Below, in pieces: positions 1 to 64,000 of a stretch of DNA of 64,000 nt. The stretch covers positions 62,001 to 126,000 of the forward strand of contig NZ_FQYM01000004.1 in assembly GCF_900141705.1 (NCBI RefSeq). The letters run 5' to 3'. The translations under genes and the position numbers were made by a program. Positions within the stretch are counted from its first letter, which is position 1, and the number at the start of each line of letters is the position of its first letter. The notes under the pieces were generated by a model. It was not told the DNA's origin and searched no databases. It was given only the letters and a program-made list of their open reading frames with translations. Source of the DNA: Fibrobacter sp. UWP2 (GTDB lineage: Bacteria > Fibrobacterota > Fibrobacteria > Fibrobacterales > Fibrobacteraceae).

Positions 1-1113
1 GACAAGTATAGTTCGGTCGAATTCCTGGATTCCAAGTACTACATTTGCGTTTCCAATGTTTGGAAGCCGATCGAAAAAAAACCGGTGGATTACTCCAAGG
101 GCCGTAAGATGAATGAACGCCTTGGCCGCGGCATCAACCTGGGTAACGCCTGGGAATCGAGCGGCAACGGCGCCTCGGCGGATTGCGGTTGGAACAACTG
201 CATCGAGGACGGCTATTTTAAGATTGTGAAGGATGCGGGTTTTAATTCGGTGCGCATCCCTGTGCGCTGGAATGCCGACGCCATGAGGAGTGAACCCTAT
301 ACACTTGATGCAGGCCGCCTCGCGGGAGTCAAGGCCGACGTGTCGCTCGCCATTGCGCAAGGGCTTGCCGTCATTATCAACATCCATCATTATTCCGAGA
401 TGCTGAGTGCTGCGGGCAATTACAAAAAGAACCCGGACAACTATAAAAAAGAGAAGGCCCGCATGGTGGCCATGTGGTCTCAAATCGCCAAAGAGTTCAA
501 CTCGTTCCCCGACAGCCTCCTTGTATACGAAATCTTTAACGAACCGCGCGACATGGACATTGCGCAGCTCAATGACTTTATGCTCGCCTCCTACAAGGTG
601 ATGCGCGAAAACGCCCCCGGCAAGACCATCATGTTTGAATCCAATGGCTATTCTAAGTTTGCCCAGATCAAGAACCTGGAACTGCCCGAAGACGGCAACA
701 TCATTGTGAGCGGCCACTATTACGAGCCCTACACGGTGACGCACCAAGGCCACGGCTACGACTGCAGCAATTCGCTCGGTAGCTGGGACAAGTCATCGGT
801 CAAGGCGCACTTTAGGGAATACGTGGACTCCACGGCGGTCCATTTCCCCGACATCAACGGCGGTTACGTGCCCATGAACATGGGCGAGTTTGGAGTTTCG
901 GGTCAGCACGGTTCCTCGTGCGGCGGTAACGGGGTCTCCGATGCCCTGCGTGCCGAGTGGACGGACGCCATCATCGCCGAAGCCGAAAAGTATCACATGT
1001 CCTGGCAGTATTGGGGCTTTGTGGGCGTGGGCGGCTTTGAAGCCTACGACAAAAACGGCGGCAAGTGGTACCCCGAACTCCTCCAAGTATTCAGCAAGTA
1101 CTTGGGGAAATAA
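1..1113 (+). CDS. GH5 endoglucanase (cellulase), 5'-truncated by the window edge
   Basis: Glycoside hydrolase family 5 catalytic domain, expected to cut beta-1,4-glucan outside the cell. The frame is open from base 1, so the GTG at 85 is probably not the start; the gene begins upstream. The first ~27 visible residues (ending YYICVSNVWKPIEKK) resemble the Cys-containing module that precedes catalytic domains in Fibrobacter secreted proteins. Family blocks appear in order: GINLGNAWE, NSVRIPVRW, INIHHYSEM, the acid/base block YEIFNEP (Glu codon at 541), HYYEPYTVTHQG, the nucleophile block MGEFGVS (Glu codon at 886) and a late YWGF. The catalytic domain is complete and ends at the stop with no C-terminal sorting tail. 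It converges on the lipoprotein gene downstream across a bidirectional hairpin. The family call is very sure; the exact substrate is inferred. Confidence 0.95.
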   Translation, partial: DKYSSVEFLDSKYYICVSNVWKPIEKKPVDYSKGRKMNERLGRGINLGNAWESSGNGASADCGWNNCIEDGYFKIVKDAGFNSVRIPVRWNADAMRSEPYTLDAGRLAGVKADVSLAIAQGLAVIINIHHYSEMLSAAGNYKKNPDNYKKEKARMVAMWSQIAKEFNSFPDSLLVYEIFNEPRDMDIAQLNDFMLASYKVMRENAPGKTIMFESNGYSKFAQIKNLELPEDGNIIVSGHYYEPYTVTHQGHGYDCSNSLGSWDKSSVKAHFREYVDSTAVHFPDINGGYVPMNMGEFGVSGQHGSSCGGNGVSDALRAEWTDAIIAEAEKYHMSWQYWGFVGVGGFEAYDKNGGKWYPELLQVFSKYLGK

Positions 1114-1141
1114 CTCGTAAATAAATCAGGAATAAAGAAAA

Positions 1142-1163
1142 CGTGGCCCCTTTCGGAGTCACG
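1142..1163. terminator. bidirectional terminator between GH5 and lipoprotein
   Basis: Imperfect inverted repeat CGTGGCCCC/GGAGTCACG around a TTTC loop. It is followed by CTTTTCTCTC on the plus strand and by TTTTCTTTATT on the minus strand. It lies between two convergent genes, which fits a shared terminator. Confidence 0.6.
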
Positions 1164-1192
1164 CTTTTCTCTCAAAAAAGTTCTGTTGAGGA

Positions 1193-1642
1193 TTAGAACT
1201 GTTCGAGCTGGGTATCGAACTTGTACTTTTCTTTGTAGTAGCTGACCATTTCTTCGCTGTTCCTGAAGGCTCCGTTGCGGAGGGCTTCGCGGACTTCGGG
1301 GTCGGTGCGCATCATCTTGCGGATTTCGGTATCGATGTCCTTGAAGAAGAGGTCGTTGGACGCCATGGCAACATGATTCTGGTTGTAGTTCATGTTGTAG
1401 CGACGTTCGAGCGTCTGGAACAGTTCCGTCTGGCAGGCGTTTTCGGGAGGAATGCGCTTGGCTACAGGCAAGTAGCACTTTTCGATGTAGGCCTGCTTCA
1501 TCTCGACGATCATGTTGTCGATGGCGGGGATGTTGCGGTCAGAGTCGTGGCTGGCGAGTTCTGCTGTCGGGGTCTTGATGCCAGAGCAGCCGGCCAAAAG
1601 TGCGGTTGCGATGGAAAGTGTAGCAATAAGGCTAATTTTCAT
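1193..1642 (-). CDS. small lipoprotein of unknown function
   Basis: 149 residues from the chosen ATG. The N-terminus MKISLIATLSIATALLAGCSG is a lipoprotein signal peptide with lipobox LAGC, so the mature protein starts at Cys 19 and is membrane-anchored. I start here rather than 13 codons upstream because the signal peptide begins exactly at this Met; a GGAG lies about 12 nt before it. The mature part is helical-looking and charged (LERRYNMNYNQNHVAM, IDTEIRKMMRTDPEVREAL, MVSYYKEKYKFDTQLEQF) and has one further Cys. I do not recognise a domain. The gene stands alone, convergent with GH5 and followed at a distance, on the same strand, by the M23 peptidase gene upstream of it. Function unknown. 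Confidence 0.75.
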   Translation of the reverse strand: MKISLIATLSIATALLAGCSGIKTPTAELASHDSDRNIPAIDNMIVEMKQAYIEKCYLPVAKRIPPENACQTELFQTLERRYNMNYNQNHVAMASNDLFFKDIDTEIRKMMRTDPEVREALRNGAFRNSEEMVSYYKEKYKFDTQLEQF

Positions 1643-1816
1643 TTTGTTTTTTATCTCCATAAATACTCTCACATCCCGCACTCAAAGTTATTTATTTGAG
1701 GGTGTTTTGGCACTGGTTTGATGTAACTTTTGAGAAACAAAAGAAAAAAAACAGTTTAATTTCGTGGAATTTGTGACGGTTGTCACTATTGTTCTGCGGA
1801 ACCACCGTGACGCCCG

Positions 1817-3328
1817 TCACGGGGAGCTCGGCTTGAACATGTAGAACCACTTTATGGGGTCAATTACTTTGTACTTAACGTTGCCGATCCGCTTGTTGCC
1901 GTTTTTGCTGATGAGACCTGTGACGATGTGCGCGTGAGGCCCTGTGGTGTGGCCAGTCGTGCCGACGGTCGCGATGGGGTCGCCGGGCATGACTTCTTGC
2001 CCATCCAGGTATAGCAGCTGGTCGCAGTGCATAAAGATGACCACGTCCTTTTCGCGCACGAGCCCTATGATGATGCCGCCGCGTTCGTCCTTGCTGGTCC
2101 ATGCCTTAGCGGCGAACGGGGCGAGTATGCGGGCGCCCTGGCGGCTCGCGAGGTCAATGCCGTTGTGCTGGCGTTGGTTCTCGGAGGCAAATTCGTGGTA
2201 GAATTCGGTAATATAGGCGACGCTGTCAGAGACGATGGTGGTCCAGTATTTCCAGGCGGCGCCAATGGAGTCGGCGGCGGCCTTGCTCAGGTTGTCGGGC
2301 CTTGAGAACTTGATGACGGTGCCTTCGGGCGGGTAGATGAGGTTGTTCTTTTCCCATGCCTTGTAGGCGTAGCCGTTTTCGGCCATGGTCTCTTGGATGT
2401 AGCGTTTGAGCATTTTGTCGTTTGTGATGACCGCGTTGAAACGCCCGATGGCGTAACGGGCGATGCGCTGCACCGTCTCCTTGCCGTCGAATGTGTATTC
2501 AAAGGAGGGCGCCACCGAGAGCTTGTCTCGCTCGGCAAAACGGTCGCGCATGTTCGAGACGTCCATGTCGATTTTGGTGGGGTACACGAACGGGAGCAGC
2601 ACGATGACAATAAAAAAGAGGAAGAACAGCTTGACAAAAATTTTGGGGAGCCCGTCGAGCGGGTTTTTGCGCAAAATTTCGGCCTTGCTCAACAGCGCGA
2701 GAGCCTCGTTGAATTTTTCGGGGGATTTTTTCCAGTCCAGGTCGCGGAATTCCTTGGATTTCGAGAAACTGCGCTTGATCGCCTTGTATGTTCTGGGGTA
2801 CACCTTTTTGTTCGGCATCCCCTTGAGGAGCCACAGGAGCGCTGCCTTTTGCAGGGCGGGGGAGTCCTCCACGTAGGCGGCCGCGGCCTCGATCGCGCTA
2901 CCGCCAATCACTACGGCCTTGGCTATGTGGAATATGTATTCGTGGCAGGCGCCGGGTTCGTCGCCAGGCAAAAGCGCCACCATGTGGGGCGCCTTTTTTT
3001 TGAGAAGCTCCAGGTTATGGTAAAACTTGCGGAAGGCGTCCTCGCTCTTGTTTACCGGCGAATAGCCGCCAAAGCTCCAGCCCTGTCCCTGCAGCGCCTC
3101 GAGTTGCTTGATGTCGTCCTCGGTCAGGTCCCTTTCAAAGAGCGTGTTGACCGTGATGCCCGTGTTGCCGTCCCGTTTGGCGGTCAGGTCGAACAGAACA
3201 AAACGCGCACCGGCGTTTTGCACCAGTGCGAATTGTTCCAGGGCTTCGTAGTCGGCATCTTCGCCGGGGAAGGCGAAGATCGTCAGCCCACCCTGATTGT
3301 ACAGGTAGTCCAGAACCCTGCGCTGCAT
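1817..3328 (-). CDS. membrane-anchored M23 (LytM-type) metallopeptidase
   Basis: 503 residues. The C-terminal ~120 residues are a peptidase family M23 fold: zinc ligands H388 and D392 in HNGIDLA, and H465/H467 in GPHAHIV, preceded by the typical GDPIATVGTTGHTTG stretch. These enzymes cut peptide cross-links in peptidoglycan. A single transmembrane segment at about 230-250 (FVKLFFLFFIVIVLLPFVYP) separates this part, predicted periplasmic, from a ~225-residue N-terminal region predicted cytoplasmic. I do not recognise that region; it contains helical repeats and an alpha/beta start (GLTIFAFPGEDADYEALEQF). A cytoplasmic sensor or partner-binding domain on an M23 enzyme is unusual. The start codon lies 6 nt after the stop of the upstream gene, so the two form an operon. 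All metal ligands are present, so the enzyme is probably active. Confidence 0.85.
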   Translation of the reverse strand: MQRRVLDYLYNQGGLTIFAFPGEDADYEALEQFALVQNAGARFVLFDLTAKRDGNTGITVNTLFERDLTEDDIKQLEALQGQGWSFGGYSPVNKSEDAFRKFYHNLELLKKKAPHMVALLPGDEPGACHEYIFHIAKAVVIGGSAIEAAAAYVEDSPALQKAALLWLLKGMPNKKVYPRTYKAIKRSFSKSKEFRDLDWKKSPEKFNEALALLSKAEILRKNPLDGLPKIFVKLFFLFFIVIVLLPFVYPTKIDMDVSNMRDRFAERDKLSVAPSFEYTFDGKETVQRIARYAIGRFNAVITNDKMLKRYIQETMAENGYAYKAWEKNNLIYPPEGTVIKFSRPDNLSKAAADSIGAAWKYWTTIVSDSVAYITEFYHEFASENQRQHNGIDLASRQGARILAPFAAKAWTSKDERGGIIIGLVREKDVVIFMHCDQLLYLDGQEVMPGDPIATVGTTGHTTGPHAHIVTGLISKNGNKRIGNVKYKVIDPIKWFYMFKPSSP

Positions 3329-3334
3329 AAAGGC

Positions 3335-3745
3335 TTAAGCCTTGGCGTTGCCCCTGGGGTAAGAGAATCCTGCGGGGGGAGCGGCGACGAACTTGTCGAT
3401 TTGGAGGTAGAGTTCCTCGGCGCTGGCGCTCGGGTTGAAGTAGATTTCCTGGTTCCTGTTCTGGCTTCTGCCCTTGAGCGGTTCGCTCTTGCGGCTGCGG
3501 CTCACGATGCCGAGCGGGAGCACTTCCAAAAGCGGGAGCAGGCCAAAGTAGCGGAACAGGCTGAAGTTCTTTTGCCAGGTGGAGCGTTCGGCCAAAATGG
3601 CGAAAGTGCCCTCGAAAATGGACTTGGACTGCAGCAGATCGTCGCTGGTCATGGTCACCAGTTCGTGGTTGGTGGGGAAATTGTTCACGAAGTTGACGAG
3701 GTCGCCCTTGAGGTAATTGGCGTCGCAAAGGAATACGAATTTCAT
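3335..3745 (-). CDS. unknown small protein, partner of the M23 peptidase
   Basis: 136 residues. I place the start at MKFVFLCDANY, 20 codons inside the longest frame, because AGGT lies 6-7 nt before it and the protein then begins with a hydrophobic beta strand. The first ~80 residues look like an alpha/beta fold of the receiver or flavodoxin kind (MKFVFLCD, then HELVTMTSDDLL, then GTFAILAERS), but the usual receiver Asp/Lys set is not clearly present. The C-terminus (FVAAPPAGFSYPRGNAKA) is Pro/Gly rich. It is transcribed just ahead of the M23 gene with a 6-nt gap, so the two products probably act together. Function unknown. Confidence 0.65.
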   Translation of the reverse strand: MKFVFLCDANYLKGDLVNFVNNFPTNHELVTMTSDDLLQSKSIFEGTFAILAERSTWQKNFSLFRYFGLLPLLEVLPLGIVSRSRKSEPLKGRSQNRNQEIYFNPSASAEELYLQIDKFVAAPPAGFSYPRGNAKA

Positions 3746-3943
3746 TGTTTTACCTGTTTTGTTGTTGTTTTTGTCAAAAATAACTCTTTCGGGGGGCGCT
3801 GTCACTCCAAAACGCCCCCCCGCGGGGACGCCCTCCTCAAAAAACTACGGTTTTTACAAAAAATTTACAATGGAGTGCCGTAGGTCTCCCAGTGGAACTG
3901 TCGGGTGGAGGAGGGGAGTTTTGTGTTTACAGAATTGGGATTT

Positions 3944-3978
3944 CGTAAGTCGTTGAATGTCAACGACTTACGTTTTTT
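3944..3978 (+). terminator. perfect hairpin plus T-run with no obvious gene before it
   Basis: Arms CGTAAGTCGTTGA (3944-3956) and TCAACGACTTACG (3960-3972) pair perfectly over 13 bp around an ATG triloop, followed by TTTTTT. It has the form of an intrinsic terminator for plus-strand transcription, but no plus-strand gene precedes it. The 421-bp space 3746-4166 otherwise holds only the promoter region of the next gene and AT-rich DNA. Confidence 0.7.
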
Positions 3979-4033
3979 GACCAATTTTTAATTTTCAAAA
4001 TTGCCGTTTTTCTGCAAAAAAACAAGATTTTTG

Positions 4034-4062
4034 TTTAAATCGTGTAAAAAAAGGGCTATATT
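4034..4062 (+). promoter_or_regulatory. probable promoter of the giant repeat protein
   Basis: -10 TATATT at 4057-4062 within the CTATATTT form seen at other genes in the window. A weak -35 TTTAAA at 4034-4039 gives a 17-nt spacer. The implied leader is about 100 nt and ends in GGGAGA, 8 nt before the ATG at 4167. Confidence 0.4.
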
Positions 4063-4166
4063 TGGTGACTGTTATCACACATAAAAATTGCAAGTGTGTT
4101 TATTGTTTTTTGCATTGAGTGCGAAATGATGAATTCCTTGTCGATGGTATTTATGGGAGATCATAA

Positions 4167-7100
4167 ATGAAACGAATGAAATGGACCCTGACTGCACTTG
4201 TGGCTTCTGCCGGTTTGCTTGCGACTGCTGTAATTGCGCAAGACCAGAATGCGGCCGCGGCTACAGAGAATAACGCCCCGATGGTAAATGGTATTCCGGG
4301 TGAATCTATTCAGGAGGGCGGAAAATTCGCCCCGATCAAATTAGACAGCTATGTTTCTGACGACATGGACAAGCCGGACAAACTCAAGTGGTCCGTCTCG
4401 GGCAACAAGAGCCTGAAGGTAAGTATCTCGAATGATCGCGTGGCCACCCTGACTGTGCCCAGCCAGTACTGGAATGGCGAAGAAAGCATTACTTTTGCCG
4501 CCACTGACTCGAAGGGCGCTGTCGGTTCCGAAACGGTGACCTTCACGGTCGAATCCGTGAACAACCCGCCGGTCGTGTCCGCAATTCCGGACCAGACCAT
4601 TGACGAAGGAAAGCAGTTCCAAAAGATCAAGCTCGACGATTTCGTGAACGACCCGGACCACCCGAAGGACCAAATTCTTTGGGAATTTGACATCCAACCG
4701 GTGGGCAAGGTCCAAGCTGACGGTGACCTCAATGTGGAAATCGACCCGAAGCGCGTAGCGACCATCATCATCCCCGACGAGAACTGGTTCGGTGCCGCCA
4801 AGATCACGTTTATCGCGACCGATGGCGAATACGCGAGCGACAAGAAGACGGCCACCTTCACGGTGAACTCGGTCAACGACTCTCCGATTATCCAGAAGAT
4901 CCCCGACCAGGTCATCGAAGAAAAGAACGAATTTGAACAAATTAGCCTGTCCGACTTCGTTGCCGACGTTGATAACGACGTGTCTACGCTCAAGTGGACC
5001 GTTTCCGGCAACAAGGACCTGAAGGTCGACATCGACAAGTACGGCTCTGCAAACATCAAGATTCCGAACGAATACTGGAACGGTTCTGAAACTCTCACCT
5101 TTACCGCAACCGATCCAGCAGGTGCGGCCGTCAGCACGAAGGCGACCTTTACCGTGAAGTCCATCAACGATCCTCCTGAGTTCGTCAAGGACGTCCAGGA
5201 CCAGACGATCGACGAAAAGCAGGAATTCAAGCCCATCGATCTCAGCGCTCTCGTCAAGGACCCGGACCACAAGTTCGAACAGCTCAAGTGGACTGTTTCC
5301 GGCAACAAGGACCTGAAGGTCAACATCAACGGCAAGACCGCAACTATCGTTATTCCTAACAAACTCTGGAACGGTTCCGAATCCATCAAGTTCAAGGTTT
5401 GCGACCCGGCTGGCGCCTGCGCCGAATCCGAGAACAGCTTCACGGTGAACTCCGTGAACGACAAGCCTGAATTCACGAAGCCCCTCCAGGGACAGACGAT
5501 CGACGAGAAGAAGACCTTCGCGAAGATCAAGCTCGACGAATACGTGAAGGATGCCGACCACAAGAATTCCGAACTCTCCTGGGAAGCTGATGTGAAGCAC
5601 CAGGGCAAGGAACCGGAATGGGGCACGCTCAATGTGAACATCGACGAAACCCGCACCGCTTCCATCGAAATTCCTGACCCGCACTGGAACGGCTCTGCCG
5701 ACGTGACCTTTACCTGCACCGACCCGGAAGGCGCTTCCATCAAGCAGAAGGTGACCTTCACCGTGAAGTCCATCAACGATATTCCGGTGTTCAAGAAGAT
5801 TCCGGACCAGACTGTCGAAGAAAAGTCCGAGTTCTCTTCCATCGTTCTCGACGAATACGTGAGCGATGCCGACCACGATCTCTCCAAGCTCAAGTTTGAA
5901 GTTTCCGGCAACAAGGATGTCAAGGTCAACATTAATAATAAGACCCGCGAAGTTTCTTTCAAGACTCCGAGCGAACTCTGGAACGGTGCCGAAACGATCA
6001 CCATCGTTGCGACCGACCCGGAAGGTGGCAAGGCTTCTTCTTCCTTCAAGCTCGCTGTTAAGTCTATCAACGATCCTCCGATCATGAAGGATATCCCGGA
6101 ACAGACCATCAAGGAAAAGGGCCTGTTCAAGGATGTCGAACTTGACAAGTACGTCGAAGACCTCGACCACGCCAAGGACAAGCTCAAGTGGACCATCACC
6201 GGCCAGCGTGAACTCAAGGTGGCCGTCGATGGCAACCGTGTCATGAAGGTCACTCCGCCGAGCCCGCAGTGGAACGGTTCCGAAACGCTCACCATCAAGG
6301 TGACCGACCCGGAAGGCGCTACCGATGAACGCTCCGTCGCCTACACGGTCGAATCCGTGAACGACGTTCCTGAATTTACCAAGCAGGTTCAGCCGCAGAC
6401 TATCAAGGAAAAGGGCCAGTTCCAGCCGATCAAGCTCGGCGAAATGGTTCGCGACCTCGACAACAAGCTCTCTGACCTCCAGTTCGCGGTTGACGTGAAG
6501 TCCACCAAGGGCAAGGAAGCCGGCCTCACTGTCGAAATCGACGCCCAACATGTCGCCAAGATCAACATTCCGAACAAGTTCTGGAACGGTGCCGACGAAA
6601 TCACGTTCACCGTGACCGACCCGGAAGGTGCCAAGGCTACTTCGAAGGCTCTCTTCACGGTGCAGTCCGTGAACGACGTGCCGACTCTCAAGAAGATTCC
6701 GGACCAGATGATCGAAGAAAAGGCTCAGTTCGCTCCGATCAATCTTGCTGAACTTGCCGCTGATGCTGACCATGCCTTCAAGGATTTGAAGTGGACGGTC
6801 ACTGGCAACAAGAACCTCAAGGTTGAAATCGGCAAGGACGGTGTCGCGAAGATTTCGACTCCGGGCCCGATGTGGAACGGTTCCGAAAAGCTCACCTTCA
6901 CGGTGACCGACCCGGAAGGCGCTTCCGCCAAGTCCGATGCCGTGTTTACGGTGAAGTCCATCAACGACCCGCCGGTACTGAAGGAAATTGCTAACCAGAC
7001 CATCAAGGAAAAGGGTGAATTCAAGACGATCGCCCTCGATGATTACGTGTCTGACCTCGACCACGACAAGAACCAGCTCAAGTGGACGTTCAGTGGTCAG

Positions 7101-10100
7101 AAGGATTTGAAGATCGCCATGGATGCAAAGCGCGTCGTGACGGTTACGCCGCCGACCAAGTTCTGGCACGGTTCTGAAACGGTGAAGTTCACCGTGACCG
7201 ACCCGGAAGGCGCTGCCGCTCATCGTAGCGTGACCTTCACGGTCGAATCCATCAACGATCCTCCGACTTTCACCAAGCCGATCAAGGATCAGTCCATCCA
7301 GGAAAAGCGTGAATTTGCGATCATCAACCTCGCCGATATCGTGACGGATCCGGACCACAAGCCGGAACAGCTCACCTGGAGCTTCGACGTGAAGCCGGGC
7401 AAGGGCTCTCCGAAGGGTTACGCTCCGAAGCTCTCCGTGAAGGTTGACGACAAGCGCATGGCTCGCATCGTGATTCCGGACAAGTTCTGGAACGGTTCCG
7501 AACAGATTACGTTCAACGTCGTTGACCCGGATGGCGGCAAGGCCAGCTGCACGGCGACATTCACGGTGCAGTCCGTGAACGACGCTCCGACAATCGGTAA
7601 GATCGAAGACCAGGTCGTCGCCGAAAAGGCTTCGTTCAAGGACTTCAACCTCGCCGAAATCGTGAAGGATCCGGATCATCCGTTTGAAAAGCTCAAGATT
7701 GAAGTTTCCGGCAACAAGGAATTGAAGGTCTCCATTGGCAAGGACGGCAAGACTAAGGTCTCTACGCCGAACCCGATGTGGAATGGCACCGAGAAACTCA
7801 CGTTCACCGTGACCGACCCGGAAGGCGCTTCTGCCAAGGCTACCGCATCCTTCACCGTGAAGTCCATCAACGACCCGCCGGTCATGAAGGACATCGCCGA
7901 CCAGACTATCAAGGAAAAGGGAAGCTTCAAGTCCATTGCTCTTGATAACTTCGTCGAAGATCTTGACCATCCGAAGAATAAGCTCAAGTGGAAGATCGAA
8001 GGTGCCAAGGAACTCAAGGTTGCCATGGACGCGAGCCACAACGTGACGGTCACTCCGCCGAACCCGAACTGGCACGGTTCCGAAACGGTGAAATTCACCG
8101 TGACCGACCCGGAAGGTGCTGCTGACAGCAAGAGCGTGAAGTTCACCGTCGAATCCGTGAACGACGCCCCGGTCTTCGTGAAGGAACTCAAGGACCAGTC
8201 TATTGACGAGAAGAAGCAGTTCCAGCAGATCAAACTCGCCGACCTCGTGAAGGACCCGGACCACAAGATTTCTGAACTCGCGTGGAGCTTCGACGTGAAG
8301 CCGATCAGCGCTGCCGCTCCTGCCAAGAAGGGCAAGAAGGGAGCTGCCGGAAAGGCTCCTACCGGTGAAACTCTCAAGGTGACGGTCGACAAGAATCAGG
8401 TGGCTACCATCGCTATCCCGAACAAGTTCTGGAACGGTGCCGCGAACATCACGTTCACCGTGACTGACCCGGAAGGCGCCAAGGTTTCCAAGACCGCCCG
8501 CTTCGAAGTCCGTTCTATCAACGACCCGCCGAAGATTTCCGAAAGGGCTCCGCAGGGTGAAACCGTCCGCGAAGGCGGCCGCTTCAAGACTATCGATCTC
8601 GCTAGCCTCGCTGAAGATCCGGACCATCCGGCTTCCAGCCTCAAGTGGAGCATTTCCGGCAACAAGCAGCTCAAGGCCGATATCCGCAAGGATAACACTG
8701 TGATTGTCTCCGTGCCGAATGACCAGTGGTCCGGCAAGGAAACGCTGACCTTCACGGTCACCGACCCGGAAGGTGCTTCTGCCAACCACAGGATGACCTT
8801 CGAGGTGACCCGCGTGAACGATCCTCCTGTTCTCGCGAAGAAGATTCCTGACCAGAAGATCAAGGAAAAGGAATCCTTCAAGCAGATCAAGCTTGACGAA
8901 TACGTGAAGGACCCGGATAACAAGCCGAGCGAACTCAAGTGGACCGTTTCCGGCAACAAGAAGCTCAAGGCTGAAATTTCTCCGAGCCGCATCCTCACGG
9001 TGTCCGCTCCGAATCCGCACTTCTGGTGCGCTCCTGAAACCATGGTCCTCGAAGTCAAGGACCCGGATGGCGCTGCGACCTCTCAGATGGTGACCTTCGA
9101 AATCACCTCCGTGAACGACGCTCCGGTGCTGAAGGATATTCCTGGCCAGAAGATCAAGGAAAAGGGTCAGTTCAAGGATATCGACCTGAACAAGTATGTG
9201 AGCGACCCGGACCACAAGAACGAACAGCTCAGCTGGGAAGTGAAGATCGCCAAGGTTGGCGGTGCTGCTCCGGCTCCGAAGAAGAAGGCTCCGCCCAAGA
9301 AGCCCGCCAAGAAGGGTAAGAAGGGCGCTAAGGAAGAACCTGCTGCCGAGGAAGCCCCGGCTCCGGTTCCGGCTGACGACTTCCAGGTCGAAATCGACAG
9401 CAAGAACATTGCCCATATCAAGATTGCTAACAAGTACTGGCATGGCGAACGTAACGTGACGTTCACGGTGAAGGATCCGGAAGGCGCTTCTGCTTCCAAG
9501 ACGGTGAACTTCCTCGTGGAATCAGTGAACGACGCTCCGGAAATCAAGCAGATTCCTATCCAGAATATCCAGGAAAAGGAATCTTTCAAGCCGCTTGACC
9601 TGGCCCAGTTTGTTTCCGATCCTGACCATCCGATTGGCGCCCTCAAGTTCAGCGTGGGTCCGACCCGCTTCCTGAAGGCCTCCGTCAACAACAAGAACCA
9701 GCTGATCGTTTCTACTCCGGACAAGTTCTGGAACGGATCTGAAAAGATCAAGCTCGACGTGGTTGACCCGGAAGGTGCGAAGGCTTCCGTCCAGGTGGTC
9801 TACGAAGTGACTCCGGTGAACGATCCTCCGACCGTGAAGAACATTGCTGGCCAGAAGATCAAGGAAAAAGAGAAGTTTGCTCCGATCGATCTCTCCAAAG
9901 TTGCCGAAGATCCGGATAACAAGCCGAATGAACTCAAGTGGAGTGTTTCCGGCAACAAGGACCTCAAGGTCGATGTGAAGGGATCCCGCGCTATGGTGCT
10001 GACTCCGAACCCGAACTGGAACGGCAAGGAAACCTTGACCTTCACGGTGAAGGATCCGGCTGGTGCAAGCGCTTCTACAAAGGCTACCTTCGAGGTGATT

Positions 10101-11495
10101 CCGGTGAACGATCCTCCGACCCTCAAGCCGGTCCAGCCGTTCGTCATCGAAGAAAAGAAGACGTTCGCTCCTGTCGACTTCAGCAAGTTCGTGAGCGATC
10201 CGGACAACAAGCTTGAAGAACTCAAGTGGACTCTCGACGATGCCACCCCGGGTTCCGCTTCTGCCGGAAAGGGCAAGAAGGGCAAGGGTGCCGCAGCGAA
10301 GGGTCCGACCGTCAAGCACGAAATCATCTTCAATATCGACGAGAAGGGCGTGCTGACTGCCGAAGTGCCGAACAAGTACTGGAACGGTACCGAAACGGTG
10401 GCTGTGAACGTGTTCGACCCGGCCGGCGAAAAGGCCAGCGTGAACGTGAAGTTCACGGTGAAGCCTGTGAACGACCCGCCGGTCGTGAAGGAAATTCCGG
10501 GCCAGGAAACGCTCGAAGGCAAGTCCTTCAAGCCGATCAAGCTCGACCAGTATGTGACCGACCCCGACCACAAGCCGCATGAAATCCGCTGGAAGGTCAC
10601 GGGTGCCAAGAACCTCGAAGTCATGATTTCGGGCGGCCGCGAAGCCGTAATCAAGCCGAAGAAGGCCGATTGGTTTGGCGAAGAAACCCTCGTGTTCACC
10701 GCTAGCGACCCTGCCGGTGGTACCGACAAGGCTGTTGCCAAGTTTGTGGTGAAGCACGTGAATGCCGCTCCGGTGATGCGCGATATTCCTGACTACACCA
10801 TCAAGGAAGACGACCACCAGGGTGTTCTCGCCGTGATCAAGCTTGACCAGTTTGCCCGCGACAAGGACCATCGCTTTGACGAACTCAAGTGGACCTTCAC
10901 CGGCAACAAGTACCTGCAGGTGACCCATGACAAGTTCAAGAAGACTGTGACTATTTCCCAGCCGCACGAAAACTGGAACGGCAAGCCGGAACGCATCACC
11001 TTCACGGTCACCGACCCGGATGGTGCCAAGGCCAGCAAGTCCGCCCTCTTCACGGTGCTCCCGGTGAACGATCCTCCTGAGGCCAAGGCGCAGACCTACA
11101 TGACCCAGGAAGGCGACCCGCTCAAGGTCTCTGCCTCTGACGGTCTTATGTCTGGCGTTACGGATCCGGATGGCGAAAAGCCGGTGTCCGTCCAGCTGGT
11201 CCAAAAGCCGCGCAACGGTAAGATTAATCTGAACGAACGCGACGGTTCCTTCGAGTACGTCCCGAACAAGGGATTCTCCGGCCTCGATGAATTCTCCTTC
11301 AAGGTGAAGGACCCGGGTGGAGTCTACTCCAAGGTTGTGACAGCCGAGATCAACGTCACCTTCAAGATGAAGGACCTCCGTGGCAATTCTTCTCCGAAGC
11401 CTGAAGCCAAGAAGGACGAGCCGAAGGACGACGATGAAGACAAGGCTCCGGCCAACGGTAAAAAGAAGAAAGGCAAGAAGGGCAAAAGGAGGTAG
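4167..11495 (+). CDS. giant secreted protein of ~23 Ig/cadherin-like domains
   Basis: 2442 residues. Signal peptide to about residue 24 (LLATAVIA, cleavage before QDQ). The rest is an uninterrupted array of ~23 beta-sandwich repeats of about 95-125 residues. Each opens with NDPP, then IPDQTIKEK, a D-D-DH stretch, L-KW-VSGNK-LKV, then W-NGSE, TFTVTDPEGA and FTV-S-VN. This matches the cadherin-like/Ig-like family common in bacterial adhesins; the Asp-rich joints suggest calcium binding (inferred). The last repeat (~11080-11370) is of a different subtype (GLDEFSFKVKDPGG) and is followed by a Lys-rich tail KKKKGKKGKRR. No catalytic module, dockerin, Por-type tail or LPXTG is visible. The start has GGGAGA upstream. 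A strong terminator follows, so the gene is monocistronic. Likely a long cell-surface fibre or adhesin; role inferred. Confidence 0.9.
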   Translation: MKRMKWTLTALVASAGLLATAVIAQDQNAAAATENNAPMVNGIPGESIQEGGKFAPIKLDSYVSDDMDKPDKLKWSVSGNKSLKVSISNDRVATLTVPSQYWNGEESITFAATDSKGAVGSETVTFTVESVNNPPVVSAIPDQTIDEGKQFQKIKLDDFVNDPDHPKDQILWEFDIQPVGKVQADGDLNVEIDPKRVATIIIPDENWFGAAKITFIATDGEYASDKKTATFTVNSVNDSPIIQKIPDQVIEEKNEFEQISLSDFVADVDNDVSTLKWTVSGNKDLKVDIDKYGSANIKIPNEYWNGSETLTFTATDPAGAAVSTKATFTVKSINDPPEFVKDVQDQTIDEKQEFKPIDLSALVKDPDHKFEQLKWTVSGNKDLKVNINGKTATIVIPNKLWNGSESIKFKVCDPAGACAESENSFTVNSVNDKPEFTKPLQGQTIDEKKTFAKIKLDEYVKDADHKNSELSWEADVKHQGKEPEWGTLNVNIDETRTASIEIPDPHWNGSADVTFTCTDPEGASIKQKVTFTVKSINDIPVFKKIPDQTVEEKSEFSSIVLDEYVSDADHDLSKLKFEVSGNKDVKVNINNKTREVSFKTPSELWNGAETITIVATDPEGGKASSSFKLAVKSINDPPIMKDIPEQTIKEKGLFKDVELDKYVEDLDHAKDKLKWTITGQRELKVAVDGNRVMKVTPPSPQWNGSETLTIKVTDPEGATDERSVAYTVESVNDVPEFTKQVQPQTIKEKGQFQPIKLGEMVRDLDNKLSDLQFAVDVKSTKGKEAGLTVEIDAQHVAKINIPNKFWNGADEITFTVTDPEGAKATSKALFTVQSVNDVPTLKKIPDQMIEEKAQFAPINLAELAADADHAFKDLKWTVTGNKNLKVEIGKDGVAKISTPGPMWNGSEKLTFTVTDPEGASAKSDAVFTVKSINDPPVLKEIANQTIKEKGEFKTIALDDYVSDLDHDKNQLKWTFSGQKDLKIAMDAKRVVTVTPPTKFWHGSETVKFTVTDPEGAAAHRSVTFTVESINDPPTFTKPIKDQSIQEKREFAIINLADIVTDPDHKPEQLTWSFDVKPGKGSPKGYAPKLSVKVDDKRMARIVIPDKFWNGSEQITFNVVDPDGGKASCTATFTVQSVNDAPTIGKIEDQVVAEKASFKDFNLAEIVKDPDHPFEKLKIEVSGNKELKVSIGKDGKTKVSTPNPMWNGTEKLTFTVTDPEGASAKATASFTVKSINDPPVMKDIADQTIKEKGSFKSIALDNFVEDLDHPKNKLKWKIEGAKELKVAMDASHNVTVTPPNPNWHGSETVKFTVTDPEGAADSKSVKFTVESVNDAPVFVKELKDQSIDEKKQFQQIKLADLVKDPDHKISELAWSFDVKPISAAAPAKKGKKGAAGKAPTGETLKVTVDKNQVATIAIPNKFWNGAANITFTVTDPEGAKVSKTARFEVRSINDPPKISERAPQGETVREGGRFKTIDLASLAEDPDHPASSLKWSISGNKQLKADIRKDNTVIVSVPNDQWSGKETLTFTVTDPEGASANHRMTFEVTRVNDPPVLAKKIPDQKIKEKESFKQIKLDEYVKDPDNKPSELKWTVSGNKKLKAEISPSRILTVSAPNPHFWCAPETMVLEVKDPDGAATSQMVTFEITSVNDAPVLKDIPGQKIKEKGQFKDIDLNKYVSDPDHKNEQLSWEVKIAKVGGAAPAPKKKAPPKKPAKKGKKGAKEEPAAEEAPAPVPADDFQVEIDSKNIAHIKIANKYWHGERNVTFTVKDPEGASASKTVNFLVESVNDAPEIKQIPIQNIQEKESFKPLDLAQFVSDPDHPIGALKFSVGPTRFLKASVNNKNQLIVSTPDKFWNGSEKIKLDVVDPEGAKASVQVVYEVTPVNDPPTVKNIAGQKIKEKEKFAPIDLSKVAEDPDNKPNELKWSVSGNKDLKVDVKGSRAMVLTPNPNWNGKETLTFTVKDPAGASASTKATFEVIPVNDPPTLKPVQPFVIEEKKTFAPVDFSKFVSDPDNKLEELKWTLDDATPGSASAGKGKKGKGAAAKGPTVKHEIIFNIDEKGVLTAEVPNKYWNGTETVAVNVFDPAGEKASVNVKFTVKPVNDPPVVKEIPGQETLEGKSFKPIKLDQYVTDPDHKPHEIRWKVTGAKNLEVMISGGREAVIKPKKADWFGEETLVFTASDPAGGTDKAVAKFVVKHVNAAPVMRDIPDYTIKEDDHQGVLAVIKLDQFARDKDHRFDELKWTFTGNKYLQVTHDKFKKTVTISQPHENWNGKPERITFTVTDPDGAKASKSALFTVLPVNDPPEAKAQTYMTQEGDPLKVSASDGLMSGVTDPDGEKPVSVQLVQKPRNGKINLNERDGSFEYVPNKGFSGLDEFSFKVKDPGGVYSKVVTAEINVTFKMKDLRGNSSPKPEAKKDEPKDDDEDKAPANGKKKKGKKGKRR
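4260..11090 (+). repeat. tandem ~300-bp domain repeats with a ~0.9-kb three-domain super-period
   Basis: Domains 2, 5, 8, 11, 14, 17 and 20 are a long type in which the SGNK motif is replaced by W-FDVKP plus an insert. The two domains between successive long ones are short. Long-domain starts fall near 4562, 5460, 6361, 7256, 8161, 9117 and 10108, a spacing of roughly 0.9-1.0 kb. Corresponding positions in successive triplets are the most alike (domains 9/12 and 10/13), which points to growth by duplication of three-domain blocks. Confidence 0.85.
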
Positions 11496-11525
11496 TCTCT
11501 AACGCCCCATGCTTGAATTTAAAAT

Positions 11526-11554
11526 GCTCCCGCCATGGCGGGGGCGTTTTTTTT
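11526..11554 (+). terminator. intrinsic terminator of the giant repeat gene
   Basis: GCTCCCGCC pairs with GGCGGGGGC over 9 bp (one G-T), and after one G comes a run of eight T. It lies 30 nt after the stop codon. Confidence 0.9.
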
Positions 11555-11672
11555 CGGGACTATTCGCCTCGAATTGCGGCTCTTGCGTTGAGATTTTTTC
11601 ATCGCAAATTCCTTTGAAAAAGGGACTTTTTGAGATTTTTCGCTTTCCAGGATATACCTTTAAAGAGCTGAT

Positions 11673-11688
11673 GGACCCTTGTGGGTCC
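11673..11688 (+). other. short hairpin in the GH74 leader
   Basis: GGACCC-TTGT-GGGTCC followed by TTTTAAAAG, 18 nt before the GH74 ATG. It could be a weak attenuator or a 5' stabilising hairpin. No function can be read from sequence alone. Confidence 0.45.
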
Positions 11689-11706
11689 TTTTAAAAGTGG
11701 GTGTTT

Positions 11707-14544
11707 ATGGTTACAAAAATCCTTAAAGTTTTGATTTTGACCTCTTTGGGCATGGGGCTTTGCGGAACCGCGTTTGCGGCGGCGGCAGAGTCCGAATTCT
11801 CCTGGAGCAACGTGTGCATGGGTGGCGGCGGTTTTGTATCGGCGGTCGTTGCGTCGCCTGCTGCCGAGAACCTCTTTTACGCGCGTACCGACGTAGGCGG
11901 CGCCTACCGTTGGGAAGAAACCTCCAAGTCCTGGGTCTCGATGATGGATTGGGTCGATGTGACGGAACGCGGGCTCTTGGGCATTGAAGCCATTGCCGCT
12001 GACCCGAAGGACGGCGACAAGGTCTACATGATGGCTGGCACCAGCTACTGGAACAACGGACGATCGGCGTTTTTGCGTTCCGGTGATCGCGGCAAGTCGT
12101 GGGAAGTGCTTTACACTTGGGACTCGACTGGCGAAAAGGGCGGCGTGGTGACCCGCTTTGGCATGCACGGCAACGGCATGGGTCGCGGTAACGGCGAGGC
12201 CTTGGCCGTTGACCCGAATAATACCGACATCATGTTCTACGGCTCCAAGAACAAGGGCCTCTGGAAATCGACGGATAACGGTTCGAGCTGGAGCCATGTG
12301 GATGCGTGGACGACCGCTGCCGGGAGCGACACCACTTGGAACGGCTCGGGCTTTAGCTTTGTGACTTTTGCACCGGGATCTTCCAAGGTGCTTTACGCCG
12401 GTTTCCTCCGCGAAGGGACGACCAAAAACAAGACCTTTGAAAACGTATTCACTTCGACGGATGGCGGAGCCTCCTGGAAGGCGATTCCGATTCCCGATGC
12501 CTTGCGCACGACGGCGGGCGGCGGCATTGTTCGCCTGATGCCGCAACGCGCCGTAGTCTCGAAGGACGGCAACACCTTGACCATTACGTTTGCCGACGGT
12601 GCAGGGCCGCATGCCATGGCGTGGGACGAAGGCTGGGGCCCCATTTGGGATGGATTTGGCCGCGGTGCGGTGCTCCAGTACGACGTGGCTGCCGCCACTT
12701 GGAAGGACGTTTCTCCCGAAGACTACATTGACGACGGCAACACGACTGTTTCCGAATTCGACCAGACTTCTTACGAGAACGCGGATAGCTCCTACAAGTT
12801 TATCGCCCCCTATGGCGGTATTACCATCAATCCGAACGACAGCAAGGAAATGGTCGTGACTACCGAGGGCTATCGCGGTCCGCAGTTCTGGTACGCGGAT
12901 ACGGACGACGGGAAAGGCAAGTGGAGCGACCAGTGGGGCTCCAACATTTTCCACACGACCGACGGCGGCGAAACCTGGGTGGCGAGCTTCAAGTACTATT
13001 GGATGGAAGGCGGCTTTTACCCGACTACGCAGCAGATGGATGCGAACGGCATCGGCTGGATGCACAACGGCTCCATTCACTGGGCGGGGAGCGTTGTCAT
13101 GGACCCCAATAACCATGAACGCGTCTTTGTGACTTCGGGTAACGGCATTTTCCGCACCGACAATTTAAGCGATTATGTGTATAAGGAAGCTGAAAATTCC
13201 TGGGAGGAGCCGACCCTGACCATGAACCAGGTGTGGCATTTTAACGCCCACGGTGTTGAAGAGACGGTGCCCTTCGAGGTGGTGAGCATTCCGGGCGGTC
13301 CCATGATTTCGGTGATCGGCGACTACGACGGGTTCCGCCATGAAGACATTACCAAGTACCCCGCCAGCCGCCATGTGACGGAAGTTCCTGGTGTCTCGAC
13401 CTCGCTGGGGACTACCACCGGCCTTGCCTACGCCCCAAAGAAAGGAACCTTGGTGAAGGTGACGGCGACGCGCGAGTACAAGGGCCAGTATAGCAACATT
13501 CCCATAGACCCAATCCAGATTTCCAACGACTCCGGCCGCACTTGGACGGTTTCGGCTTATGGAAAATTGTCTGCGGATTTCGCCGAAGGCACTGCTGCCA
13601 TTTCTACCGATGGTTCTGTGGTGCTTTGGGTGCCGGGCAAGGGCTCGACTACCGTGTATCGTAACGAAAGCTCCAACTGGGACGAGGTCACGGGCATTAC
13701 TGCAAGTGCGTTCGTGGTGGGCGACCCCGAGAATGCGGATGTGTTCTATGCCTACGACCGTACCACGGGCAAGTTCTACAAGAGTACGGACAAGGGTAAA
13801 TCCTTTGCTGAGGTTTCGGCTCCTGGCGTAAGCAACTTCAAGAAGTTCCGCGCCATTCCTGGCTTTGAAGGCGACTTGTGGATCCCGGTTGCGGTGCAAG
13901 ACGAAAATGGCAACCCGAAGGACGGTTCACTTTTGCATTCGACGGATGGCGGCAAGACCTGGAGCAAGGTCGAGGGCGTCGGTTACTGCGAAGCGGTGGG
14001 CTTTGGCGCTCCGAAGGCGAAGGGTGGCTACCCGGCCATTTACGTTTATGCCCTGGTCGGCAAGACGATGGGTGTTTTTGGTAGCGACGACAAGGGCGCC
14101 ACCTGGGCCCGTGTGAACGATGACGGCCATGAATATGGCGGCCTTGCAAACGGCGAGTTCGTAATGGGCGACATGAACACCTACGGCGTGGTTTACATGA
14201 GTACGGCCGGTCGAGGCATTGCGGTTCGTGTCCCCAGTGACTGGAATATGGGATCGTCGAACTCTGGCGGGACAACGGTTGTCAAGGCGCAACCCAAGGG
14301 TACTTTCGCAAACCCCACGGCGAGCGTCAAGTATGTGGGAGGGAACCTTGAACTGCACTTGGAGAGCGCCAACGTCCGTGTGTCGGTATTCGACATGCAC
14401 GGCCGCGAGATTTCTTCCAAGAGGTATAGCAGTTCTGTGACGCTTCCGCTCAAGCAGATTGTGCCTGCTCGCGGTAATTACCTTGTGCGCGTGGATGACG
14501 GAAAGCGTCTCCTGTTCAATAACCGCGTGATAGTGACGCGCTAA
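11707..14544 (+). CDS. GH74 xyloglucanase with Por-like C-terminal tail
   Basis: 945 residues from ATG 11707 (a GTG two codons earlier is possible). Signal peptide to about residue 25 (GLCGTAFA). A two-lobed beta-propeller follows, marked by Asp-box motifs (STDNGSSW, STDGGASW, TTDGGETW, SNDSGRTW, STDGGKTW). FYARTDVGGAYRW matches the GH74 block holding the catalytic base, and HWAGSVVMDPNN with VTSGNGIF matches the second catalytic block; these assignments follow known family patterns. GH74 enzymes cut the glucan backbone of xyloglucan. The last ~70 residues (VFDMHGREISS, ARGNYLVRVDDGKRLLF) look like a Por/type IX secretion sorting domain, so export to the cell surface is likely. A terminator follows, so it is monocistronic. 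Confidence 0.93.
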   Translation: MVTKILKVLILTSLGMGLCGTAFAAAAESEFSWSNVCMGGGGFVSAVVASPAAENLFYARTDVGGAYRWEETSKSWVSMMDWVDVTERGLLGIEAIAADPKDGDKVYMMAGTSYWNNGRSAFLRSGDRGKSWEVLYTWDSTGEKGGVVTRFGMHGNGMGRGNGEALAVDPNNTDIMFYGSKNKGLWKSTDNGSSWSHVDAWTTAAGSDTTWNGSGFSFVTFAPGSSKVLYAGFLREGTTKNKTFENVFTSTDGGASWKAIPIPDALRTTAGGGIVRLMPQRAVVSKDGNTLTITFADGAGPHAMAWDEGWGPIWDGFGRGAVLQYDVAAATWKDVSPEDYIDDGNTTVSEFDQTSYENADSSYKFIAPYGGITINPNDSKEMVVTTEGYRGPQFWYADTDDGKGKWSDQWGSNIFHTTDGGETWVASFKYYWMEGGFYPTTQQMDANGIGWMHNGSIHWAGSVVMDPNNHERVFVTSGNGIFRTDNLSDYVYKEAENSWEEPTLTMNQVWHFNAHGVEETVPFEVVSIPGGPMISVIGDYDGFRHEDITKYPASRHVTEVPGVSTSLGTTTGLAYAPKKGTLVKVTATREYKGQYSNIPIDPIQISNDSGRTWTVSAYGKLSADFAEGTAAISTDGSVVLWVPGKGSTTVYRNESSNWDEVTGITASAFVVGDPENADVFYAYDRTTGKFYKSTDKGKSFAEVSAPGVSNFKKFRAIPGFEGDLWIPVAVQDENGNPKDGSLLHSTDGGKTWSKVEGVGYCEAVGFGAPKAKGGYPAIYVYALVGKTMGVFGSDDKGATWARVNDDGHEYGGLANGEFVMGDMNTYGVVYMSTAGRGIAVRVPSDWNMGSSNSGGTTVVKAQPKGTFANPTASVKYVGGNLELHLESANVRVSVFDMHGREISSKRYSSSVTLPLKQIVPARGNYLVRVDDGKRLLFNNRVIVTR

Positions 14545-14586
14545 ATGGCGCTTCCATAAAAGCTAACGCCTTGAGATTCAGGGCGT

Positions 14587-14615
14587 AAAAAAGGTCCCGT
14601 CTAGGGACCTTTTTT
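14587..14615. terminator. bidirectional terminator between GH74 and ABC-F
   Basis: AAAAAAGGTCCC and GGGACCTTTTTT pair around GTCTA. The T-run serves GH74 on the plus strand and the matching A-run serves the ABC-F gene on the minus strand. Confidence 0.9.
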
Positions 14616-14618
14616 GAA

Positions 14619-16217
14619 TTACTTCTTTTTGGCTTTGGTCTTGGATTCGTGCCATTCGTCGAAGGTGATGGAACGGTCCACGACTCCGTCGGGAGTGAGT
14701 TCCAGCACGCGGTTCGCAACTGTCTGGGCGAATTCGTGGTCCTGCGTACAGAAGATAATCGGGCCCTGGAATGCGGTGAGGCCGTTGTTGAGGGCGGTGA
14801 TGGCTTCCAGGTCGAGGTGTGCCGTCGGTTCATCGAGCAGCAGGCAGTTCGCGTTCGAAAGCATCATCTTGCTGAGCATACAGCGCACTTTTTCGCCACC
14901 GCTGAGCACATTGCAGCACTTGAGCGCTTCTTCGCCGGTAAAGAGCATGCGGCCCAGGAACCCGCGGATGAATGTCTCGTCCTGTTCCTTGCTATACTGG
15001 CGCAGCCAATCCACCAGCGAGAGGCCCGACTGGAAGTAGGCATCGTTGTTCTTGGGGAAGTAGTTGTAGCTGATGGTGTTACCCCACTTGAGTACGCCCT
15101 CGGGAGCCTTGGTTTCTTCGGCAATCAGCTGAAAAAATGCGGTCTTGAGTGTGTCGTACTCACCTACGAGGGCGACCTTGTCCTGGTTGCCCAGGCTAAA
15201 GTTGAGCCCCTTGACCACAATGCCGTCGCCACCGTCGATGGTTGCATCCTTGAGCTCGAGCACTATCTTGCCCGGCTCGCGGTCCATCTTGAAGTTGACC
15301 CACGGGAACTTGCGGCTCGATGCCGGCATTTCTTCGACGGTCATCTTGTCGAGGAGCTTTTTGCGGGAGGTTGCCTGCTTTGCCTTTGCCGCGTTAGAGG
15401 CGAAACGGCGGATGAACGCCTTGAGTTCTTCGATTTTTTCTTCGGCGCGGCGGTTCTGGTCCTTGCGCTGCTTCTGGGCGAGCTGGCTTGCCGCGTACCA
15501 GAATTCGTAATTGCCGCCGTAGATGTTGATCTTGCCGTAGTCGATGTCGCAGGTGTGCGTACAGACTGCATTCAAAAAGTGACGGTCGTGGCTCACCACG
15601 ATCACGATGTTCTCGAATCGTTCGAGGTAGTCTTCGAGCCAGCTGACGGTTTCGAGGTCAAGGTGGTTCGTCGGTTCGTCGAGCAGAAGGATGTCGGGGT
15701 TGCCGAACAGCGCCTGGGCGAGGAGCACGCGGATTTTTAAGCCGCCATCGAGGTCGGCCATGAGGCTGTGGTGGAATTCCTCGGGGATGCCGAGGCCCTT
15801 GAGGAGCACTGCGGCATTCGAATCGGCCTCGTAGCCGCCGATTTCGCCGAAGCGGGTCTCAATTTCCATGGCCTGCATGCCCTGCTCTTCTGTCATCTCG
15901 GGCAACGCGTAGAGTTCGTCACGCTTTTTGCCGAGTTCATAGAGTTCGGGAAAGCCCATCATCACCGTTTCCATGACGGTGTTCTGCTCGTAGGCAAAGT
16001 GGTCCTGCTTGAGGACAGCAATGCGTTCGCCCGGGTCCTTGGTGACGTCGCCGGTATTGGGCTCGAGTTCGCCACTCAGAATCTTGAGGAATGTGGATTT
16101 GCCAGCGCCGTTGGCGCCAATGACGCCGTAGCAGTTGCCCTTTTTAAACGAGAGGTTTACCTCTTTGAAGAGGACTCGGCTACCGTATTGAAGACTTACA
16201 TTAGAAACGTTTAGCAT
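14619..16217 (-). CDS. ABC-F family ATPase (YbiT/YkpA-like)
   Basis: 532 residues, two ABC domains in one chain with no membrane segment, as in ABC-F translation factors that bind the ribosomal E site. First domain: Walker A GANGAGKST (~residue 34), a degenerate signature LDGGLKIRVLL (Asp where Ser is usual), Walker B LLLDEPTNHLD. Second domain: degenerate Walker A GEYDTLKT (the second Gly is Leu, Lys-Thr kept), canonical signature LSGGEKVR, Walker B LLLDEPTAHLD. A charged linker (QKQRKDQNRRAEEKIEELK) lies between. The Lys-rich C-terminal tail is short. No Shine-Dalgarno precedes the ATG. It is not near resistance genes, so a housekeeping translation role is more likely than antibiotic protection. 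Confidence 0.93.
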   Translation of the reverse strand: MLNVSNVSLQYGSRVLFKEVNLSFKKGNCYGVIGANGAGKSTFLKILSGELEPNTGDVTKDPGERIAVLKQDHFAYEQNTVMETVMMGFPELYELGKKRDELYALPEMTEEQGMQAMEIETRFGEIGGYEADSNAAVLLKGLGIPEEFHHSLMADLDGGLKIRVLLAQALFGNPDILLLDEPTNHLDLETVSWLEDYLERFENIVIVVSHDRHFLNAVCTHTCDIDYGKINIYGGNYEFWYAASQLAQKQRKDQNRRAEEKIEELKAFIRRFASNAAKAKQATSRKKLLDKMTVEEMPASSRKFPWVNFKMDREPGKIVLELKDATIDGGDGIVVKGLNFSLGNQDKVALVGEYDTLKTAFFQLIAEETKAPEGVLKWGNTISYNYFPKNNDAYFQSGLSLVDWLRQYSKEQDETFIRGFLGRMLFTGEEALKCCNVLSGGEKVRCMLSKMMLSNANCLLLDEPTAHLDLEAITALNNGLTAFQGPIIFCTQDHEFAQTVANRVLELTPDGVVDRSITFDEWHESKTKAKKK

Positions 16218-16241
16218 GTGTTTTTATTTTTTTTAGTGATT

Positions 16242-16335
16242 TTGTCATTCTGAGCGGAGCATCGTAGATGCGAAGTCGAAGAATCTATAAAGTTGCTAGA
16301 GATCCTTCGACGCGCTTCGCTTGCTCAGGATGACA
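16242..16335. repeat. dispersed inverted-repeat element (GTCATCCTGAGC type)
   Basis: Left arm TGTCATTCTGAGCGGAGC...GTCGAAGAATCT is mirrored by AGATCCTTCGAC...GCTCAGGATGACA, giving a hairpin-forming element that fills the space between two same-strand genes. Related copies occur near 33102, 36222, 36332 and 44244. Confidence 0.8.
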
Positions 16336-16353
16336 CTTGAGGGTCGTTCCGAA

Positions 16354-19300
16354 TTAATTTTGGTGGGCCTTCTCCAGTTCGCGGGCGTTGATGATGAGCA
16401 TCTGCAGGCGGTTCTCGATGTTAGCAAAGCTGGTGTCGGGATCGTAGTCCAGACTCAAGATTTGGACATGCGGACAACGCTCCTTGACGGCCTTGGTGAG
16501 GCCACGGCCACTGATGTGGTTTGCAAGACAGGCGAACGGCTGCAAAATGATGTAGCTGTTGACGCCGTGTTTGGCGTTGTAGAGGATCTCGCCCGGGATA
16601 AGCCAACCTTCACCAGTGTTGTAGCTGGGGTCGATAATGTCGCGCACGTAGTCGACCAGCTCGTAGCAGTCAGCATGATGCTCGTAGAGCTTGAAGGAGT
16701 GCATCACGTCGCGCACGGCCTTGGCTGCACGGTCGAACGCCTTGGCGGTCACGCCACCTTCGATGCGGTCGAAGAACGGGTTCGCCGAGAAGCCCCTGCG
16801 GAGCTTTTCGCTGCGTACCACTTCGTCCACGCGGAAGAAGTCCGTCATGCCCGGCAGGTAGACTTCCATGCCATTATCCATGAGGTAATTCTCCACAAAG
16901 CCGTTGGCGCTCGGGTGGTAGTTCATCAGAATTTCGCCAAGCACGGCCACGCGCGGCTTGCGGATTCCGTTCATGCGGTCTTCGGTGACGCTCACAGTGT
17001 TGAATGCCTCTACGCAGCAATGGAACATTTCGAGCATCTTCTTCGGCGTGACGAGTTCCGACTTTTTGAGAATGCCCACGAGGTTCATCATAAGCGGCAT
17101 CCAGTGGTCGTAAACCTTTTGCGTGTCGCCTTTGTTCACCTCGTAGGGACGGAGCGCCCTGTACATGGTCTCGATGGCGTCCATCACTACAAGGCCCCAC
17201 AGCATGTGGAGGCGGAAGTCGAGACCCACGCTAAAGCCTGGGTGGATTCCCTTGTAGTCGGCGCCGGTCGTGACGATGGCGACGTCTTTGAAGCCGGCTT
17301 CGTCGAGCGCCTTGCGGGCGAGCATCGGGTATTGCACTGCGCGGCAGTTTTCGCAGTTCTTGGCGAGGCACACCGAGATTTCGGTCTGCTTCACTTCGGG
17401 GTGGTCGTATAGCCACTTGAGCTGTTCGCCGATGTTCACCTGGGCCGGGAAGCAAATGTCGTTGTGTACAAACTTCTTGCCGAGTTCAATGGCCTTGCGG
17501 TCGGCTACGGGAAGGTATTCGGCCATGTAGCCCTTTGCCTTCATGTATTCGCTCGCGAGTACGGTAAAGGCGGGCGAGAGGTTCGGCGTCAAAATCTTGC
17601 GGCGGAACTTGTCTTCGGCCACGAACGGAGTGTGGTAAAGCGGTTCCTTGCTCTCGGGCTTGTCGGGGAGGTTTGCCGCACGGCGCGCCTTGACGGTCTC
17701 GATAAAGCTCTTGACGCGGATGCCCACCGGACCGCGGGCGTCGCCTTCGTCCAGCTTGAGCATGAGCATTTCCTTGTTGGATTCAAGGTGCAGCATGCGG
17801 ATCATTTCGTCGGTCAAAATGGAATCGTGCCCGCAGCCGAAGCTCACGATCTGGGCGAGTTCCACGTTGGGGTCCTTGGCGGCGATCATGGTGGCGCCGA
17901 GCATGCGCAAGTGGAACGTGTTTTTGATTTCTACACGGGTATGGCTTGGCACATCTTGGTCGAACACACCTGGGAGCGATTCAGTGGTAAGCACTGGGAT
18001 GCCCATGGCGGTAAAGTGGCTTGCGATGTTGTGGTTGATGAGCGTGTCCGCATGATAGGGACGCCCAGCGATCACCACAGCGAAGGAGTTCTTCGCATGG
18101 ACTTCGTCCAAAATCTTTTGGCCTTCTTCCAGGAGCGTGGTGTGGTAATTGTTGAGGGCCTTTTCGCCTTCGTCCACGGCCTTGGCGAGAAGCTTCTTGT
18201 CGAGCTTCCAGTGCTCGTGGAACCATTCAATGGTCTGGTTCTTGCGGAGTTTGGTGTTGAACCAGTGGAACACCGGCTGGTCCAGCGGGATCCCGAAGTT
18301 GCGTTCGGGGTCGTCTGTGTTCTTGCAAATGTCGGGGTAGCCTTGCACCACAGGGCACACGGAGGTGGCCGTAAACTTGGTGTGGTCGCTGGGAAGAGCC
18401 ACCATCATGGGGAAGAATATGCGGTCGACCTTTTTGTCGATGAGGGAGAGCACGTGACCATGTACGAGCTTGGCGGGGAAGCAAACCGTGTCGCTGGGCA
18501 CGCTGTGGAGGCCCGCCTCGAACATCTTGTAGTCGCTCTGGCGGCTCACCACGACCGTGTAGCCGAGGCTCGTGAAGAACGCCTTCCAGTAGGGGAGGCT
18601 GTTCCAGAACTCGAGCACGCGCGGGATGCCGATGGTCTTCCCGTTGTTCGGGAGGAGTTTTGCTGGCGCGTAGTCCTTCACCAGGAGCTGGTTCGTGCGC
18701 TTAATCATGTCGGGCACGGACTGCATCTTCTTGTTGATTTCGGCGATGAGGGCCTTGGTCTTCGGGTCGTTCGGGTCGGCGGTGACTTCACCGCGTTCGC
18801 AACGGTTGCCCGTGACAAAGCTCTGGCCGTCACTGAAGGTGACGATGGTGCGGGAGCAATGGTTGGTGCAGTACTGGCAAAGTTGCCCAGGCTGGTTGTG
18901 CCAGCTGAAGGTCCTCATGGCTTCGAGGCCGATGAACGTAGACTTGAGGTCGGGGTTCTCTTTGCGCTTTTCTTCCATGAACTTCTTGGTCAAAAGCGCG
19001 ATGCCGATGGCGCCCATTTCGCCCGGGCGTTCCGGACGGATGGGTTTGAGGCCCGTGTACTGCTCGAAGGCGCGGAGCACCGCGTCGTTCTTGAAGGTGC
19101 CGCCCTGGACCACGACCTTTTTGCCGAGCGTGGAGAGGTTACGGATACGGATCACCTTGGTAAAGACGTTGTTGATGATAGAACGGCAGATGCCCGCGAT
19201 AATGTCTTCGGGCTGCTTGCCATCGCGCTGTTCCGTGATGATGGAACTGTTCATGAATACGGTGCAGCGGGACCCCAGCTGAGAGGGGCTCTTTGCGTTG

Positions 19301-20787
19301 AACGCAAGTTCCGCGATTTTTTCCATCGGGATGCCGAGGCTGCGGGCATAGGTTTCGATAAAGGAACCGCAACCCGAGGAGCAGGCTTCGTTCAAGATAA
19401 TACCTGTGACGACGCCGTCCTGCACGGATATGGCCTTCATGTCCTGGCCACCGATGTCGAGGATAAAGCTTACGTCGGGGCAAATTTTCTGGGCGGCGTT
19501 GGCGTGGGCGACTGTTTCCACCGTGTGGAAGTCGGCATGCACGGCCTTCGCAAAGAGCTGTTCGCCGTAACCGGTCGTACCGACACCGAGAATGTTGAGC
19601 TTGCAGCCGTATTCTTCGTAACGGTCGGTGAGTTCGTTCATGGCGCGCTTCAAGACGGCGAGTGGTTCGCCGTTGTTGCTCGCGTAAAAGCCGTCGACTA
19701 CCTGGTCGTTCTCGTCCATGAGCACGAACTTTGTGGTGGTGGAACCGGCGTCAATGCCTAGGTACACGTTGAGGGTGGAACCGGAAGGCGGCTGCGGGTA
19801 GTTATTGCCCGCCATCTTGTGGTCTTCGAGGAACTGCTTGTATTCGGCGTCGTCCTTGAAGAAAAGGTCTGCGGCGGCCTTGGCCTTGTTCTCGGCTTGG
19901 CGCGTTTCGTTAAAGTGCACGAGGGAATCGAGGGAGCCCTCCATGCGGTAATGGCATTCCTGGTCCGCGAACATGGAACCGAGCGAAAGTGCGGCACCCA
20001 TGGCAACAAGCACTTCGGAGTGCTCGGGGAGGATGGCCTGCTCGTCGGTAATGCCCAGGCGCTCCTTGAAGGCGCGCACGAGGGTCGGGTTGAAGGTAAG
20101 GGGGCCGCCTTCAAAAATCACGGGGGGCTTGATTTCCATGCCCTGGGCGAGGCCACCGATGGTCTGCTTGGCGATGGCATGGAAGCTGGAGAGGGCGATG
20201 TCCTCTTTGGCGATACCGCTGTTGAGCATCGGCTGAATGTCCGTCTTGGCGAACACGCCGCAACGTCCCGAGATCTCGTAGACTTTTTGGCCGCGCTTGG
20301 CGAACCCTTCGAAGGCCTCGGTCTTGATGCGGAGGAGTTCCGCCACCTGGTCAATGAAGGCTCCGGTGCCGCCGGCGCACACGCCGTTCATGCGCATGTC
20401 GCTCGCAATGAGCTTGCCCGTGGTGCGGTCCTTTTCAAAAAACACGACTTTGGCGTCCTGACCGCCCAGCTCGATGGCGACGCGGGTGTCGGGGTAGGTG
20501 GCGCGCACGACGAGGGCGTTCGCCACCACTTCTTGCACAAAGAAGGCCTTGGTGGCTTCGGCAAAGGGTTGGCCACCCGAGCCGCAGAAGGCGACCCTGA
20601 AATTTTTGCCTGGGAAGAGTCCGTGGGCTTCTCTCAGCACCTCGTAGACTTTTTTTGCCTGCATGGCATTGTGGCGCTGGTAAGTATAGTGCAAAAGCTT
20701 AGATGTCTCGGGGTCGACTACGGCTATTTTGACAGTCGTCGAGCCAACGTCAACACCGACCCATAAATCGTTTGTGGTATTTGTCAT
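16354..20787 (-). CDS. 2-hydroxyacyl-CoA dehydratase activase-like fusion (BcrAD/BadFG x2 + DUF2229 + HgdB-like)
   Basis: 1477 residues. Two ASKHA-type ATPase domains lie in tandem: residues ~8-275 (GVDVGSTTVK, IELGGQDAK) and ~342-605 (GIDAGSTTTKF, LDIGGQDMK). In the homodimeric activators one [4Fe-4S] cluster is held between two subunits by two Cys per subunit. Here the equivalents are C137 and C176 in the first half and C469/C473 and C508 in the second, so a single chain could hold the whole cluster. The rest (~640-1450) matches the DUF2229/HgdB-like region with many Cys (CQYCTNHC, CPVVQGYPDIC, CLAKNCENCRAV). The family is linked to ATP-driven radical dehydration of 2-hydroxyacyl-CoA, but the substrate of this large form is not established. 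No dehydratase alpha/beta pair is adjacent. The start lies beside a TATCTT -10. Confidence 0.88.
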   Translation of the reverse strand: MTNTTNDLWVGVDVGSTTVKIAVVDPETSKLLHYTYQRHNAMQAKKVYEVLREAHGLFPGKNFRVAFCGSGGQPFAEATKAFFVQEVVANALVVRATYPDTRVAIELGGQDAKVVFFEKDRTTGKLIASDMRMNGVCAGGTGAFIDQVAELLRIKTEAFEGFAKRGQKVYEISGRCGVFAKTDIQPMLNSGIAKEDIALSSFHAIAKQTIGGLAQGMEIKPPVIFEGGPLTFNPTLVRAFKERLGITDEQAILPEHSEVLVAMGAALSLGSMFADQECHYRMEGSLDSLVHFNETRQAENKAKAAADLFFKDDAEYKQFLEDHKMAGNNYPQPPSGSTLNVYLGIDAGSTTTKFVLMDENDQVVDGFYASNNGEPLAVLKRAMNELTDRYEEYGCKLNILGVGTTGYGEQLFAKAVHADFHTVETVAHANAAQKICPDVSFILDIGGQDMKAISVQDGVVTGIILNEACSSGCGSFIETYARSLGIPMEKIAELAFNAKSPSQLGSRCTVFMNSSIITEQRDGKQPEDIIAGICRSIINNVFTKVIRIRNLSTLGKKVVVQGGTFKNDAVLRAFEQYTGLKPIRPERPGEMGAIGIALLTKKFMEEKRKENPDLKSTFIGLEAMRTFSWHNQPGQLCQYCTNHCSRTIVTFSDGQSFVTGNRCERGEVTADPNDPKTKALIAEINKKMQSVPDMIKRTNQLLVKDYAPAKLLPNNGKTIGIPRVLEFWNSLPYWKAFFTSLGYTVVVSRQSDYKMFEAGLHSVPSDTVCFPAKLVHGHVLSLIDKKVDRIFFPMMVALPSDHTKFTATSVCPVVQGYPDICKNTDDPERNFGIPLDQPVFHWFNTKLRKNQTIEWFHEHWKLDKKLLAKAVDEGEKALNNYHTTLLEEGQKILDEVHAKNSFAVVIAGRPYHADTLINHNIASHFTAMGIPVLTTESLPGVFDQDVPSHTRVEIKNTFHLRMLGATMIAAKDPNVELAQIVSFGCGHDSILTDEMIRMLHLESNKEMLMLKLDEGDARGPVGIRVKSFIETVKARRAANLPDKPESKEPLYHTPFVAEDKFRRKILTPNLSPAFTVLASEYMKAKGYMAEYLPVADRKAIELGKKFVHNDICFPAQVNIGEQLKWLYDHPEVKQTEISVCLAKNCENCRAVQYPMLARKALDEAGFKDVAIVTTGADYKGIHPGFSVGLDFRLHMLWGLVVMDAIETMYRALRPYEVNKGDTQKVYDHWMPLMMNLVGILKKSELVTPKKMLEMFHCCVEAFNTVSVTEDRMNGIRKPRVAVLGEILMNYHPSANGFVENYLMDNGMEVYLPGMTDFFRVDEVVRSEKLRRGFSANPFFDRIEGGVTAKAFDRAAKAVRDVMHSFKLYEHHADCYELVDYVRDIIDPSYNTGEGWLIPGEILYNAKHGVNSYIILQPFACLANHISGRGLTKAVKERCPHVQILSLDYDPDTSFANIENRLQMLIINARELEKAHQN

Positions 20788-20821
20788 AACGGGCGTAAAG
20801 ATAGAAAAAATAAGGAAATTC

Positions 20822-20827
20822 TATATT
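20822..20827 (+). promoter_or_regulatory. -10 element of a leaderless ruvX promoter
   Basis: TATATT ends 7 nt before the ruvX ATG at 20835, so transcription should start at or next to the A of the start codon. No ribosome binding site is present. Confidence 0.5.
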
Positions 20828-20834
20828 GTACCGC

Positions 20835-21266
20835 ATGAATTTCCTCGGTATTGATTACGGCGAACATCGTGTAGGCATCGCTTTTGCCGATTCCGAGTTC
20901 CGCATGGCTTTCTCGCGCGAGACAATCGACCAAAAAAAGACGAACTTGTGGGAACGCCTGGAACAGCTGGTGAAAGAAAACAAGGTCGACGAGCTGGTGG
21001 TCGGCATGCCGTACCGCCCCGACGGGCGTACCGACGGCAAGAACGTGGTGGTGGAGTCGTTTGTGAAGGACTTGGCAATGCATTTCCCGGGTATGCCCAT
21101 CCACACGCAGGACGAGGCGTATTCGAGCGTGCAGGCTCAAGAAAACACCGCCCACTTTAGCAAGAAAAAGAAGCAAAAGAACAAGGGCGTGATTGACCAG
21201 CTGGCCGCCGCTATCATCCTCCAGCGCTGGCTAGATGAAGTGGCTCCTGCGGAGCAAAAACCCTAA
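20835..21266 (+). CDS. ruvX: RuvX/YqgF Holliday-junction resolvase-like nuclease
   Basis: 143 residues. RNase H-like fold: MNFLGIDYGEHRVGIAF (first catalytic Asp in GIDYG), VVGMPYRPDG, IHTQDEAYSS (second acidic site), and a C-terminal IDQLAAAIILQRWLD that supplies the final Asp. YqgF proteins act in 16S rRNA 5' processing and/or as Holliday-junction resolvases. I use the ATG at 20835 rather than the TTG three codons upstream because conserved sequence begins there and a -10 box overlaps the earlier codon. It is divergent from the activase gene and convergent with the lipid fusion, overlapping the latter's stop by 4 bp. Confidence 0.92.
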   Translation: MNFLGIDYGEHRVGIAFADSEFRMAFSRETIDQKKTNLWERLEQLVKENKVDELVVGMPYRPDGRTDGKNVVVESFVKDLAMHFPGMPIHTQDEAYSSVQAQENTAHFSKKKKQKNKGVIDQLAAAIILQRWLDEVAPAEQKP

Positions 21267-24200
21267 ACGCGCGAGCCTTTCGATTTTTCGGTGAACAGTT
21301 CGTTCGCGAGTTTTTTCAGGTTCGTGAAGTCCCACTTGCCGCTGCCGAGCTTGGGCAGGTTCTCTACGCGGAACACGCTTCCCGGAATCATGAGCGGCGG
21401 GATTCCCGACTTGCGGATTGCGCGGAGTAGGTCGTCGGGGTCGGTCTCGTCCCCGACATAGAGCAGTACGATGCGTTCGCCCTTGACCGAGTCGGGAACG
21501 GCGACCGTGATGAATTCGCAGTCCCCTAAAAGCTTGGTCTCGGTGAGACGCGCCTCCACGGCGGTGAGCGAAATCATTTCGCCGCCGAGTTTGGCAAAAC
21601 GGCTGTAGCGGTCCAAAAGCACCAGGAACCCTTCGGAGGTGAGCTTGCCCTTGTCGCCGGTCTTGTACCAACGGTGGCCGTTTTTCTCGATAATGGCTGC
21701 CTTGTTGCGTTCGGGGTCGTCGAGGTAGCCGTGCATCACGTGTGGGCCTCCGACCAGAACCATGCCCTCTTCGCCTTGCGGCAAAGTTTCGTTGGTGTCG
21801 GGGTCGGCAATGAGGATGCGCGAACCCGGTACGGGGAGCCCGACGCTCGAGGTGTCGGAGCAGCGTTCCATGGTGAGGAAGTCGTCCAAAAGGACGTTCG
21901 GGGCGTTGATGGTCGCCACAGGCGATGTCTCGGTACAGCCGTAGCCCTCGAAGATTTCTTTGCCGAACTTGAGCCTGAATGCGTCGCGCATTTCTTGACG
22001 CAGTTTTTCGGCACCGGCGAGCACAAAGCGCACGTAGTCGAGGCACATGGGGTGTACCCAGCGGTTTACGCAGAACGCACGCAAGAATGTTGGCGTCCCC
22101 ACCAGGATGGTGACTTTGAATTCGGCACAGGAGCGGGCGATGGTCTTGACATCTGTGGGGTCGGGGCAGAGCACCATGGGCACGGCGTCAAAGAGCGGCA
22201 TGAGGATCGTCACCGTAAGCCCAAAGGAGTGGAACATAGGGAGCTCGGCGAGTACCACGTCGTTTTCGCGAAGGCGGATGACGGCGTCGGTCTGCTGGAT
22301 GTTTGCGATGATGTTCTTTTGGGTAAGGACGATCCCTTTGGGCGAGCCTTCGGAACCCGAGCTGAACAAAATAACCGCGGGATCGTTAATTTTCCCGGTT
22401 TTAAACCACAGGATTTCCAAGAGCTTGCGGGGCAGGAACTTTGCCATGAGCATGGGGCAAATGTTCTGCCAAATGGCGTCCTTCCCAAAGATGTCGTCGA
22501 TAAAGACGAGCTCCGTGAACTTGGTGAGGCCCTTGAACTTCTCGTTCTTTTGCGTTAGTTTGTCATAGAAAGCGTGGGTTGTCAGGGTGTAGCGAATGTG
22601 GGTGCGTTCCACACAACCCGCGACCACGTCGAATGGGGAGGTGTAATTCAGGTTGACGCTTGTTTTGCCTGCGGCAAAGATCGAGAGGATTGCGATGACC
22701 CCGTCACGGCTCGACGGGAGCAAGAGACCGACTCTTTGGTCTTTGCGGGCGATTTTGAGCAGGCGTTTGGAAATGCGCCTGACCAGCGAGACCATGTGGA
22801 GTCCCGAAACGTGGTCGCCTTGCGGGTCAAGCAAAATGGGCTTGAGCCCGCGGCGGCGCATGGCTACAAGCCATGTGGGCACAATGGTACGGTAATGTTT
22901 GATAGCCATATCCCAGGTGTCGATGGCGAGGTCGCGCAAGTGCATTCGGATTTCTTCTTCGGGCGTGGAACTGGGGATGATGTGGCCAAAGCCCACGCTA
23001 ATGATGCGAGTTGACGCAGGGCCCAGCATGATGCTGTCGGAGAAGTGACTGTAGGGGCCGCCCCAAAGCCCTTGGATGTAGAACGGGACGACGGTCGCCT
23101 CGATGCCTTCGAGCGCCTTGGAGTAGTCGATGGAGAACCGCGAGATGTGCGGAGTCTTGGAGACTTCGCCCTCGGGGAACACGACGACCGCCTCGCCGGC
23201 GAGGAGCGCCTTGCGGATCTTTTCCATGGCGGGCTCGGGATTGCGGCGGAAAATGGGGATGATGTAGCGCGTCTTTTGGAGGAAGGAGAGGAACCAGGAG
23301 TTTGCCTTGTCGCGGTTGCTCGCCATTTTTAGCGGGCGAGGGCTTGCCATTTGGAGCACAGCCCAGTCAATAAAGCTGTAGTGCGAACCCACGAGCAAAA
23401 CAGGACCGCTGTCGGGGATGTTCTGCACGCCTACGACCTTGATGCGGTAGCGGAACACAAAGAAGAAGAGGAAACGGAGCCCCATGCGGAGCATCGCCTG
23501 CGGCGTATTTTTGAGGGTAATCCAAAAACAGATGGTAAAGAGGATGGCGATGAATAGGAAAATTTGGTAGACCTGGATGTTGGTAAACGTGAGGAGGAGG
23601 CATTGCGCAATGAGGAACACCGTGAGCATACTCATGAGGATCATCTCGCTCACAGCGTGGATGCGTCCCGAGGTGTCGGGCCTGGTAAAATGCTGGATGA
23701 CGGTGCGCAAGACGACAAGGGAACTGCCTACGAGCCCGCCCAGCAGGGCGTAAAGCAAAATGCGTACCCATTCCACCGAGACCACGGGCAAGATGAACAT
23801 CAAAAGGGCGGATCCGATTGCCGAGAGCGGTATGAGGCCTGTTTCGACGAACGGCTTGGACGCCTGTGCGGCGATGATGGTGCCGACAATGTAACCGAGA
23901 GCCGTGAGCAAGAGCTCTGGCTGGAAGAAACTCATTTGCTGTTCGCCGGTAAAGTCCTGCGAAAGCAAGAGGAACAGCTGCGTGACCGCCCAGTAAAAGG
24001 CGATGCCCAAAATGGAGAGCCTTATGATGGGGTGAGACCACGTGGCTGCAAAAATGCGGATGGGGGAACGGAACTTGAGGGTGGTGTTACGTCCGATTTT
24101 AATGAAGAAAGCCGAGATGGCGCCGAGGAGCGTGGCTCCGGTAAAAATGTAGGGGAGGGACCAGTACGGGATTGGCGATGCGCTGTCGGGGGTAAGGCCC

Positions 24201-24673
24201 ATGCTAAGGCACGAGACGCCGGCAATGCCCATCACGTAGGTGGAAACCTGGACCGAGTTTGCCGCCGTGAGCATCCGCTCGCCAAAGATTTCCTTGATGG
24301 CACCGTACTTGGCGGGGTTGTAGAGGGCGTGGAAAATGCCGTACAGCATGGTGAGCCCAAAGGCGACCCAGGGGACGCCCACTTGGAACAGGACGCTGAT
24401 GGCGATGAGCGAGAGGAACATCCCGAGGGAGGTCCATGCCATGACTTTGCCCTTGGGGTAGCGTCCGGCGATAAACCCGGCGAGGGGCATCATGAACACA
24501 GCGGGGAGGAACAGCGCCAGCTGGAGCAGCATGCTGCGCCAAAAAAAGTCCTGGCCTTCGTATGAGAACGACAGCCAACGCAAGAAAAAGATGAACAAGC
24601 CCATCTGCACGAATGACGTGCAGAAAACCGAGAATAAGTATGGGAATGCTCCCGAGCACCTCAAAAGTTTCAT
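21263..24673 (-). CDS. LplT-PlsC-Aas fusion: lysophospholipid transporter / acyltransferase / acyl-ACP synthetase
   Basis: 1136 residues in three modules. Residues 1-~400 are an MFS transporter with about 12 hydrophobic segments (LplT-like flippase of lysophospholipids). About 410-600 is a PlsC acyltransferase with the HX4D motif SHYSFID and the FPEGEVS block. About 640-1136 is an AMP-forming acyl ligase with LFSSGSEGSPKG and YGCTETSP. In enterobacteria LplT and Aas are separate proteins that together take lysophosphatidylethanolamine into the inner membrane and re-acylate it; here all steps are on one chain. No Shine-Dalgarno is visible. A 17-bp palindrome lies just upstream of the start. 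The stop overlaps the ruvX stop on the other strand. Confidence 0.93.
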   Translation of the reverse strand: MKLLRCSGAFPYLFSVFCTSFVQMGLFIFFLRWLSFSYEGQDFFWRSMLLQLALFLPAVFMMPLAGFIAGRYPKGKVMAWTSLGMFLSLIAISVLFQVGVPWVAFGLTMLYGIFHALYNPAKYGAIKEIFGERMLTAANSVQVSTYVMGIAGVSCLSMGLTPDSASPIPYWSLPYIFTGATLLGAISAFFIKIGRNTTLKFRSPIRIFAATWSHPIIRLSILGIAFYWAVTQLFLLLSQDFTGEQQMSFFQPELLLTALGYIVGTIIAAQASKPFVETGLIPLSAIGSALLMFILPVVSVEWVRILLYALLGGLVGSSLVVLRTVIQHFTRPDTSGRIHAVSEMILMSMLTVFLIAQCLLLTFTNIQVYQIFLFIAILFTICFWITLKNTPQAMLRMGLRFLFFFVFRYRIKVVGVQNIPDSGPVLLVGSHYSFIDWAVLQMASPRPLKMASNRDKANSWFLSFLQKTRYIIPIFRRNPEPAMEKIRKALLAGEAVVVFPEGEVSKTPHISRFSIDYSKALEGIEATVVPFYIQGLWGGPYSHFSDSIMLGPASTRIISVGFGHIIPSSTPEEEIRMHLRDLAIDTWDMAIKHYRTIVPTWLVAMRRRGLKPILLDPQGDHVSGLHMVSLVRRISKRLLKIARKDQRVGLLLPSSRDGVIAILSIFAAGKTSVNLNYTSPFDVVAGCVERTHIRYTLTTHAFYDKLTQKNEKFKGLTKFTELVFIDDIFGKDAIWQNICPMLMAKFLPRKLLEILWFKTGKINDPAVILFSSGSEGSPKGIVLTQKNIIANIQQTDAVIRLRENDVVLAELPMFHSFGLTVTILMPLFDAVPMVLCPDPTDVKTIARSCAEFKVTILVGTPTFLRAFCVNRWVHPMCLDYVRFVLAGAEKLRQEMRDAFRLKFGKEIFEGYGCTETSPVATINAPNVLLDDFLTMERCSDTSSVGLPVPGSRILIADPDTNETLPQGEEGMVLVGGPHVMHGYLDDPERNKAAIIEKNGHRWYKTGDKGKLTSEGFLVLLDRYSRFAKLGGEMISLTAVEARLTETKLLGDCEFITVAVPDSVKGERIVLLYVGDETDPDDLLRAIRKSGIPPLMIPGSVFRVENLPKLGSGKWDFTNLKKLANELFTEKSKGSRV

Positions 24674-24677
24674 AAAA

Positions 24678-24694
24678 AACCAAATAATTTGGTT
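24678..24694 (-). promoter_or_regulatory. palindrome before the lipid-recycling fusion gene
   Basis: AACCAAAT-A-ATTTGGTT, 8-bp perfect arms, ending 4 nt from the start codon at 24673. It occupies the place where a ribosome binding site would be, so it is a possible operator or translation-blocking hairpin. Confidence 0.4.
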
Positions 24695-24748
24695 AAACTT
24701 AGAATTTTAAATGGTGGGCAAATATGAAAATAATGTGACAAAAAACAT

Positions 24749-25090
24749 TTATTTCTTGGGAATTGGCTTTTTTTGCGTTTTTTCCCAAAAAACGGGCTTT
24801 TTCCTACGTTCCGCCACCTGGAGTTTGGGGGCGACTTTTTCTTCATAGGATTTGGCAAAATCTGTCCAAAATTCGCTTGGATTGGTCGAAATCTGCTTGA
24901 GCGCCTGGTAAAAGTCGAACAGGTCGGGGATGTTCTTGCCGGATTCCCACTTGCCGATGGTTACTCGCGATACGTCGGAGTAGTCGCCGACGTAATCCTG
25001 CGTCTTTTGGGCCTTGTTGCGCCATTTTTTGAAGGTTATGCCCAGTTCCTTTGTGAAAATGACCCTATAGTCATCCTTTTTCTTGGTCAT
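24749..25090 (-). CDS. XRE-family helix-turn-helix regulator
   Basis: 113 residues. Helix-turn-helix at about 12-65: ITFKKWRNKAQKTQDYVG, then DYSDVSRVTIGKWESGKN (recognition helix and the typical WE-G), then PDLFDFYQALKQIS. The C-terminal 45 residues are Lys-rich and probably disordered. AAGGG lies upstream of the ATG. The upstream space holds two palindromes and a -10 (TATAAG on the minus strand), so autoregulation is likely. Its neighbours are divergent lysS and, downstream on the same strand, the lipid fusion. Target genes are not known. Confidence 0.85.
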   Translation of the reverse strand: MTKKKDDYRVIFTKELGITFKKWRNKAQKTQDYVGDYSDVSRVTIGKWESGKNIPDLFDFYQALKQISTNPSEFWTDFAKSYEEKVAPKLQVAERRKKPVFWEKTQKKPIPKK

Positions 25091-25124
25091 AAACCCTTTT
25101 TAGGAATTCTTATACCCCCTTTGT

Positions 25125-25140
25125 GATAACACCTGTTATC
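25125..25140. promoter_or_regulatory. palindromic operator candidate 1
   Basis: GATAACA-CC-TGTTATC, 7-bp perfect arms, 35-50 bp upstream of the XRE start and just upstream of its minus-strand -10 (TATAAG), so it overlaps the likely -35 region. Confidence 0.5.
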
Positions 25141-25170
25141 ATTCTGAAAGTCCTTTTGTAAAAAACTGGT

Positions 25171-25188
25171 TGCAAACACGTGTTTGCA
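25171..25188. promoter_or_regulatory. palindromic operator candidate 2
   Basis: TGCAAACACGTGTTTGCA is an 18-bp perfect palindrome in the divergent space between the XRE gene and lysS, about 60 bp before the lysS TACATT -10. Its sequence differs from candidate 1. Confidence 0.5.
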
Positions 25189-25287
25189 TTGGCTTTCTTG
25201 AAAAAAGGGACGACAAACATGCTTGGACAGAGAATTTAGGTAAATATTTCTACATTTACGCTGTTCAAATTTTTTTAGGAAAAATGT

Positions 25288-26787
25288 ATGATTGACATGA
25301 ATGACCAGGTGCAAGCCCGTCTTGCAAAGTTAGAGAAGTTCAAAGAAATGGGTGTGGAAGCCTACCCCCACAAGTTCAACCGCACGCACGACAGCAAGAT
25401 GCTCAAGGAGAACAAGGAAGCCCTTATGGCGAGTGGTGAGCCAATCGCCTTTGCGGGTCGCGTGGTGCGTTTCAACCGCAAGGGAAAAATGTGCTTTATG
25501 CACCTCAAGGACCGCTATGGTCGCCTTCAGGTGGTATGTGCCCGCGACGAAGTGGGCGAAGAAAACTACGAAATCGTCAAGATGACCGACCTTGGCGACT
25601 TCATTGGTGTGAACGGCTTCATGTTCGAAACGCAGACCGGTGAATACTCCGTGCACGTGAAGAAGGTGACGATGCTCAGTAAGGCCGTGCGCCCGCTCCC
25701 GGTCGCGAAGGAAAAGATTGACGAGAACGGCAACAAGGTCGTGTTCAACGAATTTGCCGACGTGGATACCCGCTACCGCCAGCGTTACATCGACATGGCC
25801 CTGAACGACGACGTGAAGGAAGTTTTCATCAAGCGTTTCAAGATTTTGCAGGCTATCCGTGACTACCTGATCGAAAAGGGCTTTATTGAGGTGGAAACCC
25901 CGACGCTCCAGCCGATTTACGGTGGTGCCAACGCCCGCCCGTTCACCACGCACCACAACGCCTGCGACATGACGCTCTACCTGCGCGTGGCTCCGGAACT
26001 CTATCTCAAGCGCTGCATTGTGGGCGGTATGGAAAAGGTGTTCGAATTCTCCAAGAACTTCCGCAATGAGGGCATGGACCGCACCCACAGCCCGGAATTT
26101 ACGGGTCTTGAATTCTACGAAGCCTATGCCGACTACAACGACATGATGGTCCACTTCGAAAACATCTACGAACGTGCCTGCATTGCCGCAAACGGTACGA
26201 CCAAGATCAACTACCAGGGCAAGGAAATCGACTTCAAGGCCCCGTGGCCCCGCTACAGCATGATCGAGGCCATCGAGAAGTTTGGCGGTTTGAAGGTCAA
26301 TGAAATGAGCGACGACGAGATCAAGGCCAAGATGGAAGAACTCGGCGGACACCTGGATGGCGAATTCAGCCGCGGCCGCGGTATCCTCGAACTGTTCGAG
26401 CTCACCGTGGAAGACAAGCTCATCCAGCCGACGTTCATCAAGGACATGCCGACCGAGAGCACCCCGCTTTGCAAAAAGCATCGCAGCATCGAAGGGCTTA
26501 TTGAACAGTTCGAGCCGTACTGCAACGGCTGGGAACTGGGCAACGCCTACACCGAGCTTAACGACCCAATCCGTCAGCGCGAACTCCTGGAAGACCAGGT
26601 GCGCCGTGGCCGTGGTGGCGAAGGCGAAACGCATCCGATGGACGAAAACTTCATGCACGCTATCGAAAGTGGCTTGCCTCCTACCGGTGGCGTAGGCTTC
26701 GGTATTGACCGCATGGTCATGCTCCTCACGAACCAACAGACCATCCGCGATGTTCAACTGTTCCCGCTGATGAAGCCGGAGACCTAA
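25288..26787 (+). CDS. lysS: lysyl-tRNA synthetase, class II
   Basis: 499 residues. N-terminal OB-fold anticodon-binding domain (AGRVVRFNRKGKMCFMHLKD), then the class II core: motif 2 FRNEGMDRTHSPEFT and motif 3 GVGFGIDRMVMLLT. It charges tRNA-Lys with lysine. Length and motifs are normal. AGGA lies 8 nt before the ATG; the promoter has TACATT near 25251 with a leader of about 30 nt. It heads the operon lysS-lolC-lolD-clpC (6-nt gap, 8-nt overlap, 8-nt gap). Confidence 0.97.
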   Translation: MIDMNDQVQARLAKLEKFKEMGVEAYPHKFNRTHDSKMLKENKEALMASGEPIAFAGRVVRFNRKGKMCFMHLKDRYGRLQVVCARDEVGEENYEIVKMTDLGDFIGVNGFMFETQTGEYSVHVKKVTMLSKAVRPLPVAKEKIDENGNKVVFNEFADVDTRYRQRYIDMALNDDVKEVFIKRFKILQAIRDYLIEKGFIEVETPTLQPIYGGANARPFTTHHNACDMTLYLRVAPELYLKRCIVGGMEKVFEFSKNFRNEGMDRTHSPEFTGLEFYEAYADYNDMMVHFENIYERACIAANGTTKINYQGKEIDFKAPWPRYSMIEAIEKFGGLKVNEMSDDEIKAKMEELGGHLDGEFSRGRGILELFELTVEDKLIQPTFIKDMPTESTPLCKKHRSIEGLIEQFEPYCNGWELGNAYTELNDPIRQRELLEDQVRRGRGGEGETHPMDENFMHAIESGLPPTGGVGFGIDRMVMLLTNQQTIRDVQLFPLMKPET

Positions 26788-26793
26788 TTATCG

Positions 26794-28044
26794 ATGAATA
26801 AACTGGAATGGCTCATCGCCTGGCGTTACCTGGGGGCTCAGCGTAAGAGTCTCTTCGTTTCGCTGATTGGCATTTTCAGTATGCTTGGTGTCTCCATCGG
26901 CGTGTTCGCGCTGGTGGTCGCGCTCGCTGCGGTTAACGGTTTCGAGGAAGAGGTGACCGCCCAGATGATAGGGAAGGACGCCCACTTTGAACTCATGGCC
27001 TACAACGGCGAGAACATCTCCGCCTACGACAGTCTGATTACCGAAGTCAAAAAGCACGACTCCAGTGTGGTGAACGCTTCCCCGTTCATCATCTACAAGG
27101 TGGGCATCAGCAGCCGCAAGGTGAACGACGGCATTGTGATTTACGGTATTGATCAAGAAAACTCGAAGGGAGTGACCGACATTTACAAGTACATGAAGTT
27201 CGGCAACTACTCCGTTGACAGTCTCGAGGACATGAACGGCACCCGCCGTCCGGGAATTTTGCTCGGCTCGGGACTGGCGAACCGCCTCCGCGTGGTTGTG
27301 GGCGACAAGCTTGTGCTGCAGCTGTTCCAGAATCCCGACGAAATGGTCGGCAGCGCCGGTGGGCCGCGCATGATGATGGCCGTGGTGAGCGGCATCTTCG
27401 AGACGGGCACCTACGAGTACGACGGTAACCTCGCGTACATCGGCATTCCCGAACTGCAAAAACTCATGGGCATCGGCGATGCGGTATCCGGCATCCAGTT
27501 CCGCGTCAAGGACCACTGGAAGGCGGGCGAGTCCTGCGACAAGGCTGCCGAGTGGCTTACCTATCCGTACTACGTGCTCGACTGGAAGTCCAAGAACATC
27601 ACGCTCCTCAAGTGGATGAACTATGAGAAGTTCATTGTGGCGGCGGTCATTTGCCTCATCATTTTGGTGGCGGCGTTCAACATCATCAGCTCCCTCATCA
27701 TGGTCGTGATCGACAAGACCAAGGAAATCGGCATTTTGCGCAGCATGGGCCTAAGCAAGGGCGGTGTGATGCGCGTGTTCATGCTCATGGGTAGTTTTAT
27801 TGGTGTGGGCGGAACCATTGTCGGCGGCACAATCGGCCTGGTGCTATGCAAGTTGCAGGAGGCTTACCATTTTGTAAAACTGCCGGGCGATGTTTACGTG
27901 ATTCCGTACTTCCCGATTTCGGTGCATCTTTTGGATGTGGTTTTGATTTTTGTTATCGGCATCGCGCTTTGTGTGGCTGCAACCTTGCTCCCCGCATGGA
28001 AGGCGAGCAGGCTCGATCCCGTGGGGGCGATTAGGCATGAGTAG
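26794..28044 (+). CDS. lolC: LolC/LolE-type lipoprotein-releasing permease
   Basis: 416 residues with the LolCE/FtsX topology: one N-terminal membrane helix (IGIFSMLGVSIGVFALVVAL), a periplasmic domain of ~230 residues, then three C-terminal helices (VAAVICLIILVAAFNIISSL, MLMGSFIGVGGTIVGGTIGL and VVLIFVIGIALCVAATLLP). The start MNKLEWLIAWRYL is typical. With LolD it extracts outer-membrane lipoproteins from the inner membrane for transfer to LolA. Only one permease gene is present, so a homodimer is likely. The abundance of lipoproteins in this window fits its need. It starts 6 nt after lysS and overlaps lolD by 8 nt. Confidence 0.93.
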   Translation: MNKLEWLIAWRYLGAQRKSLFVSLIGIFSMLGVSIGVFALVVALAAVNGFEEEVTAQMIGKDAHFELMAYNGENISAYDSLITEVKKHDSSVVNASPFIIYKVGISSRKVNDGIVIYGIDQENSKGVTDIYKYMKFGNYSVDSLEDMNGTRRPGILLGSGLANRLRVVVGDKLVLQLFQNPDEMVGSAGGPRMMMAVVSGIFETGTYEYDGNLAYIGIPELQKLMGIGDAVSGIQFRVKDHWKAGESCDKAAEWLTYPYYVLDWKSKNITLLKWMNYEKFIVAAVICLIILVAAFNIISSLIMVVIDKTKEIGILRSMGLSKGGVMRVFMLMGSFIGVGGTIVGGTIGLVLCKLQEAYHFVKLPGDVYVIPYFPISVHLLDVVLIFVIGIALCVAATLLPAWKASRLDPVGAIRHE

Positions 28045-28717
28045 TTTATTGCAAACAGTCGACCTCAGGCGCGTGTTTTCCGAGACGGGCGAGGAGCTCG
28101 AGATTTTGAAAGGTGTGAACTTTTCGATGAACGAGGGCGAACTCGTCGCGCTGACGGGTTCCTCGGGCTCGGGAAAATCGACTTTCTTGAACCTAGTGGG
28201 CTTGCTCGACACGCCTACGAGCGGGGAAATCCTCTTTAAGGGCAAGCCGCTCTCCAAGTTCAACGACGTCGAGAAGGACTTGTACCACCGCGTGCAGGTG
28301 GGCTTTGTGTTCCAGTTCCACCATTTGCTCACCGAGTTTACGGCGCTCGAGAACGTTTGTGTGCCGGGCCGCATTTTGGGCACGACCGAGGCGGAATGCC
28401 GCGAACGGGCCGAGATGCTTTTGGAAACGGTGGGCCTCAAGGACCGCCTCAAGCATTTGCCCCGCGAGTTGAGCGGCGGCGAACGCCAGCGCATTGCCAT
28501 TGCCCGCGCCCTTATGAACCACCCCGACCTGGTGCTGGCCGACGAGCCCAGCGGCAACCTGGACGAGGCAAATTCCGCAAAGTTGAACGAACTTTTTGGT
28601 GAATTGAACGATAAATTCAATCAGGCTTTTTTGATTGTCACCCACGACGAAAAGCTGGCGTCCTTTGCCAAGCGCCGCGTGGTGATGCACGGCGGCTTGA
28701 TCCAGAGTATGGAATAG
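28037..28717 (+). CDS. lolD: LolD-type ABC ATPase
   Basis: 226 residues. Walker A GSSGSGKST, Q-loop FVFQFHHLL, signature LSGGERQR, Walker B LVLADEPSGNLD, H-loop VTHD. The QFHHLLTEFTALENV block is typical of LolD and related MacB-type ATPases. I start at ATG 28037 (MSSLLQTVDL), which overlaps the lolC stop by 8 nt, rather than at the longer frame, which is inside lolC. It powers release of lipoproteins from the inner membrane. Confidence 0.93.
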   Translation: MSSLLQTVDLRRVFSETGEELEILKGVNFSMNEGELVALTGSSGSGKSTFLNLVGLLDTPTSGEILFKGKPLSKFNDVEKDLYHRVQVGFVFQFHHLLTEFTALENVCVPGRILGTTEAECRERAEMLLETVGLKDRLKHLPRELSGGERQRIAIARALMNHPDLVLADEPSGNLDEANSAKLNELFGELNDKFNQAFLIVTHDEKLASFAKRRVVMHGGLIQSME

Positions 28718-28725
28718 GAGTAATT

Positions 28726-31233
28726 ATGTCGGACGGAAACGGAATCTTTTCGGCGAAAGCCAAGGCCGTGATGCAGGCTGCCCGCATGGCGGCTCGCAAT
28801 CTCGGGAGCGACAGCATTACTGTGGAGCACTTGCTCCTTGGACTCGTGCGCGAGGACTCGGGCTTTGCTGCCGAGACTCTCAAGGCGCTCAAGGTTGACT
28901 TGAACGCCCTTGCCGAGATCGTCCAAAAGAATTTGACGAATGACGGTGGCCTCATGACCGTGGGCGGCGATGCCCGTGGAGGCTTGCTTTCATTCACGGC
29001 CCGCACCAAGGCGGTGCTTTTTAATGCGGCTAAAATTGCCAAGATGGAAGGCGACCAGTACATTGGCCCCGAGCACCTGATGCTCGCCATTTTGCAGCAG
29101 TCCGATTCCCCGGCGGCGGCGACGCTTTCCACGTTCAACGTGACCTTCGAAAACTTCCAGCAAATGCTGGACCAGCTCAAGCACGAGGGTTCCGAGAGCA
29201 TGCCCGAAGGGGAGGGCGAACAGCAGAATCGTCCCTTCCAGGCGCAGCACGACGCACGTGCTTCGCGTTCCAAGACGCCGATTCTCGACCATTTCGGTCG
29301 CGACCTCACCGCGATGGCGCGTGCGGGCAAGCTTGACCCGATTATCGGGCGCGAATCCGAAATCGAGCGCCTCATCCAGATCCTGTGCCGCCGCAAGAAG
29401 AACAACCCGGCGCTCATCGGTGAACCCGGCGTGGGCAAGACCGCGATTATCGAGGGGCTCGCGCAGAAGATCGTGCAGAAGAAGATTCCCGACCTGCTCG
29501 TGAACAAGCGCGTCGTGACGCTAGACGTGGCGGCGATGGTTGCCGGCACCAAGTACCGCGGTCAGTTCGAGGAACGCATGAAGGGGCTCATCATGGAACT
29601 CCAGCGCGTGAGCAACTCCGTGATTCTCTTTATCGATGAACTCCACACTATCGTGGGGGCGGGCGGTTCTGAAGGAAGCCTCGATGCGAGCAACATTTTC
29701 AAGCCGGCATTGGCGCGTGGAGAACTCCAGTGCATTGGCGCTACGACGATTGACGAATACCGCAAGTACATCGAGAAGGATGCGGCTCTCGAACGCCGTT
29801 TCCAGACGATTCTTGTGAACCCGCCCAACTCCGAAGATTCCATCCAGATTTTGGAAGGACTCCGTCCGAAGTACGAGCAGCACCACAAGGTGCACTACAC
29901 GCCCGAGGCCATCCGCGCCGCGGTGACGCTTGCCGAACGCTACATCAGCGAGCGCTTTTTGCCGGATAAGGCAATCGACGTGCTCGACGAGACGGGTGCC
30001 CGCGTGAAGCTCAATTCCATCAAGGTCCCGCAGGACCTGCTCGATATGGAATCGGAACTTGCCGAAGTCCTTTCGAAGAAGGAAGAGGCGGTCGCGAACC
30101 AGGATTACACGAATGCGGCCGAGTGCCGCACCCGCGAAGAAGAACTCCAGAACGCCATCGCCGAGCGCAAGAAGCAGTTGCAGGAAGAAGGGCAGGAGAC
30201 CCCCGTCGTGGACGAAAGCGACATTCGCGATTGCATCAGCAAGATGACGGGCATTCCCGTGAGCCGCCTCGGCGGCGAAGAGACGCAGAAACTTCTCCAC
30301 CTTGCCGACGAAATCAAGCAGCGGGTCATTGGCCAGGATGCGGCAGTCGATGCGATTGTCAAGTCCATCCGCCGTACGCGTGCGGGCATCCGCAGCAGCA
30401 AGCGCCCGATGGGCAGTTTCCTCTTCCTCGGGCCTACCGGCGTGGGCAAGACGGAACTCGCGAAGGTGTTGAGCCTCTCGCTGTTCGGGAGCGAAGAATC
30501 CATGATCCGCATCGACATGAGCGAATACATGGAAAAGCACAGCGTAAGCCGCCTTATCGGCGCGCCTCCGGGATATGTGGGATTCGAGGAAGGCGGCGGA
30601 CAGCTTACCGAGAAGGTGCGCAAGCATCCTTATTCCGTCGTGCTGCTGGACGAAATCGAGAAGGCTCACCCGGACATCTACAACTTGCTCCTGCAAATTC
30701 TGGATGACGGCATCCTTACGGACAGTTATGGCCGCAAGATCAATTTCAAGAACACCATCATCATCATGACGAGTAACGCGGGTGCGCGCGAAGTGCGCCA
30801 CAGCGGCGGCATGGGGTTCACCAAGGAAGGGGAGACCGACGACTACGAGCGCATGGAAAACGCCATCCGCGAAGAGGTCAAGCGCGTGTTCTCTCCGGAG
30901 TTCCTGAACCGCATCGACGAGCAGATTGTGTTCCGTGCCTTGAGCAAGAAGGACCTCGTTTCCGTCGTAGATATCCAGATGGGGTTCCTCCAGAAGAATA
31001 TCTCCGACCGCGGAATCCTGCTGGAAATCAGCCAGGAGGCGAAGGAATTTATCGTGAACAACAATTACGATTCCACCCTGGGGGCGCGACCCATCCGCCG
31101 TTCCATCCAGAACCTCGTGGAAGACGCGATTGCCGAAGGGCTCCTGCTCGGTACCCTTACGGACTTCTCCACGATAAGCATCGGCGTCGAAAACGGCAAG
31201 CTCAGTTTCAAGTGCGAAAAGATCCAGTCGTAA
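28726..31233 (+). CDS. clpC: ClpC-type AAA+ unfoldase of the Clp protease
   Basis: 835 residues. Two Clp_N repeats (1-~145), AAA-1 with Walker A GEPGVGKT (232-239) and Walker B ILFIDELHT, a middle region with a short UVR-like stretch (ESELAEVLSKKEEAVANQDY), then AAA-2 with GPTGVGKT (~569) and VLLDEIEKAHPD, and a C-terminal ClpB D2-small domain. The short middle region separates it from ClpB. It feeds unfolded substrates to ClpP. GGAG precedes the ATG by 6 nt. It is the last gene of the lysS operon; its pairing with lol genes is conserved only loosely, as far as I know. Confidence 0.93.
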   Translation: MSDGNGIFSAKAKAVMQAARMAARNLGSDSITVEHLLLGLVREDSGFAAETLKALKVDLNALAEIVQKNLTNDGGLMTVGGDARGGLLSFTARTKAVLFNAAKIAKMEGDQYIGPEHLMLAILQQSDSPAAATLSTFNVTFENFQQMLDQLKHEGSESMPEGEGEQQNRPFQAQHDARASRSKTPILDHFGRDLTAMARAGKLDPIIGRESEIERLIQILCRRKKNNPALIGEPGVGKTAIIEGLAQKIVQKKIPDLLVNKRVVTLDVAAMVAGTKYRGQFEERMKGLIMELQRVSNSVILFIDELHTIVGAGGSEGSLDASNIFKPALARGELQCIGATTIDEYRKYIEKDAALERRFQTILVNPPNSEDSIQILEGLRPKYEQHHKVHYTPEAIRAAVTLAERYISERFLPDKAIDVLDETGARVKLNSIKVPQDLLDMESELAEVLSKKEEAVANQDYTNAAECRTREEELQNAIAERKKQLQEEGQETPVVDESDIRDCISKMTGIPVSRLGGEETQKLLHLADEIKQRVIGQDAAVDAIVKSIRRTRAGIRSSKRPMGSFLFLGPTGVGKTELAKVLSLSLFGSEESMIRIDMSEYMEKHSVSRLIGAPPGYVGFEEGGGQLTEKVRKHPYSVVLLDEIEKAHPDIYNLLLQILDDGILTDSYGRKINFKNTIIIMTSNAGAREVRHSGGMGFTKEGETDDYERMENAIREEVKRVFSPEFLNRIDEQIVFRALSKKDLVSVVDIQMGFLQKNISDRGILLEISQEAKEFIVNNNYDSTLGARPIRRSIQNLVEDAIAEGLLLGTLTDFSTISIGVENGKLSFKCEKIQS

Positions 31234-31238
31234 AAATG

Positions 31239-31244
31239 CTATCT
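31239..31244 (+). promoter_or_regulatory. -10 element of the adenylate kinase promoter
   Basis: TATCTT in CTATCTTTGACC just after the clpC stop, about 45 nt before the adk ATG. An AGAGG ribosome binding site follows. Confidence 0.45.
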
Positions 31245-31287
31245 TTGACCGCGAAAAATTTCAACAATCAAACCCAAGAGGTTAACA

Positions 31288-31938
31288 ATGGCTAAAATTC
31301 CTGCAGTTCTTATCTTCGGCGCACCGGGTTCCGGCAAGGGTACCGTCGGCGCGAAGCTCGCTGCTACCACTTCCCTCAAGCACATTTCCACGGGCGACAT
31401 CTTCCGTGGCATTGCTCCTTCCAGCGAATCCGGCAAGCTCCTCGCTTCTTACTCCAGCAAGGGCCTGCTCGTTCCGGACGAAGCCACTGTCGAAATTTTC
31501 GGCCGCTTCATCGAAGGCCTCATCAATACGAACAAGGTAAACCCGGATAAGGATACCCTCCTCCTCGACGGTATTCCCCGCACGGTTGCCCAGGTCAAGC
31601 TCATCGAATCCGTGGTCGACGTGAAGCACATCTTCGTGCTCGACATCAAGGATGAGAAGACCATCGTTGCCCGCCTCCTGAACCGCGCCAAGATCGAAGG
31701 CCGCAAGGACGACGCCGACGAAGCCGTCATCAAGAACCGCCTCAAGGTGTACAAGGAATCCACCGCCAAGGTGCTCGGCAAGTACAGCAAGTCCATCATC
31801 AGCCGCATCAATGGCGACAACACCCCGGACGAAGTGTTCTGCGACACCCTCGCTGCCTACGTGAAGTTCTGCAAGGCTTCTAATAAGACCGCAAAGGCCA
31901 AAAAGCCGGCTAAGAAGGTCGCCAAAAAGGCCAAGTAA
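31288..31938 (+). CDS. adk: adenylate kinase-like nucleoside monophosphate kinase
   Basis: 216 residues. P-loop GAPGSGKGT (11-19), LKHISTGDIFR, LLLDGIPRT, and a short LID region (RAKIEGRKDDADE) without zinc cysteines, then RLKVYKEST. It interconverts ATP + AMP and 2 ADP; a different nucleotide specificity cannot be excluded. The last ~20 residues (AKAKKPAKKVAKKAK) form a Lys/Ala tail not found in standard Adk. It has its own promoter and is followed by a terminator. Confidence 0.9.
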   Translation: MAKIPAVLIFGAPGSGKGTVGAKLAATTSLKHISTGDIFRGIAPSSESGKLLASYSSKGLLVPDEATVEIFGRFIEGLINTNKVNPDKDTLLLDGIPRTVAQVKLIESVVDVKHIFVLDIKDEKTIVARLLNRAKIEGRKDDADEAVIKNRLKVYKESTAKVLGKYSKSIISRINGDNTPDEVFCDTLAAYVKFCKASNKTAKAKKPAKKVAKKAK

Positions 31939-31969
31939 TTCTTGTTTAACTAGGTAAAGCCTATAAAAG

Positions 31970-32001
31970 TCCCCGACTCAACCGAGTTGGGGATTTTTTT
32001 T
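31970..32001. terminator. terminator of adk, overlapping the end of the ORF6N gene
   Basis: TCCCCGACTC-AACC-GAGTTGGGGA (10 bp, one G-T pair) followed by TTTTTTTT. The stop codon of the minus-strand ORF6N gene lies inside the stem. Confidence 0.9.
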
Positions 32002-32922
32002 CTTCTGCGATTCCTTCAGCACTTCGTCTAACGTAAAATCCTCCTGCGTAAAGAAGAAGGTGTTCTTGCCCAAGTCCTTGAGCGAAGCCCCGAAGTGGTA
32101 GGCCGTATCGTCGATAAAAAGGAACCGGTCATGCATTCCGTAACTCGGCAAAACCTGCATCGGACTGTCGGGATACTGTTCGTTGTAAGTCGCCAGGTCC
32201 ACCTTGAGAGCCTTGCTCTTGTCGTAAGTGTAAATCGTCACAGAAACACCCTTTTCGCGCTTGAGCATCATCGCCAGGGTTTTCTCGTCCACATACCTAT
32301 CGACAAGGACGATCCTCTTTTTGGCCTGTCGGATTAAAGCGCACACGAAAACATAGGCGTCGAACTCCTGGTTGTTGTAGAAAAGGCCCTTGGATTTCAG
32401 TTCGCCGCGGTCCATCGCCTCGAATAGAGCGTCTATTTTGTGGTCATGGTCTAGCAGACGTGCGTCCTGTTCCAAATCCTTCACTTCAATGTTTGAAATT
32501 CGGTTGATAAAACCTCCATTCTGCATGATGTAGTGTCTCATTGCCACAAACGCCTTCATGATGTCTATGCTGACCCTGATGGCTTTTTCGCTGTGTAAAA
32601 CAGCCGAGAGCATCGCAACACCCTGTTCGGTGAATGCATAAGACGAATATTTGGAATGTTGTCCACGGCCGGTCTTTATGGTTCCATCTTGGCACCTTAG
32701 AGACTCTTCTTTTGTCAACTCGAAATAGAATTCATCGGGGAACCTGTTGGGATTACGTTTTACCGCTCGATTTATGTACTTTGTCTCCACCCCGTAAAGC
32801 GTAGCCAGGTCGCGGTCTAGCAACACCTGCCTGCCCCGAATAACCTGAATCATCTTTCCGACGCCTGACTCCACGAGCGGTTTTGCCGCCACAATCTGCT
32901 TTTTTTCTTCGTTTTTGCCCAT
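31978..32922 (-). CDS. ORF6N-domain protein with PLD-like C-terminus
   Basis: 314 residues. N-terminal ORF6N domain at ~25-115 (VIRGRQVLLDRDLATLYGV, NRFPDEFYFELTKEE, SSYAFTEQGVAMLSAVL), a DNA-binding module known from phage anti-repressors. A short helical linker (DLEQDARLLDHDHKID) leads to a phospholipase-D-like half at ~190-300 (KKRIVLVDRYVDEKTLAML-type block, then HDRFLFIDDTAYHFGASLKD, where HDR replaces the usual HxK). Such fusions are frequent in Bacteroidetes and Fibrobacter genomes; their role is unknown, with regulation or defence both possible. AGAGG lies upstream. The leader carries a strong terminator-like hairpin. It abuts the methylase/HNH island. Confidence 0.85.
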   Translation of the reverse strand: MGKNEEKKQIVAAKPLVESGVGKMIQVIRGRQVLLDRDLATLYGVETKYINRAVKRNPNRFPDEFYFELTKEESLRCQDGTIKTGRGQHSKYSSYAFTEQGVAMLSAVLHSEKAIRVSIDIMKAFVAMRHYIMQNGGFINRISNIEVKDLEQDARLLDHDHKIDALFEAMDRGELKSKGLFYNNQEFDAYVFVCALIRQAKKRIVLVDRYVDEKTLAMMLKREKGVSVTIYTYDKSKALKVDLATYNEQYPDSPMQVLPSYGMHDRFLFIDDTAYHFGASLKDLGKNTFFFTQEDFTLDEVLKESQKKKNPQLG

Positions 32923-32945
32923 TTTTACCTCTATTAAACAAAAAA

Positions 32946-32981
32946 GACCGCATCCATTTAAGCAATAAATGAAATGCGGTC
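32946..32981 (-). terminator. terminator-like hairpin in the ORF6N leader
   Basis: GACCGCAT...ATGCGGTC with an inner ATTTA/TAAAT stem. On the minus strand it is followed by TTTTTT, 24 nt before the ORF6N start codon. A second small hairpin GCAGG/CCTGC (32986-33001) precedes it and a TATATT -10 (minus strand) lies near 33026. It could be an attenuator or the end of a small RNA. Confidence 0.6.
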
Positions 32982-33063
32982 GCTTGCAGGTTTAGCCCTG
33001 CTTACTATGTCTGTTTGGCTGGAATATACAAAAACGGGTTGAGAAAAACAAGTCTTTCAATGT

Positions 33064-33211
33064 GGGGGGGGAGGTCTCCCCCTGGCTCCAGCCCCGGCCA
33101 GAGTGTCATCCTGAGCGAAACGCAGTGGAGTCGAAGGATCTAGTCCCGCATTGCCTAGCTGGGTCTTCCGCGCACCCCCACTGCGGGGCTCAGCCGCCGC
33201 CCCGCAACGCC
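33064..33211. repeat. left inverted repeat of the methylase/HNH cassette
   Basis: Begins GGGGGGGGAGGTCTCCCCC, contains a GTCATCCTGAGC...GTCGAAGGATCTA core, then GTCTTCCGC, a C-rich stretch, and ends CCCCGCAACGCC. The same blocks occur in the same order, inverted, at 36271-36408. Confidence 0.8.
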
Positions 33212-33544
33212 TTGCTCGCTCTAAATAATGTTTGCTCCAAGGGCCATTTCGCACGCAAACAAAATCACTTCGTTCCATTGTTTGCTTAGCAAAACGCCCC
33301 TCTCCGCAAAGAAACTCGAGAGTGGCTTCGGTTTCACGACGCTTATTGCTGGAACGTGCAAGAATCAGGTCCTGCGAAAGCCTTGTGACTGTTAGTCCCT
33401 GCGGCCTTCGCGAACCGCGGGTATCGTATTAAACAGCAGGGGGATGCTTTTCTCGTATGTCATTGCGAGCGTAGCGTGGCAATCTAGACCCCTATTGTCA
33501 CCCCGGACTCAGTTCCGGAGTCACCTTTTTCCCATTCAAAATCT
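33212..33544. other. noncoding stretch inside the cassette, no gene seen
   Basis: Contains short inverted repeats: TGCGGCC...CGCGAACCGC, and TGTCACCCCGGACTCAGTTCCGGAGTCACC at 33498 in outline. It also has a GTCATTGCGAGCG element near 33460. No credible reading frame. Probably repeat remnants. Confidence 0.5.
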
Positions 33545-33550
33545 ATATTA
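33545..33550 (+). promoter_or_regulatory. -10 element of the candidate structured RNA
   Basis: TATATT in ATCTATATTATC, the same form as other promoters in the window. It predicts a start near 33557. Confidence 0.45.
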
Positions 33551-33556
33551 TCTGTT

Positions 33557-33799
33557 GAAAATAGAGTTTTCTCTTATTCTCTGTCTGAAACTTCGACAAT
33601 TTCTACAACGGGAATAGGACGAACGCTCACGTCTGCGACAGGCTTTTGGTTTGTCGCATCGTTTTGCTGTAAGGCGTATTGTTTTTGCAATATGCCTGAT
33701 GCATGCGGCCTTTTGGGGCGTGAGTTGTTTGTGTTTATTCGTTGTGGGCAGTCGAAGGCCTCAGACAGGTAAATGCATTCAACTCCACGCCTTTTTTTT
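33557..33799 (+). ncRNA. candidate structured small RNA upstream of the methylase
   Basis: About 243 nt with no open frame. Hairpins in order: TGCGACA...TGTCGCA (near 33634-33660), AGGCGTATTG...CAATATGCCT (10 bp, near 33672-33697), and a closing stem of 11 bp with one bulge between 33717-33727 (GGCGTGAGTTG) and 33780-33791 (CAACTCCACGCC), followed at once by TTTTTTTT (33792-33799). The closing stem plus T-run has the form of an intrinsic terminator, and a TATATT -10 sits at the predicted 5' end. It does not match RNase P, 6S, SRP or tRNA as I know them. The 5' ~50 nt are repeated at 33861. Identity unknown. Confidence 0.5.
33580..33630 (+). repeat. direct repeat copy 1
   Basis: CTCTGTCTGAAACTTCGACA, then A, TTTCTACAACG, GGAATAGGACGAA. 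It matches 33861-33911 with a handful of substitutions at 281-bp spacing. Two copies only, so not a CRISPR array. Confidence 0.75.
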
Positions 33800-33860
33800 G
33801 TTTCCTAAAAAACTTGGATAGATGCTGGATGAGAGTAGACTCACTGAGTATTGCTCTTGT

Positions 33861-33911
33861 CTCTGTCTGAAACTTCGACACTTTCTACAACGAGAATAAG
33901 ACAAATACTCG
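33861..33911 (+). repeat. direct repeat copy 2
   Basis: CTCTGTCTGAAACTTCGACA, then C, TTTCTACAACG, AGAATAAGACAAA. It lies between the RNA candidate and the methylase promoter. Confidence 0.75.
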
Positions 33912-33934
33912 CATAAACCCATGAATGCTATGGG

Positions 33935-33940
33935 TATATT
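33935..33940 (+). promoter_or_regulatory. -10 element of the methylase/HNH operon
   Basis: TATATT in GGGTATATTACG, giving a leader of about 109 nt that contains a wobble-paired stem (TCCTGGGCG/CGCTTGGGA) and the palindrome at 34021. Confidence 0.4.
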
Positions 33941-34020
33941 ACGTCCTGGGCGTATTGTATTCGCTTGGGACTGCGGGTTATTGTGTTGTATTGAGAAGTC
34001 GTGCTTTTAGCTCCTGCGAG

Positions 34021-34036
34021 AGTGAACTCGTTCACT
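34021..34036 (+). promoter_or_regulatory. palindrome next to the methylase ribosome binding site
   Basis: AGTGAAC-TC-GTTCACT, 7-bp arms, ending 5 nt before the GGAG ribosome binding site and about 20 nt before the ATG. It is a candidate operator, comparable to control boxes of restriction-modification operons. Confidence 0.45.
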
Positions 34037-34055
34037 TTCAGCATGGAGTAACACG

Positions 34056-35078
34056 ATGTCTGATAACCGCAATTTGCATAGTGCAAACAAAGCGAAACAG
34101 GATGAATTCTATACCCAACTTTCGGATATAGAAAACGAACTGAAGCATTACAAGAAACACTTCAAGGGTAAGACAGTTCTTTGCAACTGTGATGACCCTC
34201 GCGTTTCGAACTTTTTCCACTACTTCGCCTACAATTTTGAACATTTGGGTTTGAAAAGGCTGATTACCACTTGTTACAAGAATCAGGAACGGGACCTGTT
34301 CAGCCAGAATAATTCGGAGCGCGCCATCTGGTTGGAGTATTATGGCGACAAAAATGGCAACCTTGTTCCTGATCCCGAAGAAATCGGTATCCATTATTTT
34401 AAAGGCGATGGCGACTTTCGCAGTGCCGAATGCATTGAACTCTTAAAGCAGGCCGACATCGTGGTGACAAATCCACCCTTTAGTTTGTTTACGGATTACA
34501 TAGGGCAATTGGCGAAATACGATAAAAAATTTCTAGTTCTAGGAAATAAGAACGCTGTTACATATAAAGAAGTATTCCAATTTTTTAAGGAAAATAAGTT
34601 GTGGATTGGAGTCACTCCAATGAGCCGCGAGATTTACTTTGATGTAAATCAGGACTTTATCGAAGAGAGCCTGGCAAAAAACAGAAATAGGACAATCGTT
34701 GTTCGTGATGGCAAGTATATGGCAAGGAGTCCGTCAATTTGGTTTACTAATCTTGACCACAAAAAGCGCCATGAAGAATTGATACTCTACAAGAAATATT
34801 CTCCAGAAGAATATCCGAAATACGACAATTACGACGCGATAGAAGTCAGTAAAACAGAATGTATCCCAGAAGATTATGACGGAATTATGGGTGTTCCGAT
34901 AACTTTCCTTGATAAATACAATCCAGAGCAGTTCGAAATTTTGGGAATGGAATCATCGGCCGGCTATGATCCTGAAATCGTCGGTATTCCGCGGTTGAAA
35001 GATGGCGATGCTCGACCCGCCGTTAATGGCAAAATAACTTATGCAAGAATTTTTATCCGCCGTCGCAAGGAGGTCTAA
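34056..35078 (+). CDS. EcoRI-family adenine-specific DNA methyltransferase
   Basis: 340 residues. The catalytic NPPF motif lies at residues 139-142 (ADIVVTNPPFSLF), the same motif and nearly the same position as in M.EcoRI. The SAM-binding part is around KTVLCNCDDPRVSNFFHYFA. It should methylate N6 of adenine in a short site; the site itself cannot be read from sequence. GGAG lies 8 nt before the ATG. Codons are visibly more A/T-rich than in clpC or cimA, which suggests acquisition. The stop abuts the ATG of the next gene directly (AGGAGGTCTAAATG), so the two products are translationally coupled. No EcoRI-like endonuclease is next to it. Confidence 0.92.
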   Translation: MSDNRNLHSANKAKQDEFYTQLSDIENELKHYKKHFKGKTVLCNCDDPRVSNFFHYFAYNFEHLGLKRLITTCYKNQERDLFSQNNSERAIWLEYYGDKNGNLVPDPEEIGIHYFKGDGDFRSAECIELLKQADIVVTNPPFSLFTDYIGQLAKYDKKFLVLGNKNAVTYKEVFQFFKENKLWIGVTPMSREIYFDVNQDFIEESLAKNRNRTIVVRDGKYMARSPSIWFTNLDHKKRHEELILYKKYSPEEYPKYDNYDAIEVSKTECIPEDYDGIMGVPITFLDKYNPEQFEILGMESSAGYDPEIVGIPRLKDGDARPAVNGKITYARIFIRRRKEV

Positions 35079-36173
35079 ATGAAAATCGAACTCAAACAAA
35101 TCAAGATTCGTGACCTTGTTGATTGTTACGAGAATGACGATGAAACGGGCCGTGTCGTGGCCTATGGAGGCAAACTCGATATTCGCCCGCCTTACCAGCG
35201 CGAGTTTATCTATAAGGAGAAACAGCGCGATGCCGTGATTGAGACTGTTCGTCAGGGATTCCCGCTGAATGTGATGTATTGGGCTCTGCGCGAAGACGGT
35301 TCCTTTGAAGTGATTGACGGGCAGCAACGCACGATTTCAATCTGCCAATATGTCGCAGGCGATTTTAGTTACCTGTTCAAGCATTTCCATAACTTGCAGA
35401 AAGATGAACAGGAAAAAATTTTGGACTACGAGTTGATGGTCTATGTGTGCGATGGTACGGATAGCGAAAAGCTCAAGTGGTTCGAGACCATCAACATCGC
35501 GGGCGAGGAACTCACCAAGCAAGAACTGCGAAATGCCGTATATGCCGGGCCTTGGCTTGCTGATGCAAAACGTTACTTCAGTAAAAATGGGTGCTTGGCT
35601 CAAAAAATCGCTGCGGACTACCTGAATGGTTCCGCTATCCGACAAGATTATCTAGAAACGGCTTTGAAGTGGATATCCAAGAATTCCGTGGATGTCTATA
35701 TGGCTAAACATCAGCATGATGTGAACGCCAATGCTTTGCAACAGTATTTCCGTTCTGTAATTGACTGGATCGAGACTACATTCAAACCGACCAAAGAACG
35801 CAAGAAGATAATGAAGGGCGTGGAGTGGGGCGAGCTCTATGACAAGTACAAAGACAATATTTACGATTTCAAGATGATTGATAATGAAGTCGCACGGCTT
35901 GTCAAGGATGACGACGTAACTAACAAGAGAGGAATTTATCCGTACGTGTTGACGGGCGATGAACGCTACTTGTCTATCCGTGCATTTACGGAAAACCAGA
36001 AAATAAAGGCTTACGAAAGGCTGGCGGGAATTTGCCCCATTTGTAAAAAGCACTTTGAAATTCCTGAAATGGAAGCCGACCATATTATACCATGGAGCGA
36101 TGGCGGCTTGACCATTGATGTAAACTGCCAAATGCTTTGCAGGAACTGCAATAGAAGAAAAAGCGACAAGTAA
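35079..36173 (+). CDS. DUF262 + HNH endonuclease (GmrSD-related), partner of the methylase
   Basis: 364 residues. DUF262 (ParB-like) domain at ~5-250 with its nucleotide-binding signature FEVIDGQQRTISICQ (D80-T85). C-terminal HNH nuclease at ~318-364: CPIC and CRNC metal-binding pairs, DHIIPWSDGG (H335), N349 and the closing CNRRK. In GmrSD enzymes the DUF262 part hydrolyses nucleotide and controls cleavage by the HNH part, usually of modified DNA. Here the nuclease is paired with a methylase, so it could be a restriction enzyme blocked, or triggered, by that methylation; this is inferred. AGGAGG lies just before the ATG inside the end of the methylase gene. All HNH residues are present. Confidence 0.9.
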   Translation: MKIELKQIKIRDLVDCYENDDETGRVVAYGGKLDIRPPYQREFIYKEKQRDAVIETVRQGFPLNVMYWALREDGSFEVIDGQQRTISICQYVAGDFSYLFKHFHNLQKDEQEKILDYELMVYVCDGTDSEKLKWFETINIAGEELTKQELRNAVYAGPWLADAKRYFSKNGCLAQKIAADYLNGSAIRQDYLETALKWISKNSVDVYMAKHQHDVNANALQQYFRSVIDWIETTFKPTKERKKIMKGVEWGELYDKYKDNIYDFKMIDNEVARLVKDDDVTNKRGIYPYVLTGDERYLSIRAFTENQKIKAYERLAGICPICKKHFEIPEMEADHIIPWSDGGLTIDVNCQMLCRNCNRRKSDK

Positions 36174-36180
36174 AAAATTC

Positions 36181-36265
36181 GAGAACGGTGATTCCGGGAC
36201 AAACCCGGAATGACAAGTGCAGGTCTGGATCCTTCGACTCCACTGCGTTCCGCTCAGGATGACAA
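36181..36265. repeat. dispersed intergenic repeats after the HNH gene
   Basis: GATTCCGGG...CCCGGAATGAC (36190-36213) followed by GGATCCTTCGAC...CGCTCAGGATGAC (36229-36263). Both are hairpin-forming types seen elsewhere in the window. They lie just inside the right inverted repeat. Confidence 0.7.
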
Positions 36266-36270
36266 TTGGG

Positions 36271-36408
36271 GGCGTTGCGGGGTGCTCCCCGCAGAGGGGG
36301 TAGCGGAAGACTTGCCCTGGTTCGGTTTAGATCCTTCGACTTCGCCCTATGGGCTCCGCTCAGGATGACAGAAGGGCAAGGCTGTAGCGAGGGGGAGGCT
36401 TCCCCCCC
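36271..36408. repeat. right inverted repeat of the methylase/HNH cassette
   Basis: Begins GGCGTTGCGGGG, has GCGGAAGAC, TAGATCCTTCGAC...GCTCAGGATGACA, and ends GGGGGAGGCTTCCCCCCC. Read in reverse complement it follows the block order of 33064-33211 throughout. Confidence 0.8.
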
Positions 36409-36424
36409 CTTGGGTAGAATTTTC

Positions 36425-36430
36425 TATCTT
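36425..36430 (+). promoter_or_regulatory. -10 element of a leaderless cimA promoter
   Basis: TATCTT in TTTTCTATCTTTACG, ending 7 nt before the cimA ATG. No ribosome binding site is visible. Confidence 0.5.
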
Positions 36431-36437
36431 TACGTCC

Positions 36438-38168
36438 ATGAAAGTTTTTTTATACGACACGACCCTCCGCGACGGTAACCAAGACCGTAAGATAAGCCTT
36501 TCTCTCGCCGACAAGCTGCAGATTGCGCGAATTCTTGACCATTTCGGTTTTGACTACATCGAAGGGGGCTGGCCCAATCCGAGCAACCCGACCGACGAGG
36601 AATTCTTCCAGAAGATCAAGGAAGTCAAGCTGAAGCATGCGAAGATTGCGGCTTTCGGTTCCACGCGCCGTCCGAAGGTGCTGCCCGAGAAGGACCCGCT
36701 GCTGCAGGCGCTCGTGAAGTCGGGCGCCCCGGTCAAGACGATTTTCGGCAAGAGCTGGGATTTGCACGTCACGGACGTCATCCGCACGACGCTCGAGGAG
36801 AACCTCGACATGATCGAGTCCTCCATCGACTACCTCAAGGACCATTCCGAAGAGGTGATTTACGATGCGGAACATTTCTTTGACGGTTACAAGGCGAACC
36901 CGCAGTACGCTCTCGAGACGCTGAAGGCGGCTGAACGCGGCCGTGCGGACTTCATTGTGCTTTGCGACACGAACGGCGGTACGATGCCGTGGGAACTCGA
37001 GAAGATTGTGAAGGACGTGAAGAAGGTGGTTTCGACGCCTATCGGCATCCACGTGCATAACGACGCGGGCCTGGGCGTGTGCAACAGCCTGTTTGCCGTG
37101 AAGAGCGGCGCTACGATGGTGCAGGGCGTGGTGAACGGTTACGGCGAGCGTTGCGGAAACGCGAACCTCACGACGATTGCTGCAGACCTCCATTTCAAGA
37201 TGGGCGCGAAGTTCTTTGCTGCGAAAAAGATTGCAAGGCTCCGCCAGTTGAGCAGCAATGTGGACCAGATTGTGAATCTGCCGAGTGACGTGCATGCCCC
37301 GTACGTGGGCGATGCGGCGTTTGCGCACAAGGGCGGTGCCCATATCGACGGCGTGATGAAGGTCAGCCGCAGTTTCGAGCATATCGACCCGCATGCCGTG
37401 GGTAACGACCGCGTGTTCGTCACGAGCGACCAGGCGGGCGGTTCCCTTGTGGTGGAAAAGCTCAGGGCCATCAAGCCGGGCATCGACAAGAAGGACCCGG
37501 TGGTGGGCAAGCTGCTCACGCTCATCAAGGAACGCGAGAACGCGGGCTGGCATTTCGACTCTGCCGAGGCGAGCTTCAAGCTGTTGGTGTACCGCCACTT
37601 GGGCATGGTGCAGGAGCCGTTCAAGGTGCTGGGCTACCGCGTCATCGAAGACAAGACGACTCAGGGCGTGTCCGTTTCGCAGGCGACGGTCAAGCTCCAG
37701 ATTGGCGACAAGATTAGCCATCAGGTGAGCGAGGGTGACGGCCCGGTGAACGCTCTCGACGCGGCGCTGCGCAAGGCGTTGCTCCCGTTCTTCCCGAACA
37801 TGGCGAAGGTCAAGCTCGACGACTACAAGGTGCGCGTGCTGGGTTCCAAGGTGGCATCTGACGCTACCGTGCGCGTGTGGACGACGTTTGGCGACGAGAA
37901 GGGCTACTGGAATGTGGTCGGTGTCTCGAGCAATATCATCGAGGCCTCCTGGATGGCGTTCGTGGACGGGCTCACGTACAAGATTCTTGTCGATAACAAG
38001 GTTATCGAGAGCGCGTACAAGCATATCGACGTGAAGTCGGTTGCGGCTGCGGGGCAGGCAAGCGCCGCGAAGGAAGAGGAACCCGCTCCGGTGAAGGCCA
38101 AGAAGTTGAGTGCCCGCAAGGTGAGGAACCTTGCCGATATCACTCGCTCTGCAAAGAAGAGGAAGTAG
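36438..38168 (+). CDS. cimA: (R)-citramalate synthase
   Basis: 576 residues. HMGL-like TIM barrel with YDTTLRDGNQ at residues 6-15, metal ligands in IGIHVHNDAGLG, and GYGERCGNANL. A C-terminal LeuA-type allosteric domain (~405-530) follows. It condenses pyruvate and acetyl-CoA to citramalate, the threonine-independent entry to isoleucine; this fits ilvBH in the same window. DGNQ rather than the DGEQ of isopropylmalate synthases, together with the overall pattern, supports cimA over leuA. The end (EEEPAPVKAKKLSARK) is a charged tail. hisD starts 3 nt after the stop, so both are cotranscribed. Confidence 0.93.
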   Translation: MKVFLYDTTLRDGNQDRKISLSLADKLQIARILDHFGFDYIEGGWPNPSNPTDEEFFQKIKEVKLKHAKIAAFGSTRRPKVLPEKDPLLQALVKSGAPVKTIFGKSWDLHVTDVIRTTLEENLDMIESSIDYLKDHSEEVIYDAEHFFDGYKANPQYALETLKAAERGRADFIVLCDTNGGTMPWELEKIVKDVKKVVSTPIGIHVHNDAGLGVCNSLFAVKSGATMVQGVVNGYGERCGNANLTTIAADLHFKMGAKFFAAKKIARLRQLSSNVDQIVNLPSDVHAPYVGDAAFAHKGGAHIDGVMKVSRSFEHIDPHAVGNDRVFVTSDQAGGSLVVEKLRAIKPGIDKKDPVVGKLLTLIKERENAGWHFDSAEASFKLLVYRHLGMVQEPFKVLGYRVIEDKTTQGVSVSQATVKLQIGDKISHQVSEGDGPVNALDAALRKALLPFFPNMAKVKLDDYKVRVLGSKVASDATVRVWTTFGDEKGYWNVVGVSSNIIEASWMAFVDGLTYKILVDNKVIESAYKHIDVKSVAAAGQASAAKEEEPAPVKAKKLSARKVRNLADITRSAKKRK

Positions 38169-38171
38169 TTT

Positions 38172-39461
38172 ATGCAAATTGTTAAGGTTACTCCGAAATC
38201 TGCTGAAATTGAACGCATCTGCGGGCGCGAAGTCGCCCCGAGCAAGGAAATTCACGACAAGGTGATGCAGATCCTTGCCGACATCAAGAAGGGCGGCATC
38301 GCGAAGGCGACCGAATACGCCCAGAAGTTCGACGGCCTGAAGGGCAAGAACATCCGCGTGCCGGCATCGGCCATCGCGAAGTCTGCCGCCAAGTGCCCGA
38401 AGGAACTGCAGAAGGCCCTGAAGCAGGCCATCAAGAACGTGCGCGACTTCCACCAGAACCAGATGGAAGAATCCTGGCTCATGGAAGGGAAGGACGGCGT
38501 GGTTCTCGGCCAGCGTATCCGCCCGATGAAGCGCGTGGGCCTCTACGTGCCGGGCGGTGCGGGCATCTACCCGAGCACCGTCATCATGAACGCGGTTCCG
38601 GCTCTCGTTGCCGGCGTGGAAGACATCGTGGTCGTGACTCCCATCAAGGGCGAAATCAACCGTGCTGTCGCATTCGTGCTGCAGGAACTCGGCATTACCG
38701 ATGTCTACCACATCGGTGGCGCTCAGGCGATTGGCCTGCTTGCGTACGGCGCGAAGGATGCGAAGGGCAAGACCGTCGTGGAACGCGTCGACAAGATTGT
38801 GGGACCGGGCAACGTGTTTGCGGCCATCGCCAAGAAGGAAGTCTTCGGCGTCGTGGATATCGACATGGTGGCTGGCCCCAGCGAAGTGCTCGTGATGGCC
38901 GACAACACCTGCGATCCGGACTTCGTGGCTGCAGACTTGCTCTCCCAGGCGGAACACGGTTCCGGCTTCGAGGCGGCCATCTGCATTACCGACAACATGG
39001 AAACCGCCCAGATGATTAGCGCCTGCGTGGATATCCAGGTGGAAAATTCCCCGAAGCGCGAACTCCTCGAGAAGGTGCTCGGTAACTTTGGGCGTATCCT
39101 CGTGGTGAAGGACTGGTTCGACGGCGTGGAAATCGCGAACCGCATCGCTCCGGAACACTTGGAAGTGATGACCAGCGAAGCCGAATCCATGGCGGCGCAG
39201 ATCGAGAACGCGGGTGCCGTGTTTATCGGCCCGTGGTCCAGCGAGCCGGTGGGCGACTACTTCGCGGGCCCGAACCACGTGCTGCCCACGAACGGCACGG
39301 GCCGTTTCTTCAGCCCGCTCGGCGTGTACGACTTCCTGAAGCGCATGAGCATCATCCGCTACAGCGAGAAGGCCATCAAGAAGAACGCGAAGGCCATTGC
39401 CGCCGTCGCAAACGAAGAAGGCTTTATCCACCACGCTGCCGCGGTTCTCAAGCGTCTCTAA
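38172..39461 (+). CDS. hisD: histidinol dehydrogenase
   Basis: 429 residues, normal length. Blocks: YVPGGAGIYPSTVIMNAVPA, the NAD region DVYHIGGAQAIG, zinc ligands in SQAEHGSG (Gln and His), catalytic IAPEHLE, and GPNHVLPTNGTGRF. It oxidises histidinol to histidine in the last two steps of histidine synthesis. It is separated from other his genes and coupled to cimA with a 3-nt gap. Its stop codon overlaps the stop of the convergent tatD-like gene by 3 bp. Confidence 0.97.
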   Translation: MQIVKVTPKSAEIERICGREVAPSKEIHDKVMQILADIKKGGIAKATEYAQKFDGLKGKNIRVPASAIAKSAAKCPKELQKALKQAIKNVRDFHQNQMEESWLMEGKDGVVLGQRIRPMKRVGLYVPGGAGIYPSTVIMNAVPALVAGVEDIVVVTPIKGEINRAVAFVLQELGITDVYHIGGAQAIGLLAYGAKDAKGKTVVERVDKIVGPGNVFAAIAKKEVFGVVDIDMVAGPSEVLVMADNTCDPDFVAADLLSQAEHGSGFEAAICITDNMETAQMISACVDIQVENSPKRELLEKVLGNFGRILVVKDWFDGVEIANRIAPEHLEVMTSEAESMAAQIENAGAVFIGPWSSEPVGDYFAGPNHVLPTNGTGRFFSPLGVYDFLKRMSIIRYSEKAIKKNAKAIAAVANEEGFIHHAAAVLKRL

Positions 39462-40255
39462 GCGCCTTTAACTGCTAGTTCGTAAAGTCTTTTGACTTCG
39501 CCGAGGTCCTTGATGAGGGCTTCGGTGATTTCTTTTGCGGGGACTGCGCTGGTGGGAACTGCGCAGGCTTTGCAGTATATTTCGTCGGCATCGGTCTCGA
39601 AGCGCACGCTGTCGGCCGGGATAAGAGGGATTGCCGCCACGGTAGACTTCTTGCGGAAGCTGTCGTTGTGGAGCGAGAATAACGCCCCGAGGGGGAGGGC
39701 GGCTCGCACAATCCCCGCATCCCCGCCGAAGCGGTGGAATATGGGTCGCGACGTACTAAGCGACGTACTAAGCGGCGTACTAAGCGAAGTACTAGGGGCT
39801 GTTCCGTGCGACTTCCCGAATCCGTTCTTTTTCAGTAGCGCTACGACCCTTCCGTAATCGCCCACGCAGTGGATCTGGAGGTCGCGCCCCAGTTCCAGTG
39901 CGAGCTTGATTTGCCGTACAAAAACCTGCTCCTGAATACTGCCATCCTCGTACCCCGGGAATCGCCGGTCGAGCCCTGCTTCGCCGACCTGGGCGTCCGG
40001 GTCGCTTTCCAAAATCTCCCGCAGTTTTGCGAAGTCCGCCTCCGTGACGTTCCCCGCAATCATCGGGTGGACCCCGTAGGCGGCGCAGTTCATATCCGCG
40101 GTGCGGTTCACACCCGCGACGCACAACTTGTTCACGGCCTCCCATTCCCACGGTTCGCAGGCCACGGCCACATAGCGGTATTCCCGCTCCGCCAGCAGCC
40201 TCGCCAGTTCCATGGGCTGGGGTAGCCTCGCCAAATGCAGGTGAAAATCGAACAT
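39458..40255 (-). CDS. TatD-family metal-dependent hydrolase
   Basis: 265 residues. Metal-binding blocks: DFHLHLARL (HxH), QVGEAGLDRR (Glu), LQIHCVGDYG (His), FHRFGG (His) and FETDAD (Asp). TatD enzymes are DNases or related hydrolases. I place the start at MFDFHLHL because the fold begins there and a TATATT -10 lies only 6 nt upstream; the longer frame runs through the promoter. Between helix 5 and FHRFGG there is an insert STSLSTPLSTSLSTS encoded by a 12-bp tandem repeat. The sequence is divergent for the family but all ligands are present. Confidence 0.85.
   Translation of the reverse strand: MFDFHLHLARLPQPMELARLLAEREYRYVAVACEPWEWEAVNKLCVAGVNRTADMNCAAYGVHPMIAGNVTEADFAKLREILESDPDAQVGEAGLDRRFPGYEDGSIQEQVFVRQIKLALELGRDLQIHCVGDYGRVVALLKKNGFGKSHGTAPSTSLSTPLSTSLSTSRPIFHRFGGDAGIVRAALPLGALFSLHNDSFRKKSTVAAIPLIPADSVRFETDADEIYCKACAVPTSAVPAKEITEALIKDLGEVKRLYELAVKGA
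39749..39796 (-). repeat. 12-bp tandem repeat inside the TatD-family gene
   Basis: Four units on the plus strand: CGACGTACTAAG, CGACGTACTAAG, CGGCGTACTAAG, CGAAGTACTAGG. It keeps the reading frame and encodes the Ser/Thr/Leu insert. Confidence 0.9.
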
Positions 40256-40261
40256 AACCTC

Positions 40262-40267
40262 AATATA
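40262..40267 (-). promoter_or_regulatory. -10 element of a leaderless TatD-family promoter
   Basis: TATATT on the minus strand (plus strand AATATA), 6 nt before the ATG at 40255. No ribosome binding site. Confidence 0.5.
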
Positions 40268-40400
40268 GTACGCCAAAAAGCGTCTTTTATGCGAAATATC
40301 CAATTTATTTGCTTTTTTGCTTGTTTTTTGCGGAGAAAAAGCCTAGTTTAAGTTCGTTGGTTCCCAACTTTGATTTTTGCAATAACACAAAGGAGTACTT

Positions 40401-40598
40401 ATGCGTGACTTGCTCGAGAAGGCCTTGAAAAAAGGTTTGAGCGTGACTTTCTCTAACGAAAATGGTTTTGCCGTCATTCGCATATTGAAGGGTGACGACG
40501 TTGTTGCCAGCTGCAGCCTCGGTTCTGCTGATTTCCGCTCGTCTGTCGAGGATTCGCTGCAGGCATTACTCCTAGACCTGGAACGCAAGGGAGTCTAG
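40401..40598 (+). CDS. small conserved-looking protein of unknown function
   Basis: 65 residues (MRDLLEKALKKGLSVTFSNE to LLLDLERKGV). AAGGAG lies 6 nt before the ATG and a bidirectional terminator follows, so it looks like a real gene. The order helix - strand - strand (FAVIRILKGDDVVASCSLG) - helix suggests a small alpha/beta protein; no membrane segment or signal. Function not recognised. Confidence 0.7.
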   Translation: MRDLLEKALKKGLSVTFSNENGFAVIRILKGDDVVASCSLGSADFRSSVEDSLQALLLDLERKGV

Positions 40599-40620
40599 TT
40601 CGCTTTATTTTTTTGCTAAC

Positions 40621-40652
40621 AAAAAAGCCCCGGTTGAACCGGGGCTTTTTTT
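40621..40652. terminator. strong bidirectional terminator
   Basis: AAAAAAGCCCCGGT and ACCGGGGCTTTTTT pair around TGAA. It ends the small gene on the plus strand; on the minus strand it lies beyond the 94-bp repeats after the porin gene. Confidence 0.9.
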
Positions 40653-40667
40653 TAAGGTTTTATATCT

Positions 40668-41054
40668 GCGAGCGGTCTTCCGTGAACGGAAAAGGCCCGT
40701 ATTAACGGGCCTTTGCAGTGAGAGCGAGCGCCAGCCCTGTACTTGATTTACAGAATCTAGCGCGAGCGGTCTCCTGTGAACGGAAAAGGCCCGTATTAAC
40801 GGGCCTTTGCAGTGAGAGCGAGCGCCAGCCCTGTACTTGATTTGCAGAATCTAGCGCGAGCGGTCTTCCGTGAACGGAAAAGGCCCGTATTAACGGGCCT
40901 TTGCAGTGAGAGCGAGCGCCAGCCCTGTACTTGATTTACAGAATCTAGCACGAGCGGTCTTCCGTGAACGGAAAAGGCCCGTATTAACGGGCCTTTGCAG
41001 TGAGAGCGAGCGCCAGCCCTGTACTTGATTTACAGAATCTAGCGCGAGCGGTCT
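40668..41054. repeat. 94-bp tandem repeat, four full units plus a partial fifth
   Basis: Unit starts at 40668, 40762, 40856, 40950 and 41044, exactly 94 bp apart, with only a few substitutions. Each unit begins GCGAGCGGTCT and contains a hairpin AAAGGCCCGT-ATTA-ACGGGCCTTT, a smaller CTGTA/TACAG hairpin and GTGAGAGCGAGCGCC. The array starts right at the stop of the minus-strand porin gene, so its transcript would meet four terminator-like hairpins in a row. It fills most of the 458-bp space 40599-41056. Confidence 0.95.
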
Positions 41055-41056
41055 CG

Positions 41057-42601
41057 TTAGTTTATCCGACCGACGAGGTTGCCGGAGAGCATGTAGTCTC
41101 TCGTGCTGCCGAAGCTGTGGAAGCCGGCAGAGAGGCTGAAGCGGTCGGTGAATGCCTTCTCGAGGTAGATGGCTCCGAGGACGTCCTTCACGTGCTTGGC
41201 GCCGAAGGTCTGGTATTCCTCATGATCCTTGCGATCGTTGATCCATTCGGCTTCGAGGATGATGCGGTCAACAACGGGGGTCTCGAAGGAGATGCCGCCG
41301 GTGACGGGCACGACCATGTCGTCGTTCGGGTCGATGTTCATCAAGGCGGCTTCGGCAAAGATGGCGAAGAAGTTCTTGATGATGGGGAGCTTGGCCTTGA
41401 GGGAAGCGTTGTGCGCAACGTCCACGTCGGAGTCGTAGACCACGTCAAAGATGTTGCTGCGGTAGGCGAGCTGGATGCTCAGGTCGTTGAGGCTTTCGAG
41501 ACCGTGGAAGTTGAACGCGGCGCGGATGTCGCCCTTGTCGAGGTTAGCGGAACCGCTGATAAGGGAAATGTAGATGTCCATGTTGTCGGTCGGGGTGAAG
41601 CCGAACTGCAACTGGTTCTCGGGATCCTGCGTCGACATGAAGCCGGTCAGGTAACCGTCGATGTAACCACCGAAGTAGTCGCCGTTCTTGTCGGTGTTGT
41701 CCCAACGACCGACCTTGAACACGAAGTTGTCGGTGTTCTGCATGGCCCAAGCTTCGTCCAGCGAGAAGTAGTCGTCCGTGGTTTTGGCGGTGCCTTCACG
41801 AAGGGCTTCCTTCTTGGCCTTCTTTTCGTAGTCGTCAGCGAGGCGGAGGTCGCCTGGGTAGAAGGCGACGCCGATCTTGCCCTTGAAGTCTTCACCTTCG
41901 GCGAGCACGGCAAAGTTGGCTTCGCCGTTCCAGGTTTCGAGGTTGTCGCCCATGGGGTCCTTTTCGCTTGCCCAGAACACCTTGCCGGCTTCCAATTCAA
42001 AGTCAGCCTGGATGTCGAAGGCGATGCTCGGGGTCTCGAGCACGGCGTTCTCGATCATTTTTTTCTTTTTGCGACGTTTCTTTTTAGCGGGCTTCTGTTC
42101 GGGCTCGGCGGTGGCGACTTCGGCTGCAGGAGCGGCCTCTTCGACCTTGGCTTCTTCGGCCGGGGCGGCGGGAGCGGCTTCTTCGGCCTTAGCTTCTTCG
42201 GTGGCCGGGGCGGCTTCGGCGGGTTTGGCCTCTTCAGCCTTGGCTTCTTCGGCCGGTGCTGCGGCAGGGGCGGCTTCGGCGGGCTTGGTTTCTTCAGCCT
42301 TTGCCGGTTCGGCCTTGGCGGCTTCGGCGGGCTTGGCTTCCTCAGCCTTCGCCGGTTCGGCCTTGGCAGGCTCAGCCTTGGCGGCTTCAGCCTTCGCCGG
42401 TTCAGCCTTGGCGGCTTCGGCCTTGGCAGGCTCAGCCTTCTTCTCGGCAGCCGGTGCGGCGGCCGGTGCGGCAGCAGGTGCGGCAGCCGGTGCGGCGGCT
42501 GGTTCAGTCTTTGCAGCAGGGGCCTTTGCCGGAGCTGCAGCCTGCGGGGCGGCAAAAACACTTGCAGCCAAGAGGCAGGTGGCTAGGAACATTTTTTTCA
42601 T
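41057..42601 (-). CDS. outer-membrane porin-like protein with long Ala/Glu/Lys/Pro N-terminal region
   Basis: 514 residues. Signal peptide to about residue 17 (LLAASVFA). Residues ~20-165 are low complexity, built of AKAEPAKAEAAKAEP-like units, then a basic cluster KKKRRKKKK. From ~175 on, alternating polar/hydrophobic strands with many aromatic residues suggest a beta barrel (FKVGRWDNTDKNGDYFGGYI, LQFGFTPTDNMDIYISL, LSAGFHSFGSTRDYMLSG). The Pro/Ala/Lys/Glu part could span the periplasm and touch peptidoglycan, as in other envelopes (inferred). AAGGAG lies 7 nt before the ATG. The cargo is unknown. The 3' side carries the 94-bp repeat array. Confidence 0.8.
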   Translation of the reverse strand: MKKMFLATCLLAASVFAAPQAAAPAKAPAAKTEPAAAPAAAPAAAPAAAPAAEKKAEPAKAEAAKAEPAKAEAAKAEPAKAEPAKAEEAKPAEAAKAEPAKAEETKPAEAAPAAAPAEEAKAEEAKPAEAAPATEEAKAEEAAPAAPAEEAKVEEAAPAAEVATAEPEQKPAKKKRRKKKKMIENAVLETPSIAFDIQADFELEAGKVFWASEKDPMGDNLETWNGEANFAVLAEGEDFKGKIGVAFYPGDLRLADDYEKKAKKEALREGTAKTTDDYFSLDEAWAMQNTDNFVFKVGRWDNTDKNGDYFGGYIDGYLTGFMSTQDPENQLQFGFTPTDNMDIYISLISGSANLDKGDIRAAFNFHGLESLNDLSIQLAYRSNIFDVVYDSDVDVAHNASLKAKLPIIKNFFAIFAEAALMNIDPNDDMVVPVTGGISFETPVVDRIILEAEWINDRKDHEEYQTFGAKHVKDVLGAIYLEKAFTDRFSLSAGFHSFGSTRDYMLSGNLVGRIN

Positions 42602-42707
42602 GTAGGATCTCCTTGTAATTCCAACAGGTAAAATTTTAGCAAATTCAAAAACTTTTACACTAAGAGCCCATTTTTATATGCCCAAAAAAGTTAACTTATA
42701 GAACCAA

Positions 42708-43796
42708 ATGAGGTTAGAGTTGAAAAAATTTATTGCTTTATTCGTTTTTTTGTGTGTTTCCTTTGCTTTTGCACAAGAAGAATTGTTCGTTTATAAGAAA
42801 GTAAATAACGAGGTTGACGAATCCGTTCCCGCCGCTAAGTTGTACAAGTCGGACTGGATCAAGGAACTCCCGATCCCTCCCGAGAAGGTCCAGCAGGTTT
42901 CTTGGGTTAAAGAAAAGGTCGAAGTCAAAGACAAAAAGGGCCGCGTCGTCAAAGACAAGAAGGGCAAGCCCAAAATGAAGACCAAGCGCAAGAAGGTCGT
43001 CACCTGGGTCGAGAAGGAACCTTCCGAACCGCCCACCTTTGTTCCCGTCGATTGCAAGTTCGGCCAGCTGTGGGCTCGCCGTGCCGACTTGGCCCGCTTT
43101 ATGCAGGCGGCCAAGGACATCAGTGGCGAGTACGCCTCCGCGACCGGTAGTGTTTTCCTCAAAAAGTCTCCCACGAACCCGCGCTATTTCTCCATCGTTA
43201 TCCAGAACGGCCCTGTGTCCGAGCGCGCCGAAATCGAGATGGGCAACCTCGAAATCCGCGAGTCCAACGGTCATGTCCGCTTCACATTCCAGGAAGAGGG
43301 CTGCACTGTCGACGTCGCCCTCTACAACTTCCAGTTGAAGGTCGCCCAGCGTGGCTGCGCCGATTACAACGCCGGCAAGTATACGCTCTCGGGAGAGTAT
43401 AATACCTACAAGGGAAACACGCGCAAGGTCGAGAACTTCAATATGCCTGAGCAGGAATTCAAGTTCAAAAAGTACCTGTGGTGCGGCAGTGGCTTCGACA
43501 GCTGCGAAAAGGTCAAGGACGACAACGGCCCTGTTACCATCACCTGGAGCAAGGGCGGCAATGGCTTTATCGAACGCAAGGCGGGCGAGGACGTGCATAC
43601 CTATAGGCCGTTCGAACACGTGATTCCGCACAAGCGCGATTTTTACAAGGGCGAAAAGCCTGTGATTATCAAGACCAAGCGCACCGACATGGCGGGCGAG
43701 TGGATGTTCTGGTACTTTTACCCCAAGGCCGAACGCCTCAAGATGGTACGCGCCGGCATGAAAGAAGAAATTGCCTACATGGAAATCTACGAGTGA
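42708..43796 (+). CDS. secreted protein of unknown function
   Basis: 362 residues. Signal peptide MRLELKKFIALFVFLCVSFA, cleavage near AFAQ. A Lys-rich segment at ~70-100 (VKDKKGRVVKDKKGKPKMK) is followed by a mixed alpha/beta region with four to five Cys (VPVDCKFGQLW, EEGCTVDVALYNFQ, QRGCADYNAGKY, LWCGSGFDSCEKV), likely disulphide-bonded. No known domain recognised. No ribosome binding site precedes the ATG; a weak TTATAG lies 6 nt upstream, so it may be leaderless. Divergent from the porin gene. Its stop overlaps the start of the PIN gene. Confidence 0.75.
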   Translation: MRLELKKFIALFVFLCVSFAFAQEELFVYKKVNNEVDESVPAAKLYKSDWIKELPIPPEKVQQVSWVKEKVEVKDKKGRVVKDKKGKPKMKTKRKKVVTWVEKEPSEPPTFVPVDCKFGQLWARRADLARFMQAAKDISGEYASATGSVFLKKSPTNPRYFSIVIQNGPVSERAEIEMGNLEIRESNGHVRFTFQEEGCTVDVALYNFQLKVAQRGCADYNAGKYTLSGEYNTYKGNTRKVENFNMPEQEFKFKKYLWCGSGFDSCEKVKDDNGPVTITWSKGGNGFIERKAGEDVHTYRPFEHVIPHKRDFYKGEKPVIIKTKRTDMAGEWMFWYFYPKAERLKMVRAGMKEEIAYMEIYE

Positions 43797-44242
43797 TAAA
43801 GCCCATAGAACAGAGCCGCCTGATGTTTTTGGATTCGGGCCCGCTGGTCCGGCTTTTGCAGATGCATGCGGATTACTACCCGGTGGTCTCTGGCGTTCTG
43901 GACTTTGTTTACGAAAAGAACATCCAGGTGATTGTTTCGTCTATTACTTTGTTTGAAATTTGCCAAAAGGCTTACGGGGCGAACGCCTCTGTTTTGGCCC
44001 GTGAGTATCGGGAGTTCTTCGAAAACTCGTCGAACGTGAGTCTCTGTGCCGTGAATGGGGAGGTGGCAGTGAAGGCGGCTGAACTGTTTGCCGCTGCCGC
44101 CAAAACTAACCACAAGCTAACCGAGGGCGAATCCCTCCGTCTGGCGACCGCCTACGTGAACGGCGTCGACTGCATTTTGACCGAATGCGAAAACTTCCGC
44201 GACGCCACCGACATTCCTGTGGTAACCCTCGACGAGATATAA
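43793..44242 (+). CDS. PIN-domain protein (VapC-like), no antitoxin seen
   Basis: 149 residues from GTG 43793, which overlaps the TGA of the previous gene (GTGA); an ATG at 43823 is the alternative. PIN acidic residues: Asp in MFLDSGPLV, Glu in SSITLFEICQKA, Asp/Glu in VDCILTECENF. These domains are Mg-dependent RNases, often toxins. No small antitoxin gene is adjacent: the upstream overlapping gene encodes a secreted protein. The end (FRDATDIPVVTLDEI) is typical of the family. It could be a solitary toxin or a housekeeping RNase. Confidence 0.8.
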   Translation: MIKPIEQSRLMFLDSGPLVRLLQMHADYYPVVSGVLDFVYEKNIQVIVSSITLFEICQKAYGANASVLAREYREFFENSSNVSLCAVNGEVAVKAAELFAAAAKTNHKLTEGESLRLATAYVNGVDCILTECENFRDATDIPVVTLDEI

Positions 44243-44243
44243 T

Positions 44244-44323
44244 TGTCATCCTGAACCCCAGAGGGGTGAAGGATCCAGTGTCATATTCCCTGGATTCTTC
44301 GTCCCTACGGTTCTCAGAATGAC
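44244..44323. repeat. dispersed inverted-repeat element
   Basis: TGTCATCCTGAACCCC...GAAGGATCCAG mirrored by CTGGATTCTTCG...TTCTCAGAATGAC. Same family as 16242-16335. Confidence 0.8.
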
Positions 44324-44369
44324 GCGTTTAATTACTAAATTTTCTTGTGTAAAATAATACGGAGTTTAT

Positions 44370-45824
44370 ATGTCCAACTACTGTCCTGTTATCGGTCTTG
44401 AAATCCATTGCCAGCTCGCGACTAAAACCAAGATGTTCTGCGGCTGCGAAATCGAAGTGAATACGACCCCGAACAAGCACGTTTGCCCCGTTTGCCTCGG
44501 TATGCCGGGTGCCATGCCCGTGCCGAACAAGAAGGCCGTGGAATACGCCATTCGCTTAGGGCTAGCCCTGAACTGCGAAATCGACCTGAACGCGATGTGG
44601 ACCCGCAAGAACTACTTCTACCCGGACCTGCCGAAGGGCTACCAGATTACCCAGACGGGCGGACTTCCGGTGTACGACCACCCGATCTGCAAGAACGGCT
44701 GGCTCGAAATTGTGAAGGAAGACGGCACCAAGAAGCGCGTGGGCATCACCCGTATCCACATGGAAGAAGACGCCGGCAAGCTCATCCACGACATGAGCCC
44801 GACCGATTCCCACTTCGACGCGAACCGCTGCGGTACGCCGCTTTGCGAAATCGTGACCGAACCGGATATCCGTAGCCCGGAAGAAGCCGTGCTCGTTTTG
44901 AAGAAGATCAAGCAGACGCTGGAATACACCCGTGTTTCGAACGCCAACATGGAAAACGGCAACATGCGCTGCGACGGCAACATTTCTCTCCGCAAGAGCG
45001 AAGACGCTCCGTTCGGTATCCGCGCCGAAATCAAGAACTTGAACAGCTTTACGAACCTCGAGAAGGCTCTGTACTGCGAAATGAACCTGCAGGCCTCGAC
45101 CCTCGATGCCGGTAAGGAAGTGGAACAGTGCACCAAGCGCTACGACCCCAACGCCGACAAGACGATTGTGATTCGCTCCAAGGAAGACGCCCACGACTAC
45201 AAGTACTTCCCGGAACCGGACATGGTCCGCCTCGTGACCGACCCGGCCTTCGTTGAAGAAATCCGCCGCACGCTTCCGGAACTGCCGGATGCCCGCCGCA
45301 AGCGCTTCATGGACGACTTCGGTGTTTCCGAATACGATGCCATGGTGCTGACCGAAGACCGCGACGTGAGCGAATGGTACGACACCGCCGCGAAGAACTG
45401 CAAGAACGGCAAGGTCTTGGCCAACTGGGTGATTACCGAACTCCTCGCCAAGGTGAAGGAACTGGAAGGCGGCCTCTCTGCCCTCAAGATCAAGCCCGAA
45501 GACCTGTGCAAGCTCGTGAACCTTATCGCCGATAACACCATCAACGGAAAGATTGCAAAGACGGTCTTCGCCGAGATGTTCGAGACCGGCAAGGACCCCG
45601 AAGCTATCGTGAAGGAAAAGGGCCTCGTGCAGGTGACCGACACCGGTGCCATCGAAGAAGTGGTCCGCGCCGTGTGTGCCGAAAATGCCGCCCAGTTCGC
45701 TGAATTCAAGGCGGGCAAGGTGGCTCTCAAGGGCTTCCTCGTGGGTATGACCATGCGCAAGTCCGGCGGTAAGGCCAACCCGGGCCTCGTGAACCAGATC
45801 CTCGACAAGCTCGCGAAGGAATAA
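44370..45824 (+). CDS. gatB: Asp/Glu-tRNA amidotransferase subunit B
   Basis: 484 residues, full length. VIGLEIHCQL at the start, zinc cysteines in FCGCE and CPVCLGMPG, then MWTRKNYFYPDLPKGYQI and GIRAEIKNLNS; C-terminal YqeY-like tRNA-binding domain (~330-484). With GatA and GatC it converts mischarged Glu-tRNA-Gln or Asp-tRNA-Asn. gatA and gatC are not in the window. GGAG precedes the ATG. The stop overlaps the next ATG by one base (TAATG). Confidence 0.97.
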   Translation: MSNYCPVIGLEIHCQLATKTKMFCGCEIEVNTTPNKHVCPVCLGMPGAMPVPNKKAVEYAIRLGLALNCEIDLNAMWTRKNYFYPDLPKGYQITQTGGLPVYDHPICKNGWLEIVKEDGTKKRVGITRIHMEEDAGKLIHDMSPTDSHFDANRCGTPLCEIVTEPDIRSPEEAVLVLKKIKQTLEYTRVSNANMENGNMRCDGNISLRKSEDAPFGIRAEIKNLNSFTNLEKALYCEMNLQASTLDAGKEVEQCTKRYDPNADKTIVIRSKEDAHDYKYFPEPDMVRLVTDPAFVEEIRRTLPELPDARRKRFMDDFGVSEYDAMVLTEDRDVSEWYDTAAKNCKNGKVLANWVITELLAKVKELEGGLSALKIKPEDLCKLVNLIADNTINGKIAKTVFAEMFETGKDPEAIVKEKGLVQVTDTGAIEEVVRAVCAENAAQFAEFKAGKVALKGFLVGMTMRKSGGKANPGLVNQILDKLAKE

Positions 45825-46138
45825 TGACGAAGTTTGTTCTTGTTGTGACTATAGCGCTCCTTTTTGCAGGGGCGTCTTTTGCCGCGGACAAGCTTGACAA
45901 GTATGACTCGGCGTACGTGAGTACACTCAACATGACTGACGCCGAAATTGCGGAACTCTACGGAGTCGATTCCACAAAGCTCAATCAGGGACCGACTCTC
46001 CAGCAAATCAACGAAGAGGACCCGAGCTACATCAAGCGTGACTACGACCACAAGCAGCAGGTCATTGTGGGGAGTGTCATCATGTTTTGTGTCGCGCTCG
46101 CCATGGTCTTGATGAACAATTATAACCCGAAGCGATAA
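45824..46138 (+). CDS. small exported membrane protein, unknown
   Basis: 104 residues. Signal peptide (MTKFVLVVTIALLFAGASFA), an acidic middle (MTDAEIAELYGVDSTKLNQG) and one C-terminal membrane helix (VIVGSVIMFCVALAMVLMNN) with a short basic end. It overlaps the gatB stop by one base, so it is translated from the gatB message. Function unknown; no family recognised. Confidence 0.75.
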   Translation: MTKFVLVVTIALLFAGASFAADKLDKYDSAYVSTLNMTDAEIAELYGVDSTKLNQGPTLQQINEEDPSYIKRDYDHKQQVIVGSVIMFCVALAMVLMNNYNPKR

Positions 46139-46195
46139 GGTAGTGACAAATGTGGTGAAGGTCGCGACCTCATGCCTCCTGCGTATTATACGGAA

Positions 46196-46312
46196 TGTAT
46201 AGTATTTTGTTTTTTATATTAAAATTATTGTAAAAAACAGTGTTTTTGTGTAAAACTAATTGATTTTGTATAGTATTAGTATATTGACTTTAAAGAAATA
46301 AAAACGTATATT
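46196..46312 (+). promoter_or_regulatory. AT-rich control region of the TIGR02147 operon
   Basis: TGTATAGTATT occurs twice in the same direction (46196-46206 and 46267-46277). A related GTATTATAC-like element lies near 46182 and again overlapping the start (GTATATTATAC). The -10 TATATT at 46307-46312 ends 7 nt before the ATG, so the message is probably leaderless. The repeats are candidate operator sites, perhaps for autoregulation. Confidence 0.45.
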
Positions 46313-46319
46313 ATACAGT

Positions 46320-47153
46320 ATGAAACCGATACTCGAATATAAGGATTACCGCCTGTATATACAGGACTACTACGACGAGCGCAAACGCTTGGGTGCGTTC
46401 TCGTGGCGCGAGTTCTGCAAGAGCGCCGGTTTTACGTCGCCGAATTTTTTGCAGCTCGTGTGCAAGGGCGAAAGCAAGCTGGGCAAACCGAAAATCGAGA
46501 ATGTCGCCTGTGCCATGGGGCTTGTCGGCTACGAAAAGGATTATTTCCGCGAGATGGTCACGTTCGGGAACGCCAAGAAGGATTCCGTGAAGAAGGCTGC
46601 GCTGCTCGAAATGCAGAAGATAGCCTTGGAACACAAGGTGCGCGTTGTTGACGGTGACGCTTTCCAGTATTATGAATCCTGGAAGTATCCTGTATTGAGG
46701 GAACTTGTCCCGATGATGCCGGGCGCCAATCCGCGCGATATCGCCGACGAGTGCAAGGAGCACGTGTCCGCCGAAGAGGTGCGCGATATCCTGAACTTTT
46801 TGGTCAAGGCCGGATTCCTGAAGAAGGACGGGGAGAAGGTCTATTCGCAGACGGAACAGGTGGTCATCGGTTCCAAGGAGGCGTTGCCGCTCGCAATCCG
46901 TGCGATGCACAAGGAAATGGCCAACATGGCGGCACGAGCCGTAGACCGCTATTCTCCAAGCGAACGCCATTTTACCGGGGTGACGCTCGGCGTGAACGAG
47001 GAAGCCTACGGCAGGATAGCAAGCGAACTCGACGCCTGTTGCAAGAAGGTGCTTTCCATCGCGAACGAATACAGGGACCAGGATCAGGTCTGCCGAATCA
47101 ATTTCCAGTTTTTCCCTGTTACGGACAAGGTCAAGGAGGCTCGCCATGTTTAA
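46320..47153 (+). CDS. TIGR02147 (DUF4423) family protein, putative regulator
   Basis: 277 residues. It matches the TIGR02147 family, largely confined to Fibrobacter as far as I know: start PILEYKDYRLYIQDYYDERK, then SWREFCKSAGFTSPNFLQLV (helix-turn-helix-like), a winged-helix-like AEEVRDILNFLVKAGFLKK, and a late ERHFTGVTLGVNEEAY block. The HTH reading is inferred; members are often next to surface or lipoprotein genes. Here it heads an operon with three lipoproteins; its end overlaps the next start by 8 nt. AT-rich upstream repeats suggest self-control. Confidence 0.88.
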   Translation: MKPILEYKDYRLYIQDYYDERKRLGAFSWREFCKSAGFTSPNFLQLVCKGESKLGKPKIENVACAMGLVGYEKDYFREMVTFGNAKKDSVKKAALLEMQKIALEHKVRVVDGDAFQYYESWKYPVLRELVPMMPGANPRDIADECKEHVSAEEVRDILNFLVKAGFLKKDGEKVYSQTEQVVIGSKEALPLAIRAMHKEMANMAARAVDRYSPSERHFTGVTLGVNEEAYGRIASELDACCKKVLSIANEYRDQDQVCRINFQFFPVTDKVKEARHV

Positions 47154-47907
47154 CAAATTCTCCTTTGCCGTGGGGGCTCTTTTTGCTGTGTTTGTGACTG
47201 CGTGTTCCGGTAACGATGCCGGCGATATCGCGGGCGGCACCATCGATCCCAATACCGTTGCAGAGAATAACAGTTCTTCGGATGCAGCCGATATCGAGTC
47301 GAGCAACAGTGCTGACGTCGTTTTGAGTTCGAGCGAAAAAAAGGTTCTTTCGAGTTCGTCGAGTAGGGATGCGAATGATGGCAGTCATACCATAAGAATC
47401 GAGAGTAGCTCAAGTGGGCGTTCTGCTATAGAAAGCAGCAGTTCGTGCGAGGGCTGCGGCAATGGCATTGATCCGATTGATATTTCCTCGTCTTCTTCTG
47501 AACTTCGCGATGGCGATATTGCGCATGCGGGCGATTTCTCCATCCAGTGTCTTGCCGATGTAATCAATGTGGACATGGCTGTCCCCGTCGTCGCACCGGA
47601 TGTCGCTGGCCCTGAGGCGTTCAAGCATGTCGATGGCGACTCCGTGAAATTTGTCTTGCAGAATGTCTATTTCGCTATCCCTTGCGAGGAGGATGCCCGG
47701 AAGCAGTTCTTGCAGGGCGTAAACGAAGGCGGCCCGGTTGTCAGTAGTGAAGGCGATAGGCTGTATGTGAATTTTAGCCGGAGCAAGGGCTGGGATTACG
47801 GTTGTGAATGTGTGGCGAAGGCCACGTTCACGCTCGGCAAGGCTTATTCCGGTATCAACTACACGGTTTTTGACCAGAAGGAAACCCTTCCGGTACAGGA
47901 AAATTAA
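47146..47907 (+). CDS. lipoprotein with one copy of a four-Cys domain
   Basis: 253 residues. Lipoprotein signal with lipobox VTAC (MFNKFSFAVGALFAVFVTAC). Residues ~20-110 are a Ser-rich linker (SSSSRD, SSSSGRS types) usual for Fibrobacter exported proteins. The C-terminal ~125 residues carry the domain shared with the two following genes: first Cys in FSIQCLAD, second in YFAIPCEEDA, a GDRLYVNF strand, then CEC and a final FTLGKAYSG-YTVFDQ. It starts inside the end of the TIGR02147 gene (8-nt overlap). Function unknown. Confidence 0.8.
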   Translation: MFNKFSFAVGALFAVFVTACSGNDAGDIAGGTIDPNTVAENNSSSDAADIESSNSADVVLSSSEKKVLSSSSSRDANDGSHTIRIESSSSGRSAIESSSSCEGCGNGIDPIDISSSSSELRDGDIAHAGDFSIQCLADVINVDMAVPVVAPDVAGPEAFKHVDGDSVKFVLQNVYFAIPCEEDARKQFLQGVNEGGPVVSSEGDRLYVNFSRSKGWDYGCECVAKATFTLGKAYSGINYTVFDQKETLPVQEN

Positions 47908-47922
47908 AAGAAGGAGGCCATC

Positions 47923-49452
47923 ATGAAAAAGATACTTGCAACAGCTGCGGCCCTGTCGCTTATGCTCATTGCCTGCGGGGACGAATCGTCTTCGACGGGC
48001 CCTGACCATCAGTCCACTGGCGATATCTCGTCTGTGACGGAATCGTCGTCTAGTATCGGCACGGGGGAATCCTCCAGTTCGGTGCTCGATTCCTTGCGGA
48101 ATGTGAACATGAAATTCAAAGGTTGCTACGAAAGCTCGTATAACCAATCCGCCTTGCTGAAAGAGGGCGAAACTGATGAAATGCCCAAGGCCTATTTGTA
48201 CGAGAACGGTGGCAAATATCAACTGATGATTCCGAAAGTATATGACTATTGCGGATTTGAAAAAGTGATGATGGACGTAGGGCGTTCTGGCGACACGCTA
48301 ACGCTCGATGTCAAGGCGATGATTCCGACGGCATGCATGTGCACGAGCGACCATTGGTTCGACATAGACGCAAGTGATGCGGACATCAATTTCTTTGCGC
48401 TCAAGCTTTACAATAAAAAAATGCAGGTGTACGAAGTGGTTCCTGGCCCGGCGCCAGAAGACCCGCCCCTGTCTAGCGGCATAGAATCTTCGTCTAGCGG
48501 CGCTGAGTCCTCTTCGTCCTTTGCGCTCCCCGTCGAATCGTCTTCGTCTGTGTCGGCGAAAAGTTCGTCGTCTGTGGCAAAAGTTGCGGACAAGCACCAG
48601 TTCGTAACGGATGCCAATGCCCAGTGCCTTGCGAATGGCGTGGTGGACGACCCCCTGGTGGATGGCAATCTGGACGTCGTTCCGGTAGATACGGTGCGCG
48701 TTCGTGAAGAAAATCTCCCTCCAGTTGCCCTTCGCTACGTCGGTACCGAACGGACCGGCTTTACATTGGAAAACCTTTCGCTTACCTGCGGTGCTGAACT
48801 TGATACCCTCGATGTCGATGTGTCCGGCGATACGGTTTACGTGAAGGCGAAATTCGACAACACGAATGCGCAGAGGTGCATTTGTAATTCCAAGGTGGAC
48901 TTTGCCGTGGAAAATAATCCGGCCTACGGGCATGCGACAGTTCTTGTTTTCGACAATGTTGCCGGTTCCAATCCAAACACTATGGAAATTGTCGATATGA
49001 GCGTGGTTACGGTTGAAGAAATAACGGGACACAGGCTGGCGAAGGATATTAAGTTGGAATGCAAAAACGACAGGCAAACGGCCAATGCGCCGGCGCTGGC
49101 AGGCAATTCACTGGTCATGGACCCGATTGATACGACGTCGACCAAAGTGGCTGTTGCAGGCCGTAGAGTGGGCGACGATGGCTTCGATACCATCGTCATT
49201 CCTGAAGTGATGATGCCTTGCGCGATTGTTTTTGAAAGCTTTGATGTCTATGCGGACAATGGAACGCTGTATGTCAAACCGAAAGTCGATCCGGACAGCC
49301 CGATAACCAATTGCATTTGCCCGACACGAGTGTCCTTCAAGGTGGAACAGAACGAGGCGTTCTCCAATGCGAATTATCTCGTGTTTGACAGGGAAGAACC
49401 GATGCCCTTGGTGAATTCCGTTCCCTTTGATGCGTCTGTTCTTAAGGATTAA
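47923..49452 (+). CDS. lipoprotein with three copies of the four-Cys domain
   Basis: 509 residues. Lipobox LIAC (ALSLMLIACGDES), Ser-rich linkers at ~22-55 and ~185-220. Domain copies at about 60-175 (CYESS, YDYCGFEKV, CMC), 225-345 (NAQCLANG, SLTCGAELD, GDTVYVKAKF, CIC) and 365-490 (LECKND, MPCAIVFES, GTLYVKPKV, CIC, YLVFDREE). Each keeps one early Cys, one middle Cys and a CxC pair. GGAGG lies upstream of the ATG. Middle gene of the operon; 15 nt from the gene before. Confidence 0.8.
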   Translation: MKKILATAAALSLMLIACGDESSSTGPDHQSTGDISSVTESSSSIGTGESSSSVLDSLRNVNMKFKGCYESSYNQSALLKEGETDEMPKAYLYENGGKYQLMIPKVYDYCGFEKVMMDVGRSGDTLTLDVKAMIPTACMCTSDHWFDIDASDADINFFALKLYNKKMQVYEVVPGPAPEDPPLSSGIESSSSGAESSSSFALPVESSSSVSAKSSSSVAKVADKHQFVTDANAQCLANGVVDDPLVDGNLDVVPVDTVRVREENLPPVALRYVGTERTGFTLENLSLTCGAELDTLDVDVSGDTVYVKAKFDNTNAQRCICNSKVDFAVENNPAYGHATVLVFDNVAGSNPNTMEIVDMSVVTVEEITGHRLAKDIKLECKNDRQTANAPALAGNSLVMDPIDTTSTKVAVAGRRVGDDGFDTIVIPEVMMPCAIVFESFDVYADNGTLYVKPKVDPDSPITNCICPTRVSFKVEQNEAFSNANYLVFDREEPMPLVNSVPFDASVLKD

Positions 49453-49483
49453 TCTTTGACATAAAATCAAGATGGAAAATGAT

Positions 49484-50632
49484 ATGAAAAAAATTTTTGC
49501 TTGCGCTGCTGCGCTTTCGTTTATGATTGTTGCCTGCGGGGACGATTCTTCTTCCGGGCCGGAGCCCGTTGCCGGGGTTGAAAGCTCTTCTGCCGGGCAG
49601 GACTTGTCTTCTGCTACAAACAATCCTTCATCGAGCGGGGCGAATCCGTTATCAAGCGTGAGTGTGGAATCCTCTTCGGCAATGAATCCCGCATCGAGCG
49701 AGACTGTTAAATCGTCCAGTTCGCAGGGAACGTCGTCTGCGGTGCAGCCGGGACAGTCTTCTTCCAGTTTGACTCCGCCGGGTTCGTCTTCTAGCGTGAC
49801 TCCGCAGAGCTCCTCGTCCAACGTGACACCGCCGAGTTCATCTTCGCGCCCGAGCTACAACGGTCCCGTACCGCTCAGAAGCATCAAGGCGACCTGCCGG
49901 GAAGAAGTTTGGACGAATGATCCGGTTGAACCCGAGCCGCCTGCAGCGTTTTACAGTGTCTCCAACAGCTTCGCGCAAATCGACATGCTCAATGTCAAGT
50001 TGACCTACGCCTGCGATTCCGCCTTGCAGAAGGCTTTCTTTGATAGCCTGAAGGCAGACAATACCGTGGCATCGGTCATCGGGGATACTCTCTTTGTGAA
50101 TATCGACCATTCCGGTGAGAAGGGCGTGAAACTCGAGTGCGGCTGCACGGCCGATGTGAAATTCACGTTTGATGAACAATATGCCGGATTTGGCTATACG
50201 GCGTTCGAGAACAACAGGCCTCCGCTCGAGCTAGGATATAAACTGATTAATCAGCCGGATCGGGGCTACCAGAAGATTGAAAAGGCCGATGCGCAGTGTA
50301 ACAAGAGCGGTCTGGACGATCCGATGGTAGATGCCGCCTTGCCGCCCGTGGCGCACATGTACGTGAACGGCGATTCTGCGCAGATAGTCATTGAAGAAGT
50401 CGTGCTTACCTGCGGAACGGTATTCGAGAGCGTTGCAATTGAGATGAGGGACTCCACGCTCTACGTGACTCCGCATTACGATACTTCGCTCCCGCAGGCC
50501 GATTGCCTCTGCAGGTCGAAGGTCAGTTTCAATATCAAGGCGTTGGACCTGTATAAAGAAGCGACTTTGCTGGTCTATGACGACGGCACGAGCTTCAATC
50601 TCAGCAACAAGATGCGCCTGATAGTGGAATAG
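49484..50632 (+). CDS. lipoprotein with two copies of the four-Cys domain
   Basis: 382 residues from ATG 49484 (four codons inside the longest frame), where the signal peptide MKKIFACAAALSFMIVACGD begins; lipobox IVAC. A long Ser-rich linker covers ~20-125 with units such as SSSLTPPGSSSSV. Two domain copies follow: ~130-250 (KATCREEV, LTYACDSAL, GDTLFVNI, CGC) and ~265-380 (DAQCNKSG, VLTCGTVFES, STLYVTPHY, CLC, LLVYDDG). It is the last gene of the operon; the next gene has its own promoter overlapping this stop. Confidence 0.8.
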   Translation: MKKIFACAAALSFMIVACGDDSSSGPEPVAGVESSSAGQDLSSATNNPSSSGANPLSSVSVESSSAMNPASSETVKSSSSQGTSSAVQPGQSSSSLTPPGSSSSVTPQSSSSNVTPPSSSSRPSYNGPVPLRSIKATCREEVWTNDPVEPEPPAAFYSVSNSFAQIDMLNVKLTYACDSALQKAFFDSLKADNTVASVIGDTLFVNIDHSGEKGVKLECGCTADVKFTFDEQYAGFGYTAFENNRPPLELGYKLINQPDRGYQKIEKADAQCNKSGLDDPMVDAALPPVAHMYVNGDSAQIVIEEVVLTCGTVFESVAIEMRDSTLYVTPHYDTSLPQADCLCRSKVSFNIKALDLYKEATLLVYDDGTSFNLSNKMRLIVE

Positions 50633-50636
50633 TTTC

Positions 50637-50642
50637 TATATT
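50637..50642 (+). promoter_or_regulatory. -10 element of a leaderless purO promoter
   Basis: TATATT in TTTCTATATTTCGG, 7 nt before the ATG at 50650. No ribosome binding site. Confidence 0.5.
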
Positions 50643-50649
50643 TCGGGCC

Positions 50650-51384
50650 ATGAAATACACAGACGAAGCAAAACAGAATTTCAAGGCCCTCTCCAACAAC
50701 CCGTATCCCGGACGCGGAATTATCCTCGGTGAAAGTGCCGACGGCAAGTCCTACGTGCAGGTCTACTGGATCATGGGCCGTAGCGTCAACAGCCGCAATC
50801 GCGTGTTCGAAATTGAACCGAAGACCGGCTTCATGAAGACCAAGGCCTTCGACGAATCCAAGCTCACCGACCCGCACCTGATTATCTACTACCCGGCACG
50901 TCACACCGCCGACGTGCAGATTATCACGAACGGCGACCAGACCGACACGATTTACGACGCCATCAAGCTCGGCGGCACTTTCGAAAGCGCCCTCCGCACG
51001 CGCCAGTACGAAGACGACGCCCCGAACTTCACGCCGCGCATCTCCGGCATCCACTACAAGAACGCCAGCCCCGCCGTTTACAAGCTCTCCATCCTCAAGA
51101 GCCGTAACAACAGCGAAGAAGCCGGTTGCGAGCGCATGACGTTCGAATACGAGAAGGCCCTGCCGGGTCTCGGCCACTTCATCAGCACCTACGAAACCGA
51201 TGGCAGCCCGATTCCGAGCTTCAACGGCTTCCCGAAACTGATGCCGATTTTTGACAACGCCGAAGACACGCTCAAAAAATACTGGGCCGCCCTGAACAAG
51301 GACAACAAGGTTTCCCTGATGGTCAAGTGGATCGACAAGAAGACCTTCAAGGCCAAGACGCTTATCGTGAATAAGAATAAGTAA
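50650..51384 (+). CDS. purO: PurO-type IMP cyclohydrolase
   Basis: 244 residues. The opening ALSNNPYPGRGIILGESADG and YWIMGRSVNSRNRVF are characteristic of the PurO family, first known from archaea. It closes the FAICAR ring to IMP in the last purine step, a job done by the C-terminal half of PurH in most bacteria. Other blocks: PHLIIYYPARH, TRQYEDDAPNFTPRISG. No other purine genes are nearby. A leaderless promoter precedes it. The call rests on the N-terminal signature and overall length. Confidence 0.88.
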   Translation: MKYTDEAKQNFKALSNNPYPGRGIILGESADGKSYVQVYWIMGRSVNSRNRVFEIEPKTGFMKTKAFDESKLTDPHLIIYYPARHTADVQIITNGDQTDTIYDAIKLGGTFESALRTRQYEDDAPNFTPRISGIHYKNASPAVYKLSILKSRNNSEEAGCERMTFEYEKALPGLGHFISTYETDGSPIPSFNGFPKLMPIFDNAEDTLKKYWAALNKDNKVSLMVKWIDKKTFKAKTLIVNKNK

Positions 51385-51475
51385 AATCGAAAAAGCTGCT
51401 GGATTAGTCCTTGACGTTTCCGCAGCTATACAGACTGACTAGACAAATCCAAAAAAAAACACTTGCTTTTTTGAG

Positions 51476-51507
51476 CACTAATTGTTATATTAGTGAACAA
51501 AAGTGCA
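51476..51507 (+). promoter_or_regulatory. operator-like sites over the promoter of the radical-SAM/DUF4130 pair
   Basis: CACTAAT-TGTTAT-ATTAGTG (51476-51495) straddles the -10 TATATT (51486-51491). It is followed by TGAACAAAAGTGCA (51494-51507), one base away from TGCNCN4GTGCA, which I recall as the LexA box reported for Fibrobacter. The latter covers the expected start of transcription. Confidence 0.45.
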
Positions 51508-51525
51508 TTTAAACAGGTGTGTATC

Positions 51526-52812
51526 ATGGATTTGCGTCAAAAATTGAACATCCTAGGCGAGGCGGCCAAGTACGACGTGTCGTGTTCCTCAAGTGGATCA
51601 AGCCGTCGTGCGCCCAAGGGCGGGCTCGGGAGCGGCTGCAGTGCTGGCATTTGCCACACGTGGTCGGCCGACGGGCGGTGCATCTCGCTTTTGAAGGTGC
51701 TGCTCAGCAACGCTTGCAAGTACGACTGCGCCTACTGCATCAACCGCCGTAGCAACGATGTTCCTCGCGCGACCTTTACACCCAGGGAACTCATCGATCT
51801 CACGCTCGAATTCTACCGCCGTAACTACATCGAGGGGCTCTTCCTGAGCTCGGCGGTCATCGGCTCGCCCGACAACACCATGGAACTCCTGATCCGCGTG
51901 GCGAAGGAGTTGCGTACGATGCATCGCTTTGGCGGCTACATTCACCTCAAGGCGATTCCCGGTGCGAGCGACCGGCTCTTGTACGAGGCGGGCCTCTACG
52001 CTGACCGCAGCAGCGTGAATATAGAGATTCCGTCCGATAGGCAGCTGCAGTACCTGGCTCCCGAAAAAAACTTCGCCTCCATTTACCGGCCCATGAATTT
52101 TTTGGCCGAGCGCAAGATCGAGTACAAAACGGAGCGCTCCAATGGTTCTAGGTTCGCACCCAAGTTCCTGCCCGCGGGTCAAAGCACCCAGATGATTGTC
52201 GGGGCGTCGGGGGAGACTGACCTCCAGATACTGACGCTCTCGGCAGGCTTTTACAGGCAGCAGCAAATGAAGCGCGTCTACTTTTCGGGCTACGTTCCCA
52301 TCAATGCCGACAAGCGCTTGCCCGCCCTCACCACCAAGACGCCCCTTTTGCGCGAGCACCGCCTTTACCAGGCGGACTGGCTTATGCGATTTTACAAGTT
52401 CAATTACGACGAAATCCTGGACGCGAAGAACCCGAACCTCGATCTGGATCTGGACCCGAAGGCGATGTGGGCGTTGCGCCATCCGGAGTTCTTCCCGATA
52501 GATTTGCAGACCGCCGATTACGAGATGATTCTGCGCGTGCCGGGAATCGGCGTCAAGTCGGCACAGCTTATCGTGAGCGGGCGTCGCTTTTGCACCATTC
52601 GCATGGAGCAGCTCAAGAAGATGGGGGTCGTGCTCAAGCGCGCCAAATACTTCATCTACAATCCCGACGTGCCTGCGAACTTGCGCAGGCTCTATCCCGA
52701 GATGTTGCGCCCGATGCTGATTGCGCGTCCGAGACCCGCACAGCTTGATTTTTTCAGCCAGTTGCAGACGCCCGCGCTCCCGGCCCCTGCGCAACTCCGC
52801 GTCGCCGGCTAA
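51526..52812 (+). CDS. radical SAM protein of the TIGR03916 DNA-metabolism family
   Basis: 428 residues from ATG 51526 (start chosen at MDLRQKLNILGEAAKYD, where conserved sequence begins; AGG lies 10-13 nt before). The radical-SAM cluster motif CKYDCAYC sits at ~65-72 after GICHTWSADGRCISLLK. Then YIEGLFLSSAVIGSPD, NIEIPSDRQLQYLAPEK and, near the C-terminus, a helix-hairpin-helix MILRVPGIGVKSAQLIVSGR that suggests DNA binding. Members are predicted to act in DNA modification or repair beside DUF4130/uracil-DNA-glycosylase proteins. The DUF4130 gene follows after 13 nt. Confidence 0.9.
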   Translation: MDLRQKLNILGEAAKYDVSCSSSGSSRRAPKGGLGSGCSAGICHTWSADGRCISLLKVLLSNACKYDCAYCINRRSNDVPRATFTPRELIDLTLEFYRRNYIEGLFLSSAVIGSPDNTMELLIRVAKELRTMHRFGGYIHLKAIPGASDRLLYEAGLYADRSSVNIEIPSDRQLQYLAPEKNFASIYRPMNFLAERKIEYKTERSNGSRFAPKFLPAGQSTQMIVGASGETDLQILTLSAGFYRQQQMKRVYFSGYVPINADKRLPALTTKTPLLREHRLYQADWLMRFYKFNYDEILDAKNPNLDLDLDPKAMWALRHPEFFPIDLQTADYEMILRVPGIGVKSAQLIVSGRRFCTIRMEQLKKMGVVLKRAKYFIYNPDVPANLRRLYPEMLRPMLIARPRPAQLDFFSQLQTPALPAPAQLRVAG

Positions 52813-52825
52813 CCCCACATCCCAC

Positions 52826-53659
52826 ATGTCTCTCCTCATCTCATACGATTCTTCGTTCGACGGCTTCCTGAGCGCGGTATTCGAAATCTACCGCCAGCGT
52901 CTCGATGTAGGCGATTTCTTGCCGGAACGCCCGTACGATCCGGAGTCATCGTCGACTTTCGACTTGTTCCTGCAGCCATTTCACGTGGAGACCGTCGCGG
53001 ATTCCGCCCGCAGGCTCCGTCGCGCCATCGTCAACATGGCGGGCGCCGATATATTGGACCTGCTCGAGACGGCCTTCCGCTCCGAGGAACGCGGCGTGGA
53101 AATGAAGATTTTTGCCTACCTGCGCAAGCTTTTCGCCGGCGATGAGCCCGGCTTTAACCGCAATCCCACTAGCAAGGAGATGCTCCCGCTTTTCTTGCTT
53201 GCCCGCGCCGTACGTCACGAAGCTGGCGGCATGCTCGGGATGGTACGCTTTAACAAGGCGCCCGACGGCTTGTACGTTGCCGAGATAGAGCCGAAGTACG
53301 ACATCCTCGAGATGATTGTCGGGCATTTCCGCGGACGCTTCCCGACGGGCCGCTGGGCCATCGTCGATGTGCTACGCTGTTATGGCGTGTTCTACAATGG
53401 CCAGCATACGGAATACCTGGAATTCACCGATTCCGATACGATTTCCCGCACCATCGCGCAGAATGCACCTCCCGACGAGTTCACGCGCATGTGGAAGTCT
53501 TATTACGATACGATGGCCATCAAGGAGCGCCTGAACCCGCGACTCCTCAGGCGTTGCTTGCCCGTACGTTACTGGAAGCACCTGCCGGAACGCCAGCAGA
53601 ACCTGGCTAGTCCGGTGAGCCGCCCCATGAGCAATCCGGCGAGTCGTCCCACGGTTTGA
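52826..53659 (+). CDS. DUF4130 (TIGR03915) DNA-metabolism protein
   Basis: 277 residues from ATG 52826; the longer frame overlaps the previous gene. Starts SLLISYDSSFDGFLSAVFEI, then AFRSEERGVEMKIFAYLRKL, LARAVRHEAGGMLGMVRF, YVAEIEPKYDILEMIVGHFR and PTGRWAIVDVLRCYGVFYNG, all typical of DUF4130. The family is found fused to, or beside, uracil-DNA glycosylases and next to TIGR03916 radical-SAM proteins. No glycosylase is present here. The last ~20 residues (SPVSRPMSNPASRPTV) are Pro/Ser rich. Precise activity unknown. Confidence 0.88.
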   Translation: MSLLISYDSSFDGFLSAVFEIYRQRLDVGDFLPERPYDPESSSTFDLFLQPFHVETVADSARRLRRAIVNMAGADILDLLETAFRSEERGVEMKIFAYLRKLFAGDEPGFNRNPTSKEMLPLFLLARAVRHEAGGMLGMVRFNKAPDGLYVAEIEPKYDILEMIVGHFRGRFPTGRWAIVDVLRCYGVFYNGQHTEYLEFTDSDTISRTIAQNAPPDEFTRMWKSYYDTMAIKERLNPRLLRRCLPVRYWKHLPERQQNLASPVSRPMSNPASRPTV

Positions 53660-53729
53660 GGGATTTTCGCTTTTATCATTAGGCGCTGCGTTTCGTTTTA
53701 ATATATATTTCGGGAGAGAGGAACTCCCT

Positions 53730-55454
53730 ATGCGTAAAATCTTGACCGGTTGTATCTTGACTGCCTTGCTTGCCTCTTGCTCAGGCGAGGATGACTCCAT
53801 TACACTCAAAGACCCGCTGTCCAAGGAAGTCAATACCATTTACGACTTGGGCAAATGTACCGATTCGCGTAAGGGCGAGTTTGTCTATGTCGTGGAAGAT
53901 GAGGTGGACTATTTCTGTTATTCCGGGAAATGGATCCGCGAAGACGAACTGGGGAAGGAATCGTCTTCTTCGGAGAAAGTGTCGTCGGACTCCGATGACG
54001 ATGAATCTTCTTCGAGCAAGGAATCGTCGAGTTCCGCAGACGACGAATCTTCTTCAAGCAAGGAATCGTCGAGTTTCGCAGACGACGAATCTTCTTCGAG
54101 CAAGGTGTCGTCGAGTTCCGCAGACGACGAATCTTCTTCGAGCAAGGAATCGTCGAGTTCCGCAGACGACAAGTCTTCTTCGAGCAAGGAATCGTCGAGT
54201 TCCGCAGGCGACAAGTCTTCTTCAAGCAAAGAATCGTCGAGTTCCGCAGACGACAAATCTTCTTCGTCGGCGAAATCGTCCAGCAGTTCCAAGACGCACG
54301 ATAGCAAGACTTTCGTGGATTCGCGTGACGGCAAAACGTACCGCATGGTGACTATCGGTTCGCAGACCTGGTTCGCAGAAAATCTTAACTACTATGGCGA
54401 TGACGTGACCGGCTTCTGCCATTCCGGCAAGCCCGAGAATTGCGAGAAGTACGGGATGCTCTACGATTGGGACGATGCCAAGAGGGCTTGCCCGACCGGG
54501 ACTCATCTGCCGACAATCGAAGAATTGCGGGAATTGATTGACTTTGTCGGGGAAGACAGCTCTGCGGTGGTGCTCATGGCCGATACCGGCTGGACAAGGG
54601 ACGACGGCTTCCTGGGTACGGATGAATACGGGTTTGCGATGCTCCCAGGCAGCTACAAGGCGGGGAGGAGTTACGGTTCATCGTTGGGATGGTGCTCTAA
54701 TATGTGGACCGCATCGGATAGCGCCGGCCTAGTATACGCGGCGTATCTAGGATGGAACCTGTCGAATGTCTCCATCGGGTTGTACAATCTGACTGATGGG
54801 TGGGGAATGTCTATCCGCTGCGTCGAGGGTGAACCAAAATCGTCGAGCTCCAGCAGCACTCCGGCTTCTTCCTCGTCAAGCTCTAGTGAAAAGAGCTCAT
54901 GGAAATTCCTGAACCCGGCATTTTCGTACGGACAGATGACCGACAGCCGTGATGGGCAGGTTTACAAGACGATCGTTGTCGATACGCTCACATGGATGGC
55001 CGAAAACCTGAACTATGAAACCGTCAACAGCTATTGTTTCAATGATACGGCTAAATATTGCGCTACATATGGACGCATGTATACATGGCCGGCTGCATTG
55101 AACGCTTGTCCCGAAGGTTGGCATTTGCCGACTTATAGCGAATTGAGCTACCTTGTTAAAGGGAAAGGTGGTGACAATCTTAGATCCAAGGCGGGGTGGA
55201 TTATAGTGAACGATGAAGATAGACCTGGTCTCGATGCGTATGGATTTTCGGCGAGTCCCGGTGGGAGACGGATATCAGCAGGGCGATATTTTGCTTTAGG
55301 TACGGAGGTAGGTTATTGGTCTGCTACCGAACATGAAGAGCACGACGACCGCGCTTGGAGTGTGGAATTTCATCAGAATGACCCGTACAGTATGTTAACG
55401 ACAGAATTTAAGGATTGGGCCTATTCTGTTCGCTGTGTGAAAGGCGCGAAGTAG
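53730..55454 (+). CDS. lipoprotein with Ser-rich linker and two TIGR02145 domains
   Basis: 574 residues. Lipobox LLASC (ILTALLASCSGEDD). A short module at ~35-75 ends YFCYSGKW, the pattern seen at the start of the GH5 fragment. Then a Ser/Asp/Lys/Glu linker (~78-190) of SSSSKESSSSADDE units coded by a 42-bp tandem repeat. TIGR02145 (Fib_succ_major) domain 1 at ~195-372 (DSRDGKTYRMVTIGSQTWFA, GTHLPTIEELREL, MSIRCVEG), a second Ser linker, and domain 2 at ~400-574 (DSRDGQVYKTI, WMAENLNYE, GWHLPTYSELSYL, YSVRCVKGAK). The family is abundant in Fibrobacter; function is not established. A TATATTT -10 precedes it. Confidence 0.9.
   Translation: MRKILTGCILTALLASCSGEDDSITLKDPLSKEVNTIYDLGKCTDSRKGEFVYVVEDEVDYFCYSGKWIREDELGKESSSSEKVSSDSDDDESSSSKESSSSADDESSSSKESSSFADDESSSSKVSSSSADDESSSSKESSSSADDKSSSSKESSSSAGDKSSSSKESSSSADDKSSSSAKSSSSSKTHDSKTFVDSRDGKTYRMVTIGSQTWFAENLNYYGDDVTGFCHSGKPENCEKYGMLYDWDDAKRACPTGTHLPTIEELRELIDFVGEDSSAVVLMADTGWTRDDGFLGTDEYGFAMLPGSYKAGRSYGSSLGWCSNMWTASDSAGLVYAAYLGWNLSNVSIGLYNLTDGWGMSIRCVEGEPKSSSSSSTPASSSSSSSEKSSWKFLNPAFSYGQMTDSRDGQVYKTIVVDTLTWMAENLNYETVNSYCFNDTAKYCATYGRMYTWPAALNACPEGWHLPTYSELSYLVKGKGGDNLRSKAGWIIVNDEDRPGLDAYGFSASPGGRRISAGRYFALGTEVGYWSATEHEEHDDRAWSVEFHQNDPYSMLTTEFKDWAYSVRCVKGAK
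54004..54270 (+). repeat. 42-bp minisatellite in the lipoprotein linker
   Basis: Units begin near 54004, 54046, 54088, 54130, 54172, 54214 and (partial) 54256. The core is GAATCTTCTTCGAGCAAGGA followed by ATCGTCGAGTTCCGCAGACG. The unit is a multiple of three, so copy-number change would alter linker length without a frameshift. Confidence 0.9.
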
Positions 55455-55511
55455 GCTCGATTGCTTGCATAAAAAATGACATTTTGTTATATTTTAATCA
55501 ACTTCTAATAA

Positions 55512-55745
55512 CATCGGGGGTGCTTTCTGTTCTTCGAACAGAATCACCCGCGGTTCGGTCATGCCGACAAGCAAGCTTGCCGGCGCGACACTCACCTGGG
55601 GGTGCTCTGGTTTGCCTCGCCTAACGCTATTCGCGTTACGCTCGCCCTTTGGGCCTTTCGCTCACTTCGTGAGCTCAAGGGCCTAAATGCTCGCTAGCTC
55701 GCATTTAGTCGACAGGCCTGTCTCAACCAGATCATCGCTGGAAAA
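55512..55745 (+). other. hairpin-rich region upstream of ssrA with partial copies of its 5' end
   Basis: AATAACAT-C-GGGGGTG (ending 55522) matches AATAACAT-T-GGGGGTG at the true ssrA start (55753), 237 bp away. A third copy, TGGGGGTGCTCTGGTTTG, begins at 55597. Between them are several palindromes: TTCTGTTCTTCGAACAGAA, GCTCACTTCGTGAGC, and TAAATGC...GCATTTA. A TATATT -10 lies near 55490. No protein-coding frame is credible. Confidence 0.6.
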
Positions 55746-55752
55746 TAACATT

Positions 55753-56109
55753 GGGGGTGATCTGGTTTCGACAGGGTCGCTGAAGTGTTAGTTGCAAGCC
55801 GAGGTCTCAGACGGGGGCACTCGTTAAAAAGTCTGAAAAAAAATAAGTGCTGACGAAAACTACGCACTCGCTGCCTAATTAACGGCAACGCCGGGCCTCA
55901 TTCCGCTCCCATCGGGGTGTACGTCCGGACGCAATATGGGATAGGATTCTTGCATGCCTGGGGCTAGCGTCTGAAATTCACTAGGCTGGCTGAAATCTGC
56001 GCCGACCTTCTTGGGCGTGGGCGAGGCGAGACCTTAAATTCGAAGGGAAAGCTTGTAGGAACGTGCATGGACGTGATTTTGGACAGGGGTTCGACTCCCC
56101 TCACCTCCA
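55753..56109 (+). ncRNA. ssrA: transfer-messenger RNA (tmRNA)
   Basis: The 5' end GGGGGTGATCTGGTTTCGAC and the 3' end GGTTCGACTCCCCTCACCTCC-A pair to form the tRNA-like acceptor stem (GGGGGTGA with TCACCTCC). The tag frame starts at GCT 55849 and reads ADENYALAA, then TAA TTAA (55876). The tag is the degradation signal added to stalled proteins; its Ala-Leu-Ala-Ala end is typical for ClpXP. CCA is not encoded (genomic sequence after the discriminator is CGA), so it must be added. One-piece, not permuted. It is followed directly by a 15-bp terminator. Confidence 0.97.
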
Positions 56110-56149
56110 CGAAGGGGTAGACACGCGGTGTCTACCCCTTCGTGTTTTT
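56110..56149 (+). terminator. ssrA terminator
   Basis: CGAAGGGGTAGACAC-GCG-GTGTCTACCCCTTCG, 15 bp perfect, followed by TGTTTTTA. It begins immediately after the discriminator base of tmRNA. Its 3' arm belongs to the 140-bp repeat unit. Confidence 0.95.
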
Positions 56150-56453
56150 ACGAGACGGGCTCACCAAGTTCGCCCCGCCCCCGGCATCCTTTTAGCAAGG
56201 ATGCCGTTTGCTCCTATCTCATATTCGCAAGCCCTTGGCTTGCTCATATATACCGCGGTAACACGCGGTGTCTACCCCTTCGTGTTTTTACGAGACGGGC
56301 TCACCAAGTTCGCCCCGCCCCCGGCATCCTTTTAACAAGGATGCCGTTTGCTCCTATCTCATATTCGCAAGCCCTTGGCTTGCTCATATCTGCCGCGGTA
56401 ACATGCGGTGTCTACCCCTTCGTGTTTTTACGAGACGGGCTCACCAAGTTCGC
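56121..56453 (+). repeat. 140-bp tandem repeat downstream of ssrA (2.4 copies)
   Basis: Unit starts at 56121, 56261 and 56401 (ACACGCGGTGTCTACCCCTT; the third has ACATGCGG), exactly 140 bp apart; the last breaks off after CCAAGTTCGC near 56453. Each full unit contains the 3' half of the ssrA terminator, a GCCCCGCCCCC run and a hairpin CGGCATCCTT...AAGGATGCCG. This fills the 405-bp space between ssrA and the next gene. Apparent reading frames inside are repeat artefacts. Confidence 0.95.
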
Positions 56454-56502
56454 TTTTTATTTTGTTTTACGGGGTCGCGCGCTTACCGTAATTTTTTTCT
56501 AT

Positions 56503-56508
56503 TATATT
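56503..56508 (+). promoter_or_regulatory. -10 element of a leaderless promoter
   Basis: TATATT in CTATTATATTTAGAG, 6 nt before the ATG at 56515. No ribosome binding site. Confidence 0.5.
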
Positions 56509-56514
56509 TAGAGT

Positions 56515-56928
56515 ATGGAATACAGAATTTTAATGCGTTTTGTGGGGGAGAGGGATGACCTTGCCGAGCTTTGGGATGCTTTTGTGGCGCAGTTCCCGGA
56601 GGCGGAACTCCCCAGCGAAGACAGCGGTTACTGGTATTCTGTTGACGAGGTGATGACCGACGAGTACGAATGCCGTTTTGAGGAGCTGCCCGAGGAGGGG
56701 CTCCTGGCGATGGACGGCACCCTTGCCGTGGAGGGGGAATTCCCCGAAGATACCCTGAGTGAAATCATGGAACGCTTCGAGCGCGTGTACGGCGTGTTCA
56801 AGTGGAGCTCGATGGACGTGGGCGTGGGTTGCGGCGTGAGCGAATCGTGGGGCGAGTTCGTGCTCGACATGGTGGACGACTACTCCGACGAGGCGAACGA
56901 AATCTCCGAAGCTGTTCTCGGGTTTTAA
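56515..56928 (+). CDS. acidic protein of unknown function
   Basis: 137 residues, strongly acidic (Glu+Asp about a quarter of residues). Start MEYRILMRFVGERDDLAELW, then VDEVMTDEYECRFEELPEEG, DTLSEIMERFERVYGVFKWS, ending in FVLDMVDDYSDEANEISEAV. No signal peptide or membrane segment. The pattern of strands and helices suggests a small soluble alpha/beta domain. Not recognised. A leaderless promoter is visible and hairpins follow the stop. Confidence 0.7.
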   Translation: MEYRILMRFVGERDDLAELWDAFVAQFPEAELPSEDSGYWYSVDEVMTDEYECRFEELPEEGLLAMDGTLAVEGEFPEDTLSEIMERFERVYGVFKWSSMDVGVGCGVSESWGEFVLDMVDDYSDEANEISEAVLGF

Positions 56929-57176
56929 TATAGCACCGTCAGGTGCCCACGAAAATACTCCGCCCGAGAATCGAACGGAGTATTGAGTGTCGGGAGGGGC
57001 TTAGGGAGGGCCGTGCCCTCCCTTGTCGCCCGTGAGCAACAAAGCCCCTGGTATTAACCAGGGGCGGTTGCGACCTTTGGACACTTGCGCTTTAGCGCTT
57101 AGTGTACATGGCCACCTTTAGGTGGGAGTGAGCGCCTACCAGAGAAGCAGTTCCCGAGTTTAGCGCGAACGGTCGC
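56929..57176. repeat. intergenic hairpins, including a single relative of the 94-bp repeat
   Basis: AATACTCCG...CGGAGTATT (56953-56983) and AGGGAGGGC-CGT-GCCCTCCCT (57003-57023) are hairpins. GCCCCTGGT-ATTA-ACCAGGGGC (57044-57065) and GTGAGCGCC...TTTAGCGCGAACGGTCGC (57128-57175) resemble, in the same order, the hairpin and end of the 40668-41054 units. As there, the element starts at the stop codon of a minus-strand gene (ilvH) and would act as its 3' end. Confidence 0.65.
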
Positions 57177-57671
57177 TTAAGTCTTATCCTCACCGCGGAG
57201 CATGATGACCTTGCCCGTGCGGATATACTCGACGATTTCGAACTTCTGCAAGAGGCTCTTGAGCGTGTCGACCTTCTGGCTGTTGCCCGTAATCTGGATG
57301 ATCATCGAGGTGGCAGTCATGTCCACGGTATTCGCGTGGAAGTGGTCGCACAGCTGCAGGATTTCCGTACGCTGGTCGGGAGTGCAACGCACCTTGATGA
57401 GCGCGAGTTCCTTCTCGACGGCGTCCGTGCCGGTATGGTCCTTCGCCTGTACCACGTCCACGAGTTTCTCGAGCTGCTTGATGATCTGCATCAAGATTTC
57501 GGGATTGCCATGGGCGATGATGTTCATGCGGCTGAAGTTCGGGTCGAGCGTGGGGGAGACAACGAGGGAGTCGATGTTGTAGCCACGGCGGGAGAACACG
57601 AGGGCGATACGCACGAGTACGCCCGGGCGGTTCGCAACCAACAAACTAATAGAATGTGCAATGTCTTTCAT
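57177..57671 (-). CDS. ilvH: acetolactate synthase small (regulatory) subunit
   Basis: 164 residues. N-terminal ACT domain ISLLVANRPGVLVRIALVFSR, then GYNIDSLVVSPT and FSRMNIIAHG; C-terminal ALS_ss domain with the late EYIRTGKVIMLRGE. It activates IlvB and confers valine feedback. AGGAGG lies 7 nt before the ATG. It follows ilvB after 15 nt on the same strand. Confidence 0.97.
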   Translation of the reverse strand: MKDIAHSISLLVANRPGVLVRIALVFSRRGYNIDSLVVSPTLDPNFSRMNIIAHGNPEILMQIIKQLEKLVDVVQAKDHTGTDAVEKELALIKVRCTPDQRTEILQLCDHFHANTVDMTATSMIIQITGNSQKVDTLKSLLQKFEIVEYIRTGKVIMLRGEDKT

Positions 57672-57686
57672 TTTTAAAACCTCCTG

Positions 57687-59405
57687 TTACGTCGATCCCG
57701 TGGGCTTTTCGAGTTTTGCCTTGGGTGCTTCCGTAAGCATGGCGGTAAGCGGTGCGCCTGCCGGAATCATCGGGAACACGTTGTCTTCCTTTTCGCATTC
57801 GCAGTGGATGAGAATCGGGCCGTCGTTGTAGCTGAGCGCCTTCTGGATAACGCGTTCGGCATCGGCGGGGCGCTTGATGCGGAGCCCAGGAATGCCGTAG
57901 GCTTCGGCGAGCTTCACGAAGTCGGGGTTGCCCTGCATGTCCACGCTGGAGTAGCGGTGGTCATAGAAGAGTTCCTGCCACTGGCGCACCATGCCCAGGT
58001 ACTTGTTGTCCATCACGAAGATCTTGATGGGGAGCTTGTGGATGGCGGCGGTCGCGAGTTCCGCTTCCGTCATCTGGAAACCGCCGTCACCGCTGAAGCT
58101 GAGCACCGGCCAGCCGGTCTCGTTGCCGAATGCGGCACCGATAGCGGCGGGGAAGCCGAAGCCCATCGTGCCTGCGCCACCGCTGGAGTGCAACTGGCGC
58201 GGATAGTTTATATGGAAGAACTGTGCAACCCACATCTGGTGCTGGCCCACGTCGGTCGTGACGATGGCCTTGCCGCCGGTGAGTTCGCTGGCAGTCGCAA
58301 TCACGTGCTGCATGCGGAGGCCGCCCTGCTTCGCGTAGGTGAGCGGGAAGCGCTTCTTCCAGGTCTGGCAGGTCTTGATCCATTCGGCAGTATCGAGCTT
58401 GTTCACCATCGGGAGCAACTGCTCGAGCACGAGCTTCGCGTCGCCGCACATGAACACGTCGGGCTGCAGAACCTTGCCTTCTTCGGCAGGGTCGATATCG
58501 ATATGCATTTTCACCGCGTTCTTGCAGAATTCATCGAGCTTGCCGGTAATGCGGTCATCCCAGCGGCTACCGATGGAGAGGATCAGGTCGCAGTCGAGCA
58601 CGGCCTTGTTCGCGTACACGGTGCCGTGCATGCCGAGCATGCCGAGCGAAAGCTCGTGATCAACGGGGAAGGCGCCGAGGCCGAGCATGGTGCAGCACAC
58701 CGGAGCGCCAATCTTTTCGGCGAGTTCGCGCACCTGGCGGCTGGCCCCGCTGATCATGGCACCGTGGCCCACGAGAAGCAACGGCTTCTTGGACTTGCGG
58801 AGGAATTCCGCCGCCTTCTCGACGCTTTCTGCGGAGGCGTAGGTCGGAATCTTGTAACCCGGAAGGTCCATCTGGTCGGTGAACGGGGCGGTGCAGGGGC
58901 CTGCGGTCACGTCCTTCGGGAGGTCGATGAGCACCGGGCCCGGACGGCCGCTGCGTGCGATGTGGAAAGCTTCCTTCATCACGCGCGGGAGGTCGTTGGA
59001 ATTCTTCACCAGGTAGGAGTGCTTCACTGCCGCGAACGTCATGCCGCTCGTGTCGCATTCCTGGAAGGCGTCCTTGCCGAGGTTCGGGGTAGTGGTCTGT
59101 GCGGCGAGCACCACGATGGGGCTCGAATCCATGAGTGCCGTGTAGATGCCGGTGAACGTGTTTGTTGCACCCGGACCGCTTGTGACGAGGGCGACGCCGA
59201 CCTTGCCGGTCTGGCGTGCATAGCCGTCGGCCATGTGGGTCGCGCCCTGCTCGTGGCGGGAAAGCACTACTTTAATATTGGAATCAAGGATCGCGTCGAA
59301 CATCGGGATGGCGGATCCACCGGGGTAGCCGAAAATCGTGTCGATGCCTTCGCGTTTGAGGCATTCGATGATCACTTCGGCGCCGCTTAATGTTTTATTT
59401 GCCAT
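57687..59405 (-). CDS. ilvB: acetolactate synthase large (catalytic) subunit
   Basis: 572 residues. ThDP enzyme: FGYPGGSAIPMFDAI, the catalytic Glu in LSRHEQGATHMADGYAR, a central FAD/Rossmann-like domain, and the ThDP-Mg site GDGGFQMTEAELATA...DNKYLGMVRQWQ. It makes acetolactate (valine/leucine) or acetohydroxybutyrate (isoleucine). With cimA in the window, the isoleucine route runs from pyruvate via citramalate. AAGGAAA precedes the ATG. No leader peptide or T-box is visible in the 322-bp upstream space. Confidence 0.97.
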   Translation of the reverse strand: MANKTLSGAEVIIECLKREGIDTIFGYPGGSAIPMFDAILDSNIKVVLSRHEQGATHMADGYARQTGKVGVALVTSGPGATNTFTGIYTALMDSSPIVVLAAQTTTPNLGKDAFQECDTSGMTFAAVKHSYLVKNSNDLPRVMKEAFHIARSGRPGPVLIDLPKDVTAGPCTAPFTDQMDLPGYKIPTYASAESVEKAAEFLRKSKKPLLLVGHGAMISGASRQVRELAEKIGAPVCCTMLGLGAFPVDHELSLGMLGMHGTVYANKAVLDCDLILSIGSRWDDRITGKLDEFCKNAVKMHIDIDPAEEGKVLQPDVFMCGDAKLVLEQLLPMVNKLDTAEWIKTCQTWKKRFPLTYAKQGGLRMQHVIATASELTGGKAIVTTDVGQHQMWVAQFFHINYPRQLHSSGGAGTMGFGFPAAIGAAFGNETGWPVLSFSGDGGFQMTEAELATAAIHKLPIKIFVMDNKYLGMVRQWQELFYDHRYSSVDMQGNPDFVKLAEAYGIPGLRIKRPADAERVIQKALSYNDGPILIHCECEKEDNVFPMIPAGAPLTAMLTEAPKAKLEKPTGST

Positions 59406-59727
59406 AATTTTCCTTTTTTAAGGATGGATTGATTGAATCTTTTTGCAAAAAATAGTCTTTTTTTACAGAAATGGGAAGATGTTCTTTCGATTTTTCTTTA
59501 AAAAATTGCGATTTTTATTTGAAGTTTTCCTTTGAATGACTTCTTTCGGCTTGAAAATTACCTGTTTTTATGATAAGTCTGGTTTGTTGAGAGATTTGTT
59601 TGTTGCAAGTTTTCTGTTTCGGAGGGAGGTTTTTGAAAGAACCCTATGAAAAAAAAACTAAAAAAGGAACAAATCGGGCAAAAAATCCGTTTATAGGTTA
59701 GAAACTCACCCTTTTTTAGGAAAACCT
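59406..59727. other. AT-rich divergent promoter region between ilvB and radC, no gene seen
   Basis: 322 bp, very T-rich on the plus strand with many TTTT runs. TTTATAGGTTAG near 59691 may be the radC -10. A GGAGGGAGG purine run lies at 59622. No open frame with a ribosome binding site and no clear hairpin terminator. Confidence 0.5.
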
Positions 59728-60408
59728 ATGGAAAATACAGAAAAACTGCTCCCGCGCGAAAAACTCCTGCGCCTTGGCGTGCACTCCCTGGACAATGTGG
59801 AGCTGCTCGCCCTCATATTGGGTTCCGGGACCAAGGGCAAGAGCGTGTTCGAAGTCTCTAGGGAGATTGTCGCCCAGCTCTCGCACAAAGGCAGCCTCCC
59901 CACGCTGAAGGAACTCTTGAGGATCGGCGGGCTGGGGAAGGTGAAGGCGATGCAGGTCCTGGCCTGCCTGGAGCTCTCGTCCCGCTACATGCTGGGCGAT
60001 GAGTCCGTTACGGTGAACGACCCGAGGTCGCTCGTGGCGCGCCTATCGTTCCTCAAGTTCGCGATGCAGGAGTATTTTGTGCTGGTTTCGCTGGATTCGG
60101 CAAACGCCATCATCAACGTCCACGAGATAACGGTGGGGCTGGTGAACCAGACGCCCGTCCACCCCCGCGAGGCGTTCGCTCCCGCCATCGCCGACCATGC
60201 CGTTGCGGCTATTTTTGTCCACAACCATCCGTCGGGTTGCTGCGAGCCCAGCCCGGAGGACTATGCCATTACCCGTGTGCTGTGCGCCGTGGGGAAGGTG
60301 GTGCAGATTCCCGTGTTGGACCACATCATTGTTGGTAAAAGGGGGTATTTCAGCATTTGCCGCGCCCATCCGGAAGTGTTCGAGTCGAATTTACCTCAAA
60401 CGGTGTAA
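59728..60408 (+). CDS. radC: RadC/YicR family JAMM-domain protein
   Basis: 226 residues. N-terminal UPF0758 helix-hairpin-helix (LLPREKLLRLGVHSLDNVEL, LLRIGGLGKVKAMQVLACLE), C-terminal MPN/JAMM domain with HEITVGLVNQTPVHPREAF, the metal motif FVHNHPSG and PSPEDYAIT, and LDHIIVG. The family was once named for DNA repair, but its biochemical role is unsettled. AGGAAAA precedes the ATG. Stands alone, divergent from ilvB. Confidence 0.93.
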   Translation: MENTEKLLPREKLLRLGVHSLDNVELLALILGSGTKGKSVFEVSREIVAQLSHKGSLPTLKELLRIGGLGKVKAMQVLACLELSSRYMLGDESVTVNDPRSLVARLSFLKFAMQEYFVLVSLDSANAIINVHEITVGLVNQTPVHPREAFAPAIADHAVAAIFVHNHPSGCCEPSPEDYAITRVLCAVGKVVQIPVLDHIIVGKRGYFSICRAHPEVFESNLPQTV

Positions 60409-60540
60409 AAAAGTCCACAAACCGCCTTGAAAGTCCCCAAACGATGTAAAAAATTGTACACAAACGCGTTTTGAAGCCGCAAAAGTGTGTTCTACATCTC
60501 ATTTTGGCTTTTTTTTGCCAAAAAAGAAGAATGGAAAAAC

Positions 60541-60579
60541 TATATTTATGCCGTAAGGTTTTAGGGAAAACCCTATAAT
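60541..60579 (+). promoter_or_regulatory. promoter and leader hairpin of the OmpA-family gene
   Basis: -10 TATATT at 60541-60546 (CTATATTT form), then a 5' leader hairpin GGTTTT-AGGG-AAAACC (60557-60572) and a second possible -10, TATAAT (60574-60579). AAGGAG lies 6 nt before the ATG at 60593. Confidence 0.5.
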
Positions 60580-60592
60580 TTAAGGAGACTCT

Positions 60593-63394
60593 ATGAAACG
60601 AGTAGTAACGGGGTTAGCATTGGCGCTTGCAGTAGGCGCGTTTGCTAGCCACCCACAGACCATTAACAAGTATGGTTTTGTCGGTGTCAACAAGACACAG
60701 TCCGCCCAGTCCCTGGGACATTCCAAATTGGTGTTTGTTTTGCTTGGCGATGCCACATTCGGCAACGACATGTTCCCGCAGTATCCGGGCTTGTTCGGTG
60801 AGAATAATGAGGTCCTCGCCCCTGGCGGATATTCGTTGAGGGACAACTCGCATAGAGCGACCGTCAACGACTATACCGGTGCCAGCGCCTATACGGGTTT
60901 TGCCATCGGCATTTTCAACTACTTTGATATTGGCGCCACGCTCCCGATTTACTACGACCAGTTCACCGGTGAAACGGCGTGTTCTGCGGAAGAAGTGCAG
61001 GCCGGTCAGTGTGACCCCTCGGCGTTGCCTTCGACCAAGGTTGGCTACATAGGCAACCTCCGCGGCGACATCAAGATTCGTTTCCCGCTCCCTGAAGACC
61101 AGCCCATGGATGTGGCTGTGTTCGGCCAGGTGGCTGCCGGTACGGCGAATGCCGAAAAGCAGGGTATTTGGATTCGTGAGCCGGAATACATCAACAAGGT
61201 CAATCGAATCGCCCGTCCGTTCGGTACCAAGAACACGACCATCACTGGCGGTTTGGCTGTGACGGCGGACTTCGACAAGATTGACGCCATCCCGCTCCTC
61301 ATCCACTTGAACGGCGGCTACCGCTACACCACGAACGGCGACTACCTTTCGCTCCCGTTCATGAGCGCCGCTGCCGACATTTACTTTACCGACTTCCTCT
61401 CCTTGTTCGTGGAATACTACTGGGACATCGAGTTGGATGACTTTAGCATGTGCACCGGCTACGATGCGGCTGGCAACTGCAACCAGACTTATGACGAGAG
61501 CCTCGACATGAAACAGCTCACCGGTGCGCTGGTGTTCCACCTGCCCATTGGTCTCGACATCCATGTTGGTGCTTCTTACTACTTGGGCAAGGACAACTTC
61601 ATTACGGGTACTAGTGTGCTCGAGAATTCCGAACGTCCTGCTGGCGTGGCTGTTTACCAGACCCGCGTGAACCCGGAATACGCCGTGTACGGCGGTCTTA
61701 CCTGGAGTGGCTTCCTGCTTCCGCAGGACCGCGATGGCGACGGTGTTACGGATGACGAAGACGATTGCCCCGATGACGTTGGTCACCGCTTGAACAAGGG
61801 TTGCCCGCTTGGCAATCCTGATGCCGACGAAGACGGCGTTTGCGATGGCTGGGTTGCCGAGAAGGGCTTCGAGGATGAATTTGCTGACGTTTGCGAAGGC
61901 GTTGACGAATGCCCGAACGAATCTGGCGAAGGCGAAGACGGTTGCCCGCTCGACGAGCCGGATATGGACAAGGACGGCGTTTGCGATCCTTGGGTGAGCC
62001 AGAAGAAGATGACGAAGAAGTTCAAGGATATTTGTGAAGGCATCGACGAATGCCCGAGCCAGCCTGGTACCGTTGCGTTCGCCGGCTGCCCGACCAAGGC
62101 TCCGGACCCGGATAACGACGGCATGTGCTCTCCGTGGGTGACCGACGAAGGCGTGCTCGGTGACTTTGCCGACCAGTGCAAGGGCTACGACATGTGTCCG
62201 GGTGAATCCGGTCCTAAGGCAAACAAGGGTTGTCCGTGGGATGACCCGGATGCCGACGGTGACGGACTCTGCGACGCCTGGGTGACCGAGAAGAAGATGG
62301 GTTACTACTTTGAGAAGGCCGCCGAAGACGACAAGATCAAGAACGAATGGTTCATTGAAAAGACCTGTAAGGGTATCGACAAGTGCCCGTCTGAATTCGG
62401 TCCTGCCAGCAACGAAGGCTGCCCGCTCGGCAACCCGGATACTGACGAAGACGGAATCTGCGATGCTTGGGTGACCGAGAAGGGCTTGCTCGACCAGTAC
62501 GACGGAATTTGCTCCGGCATCGACAAGTGCCCGACCGAAAAGGGTGAAGCGTTTGCCCAGGGTTGCCCGATGGACAATCCGGATGCCGACGGCGACAGCC
62601 TCTGCGCTTCTTGGGTCTCCGAGAAGGGCATGACGAAGGACTTCAAGGATATGTGCCACGGCGTCGACAAGTGCCCCGCCGAAGCCGGTCCTGAATGGAA
62701 CAAGGGTTGCCCGGCCGAGAATCCGGACCCGGATGGCGACTCCCTCTGCTCTCCGTGGGTGACCAAGCAGAAGATGCTTGACCAGTTCAAGGATATTTGT
62801 ACCGGTTACGACCGTTGCGAAGACGAAGCCGGTCCGTCTTGGAACAAGGGTTGCCCGATGGAAGACGACCCGGATGCCGATAAGGATGGCGTCTGCTCTG
62901 AATGGGTCTCTAACAAGAAGCTCCAGAAGGAATTCGAAGGCACCTGCACCGGCATTGACCGCTGCCCGGATGTCCCGGGTGACGATGGCCACGGCTGCCC
63001 GAAGAAGGCTGTCGAAAAGCTTGACGGTGTGACCTTCAAGAGCGGCAAGGCCACTCTCGAATCCAACGCTAAGATGATCTTGAAGAACGTTGCCAAGAAG
63101 CTCAATACCGACGAGTATAAGGACCTGAACATCGTGATCCAGGGCCATACCGACAACGTTGGTAAGGAAAAGACCAACGAGAAGCTCTCGAAGCAGCGCG
63201 CTGAATCCGTGATGAAGGAACTTGCCAAGGCCGGCGTGAACAAGAAGCGCATCAAGGCCATTGGCCTCGGTTCCAGCTGCCCGGTGGACGACAACAGCAC
63301 CGCCGACGGCCGCGAGATGAACCGCCGTATCGAAATGCACTTCGTAACGCCGGATAACGACGGTACCAAGTGCGAAAGCAACTATGTTCCGTAG
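60593..63394 (+). CDS. OmpA-family protein with eight extended TSP3-like calcium repeats
   Basis: 933 residues. Signal peptide to ~18 (LALALAVGAFA). Residues ~20-375 look like an outer-membrane beta barrel. One classical TSP3 unit (DRDGDGVTDDEDDCP) is followed by eight ~46-residue units of the form DxDxDGxC-WV-EK--C-G-DKCP-E-GP--NKGCP, each with four Cys and an Asp-rich calcium loop. The C-terminal OmpA domain (~810-930: VTFKSGKATLESNAK, VIQGHTDNVGKEKTNEKLSKQ, EMNRRIEMHF) should bind peptidoglycan. It probably links outer membrane and cell wall with a rigid calcium-stabilised stalk. Strong ribosome binding site and terminator; likely highly expressed. Confidence 0.93.
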   Translation: MKRVVTGLALALAVGAFASHPQTINKYGFVGVNKTQSAQSLGHSKLVFVLLGDATFGNDMFPQYPGLFGENNEVLAPGGYSLRDNSHRATVNDYTGASAYTGFAIGIFNYFDIGATLPIYYDQFTGETACSAEEVQAGQCDPSALPSTKVGYIGNLRGDIKIRFPLPEDQPMDVAVFGQVAAGTANAEKQGIWIREPEYINKVNRIARPFGTKNTTITGGLAVTADFDKIDAIPLLIHLNGGYRYTTNGDYLSLPFMSAAADIYFTDFLSLFVEYYWDIELDDFSMCTGYDAAGNCNQTYDESLDMKQLTGALVFHLPIGLDIHVGASYYLGKDNFITGTSVLENSERPAGVAVYQTRVNPEYAVYGGLTWSGFLLPQDRDGDGVTDDEDDCPDDVGHRLNKGCPLGNPDADEDGVCDGWVAEKGFEDEFADVCEGVDECPNESGEGEDGCPLDEPDMDKDGVCDPWVSQKKMTKKFKDICEGIDECPSQPGTVAFAGCPTKAPDPDNDGMCSPWVTDEGVLGDFADQCKGYDMCPGESGPKANKGCPWDDPDADGDGLCDAWVTEKKMGYYFEKAAEDDKIKNEWFIEKTCKGIDKCPSEFGPASNEGCPLGNPDTDEDGICDAWVTEKGLLDQYDGICSGIDKCPTEKGEAFAQGCPMDNPDADGDSLCASWVSEKGMTKDFKDMCHGVDKCPAEAGPEWNKGCPAENPDPDGDSLCSPWVTKQKMLDQFKDICTGYDRCEDEAGPSWNKGCPMEDDPDADKDGVCSEWVSNKKLQKEFEGTCTGIDRCPDVPGDDGHGCPKKAVEKLDGVTFKSGKATLESNAKMILKNVAKKLNTDEYKDLNIVIQGHTDNVGKEKTNEKLSKQRAESVMKELAKAGVNKKRIKAIGLGSSCPVDDNSTADGREMNRRIEMHFVTPDNDGTKCESNYVP

Positions 63395-63421
63395 TCGCTT
63401 TTGATCGGTAAATTTTAAAAG

Positions 63422-63449
63422 TCCCGGGTTAACCCCCGGGATTTTTTTT
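63422..63449 (+). terminator. terminator of the OmpA-family gene
   Basis: TCCCGGG-TTAACC-CCCGGGA followed by eight T, 27 nt after the stop. Confidence 0.92.
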
Positions 63450-63462
63450 ACACCATAAATTC

Positions 63463-63468
63463 TACATT
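63463..63468 (+). promoter_or_regulatory. -10 element of a leaderless promoter
   Basis: TACATT in AATTCTACATTTGC, 6 nt before the ATG at 63475. No ribosome binding site. Confidence 0.5.
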
Positions 63469-63474
63469 TGCAGC

Positions 63475-63732
63475 ATGACGAAACTCGATGAAATTTTGAC
63501 AGCGAACAACCTTGCGAACCACGCCCTGGTCGAGGTGCTGCCCGCCAATTTAAACCACAAGATGGTCCAGAAGGCGCGTTTGGGCAAAAAGCCCGTGCCC
63601 AAGCACACGCAGGACCTCATTACGCAGGCACTGAACATGGTGCTCCGTCAGGTGGCTGCAGACGGCGACGGCACCGCGAAGCAGTACAAGCGTGTGGAAC
63701 TTTTCGGGGAGAGCAGTTCGATTGATAATTGA
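63475..63732 (+). CDS. small basic protein of unknown function
   Basis: 85 residues (MTKLDEILTANNLANHALVE, KMVQKARLGKKPVPKHTQDL, then ITQALNMVLRQVAADG). Helical throughout with a basic middle; the layout is reminiscent of a helix-turn-helix but no family is recognised. Ends 37 nt before thyA and may be cotranscribed with it. A leaderless promoter precedes it. Confidence 0.65.
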   Translation: MTKLDEILTANNLANHALVEVLPANLNHKMVQKARLGKKPVPKHTQDLITQALNMVLRQVAADGDGTAKQYKRVELFGESSSIDN

Positions 63733-63769
63733 TGATTGATGATGGATGATTTTTTATTAAATTAAAACT

Positions 63770-64000
63770 ATGCAGCAATACCTAGACTTACTTCGTGACA
63801 TTCTTGAAAATGGCGTGGACCGTTCCGACCGCACCGGAACCGGCACCCGCAGCGTTTTTGGTCGCCAGGTGCGTTACGACCTCACCAAGGGCTTCCCGTG
63901 CCTCACCACCAAAAAGCTCCACTTGCGTTCCATCATTCACGAACTCTTGTGGTTCTTGAAGGGCGACACCAACATCAAGTATTTGCACGACAACAAGGTG
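63770..64000 (+). CDS. thyA: thymidylate synthase, 3'-truncated by the window edge
   Basis: 77 codons to the window end. [34 protein letters not shown] (folate/phosphate-binding arginine loop), [34 protein letters not shown]: unmistakable ThyA N-terminus. It methylates dUMP to dTMP using methylene-tetrahydrofolate; the catalytic Cys lies beyond the window. No classical ribosome binding site is visible before the ATG (TTAAATTAAAACTATG). Confidence 0.96.

Follow-up and report, generated by a model that had tools for sequence, protein, structure and literature searches.

The operon studied here lies within a window of 64,000 nucleotides (contig NZ_FQYM01000004.1) from the genome of Fibrobacter sp. 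UWP2, an assembly of 3.23 Mb in 72 contigs where genome-wide searches count 22 genes of the TIGR02147 family. Four open reading frames, all on the + strand, occupy positions 46320-50632, consisting of a TIGR02147 gene followed by three lipoprotein genes with one, three and two copies of a four-Cys domain, in agreement with the initial annotation (Table 1). The start of lipoprotein C may alternatively be an internal ATG at 49484 (MKKIF...).

Table 1. Features of the operon and of its upstream DNA (window positions).
Feature	Position	Strand	Basis
Dyad TATTATAC-N5-GTATAGTA, predicted TIGR02147 operator, 115 nt 5' of the ATG	46184..46204	.	conserved in orthologous operons
Third half-site GTATAGTA, at 71 bp from the dyad half it matches and 8 nt 5' of the -35	46268..46275	+	
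-35-like TTGACT	46284..46289	+	upstream alignment
-10-like TATATT, 17-bp spacer, 7 nt before the ATG	46307..46312	+	upstream alignment
TIGR02147 / DUF4423 protein, predicted helix-turn-helix autoregulator, helix SPNFLQLV	46320..47153	+	family matches, dyad comparison
AAGGAGG, ribosome-binding site of lipoprotein A, within the last codons of the regulator	47133..47139	+	sequence
Lipoprotein A, one four-Cys domain (47524-47898), overlaps the regulator by 8 nt	47146..47907	+	
Lipoprotein B, three four-Cys domains (48100-48429, 48601-48978, 49036-49413)	47923..49452	+	
Lipoprotein C, two four-Cys domains (49871-50233, 50261-50629)	49472..50632	+	

The overlap between the regulator and lipoprotein A, also described in the initial annotation, is real, measuring 8 nt in 14/15 orthologous operons and 11 nt in the remaining one, and the AAGGAGG placed inside the 3' codons of the regulator precedes the ATG of lipoprotein A by six nt. 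Comparison of these operons supports the regulator and lipoprotein A as a conserved, translationally coupled unit. The order of a TIGR02147 gene, a one-domain lipoprotein and then multi-domain lipoproteins recurs across many Fibrobacter genomes, which excludes a chance arrangement. Regarding their rates of change, the regulator has a median identity of 84% against 40% for the first lipoprotein domain (15 operons), and a dN/dS of 0.04 against 0.18-0.75 for the lipoproteins when compared to the closest relative, denoting a faster change of the lipoproteins and not positive selection, because few changes are involved.

All three lipoproteins start with a signal peptide ending in a lipobox (FVTACSG, LMLIACGD and FMIVACGD) and have Ser-rich linkers. 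As proposed, they differ in copy number and linker length, but also in insertions and in sequence subtype. Aligning the six domain copies leaves five invariant columns, namely C1, an Ala, both Cys of the CxC pair and a Phe; the mid Cys is present in 6/6 copies but shifts by 1-2 residues in the alignment. A profile built from the six copies recovers all of them at E 1.8e-37 or better, in addition to a weaker seventh copy at another locus (C1:72535). With a 48-copy profile, searched in 151 genomes sampled across the phylum and all within it, the domain was found in 60 of the 67 genus genomes listed; five genomes from other genera of the family also have it, and the remaining genomes gave no match at E 0.001. 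The domain is then frequent within Fibrobacter and infrequent in its sister genera, and this phylum sample gave no occurrence beyond the family; likewise, a short-pattern scan of the genome collection returned Fibrobacter loci only. The possibility that the domain occurs only beside TIGR02147 genes did not hold, as it is also encoded by genes without an adjacent one (L072, L077, L081, L097 and L102). The absence of a name, on the other hand, was borne out, since the domain has no consistent match among the Pfam, NCBIfam or PDB sequence families. AlphaFold2, given 48 sequences, predicts a confident all-beta fold (pLDDT 83.9, pTM 0.75), the model of which had no Foldseek match at E 0.001 among PDB and viral structures.

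The first gene encodes a full-length protein of the family TIGR02147 (Fsuc_second) / PF14394 DUF4423, as it matches TIGR02147 with 292.9 bits (cut-off 50) over model positions 1-271 of 272, and also DUF4423. A Pfam search yielded no helix-turn-helix match for this protein itself; weak matches of that type (HTH_3, HTH_31 and CYNS_N) fall on residues 11-73 of several TIGR02147 paralogues. Its structure model is poor and the fold is not usable. As counted by eye from the listing of gene neighbourhoods, 17/22 TIGR02147 genes of the genome stand before lipoproteins, nearly all of families other than four-Cys, the sibling cassettes comprising CarboxypepD_reg with LamG, Fib_succ_major and unnamed lipoproteins. 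The Fib_succ_major lipoproteins (PF09603) are likewise Fibrobacter lipoproteins, several of them coupled to TIGR02147 genes in UWP2; the four-Cys domain is different, having no match to PF09603. Judging by gene order, the general rule is a putative regulator plus a lipoprotein, with the four-Cys operon as one case, and TIGR02147 is best read as a predicted helix-turn-helix autoregulator of lipoprotein cassettes. In the open-access literature, no paper naming TIGR02147 and no described function of the family was found, only an annotation being met, nor was a paper found joining F. succinogenes, transcriptional regulator and autoregulation. In several genomes, closely related TIGR02147 genes stand in rows of four to five or more, approximately 3 kb apart (G071:C26, G067:C39, G061:C25 and G008:C6), a pattern to be expected from duplication of entire regulator-lipoprotein cassettes.

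When the orthologous upstream regions are aligned, they share the dyad TATTATAC-N5-GTATAATA, a TTTTGTATARTA half-site and the TTGACT and TATATT boxes, which resemble a sigma70 promoter. The dyad is unique in the UWP2 genome at two mismatches or fewer and is present in 39/61 genus genomes, or 25/29 good ones. A TIGR02147 start lies downstream of 28 of the 30 fetched sites, at 111-115 nt in 24 of these, and in each of the 21 upstream regions that have a recognisable third half-site, it lies 70-72 bp downstream of the dyad half to which it corresponds. The distance from the -10 box to the ATG is 7 nt in 17/19 upstream regions, and from this closeness a leaderless mRNA is predicted as probable. 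This closeness was noted at 46307-46320 and upstream of L172-L201; the -10 is about as close to the ATG in the clade with the helix SPVFLKLV, for which leaderless mRNAs are likewise predicted, and genes of the L052-type clade have a leader with AGGAGG instead. The regulator gene is absent at one locus, L090 (6498-7655), where the dyad, the half-site and the promoter are kept before a two-domain four-Cys lipoprotein; the chromosomal position is unchanged, with a gatB-like gene preceding it, and a complete operon is found elsewhere in that genome (L084). The dyad also precedes the stand-alone four-Cys gene of L070 and the second four-Cys gene of L141.

Another dyad, TATGCAAC-N5-GTTGCATA, with a matching half-site beside the -35, is found before certain four-Cys genes that have no regulator next to them. 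Dyads of this kind with a TTTTTGTTGCAT half-site were observed at L067, L072, L077, L081, L075 and L080, none of them with an adjacent dyad-matched regulator, and would point to trans-acting control by a TIGR02147 protein. Binding of such dyads by TIGR02147 proteins would predict the TATGCAAC dyad in front of TIGR02147 genes of another class too, as was indeed found: 11 of the 24 TATGCAAC sites lie 112-114 nt before a TIGR02147 gene, all encoding the helix S(S/P)SYMKVV, while 5/24 precede four-Cys genes and 8/24 have neither gene type nearby. The reversed pattern, used as a control for this dyad, gave no match. In addition, the genomes G001, G006, G026 and G074, which carry such four-Cys genes, encode TIGR02147 proteins of the YMKVV class.

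Sorted by helix, the dyad types are TATTATAC for SPN..LV, TATGCAAC for SSSYMKVV, TATGCTAC for SPSYMKVV and TATAGTAC for SPSYLKMV, so that, as far as comparison goes, each of the four classes pairs its predicted recognition helix with a half-site sequence of its own. One of the four types stands at 109-117 nt from 52/157 TIGR02147 genes against 0.17% of shuffles, in a sample for which some genes had been retrieved through their dyad; this raises the figure of 52 and leaves the pairing of helix and site unaffected. Many of the 157 genes have no dyad of this form, and the SPVFLKLV class presents TTGTATCAT repeats instead, mostly 74 bp apart. The regulator-like character given to the first gene in the initial annotation gains support from these upstream sites and from the helix that co-segregates with them.

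Taken as a whole, the locus is best explained as a self-regulated surface-lipoprotein cassette, with a probability of about 0.6. The TIGR02147 protein would be a cytoplasmic helix-turn-helix DNA-binding protein acting as a dimer, which would bind the dyad and, 70-72 bp further along next to the -35, the third half-site; bound in this way, it would probably loop the DNA or touch RNA polymerase, and would thereby control how its own gene and the lipoprotein genes translated after it are transcribed. Activation is slightly favoured over repression, because the half-site adjoins the -35. The three lipoproteins would then go to the outer membrane, displaying one to three disulphide-pinned beta-sandwich domains on Ser-rich stalks, a surface exposure suggested by these stalks and by the relatives. 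Such domains would most likely be binding or adhesion modules, as they are exported, repeated and apparently non-catalytic beta domains on stalks, and the domains of the sibling cassettes point in the same direction. A broader extension, possible although held at somewhat less than even odds, is that the large TIGR02147 family consists of autoregulators, every member driving a surface-lipoprotein cassette of its own by means of a private dyad, where a readable helix code and a conserved two-site promoter geometry of 70-74 bp would insulate paralogous circuits and let Fibrobacter choose its surface coat.

DNA binding by the TIGR02147 protein itself is predicted from the comparison of sequences, and dyads also stand before several four-Cys genes that no TIGR02147 gene adjoins; both points would also suit dyads bound by another regulator, with TIGR02147 as a target gene and not the binder. 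Nevertheless, the half-site co-varies with a short segment of the TIGR02147 helix in at least four classes, a pattern left unexplained by a third-party regulator, making this reading improbable. The chemistry of the domain was weighed in a similar way, as a metal or a disulphide site had been suggested at the CxC pair. The four Cys could hold a metal ion in a metal-dependent adhesin, considering that CxC pairs are common in metal sites and that 142/168 distinct copies (windowed count) retain all four. Comparison of the remaining copies disfavours it: C2 and C3 are both absent, with C1 and C4 kept, in 19/168 copies spread over several clearly different subtypes (WICY, SKC, MYC and ITLYC), so the four ligands are not conserved together. 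C2 alone is absent in none of the 168, C3 alone in 5 (4 of them with an alternative Cys pair nearby) and C4 in 2. Such a paired loss would break a four-Cys metal site, yet would remove just one of two disulphides, and the proteins are exported lipoproteins; a metal-binding role is then very improbable. Since C2 and C3 vanish together while C1 and C4 remain, the domain is predicted to be pinned by the disulphides C1-C4 and C2-C3, the second of the two suggestions.

Regarding the function of the lipoproteins, they could be the Fibrobacter counterpart of the NigD-like surface lipoproteins of Bacteroidota, acting as envelope or vesicle proteins under stress and not in ligand binding, with TIGR02147 sensing the state of the envelope. 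NigD proteins are surface lipoproteins within a stress sigma-factor regulon (PMC13114119), and NigD1 is required for vesicle overproduction (PMC13088901). The first six rows of the VIA-align comparison of the domain model are Bacteroides or Parabacteroides proteins (Z 4.6 to 2.7), two of them titled NigD-like, and a third NigD-like protein stands lower in the list. However, the best values, Z 4.6 with an rmsd of 3.5 over 95 residues (5bmt) and 4.0 (4pqx), fall within what the tool itself describes as noise; the resemblance of the modelled fold is suggestive only, and the operon genes have no match to NigD_C (PF17415, the C-terminal family of NigD-like lipoproteins) even at E 10. Both groups are lipoproteins, and the modelled fold may have a weak similarity over most of the domain; the four-Cys lipoproteins differ by their tandem copies on Ser-rich stalks and their four conserved Cys, as well as by the proposed control by TIGR02147 in place of a sigma/anti-sigma pair. 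LamG and Fib_succ_major in the sibling cassettes do not suggest stress either, and the NigD-like role is considered unlikely.

The regulatory result, meaning the candidate dyads, their spacings and the apparent match of helix to half-site, is new for TIGR02147, so far a family without a described function found, which here gains predicted operators and a putative recognition-helix code. Having likely operators with helix-matched half-sites makes this anonymous TIGR02147/DUF4423 family, with 22 copies in UWP2, directly testable, and as most copies precede lipoproteins, it offers an entry to the choice of surface display in a leading fibre-degrading gut genus. The four-Cys domain, with no name and with predicted disulphides, is a clean structural target. 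In a proteomic study of F. succinogenes S85, 40 of 49 quantified lipoproteins were lower on cellulose than on glucose, the present proteins not being identified there (PMC6851124).

As for the surroundings of the operon, a PF07826 IMP cyclohydrolase-like gene (50650-51384) comes directly after it and often holds the same place in relatives. An extension of the operon into this gene was considered, but the gene probably has its own, separate promoter, because a TATATT sits just 5' of it. Further downstream, positions 53730-55454 encode a large lipoprotein in which two Fib_succ_major stretches are combined with a long, repetitive linker rich in Ser and Asp.
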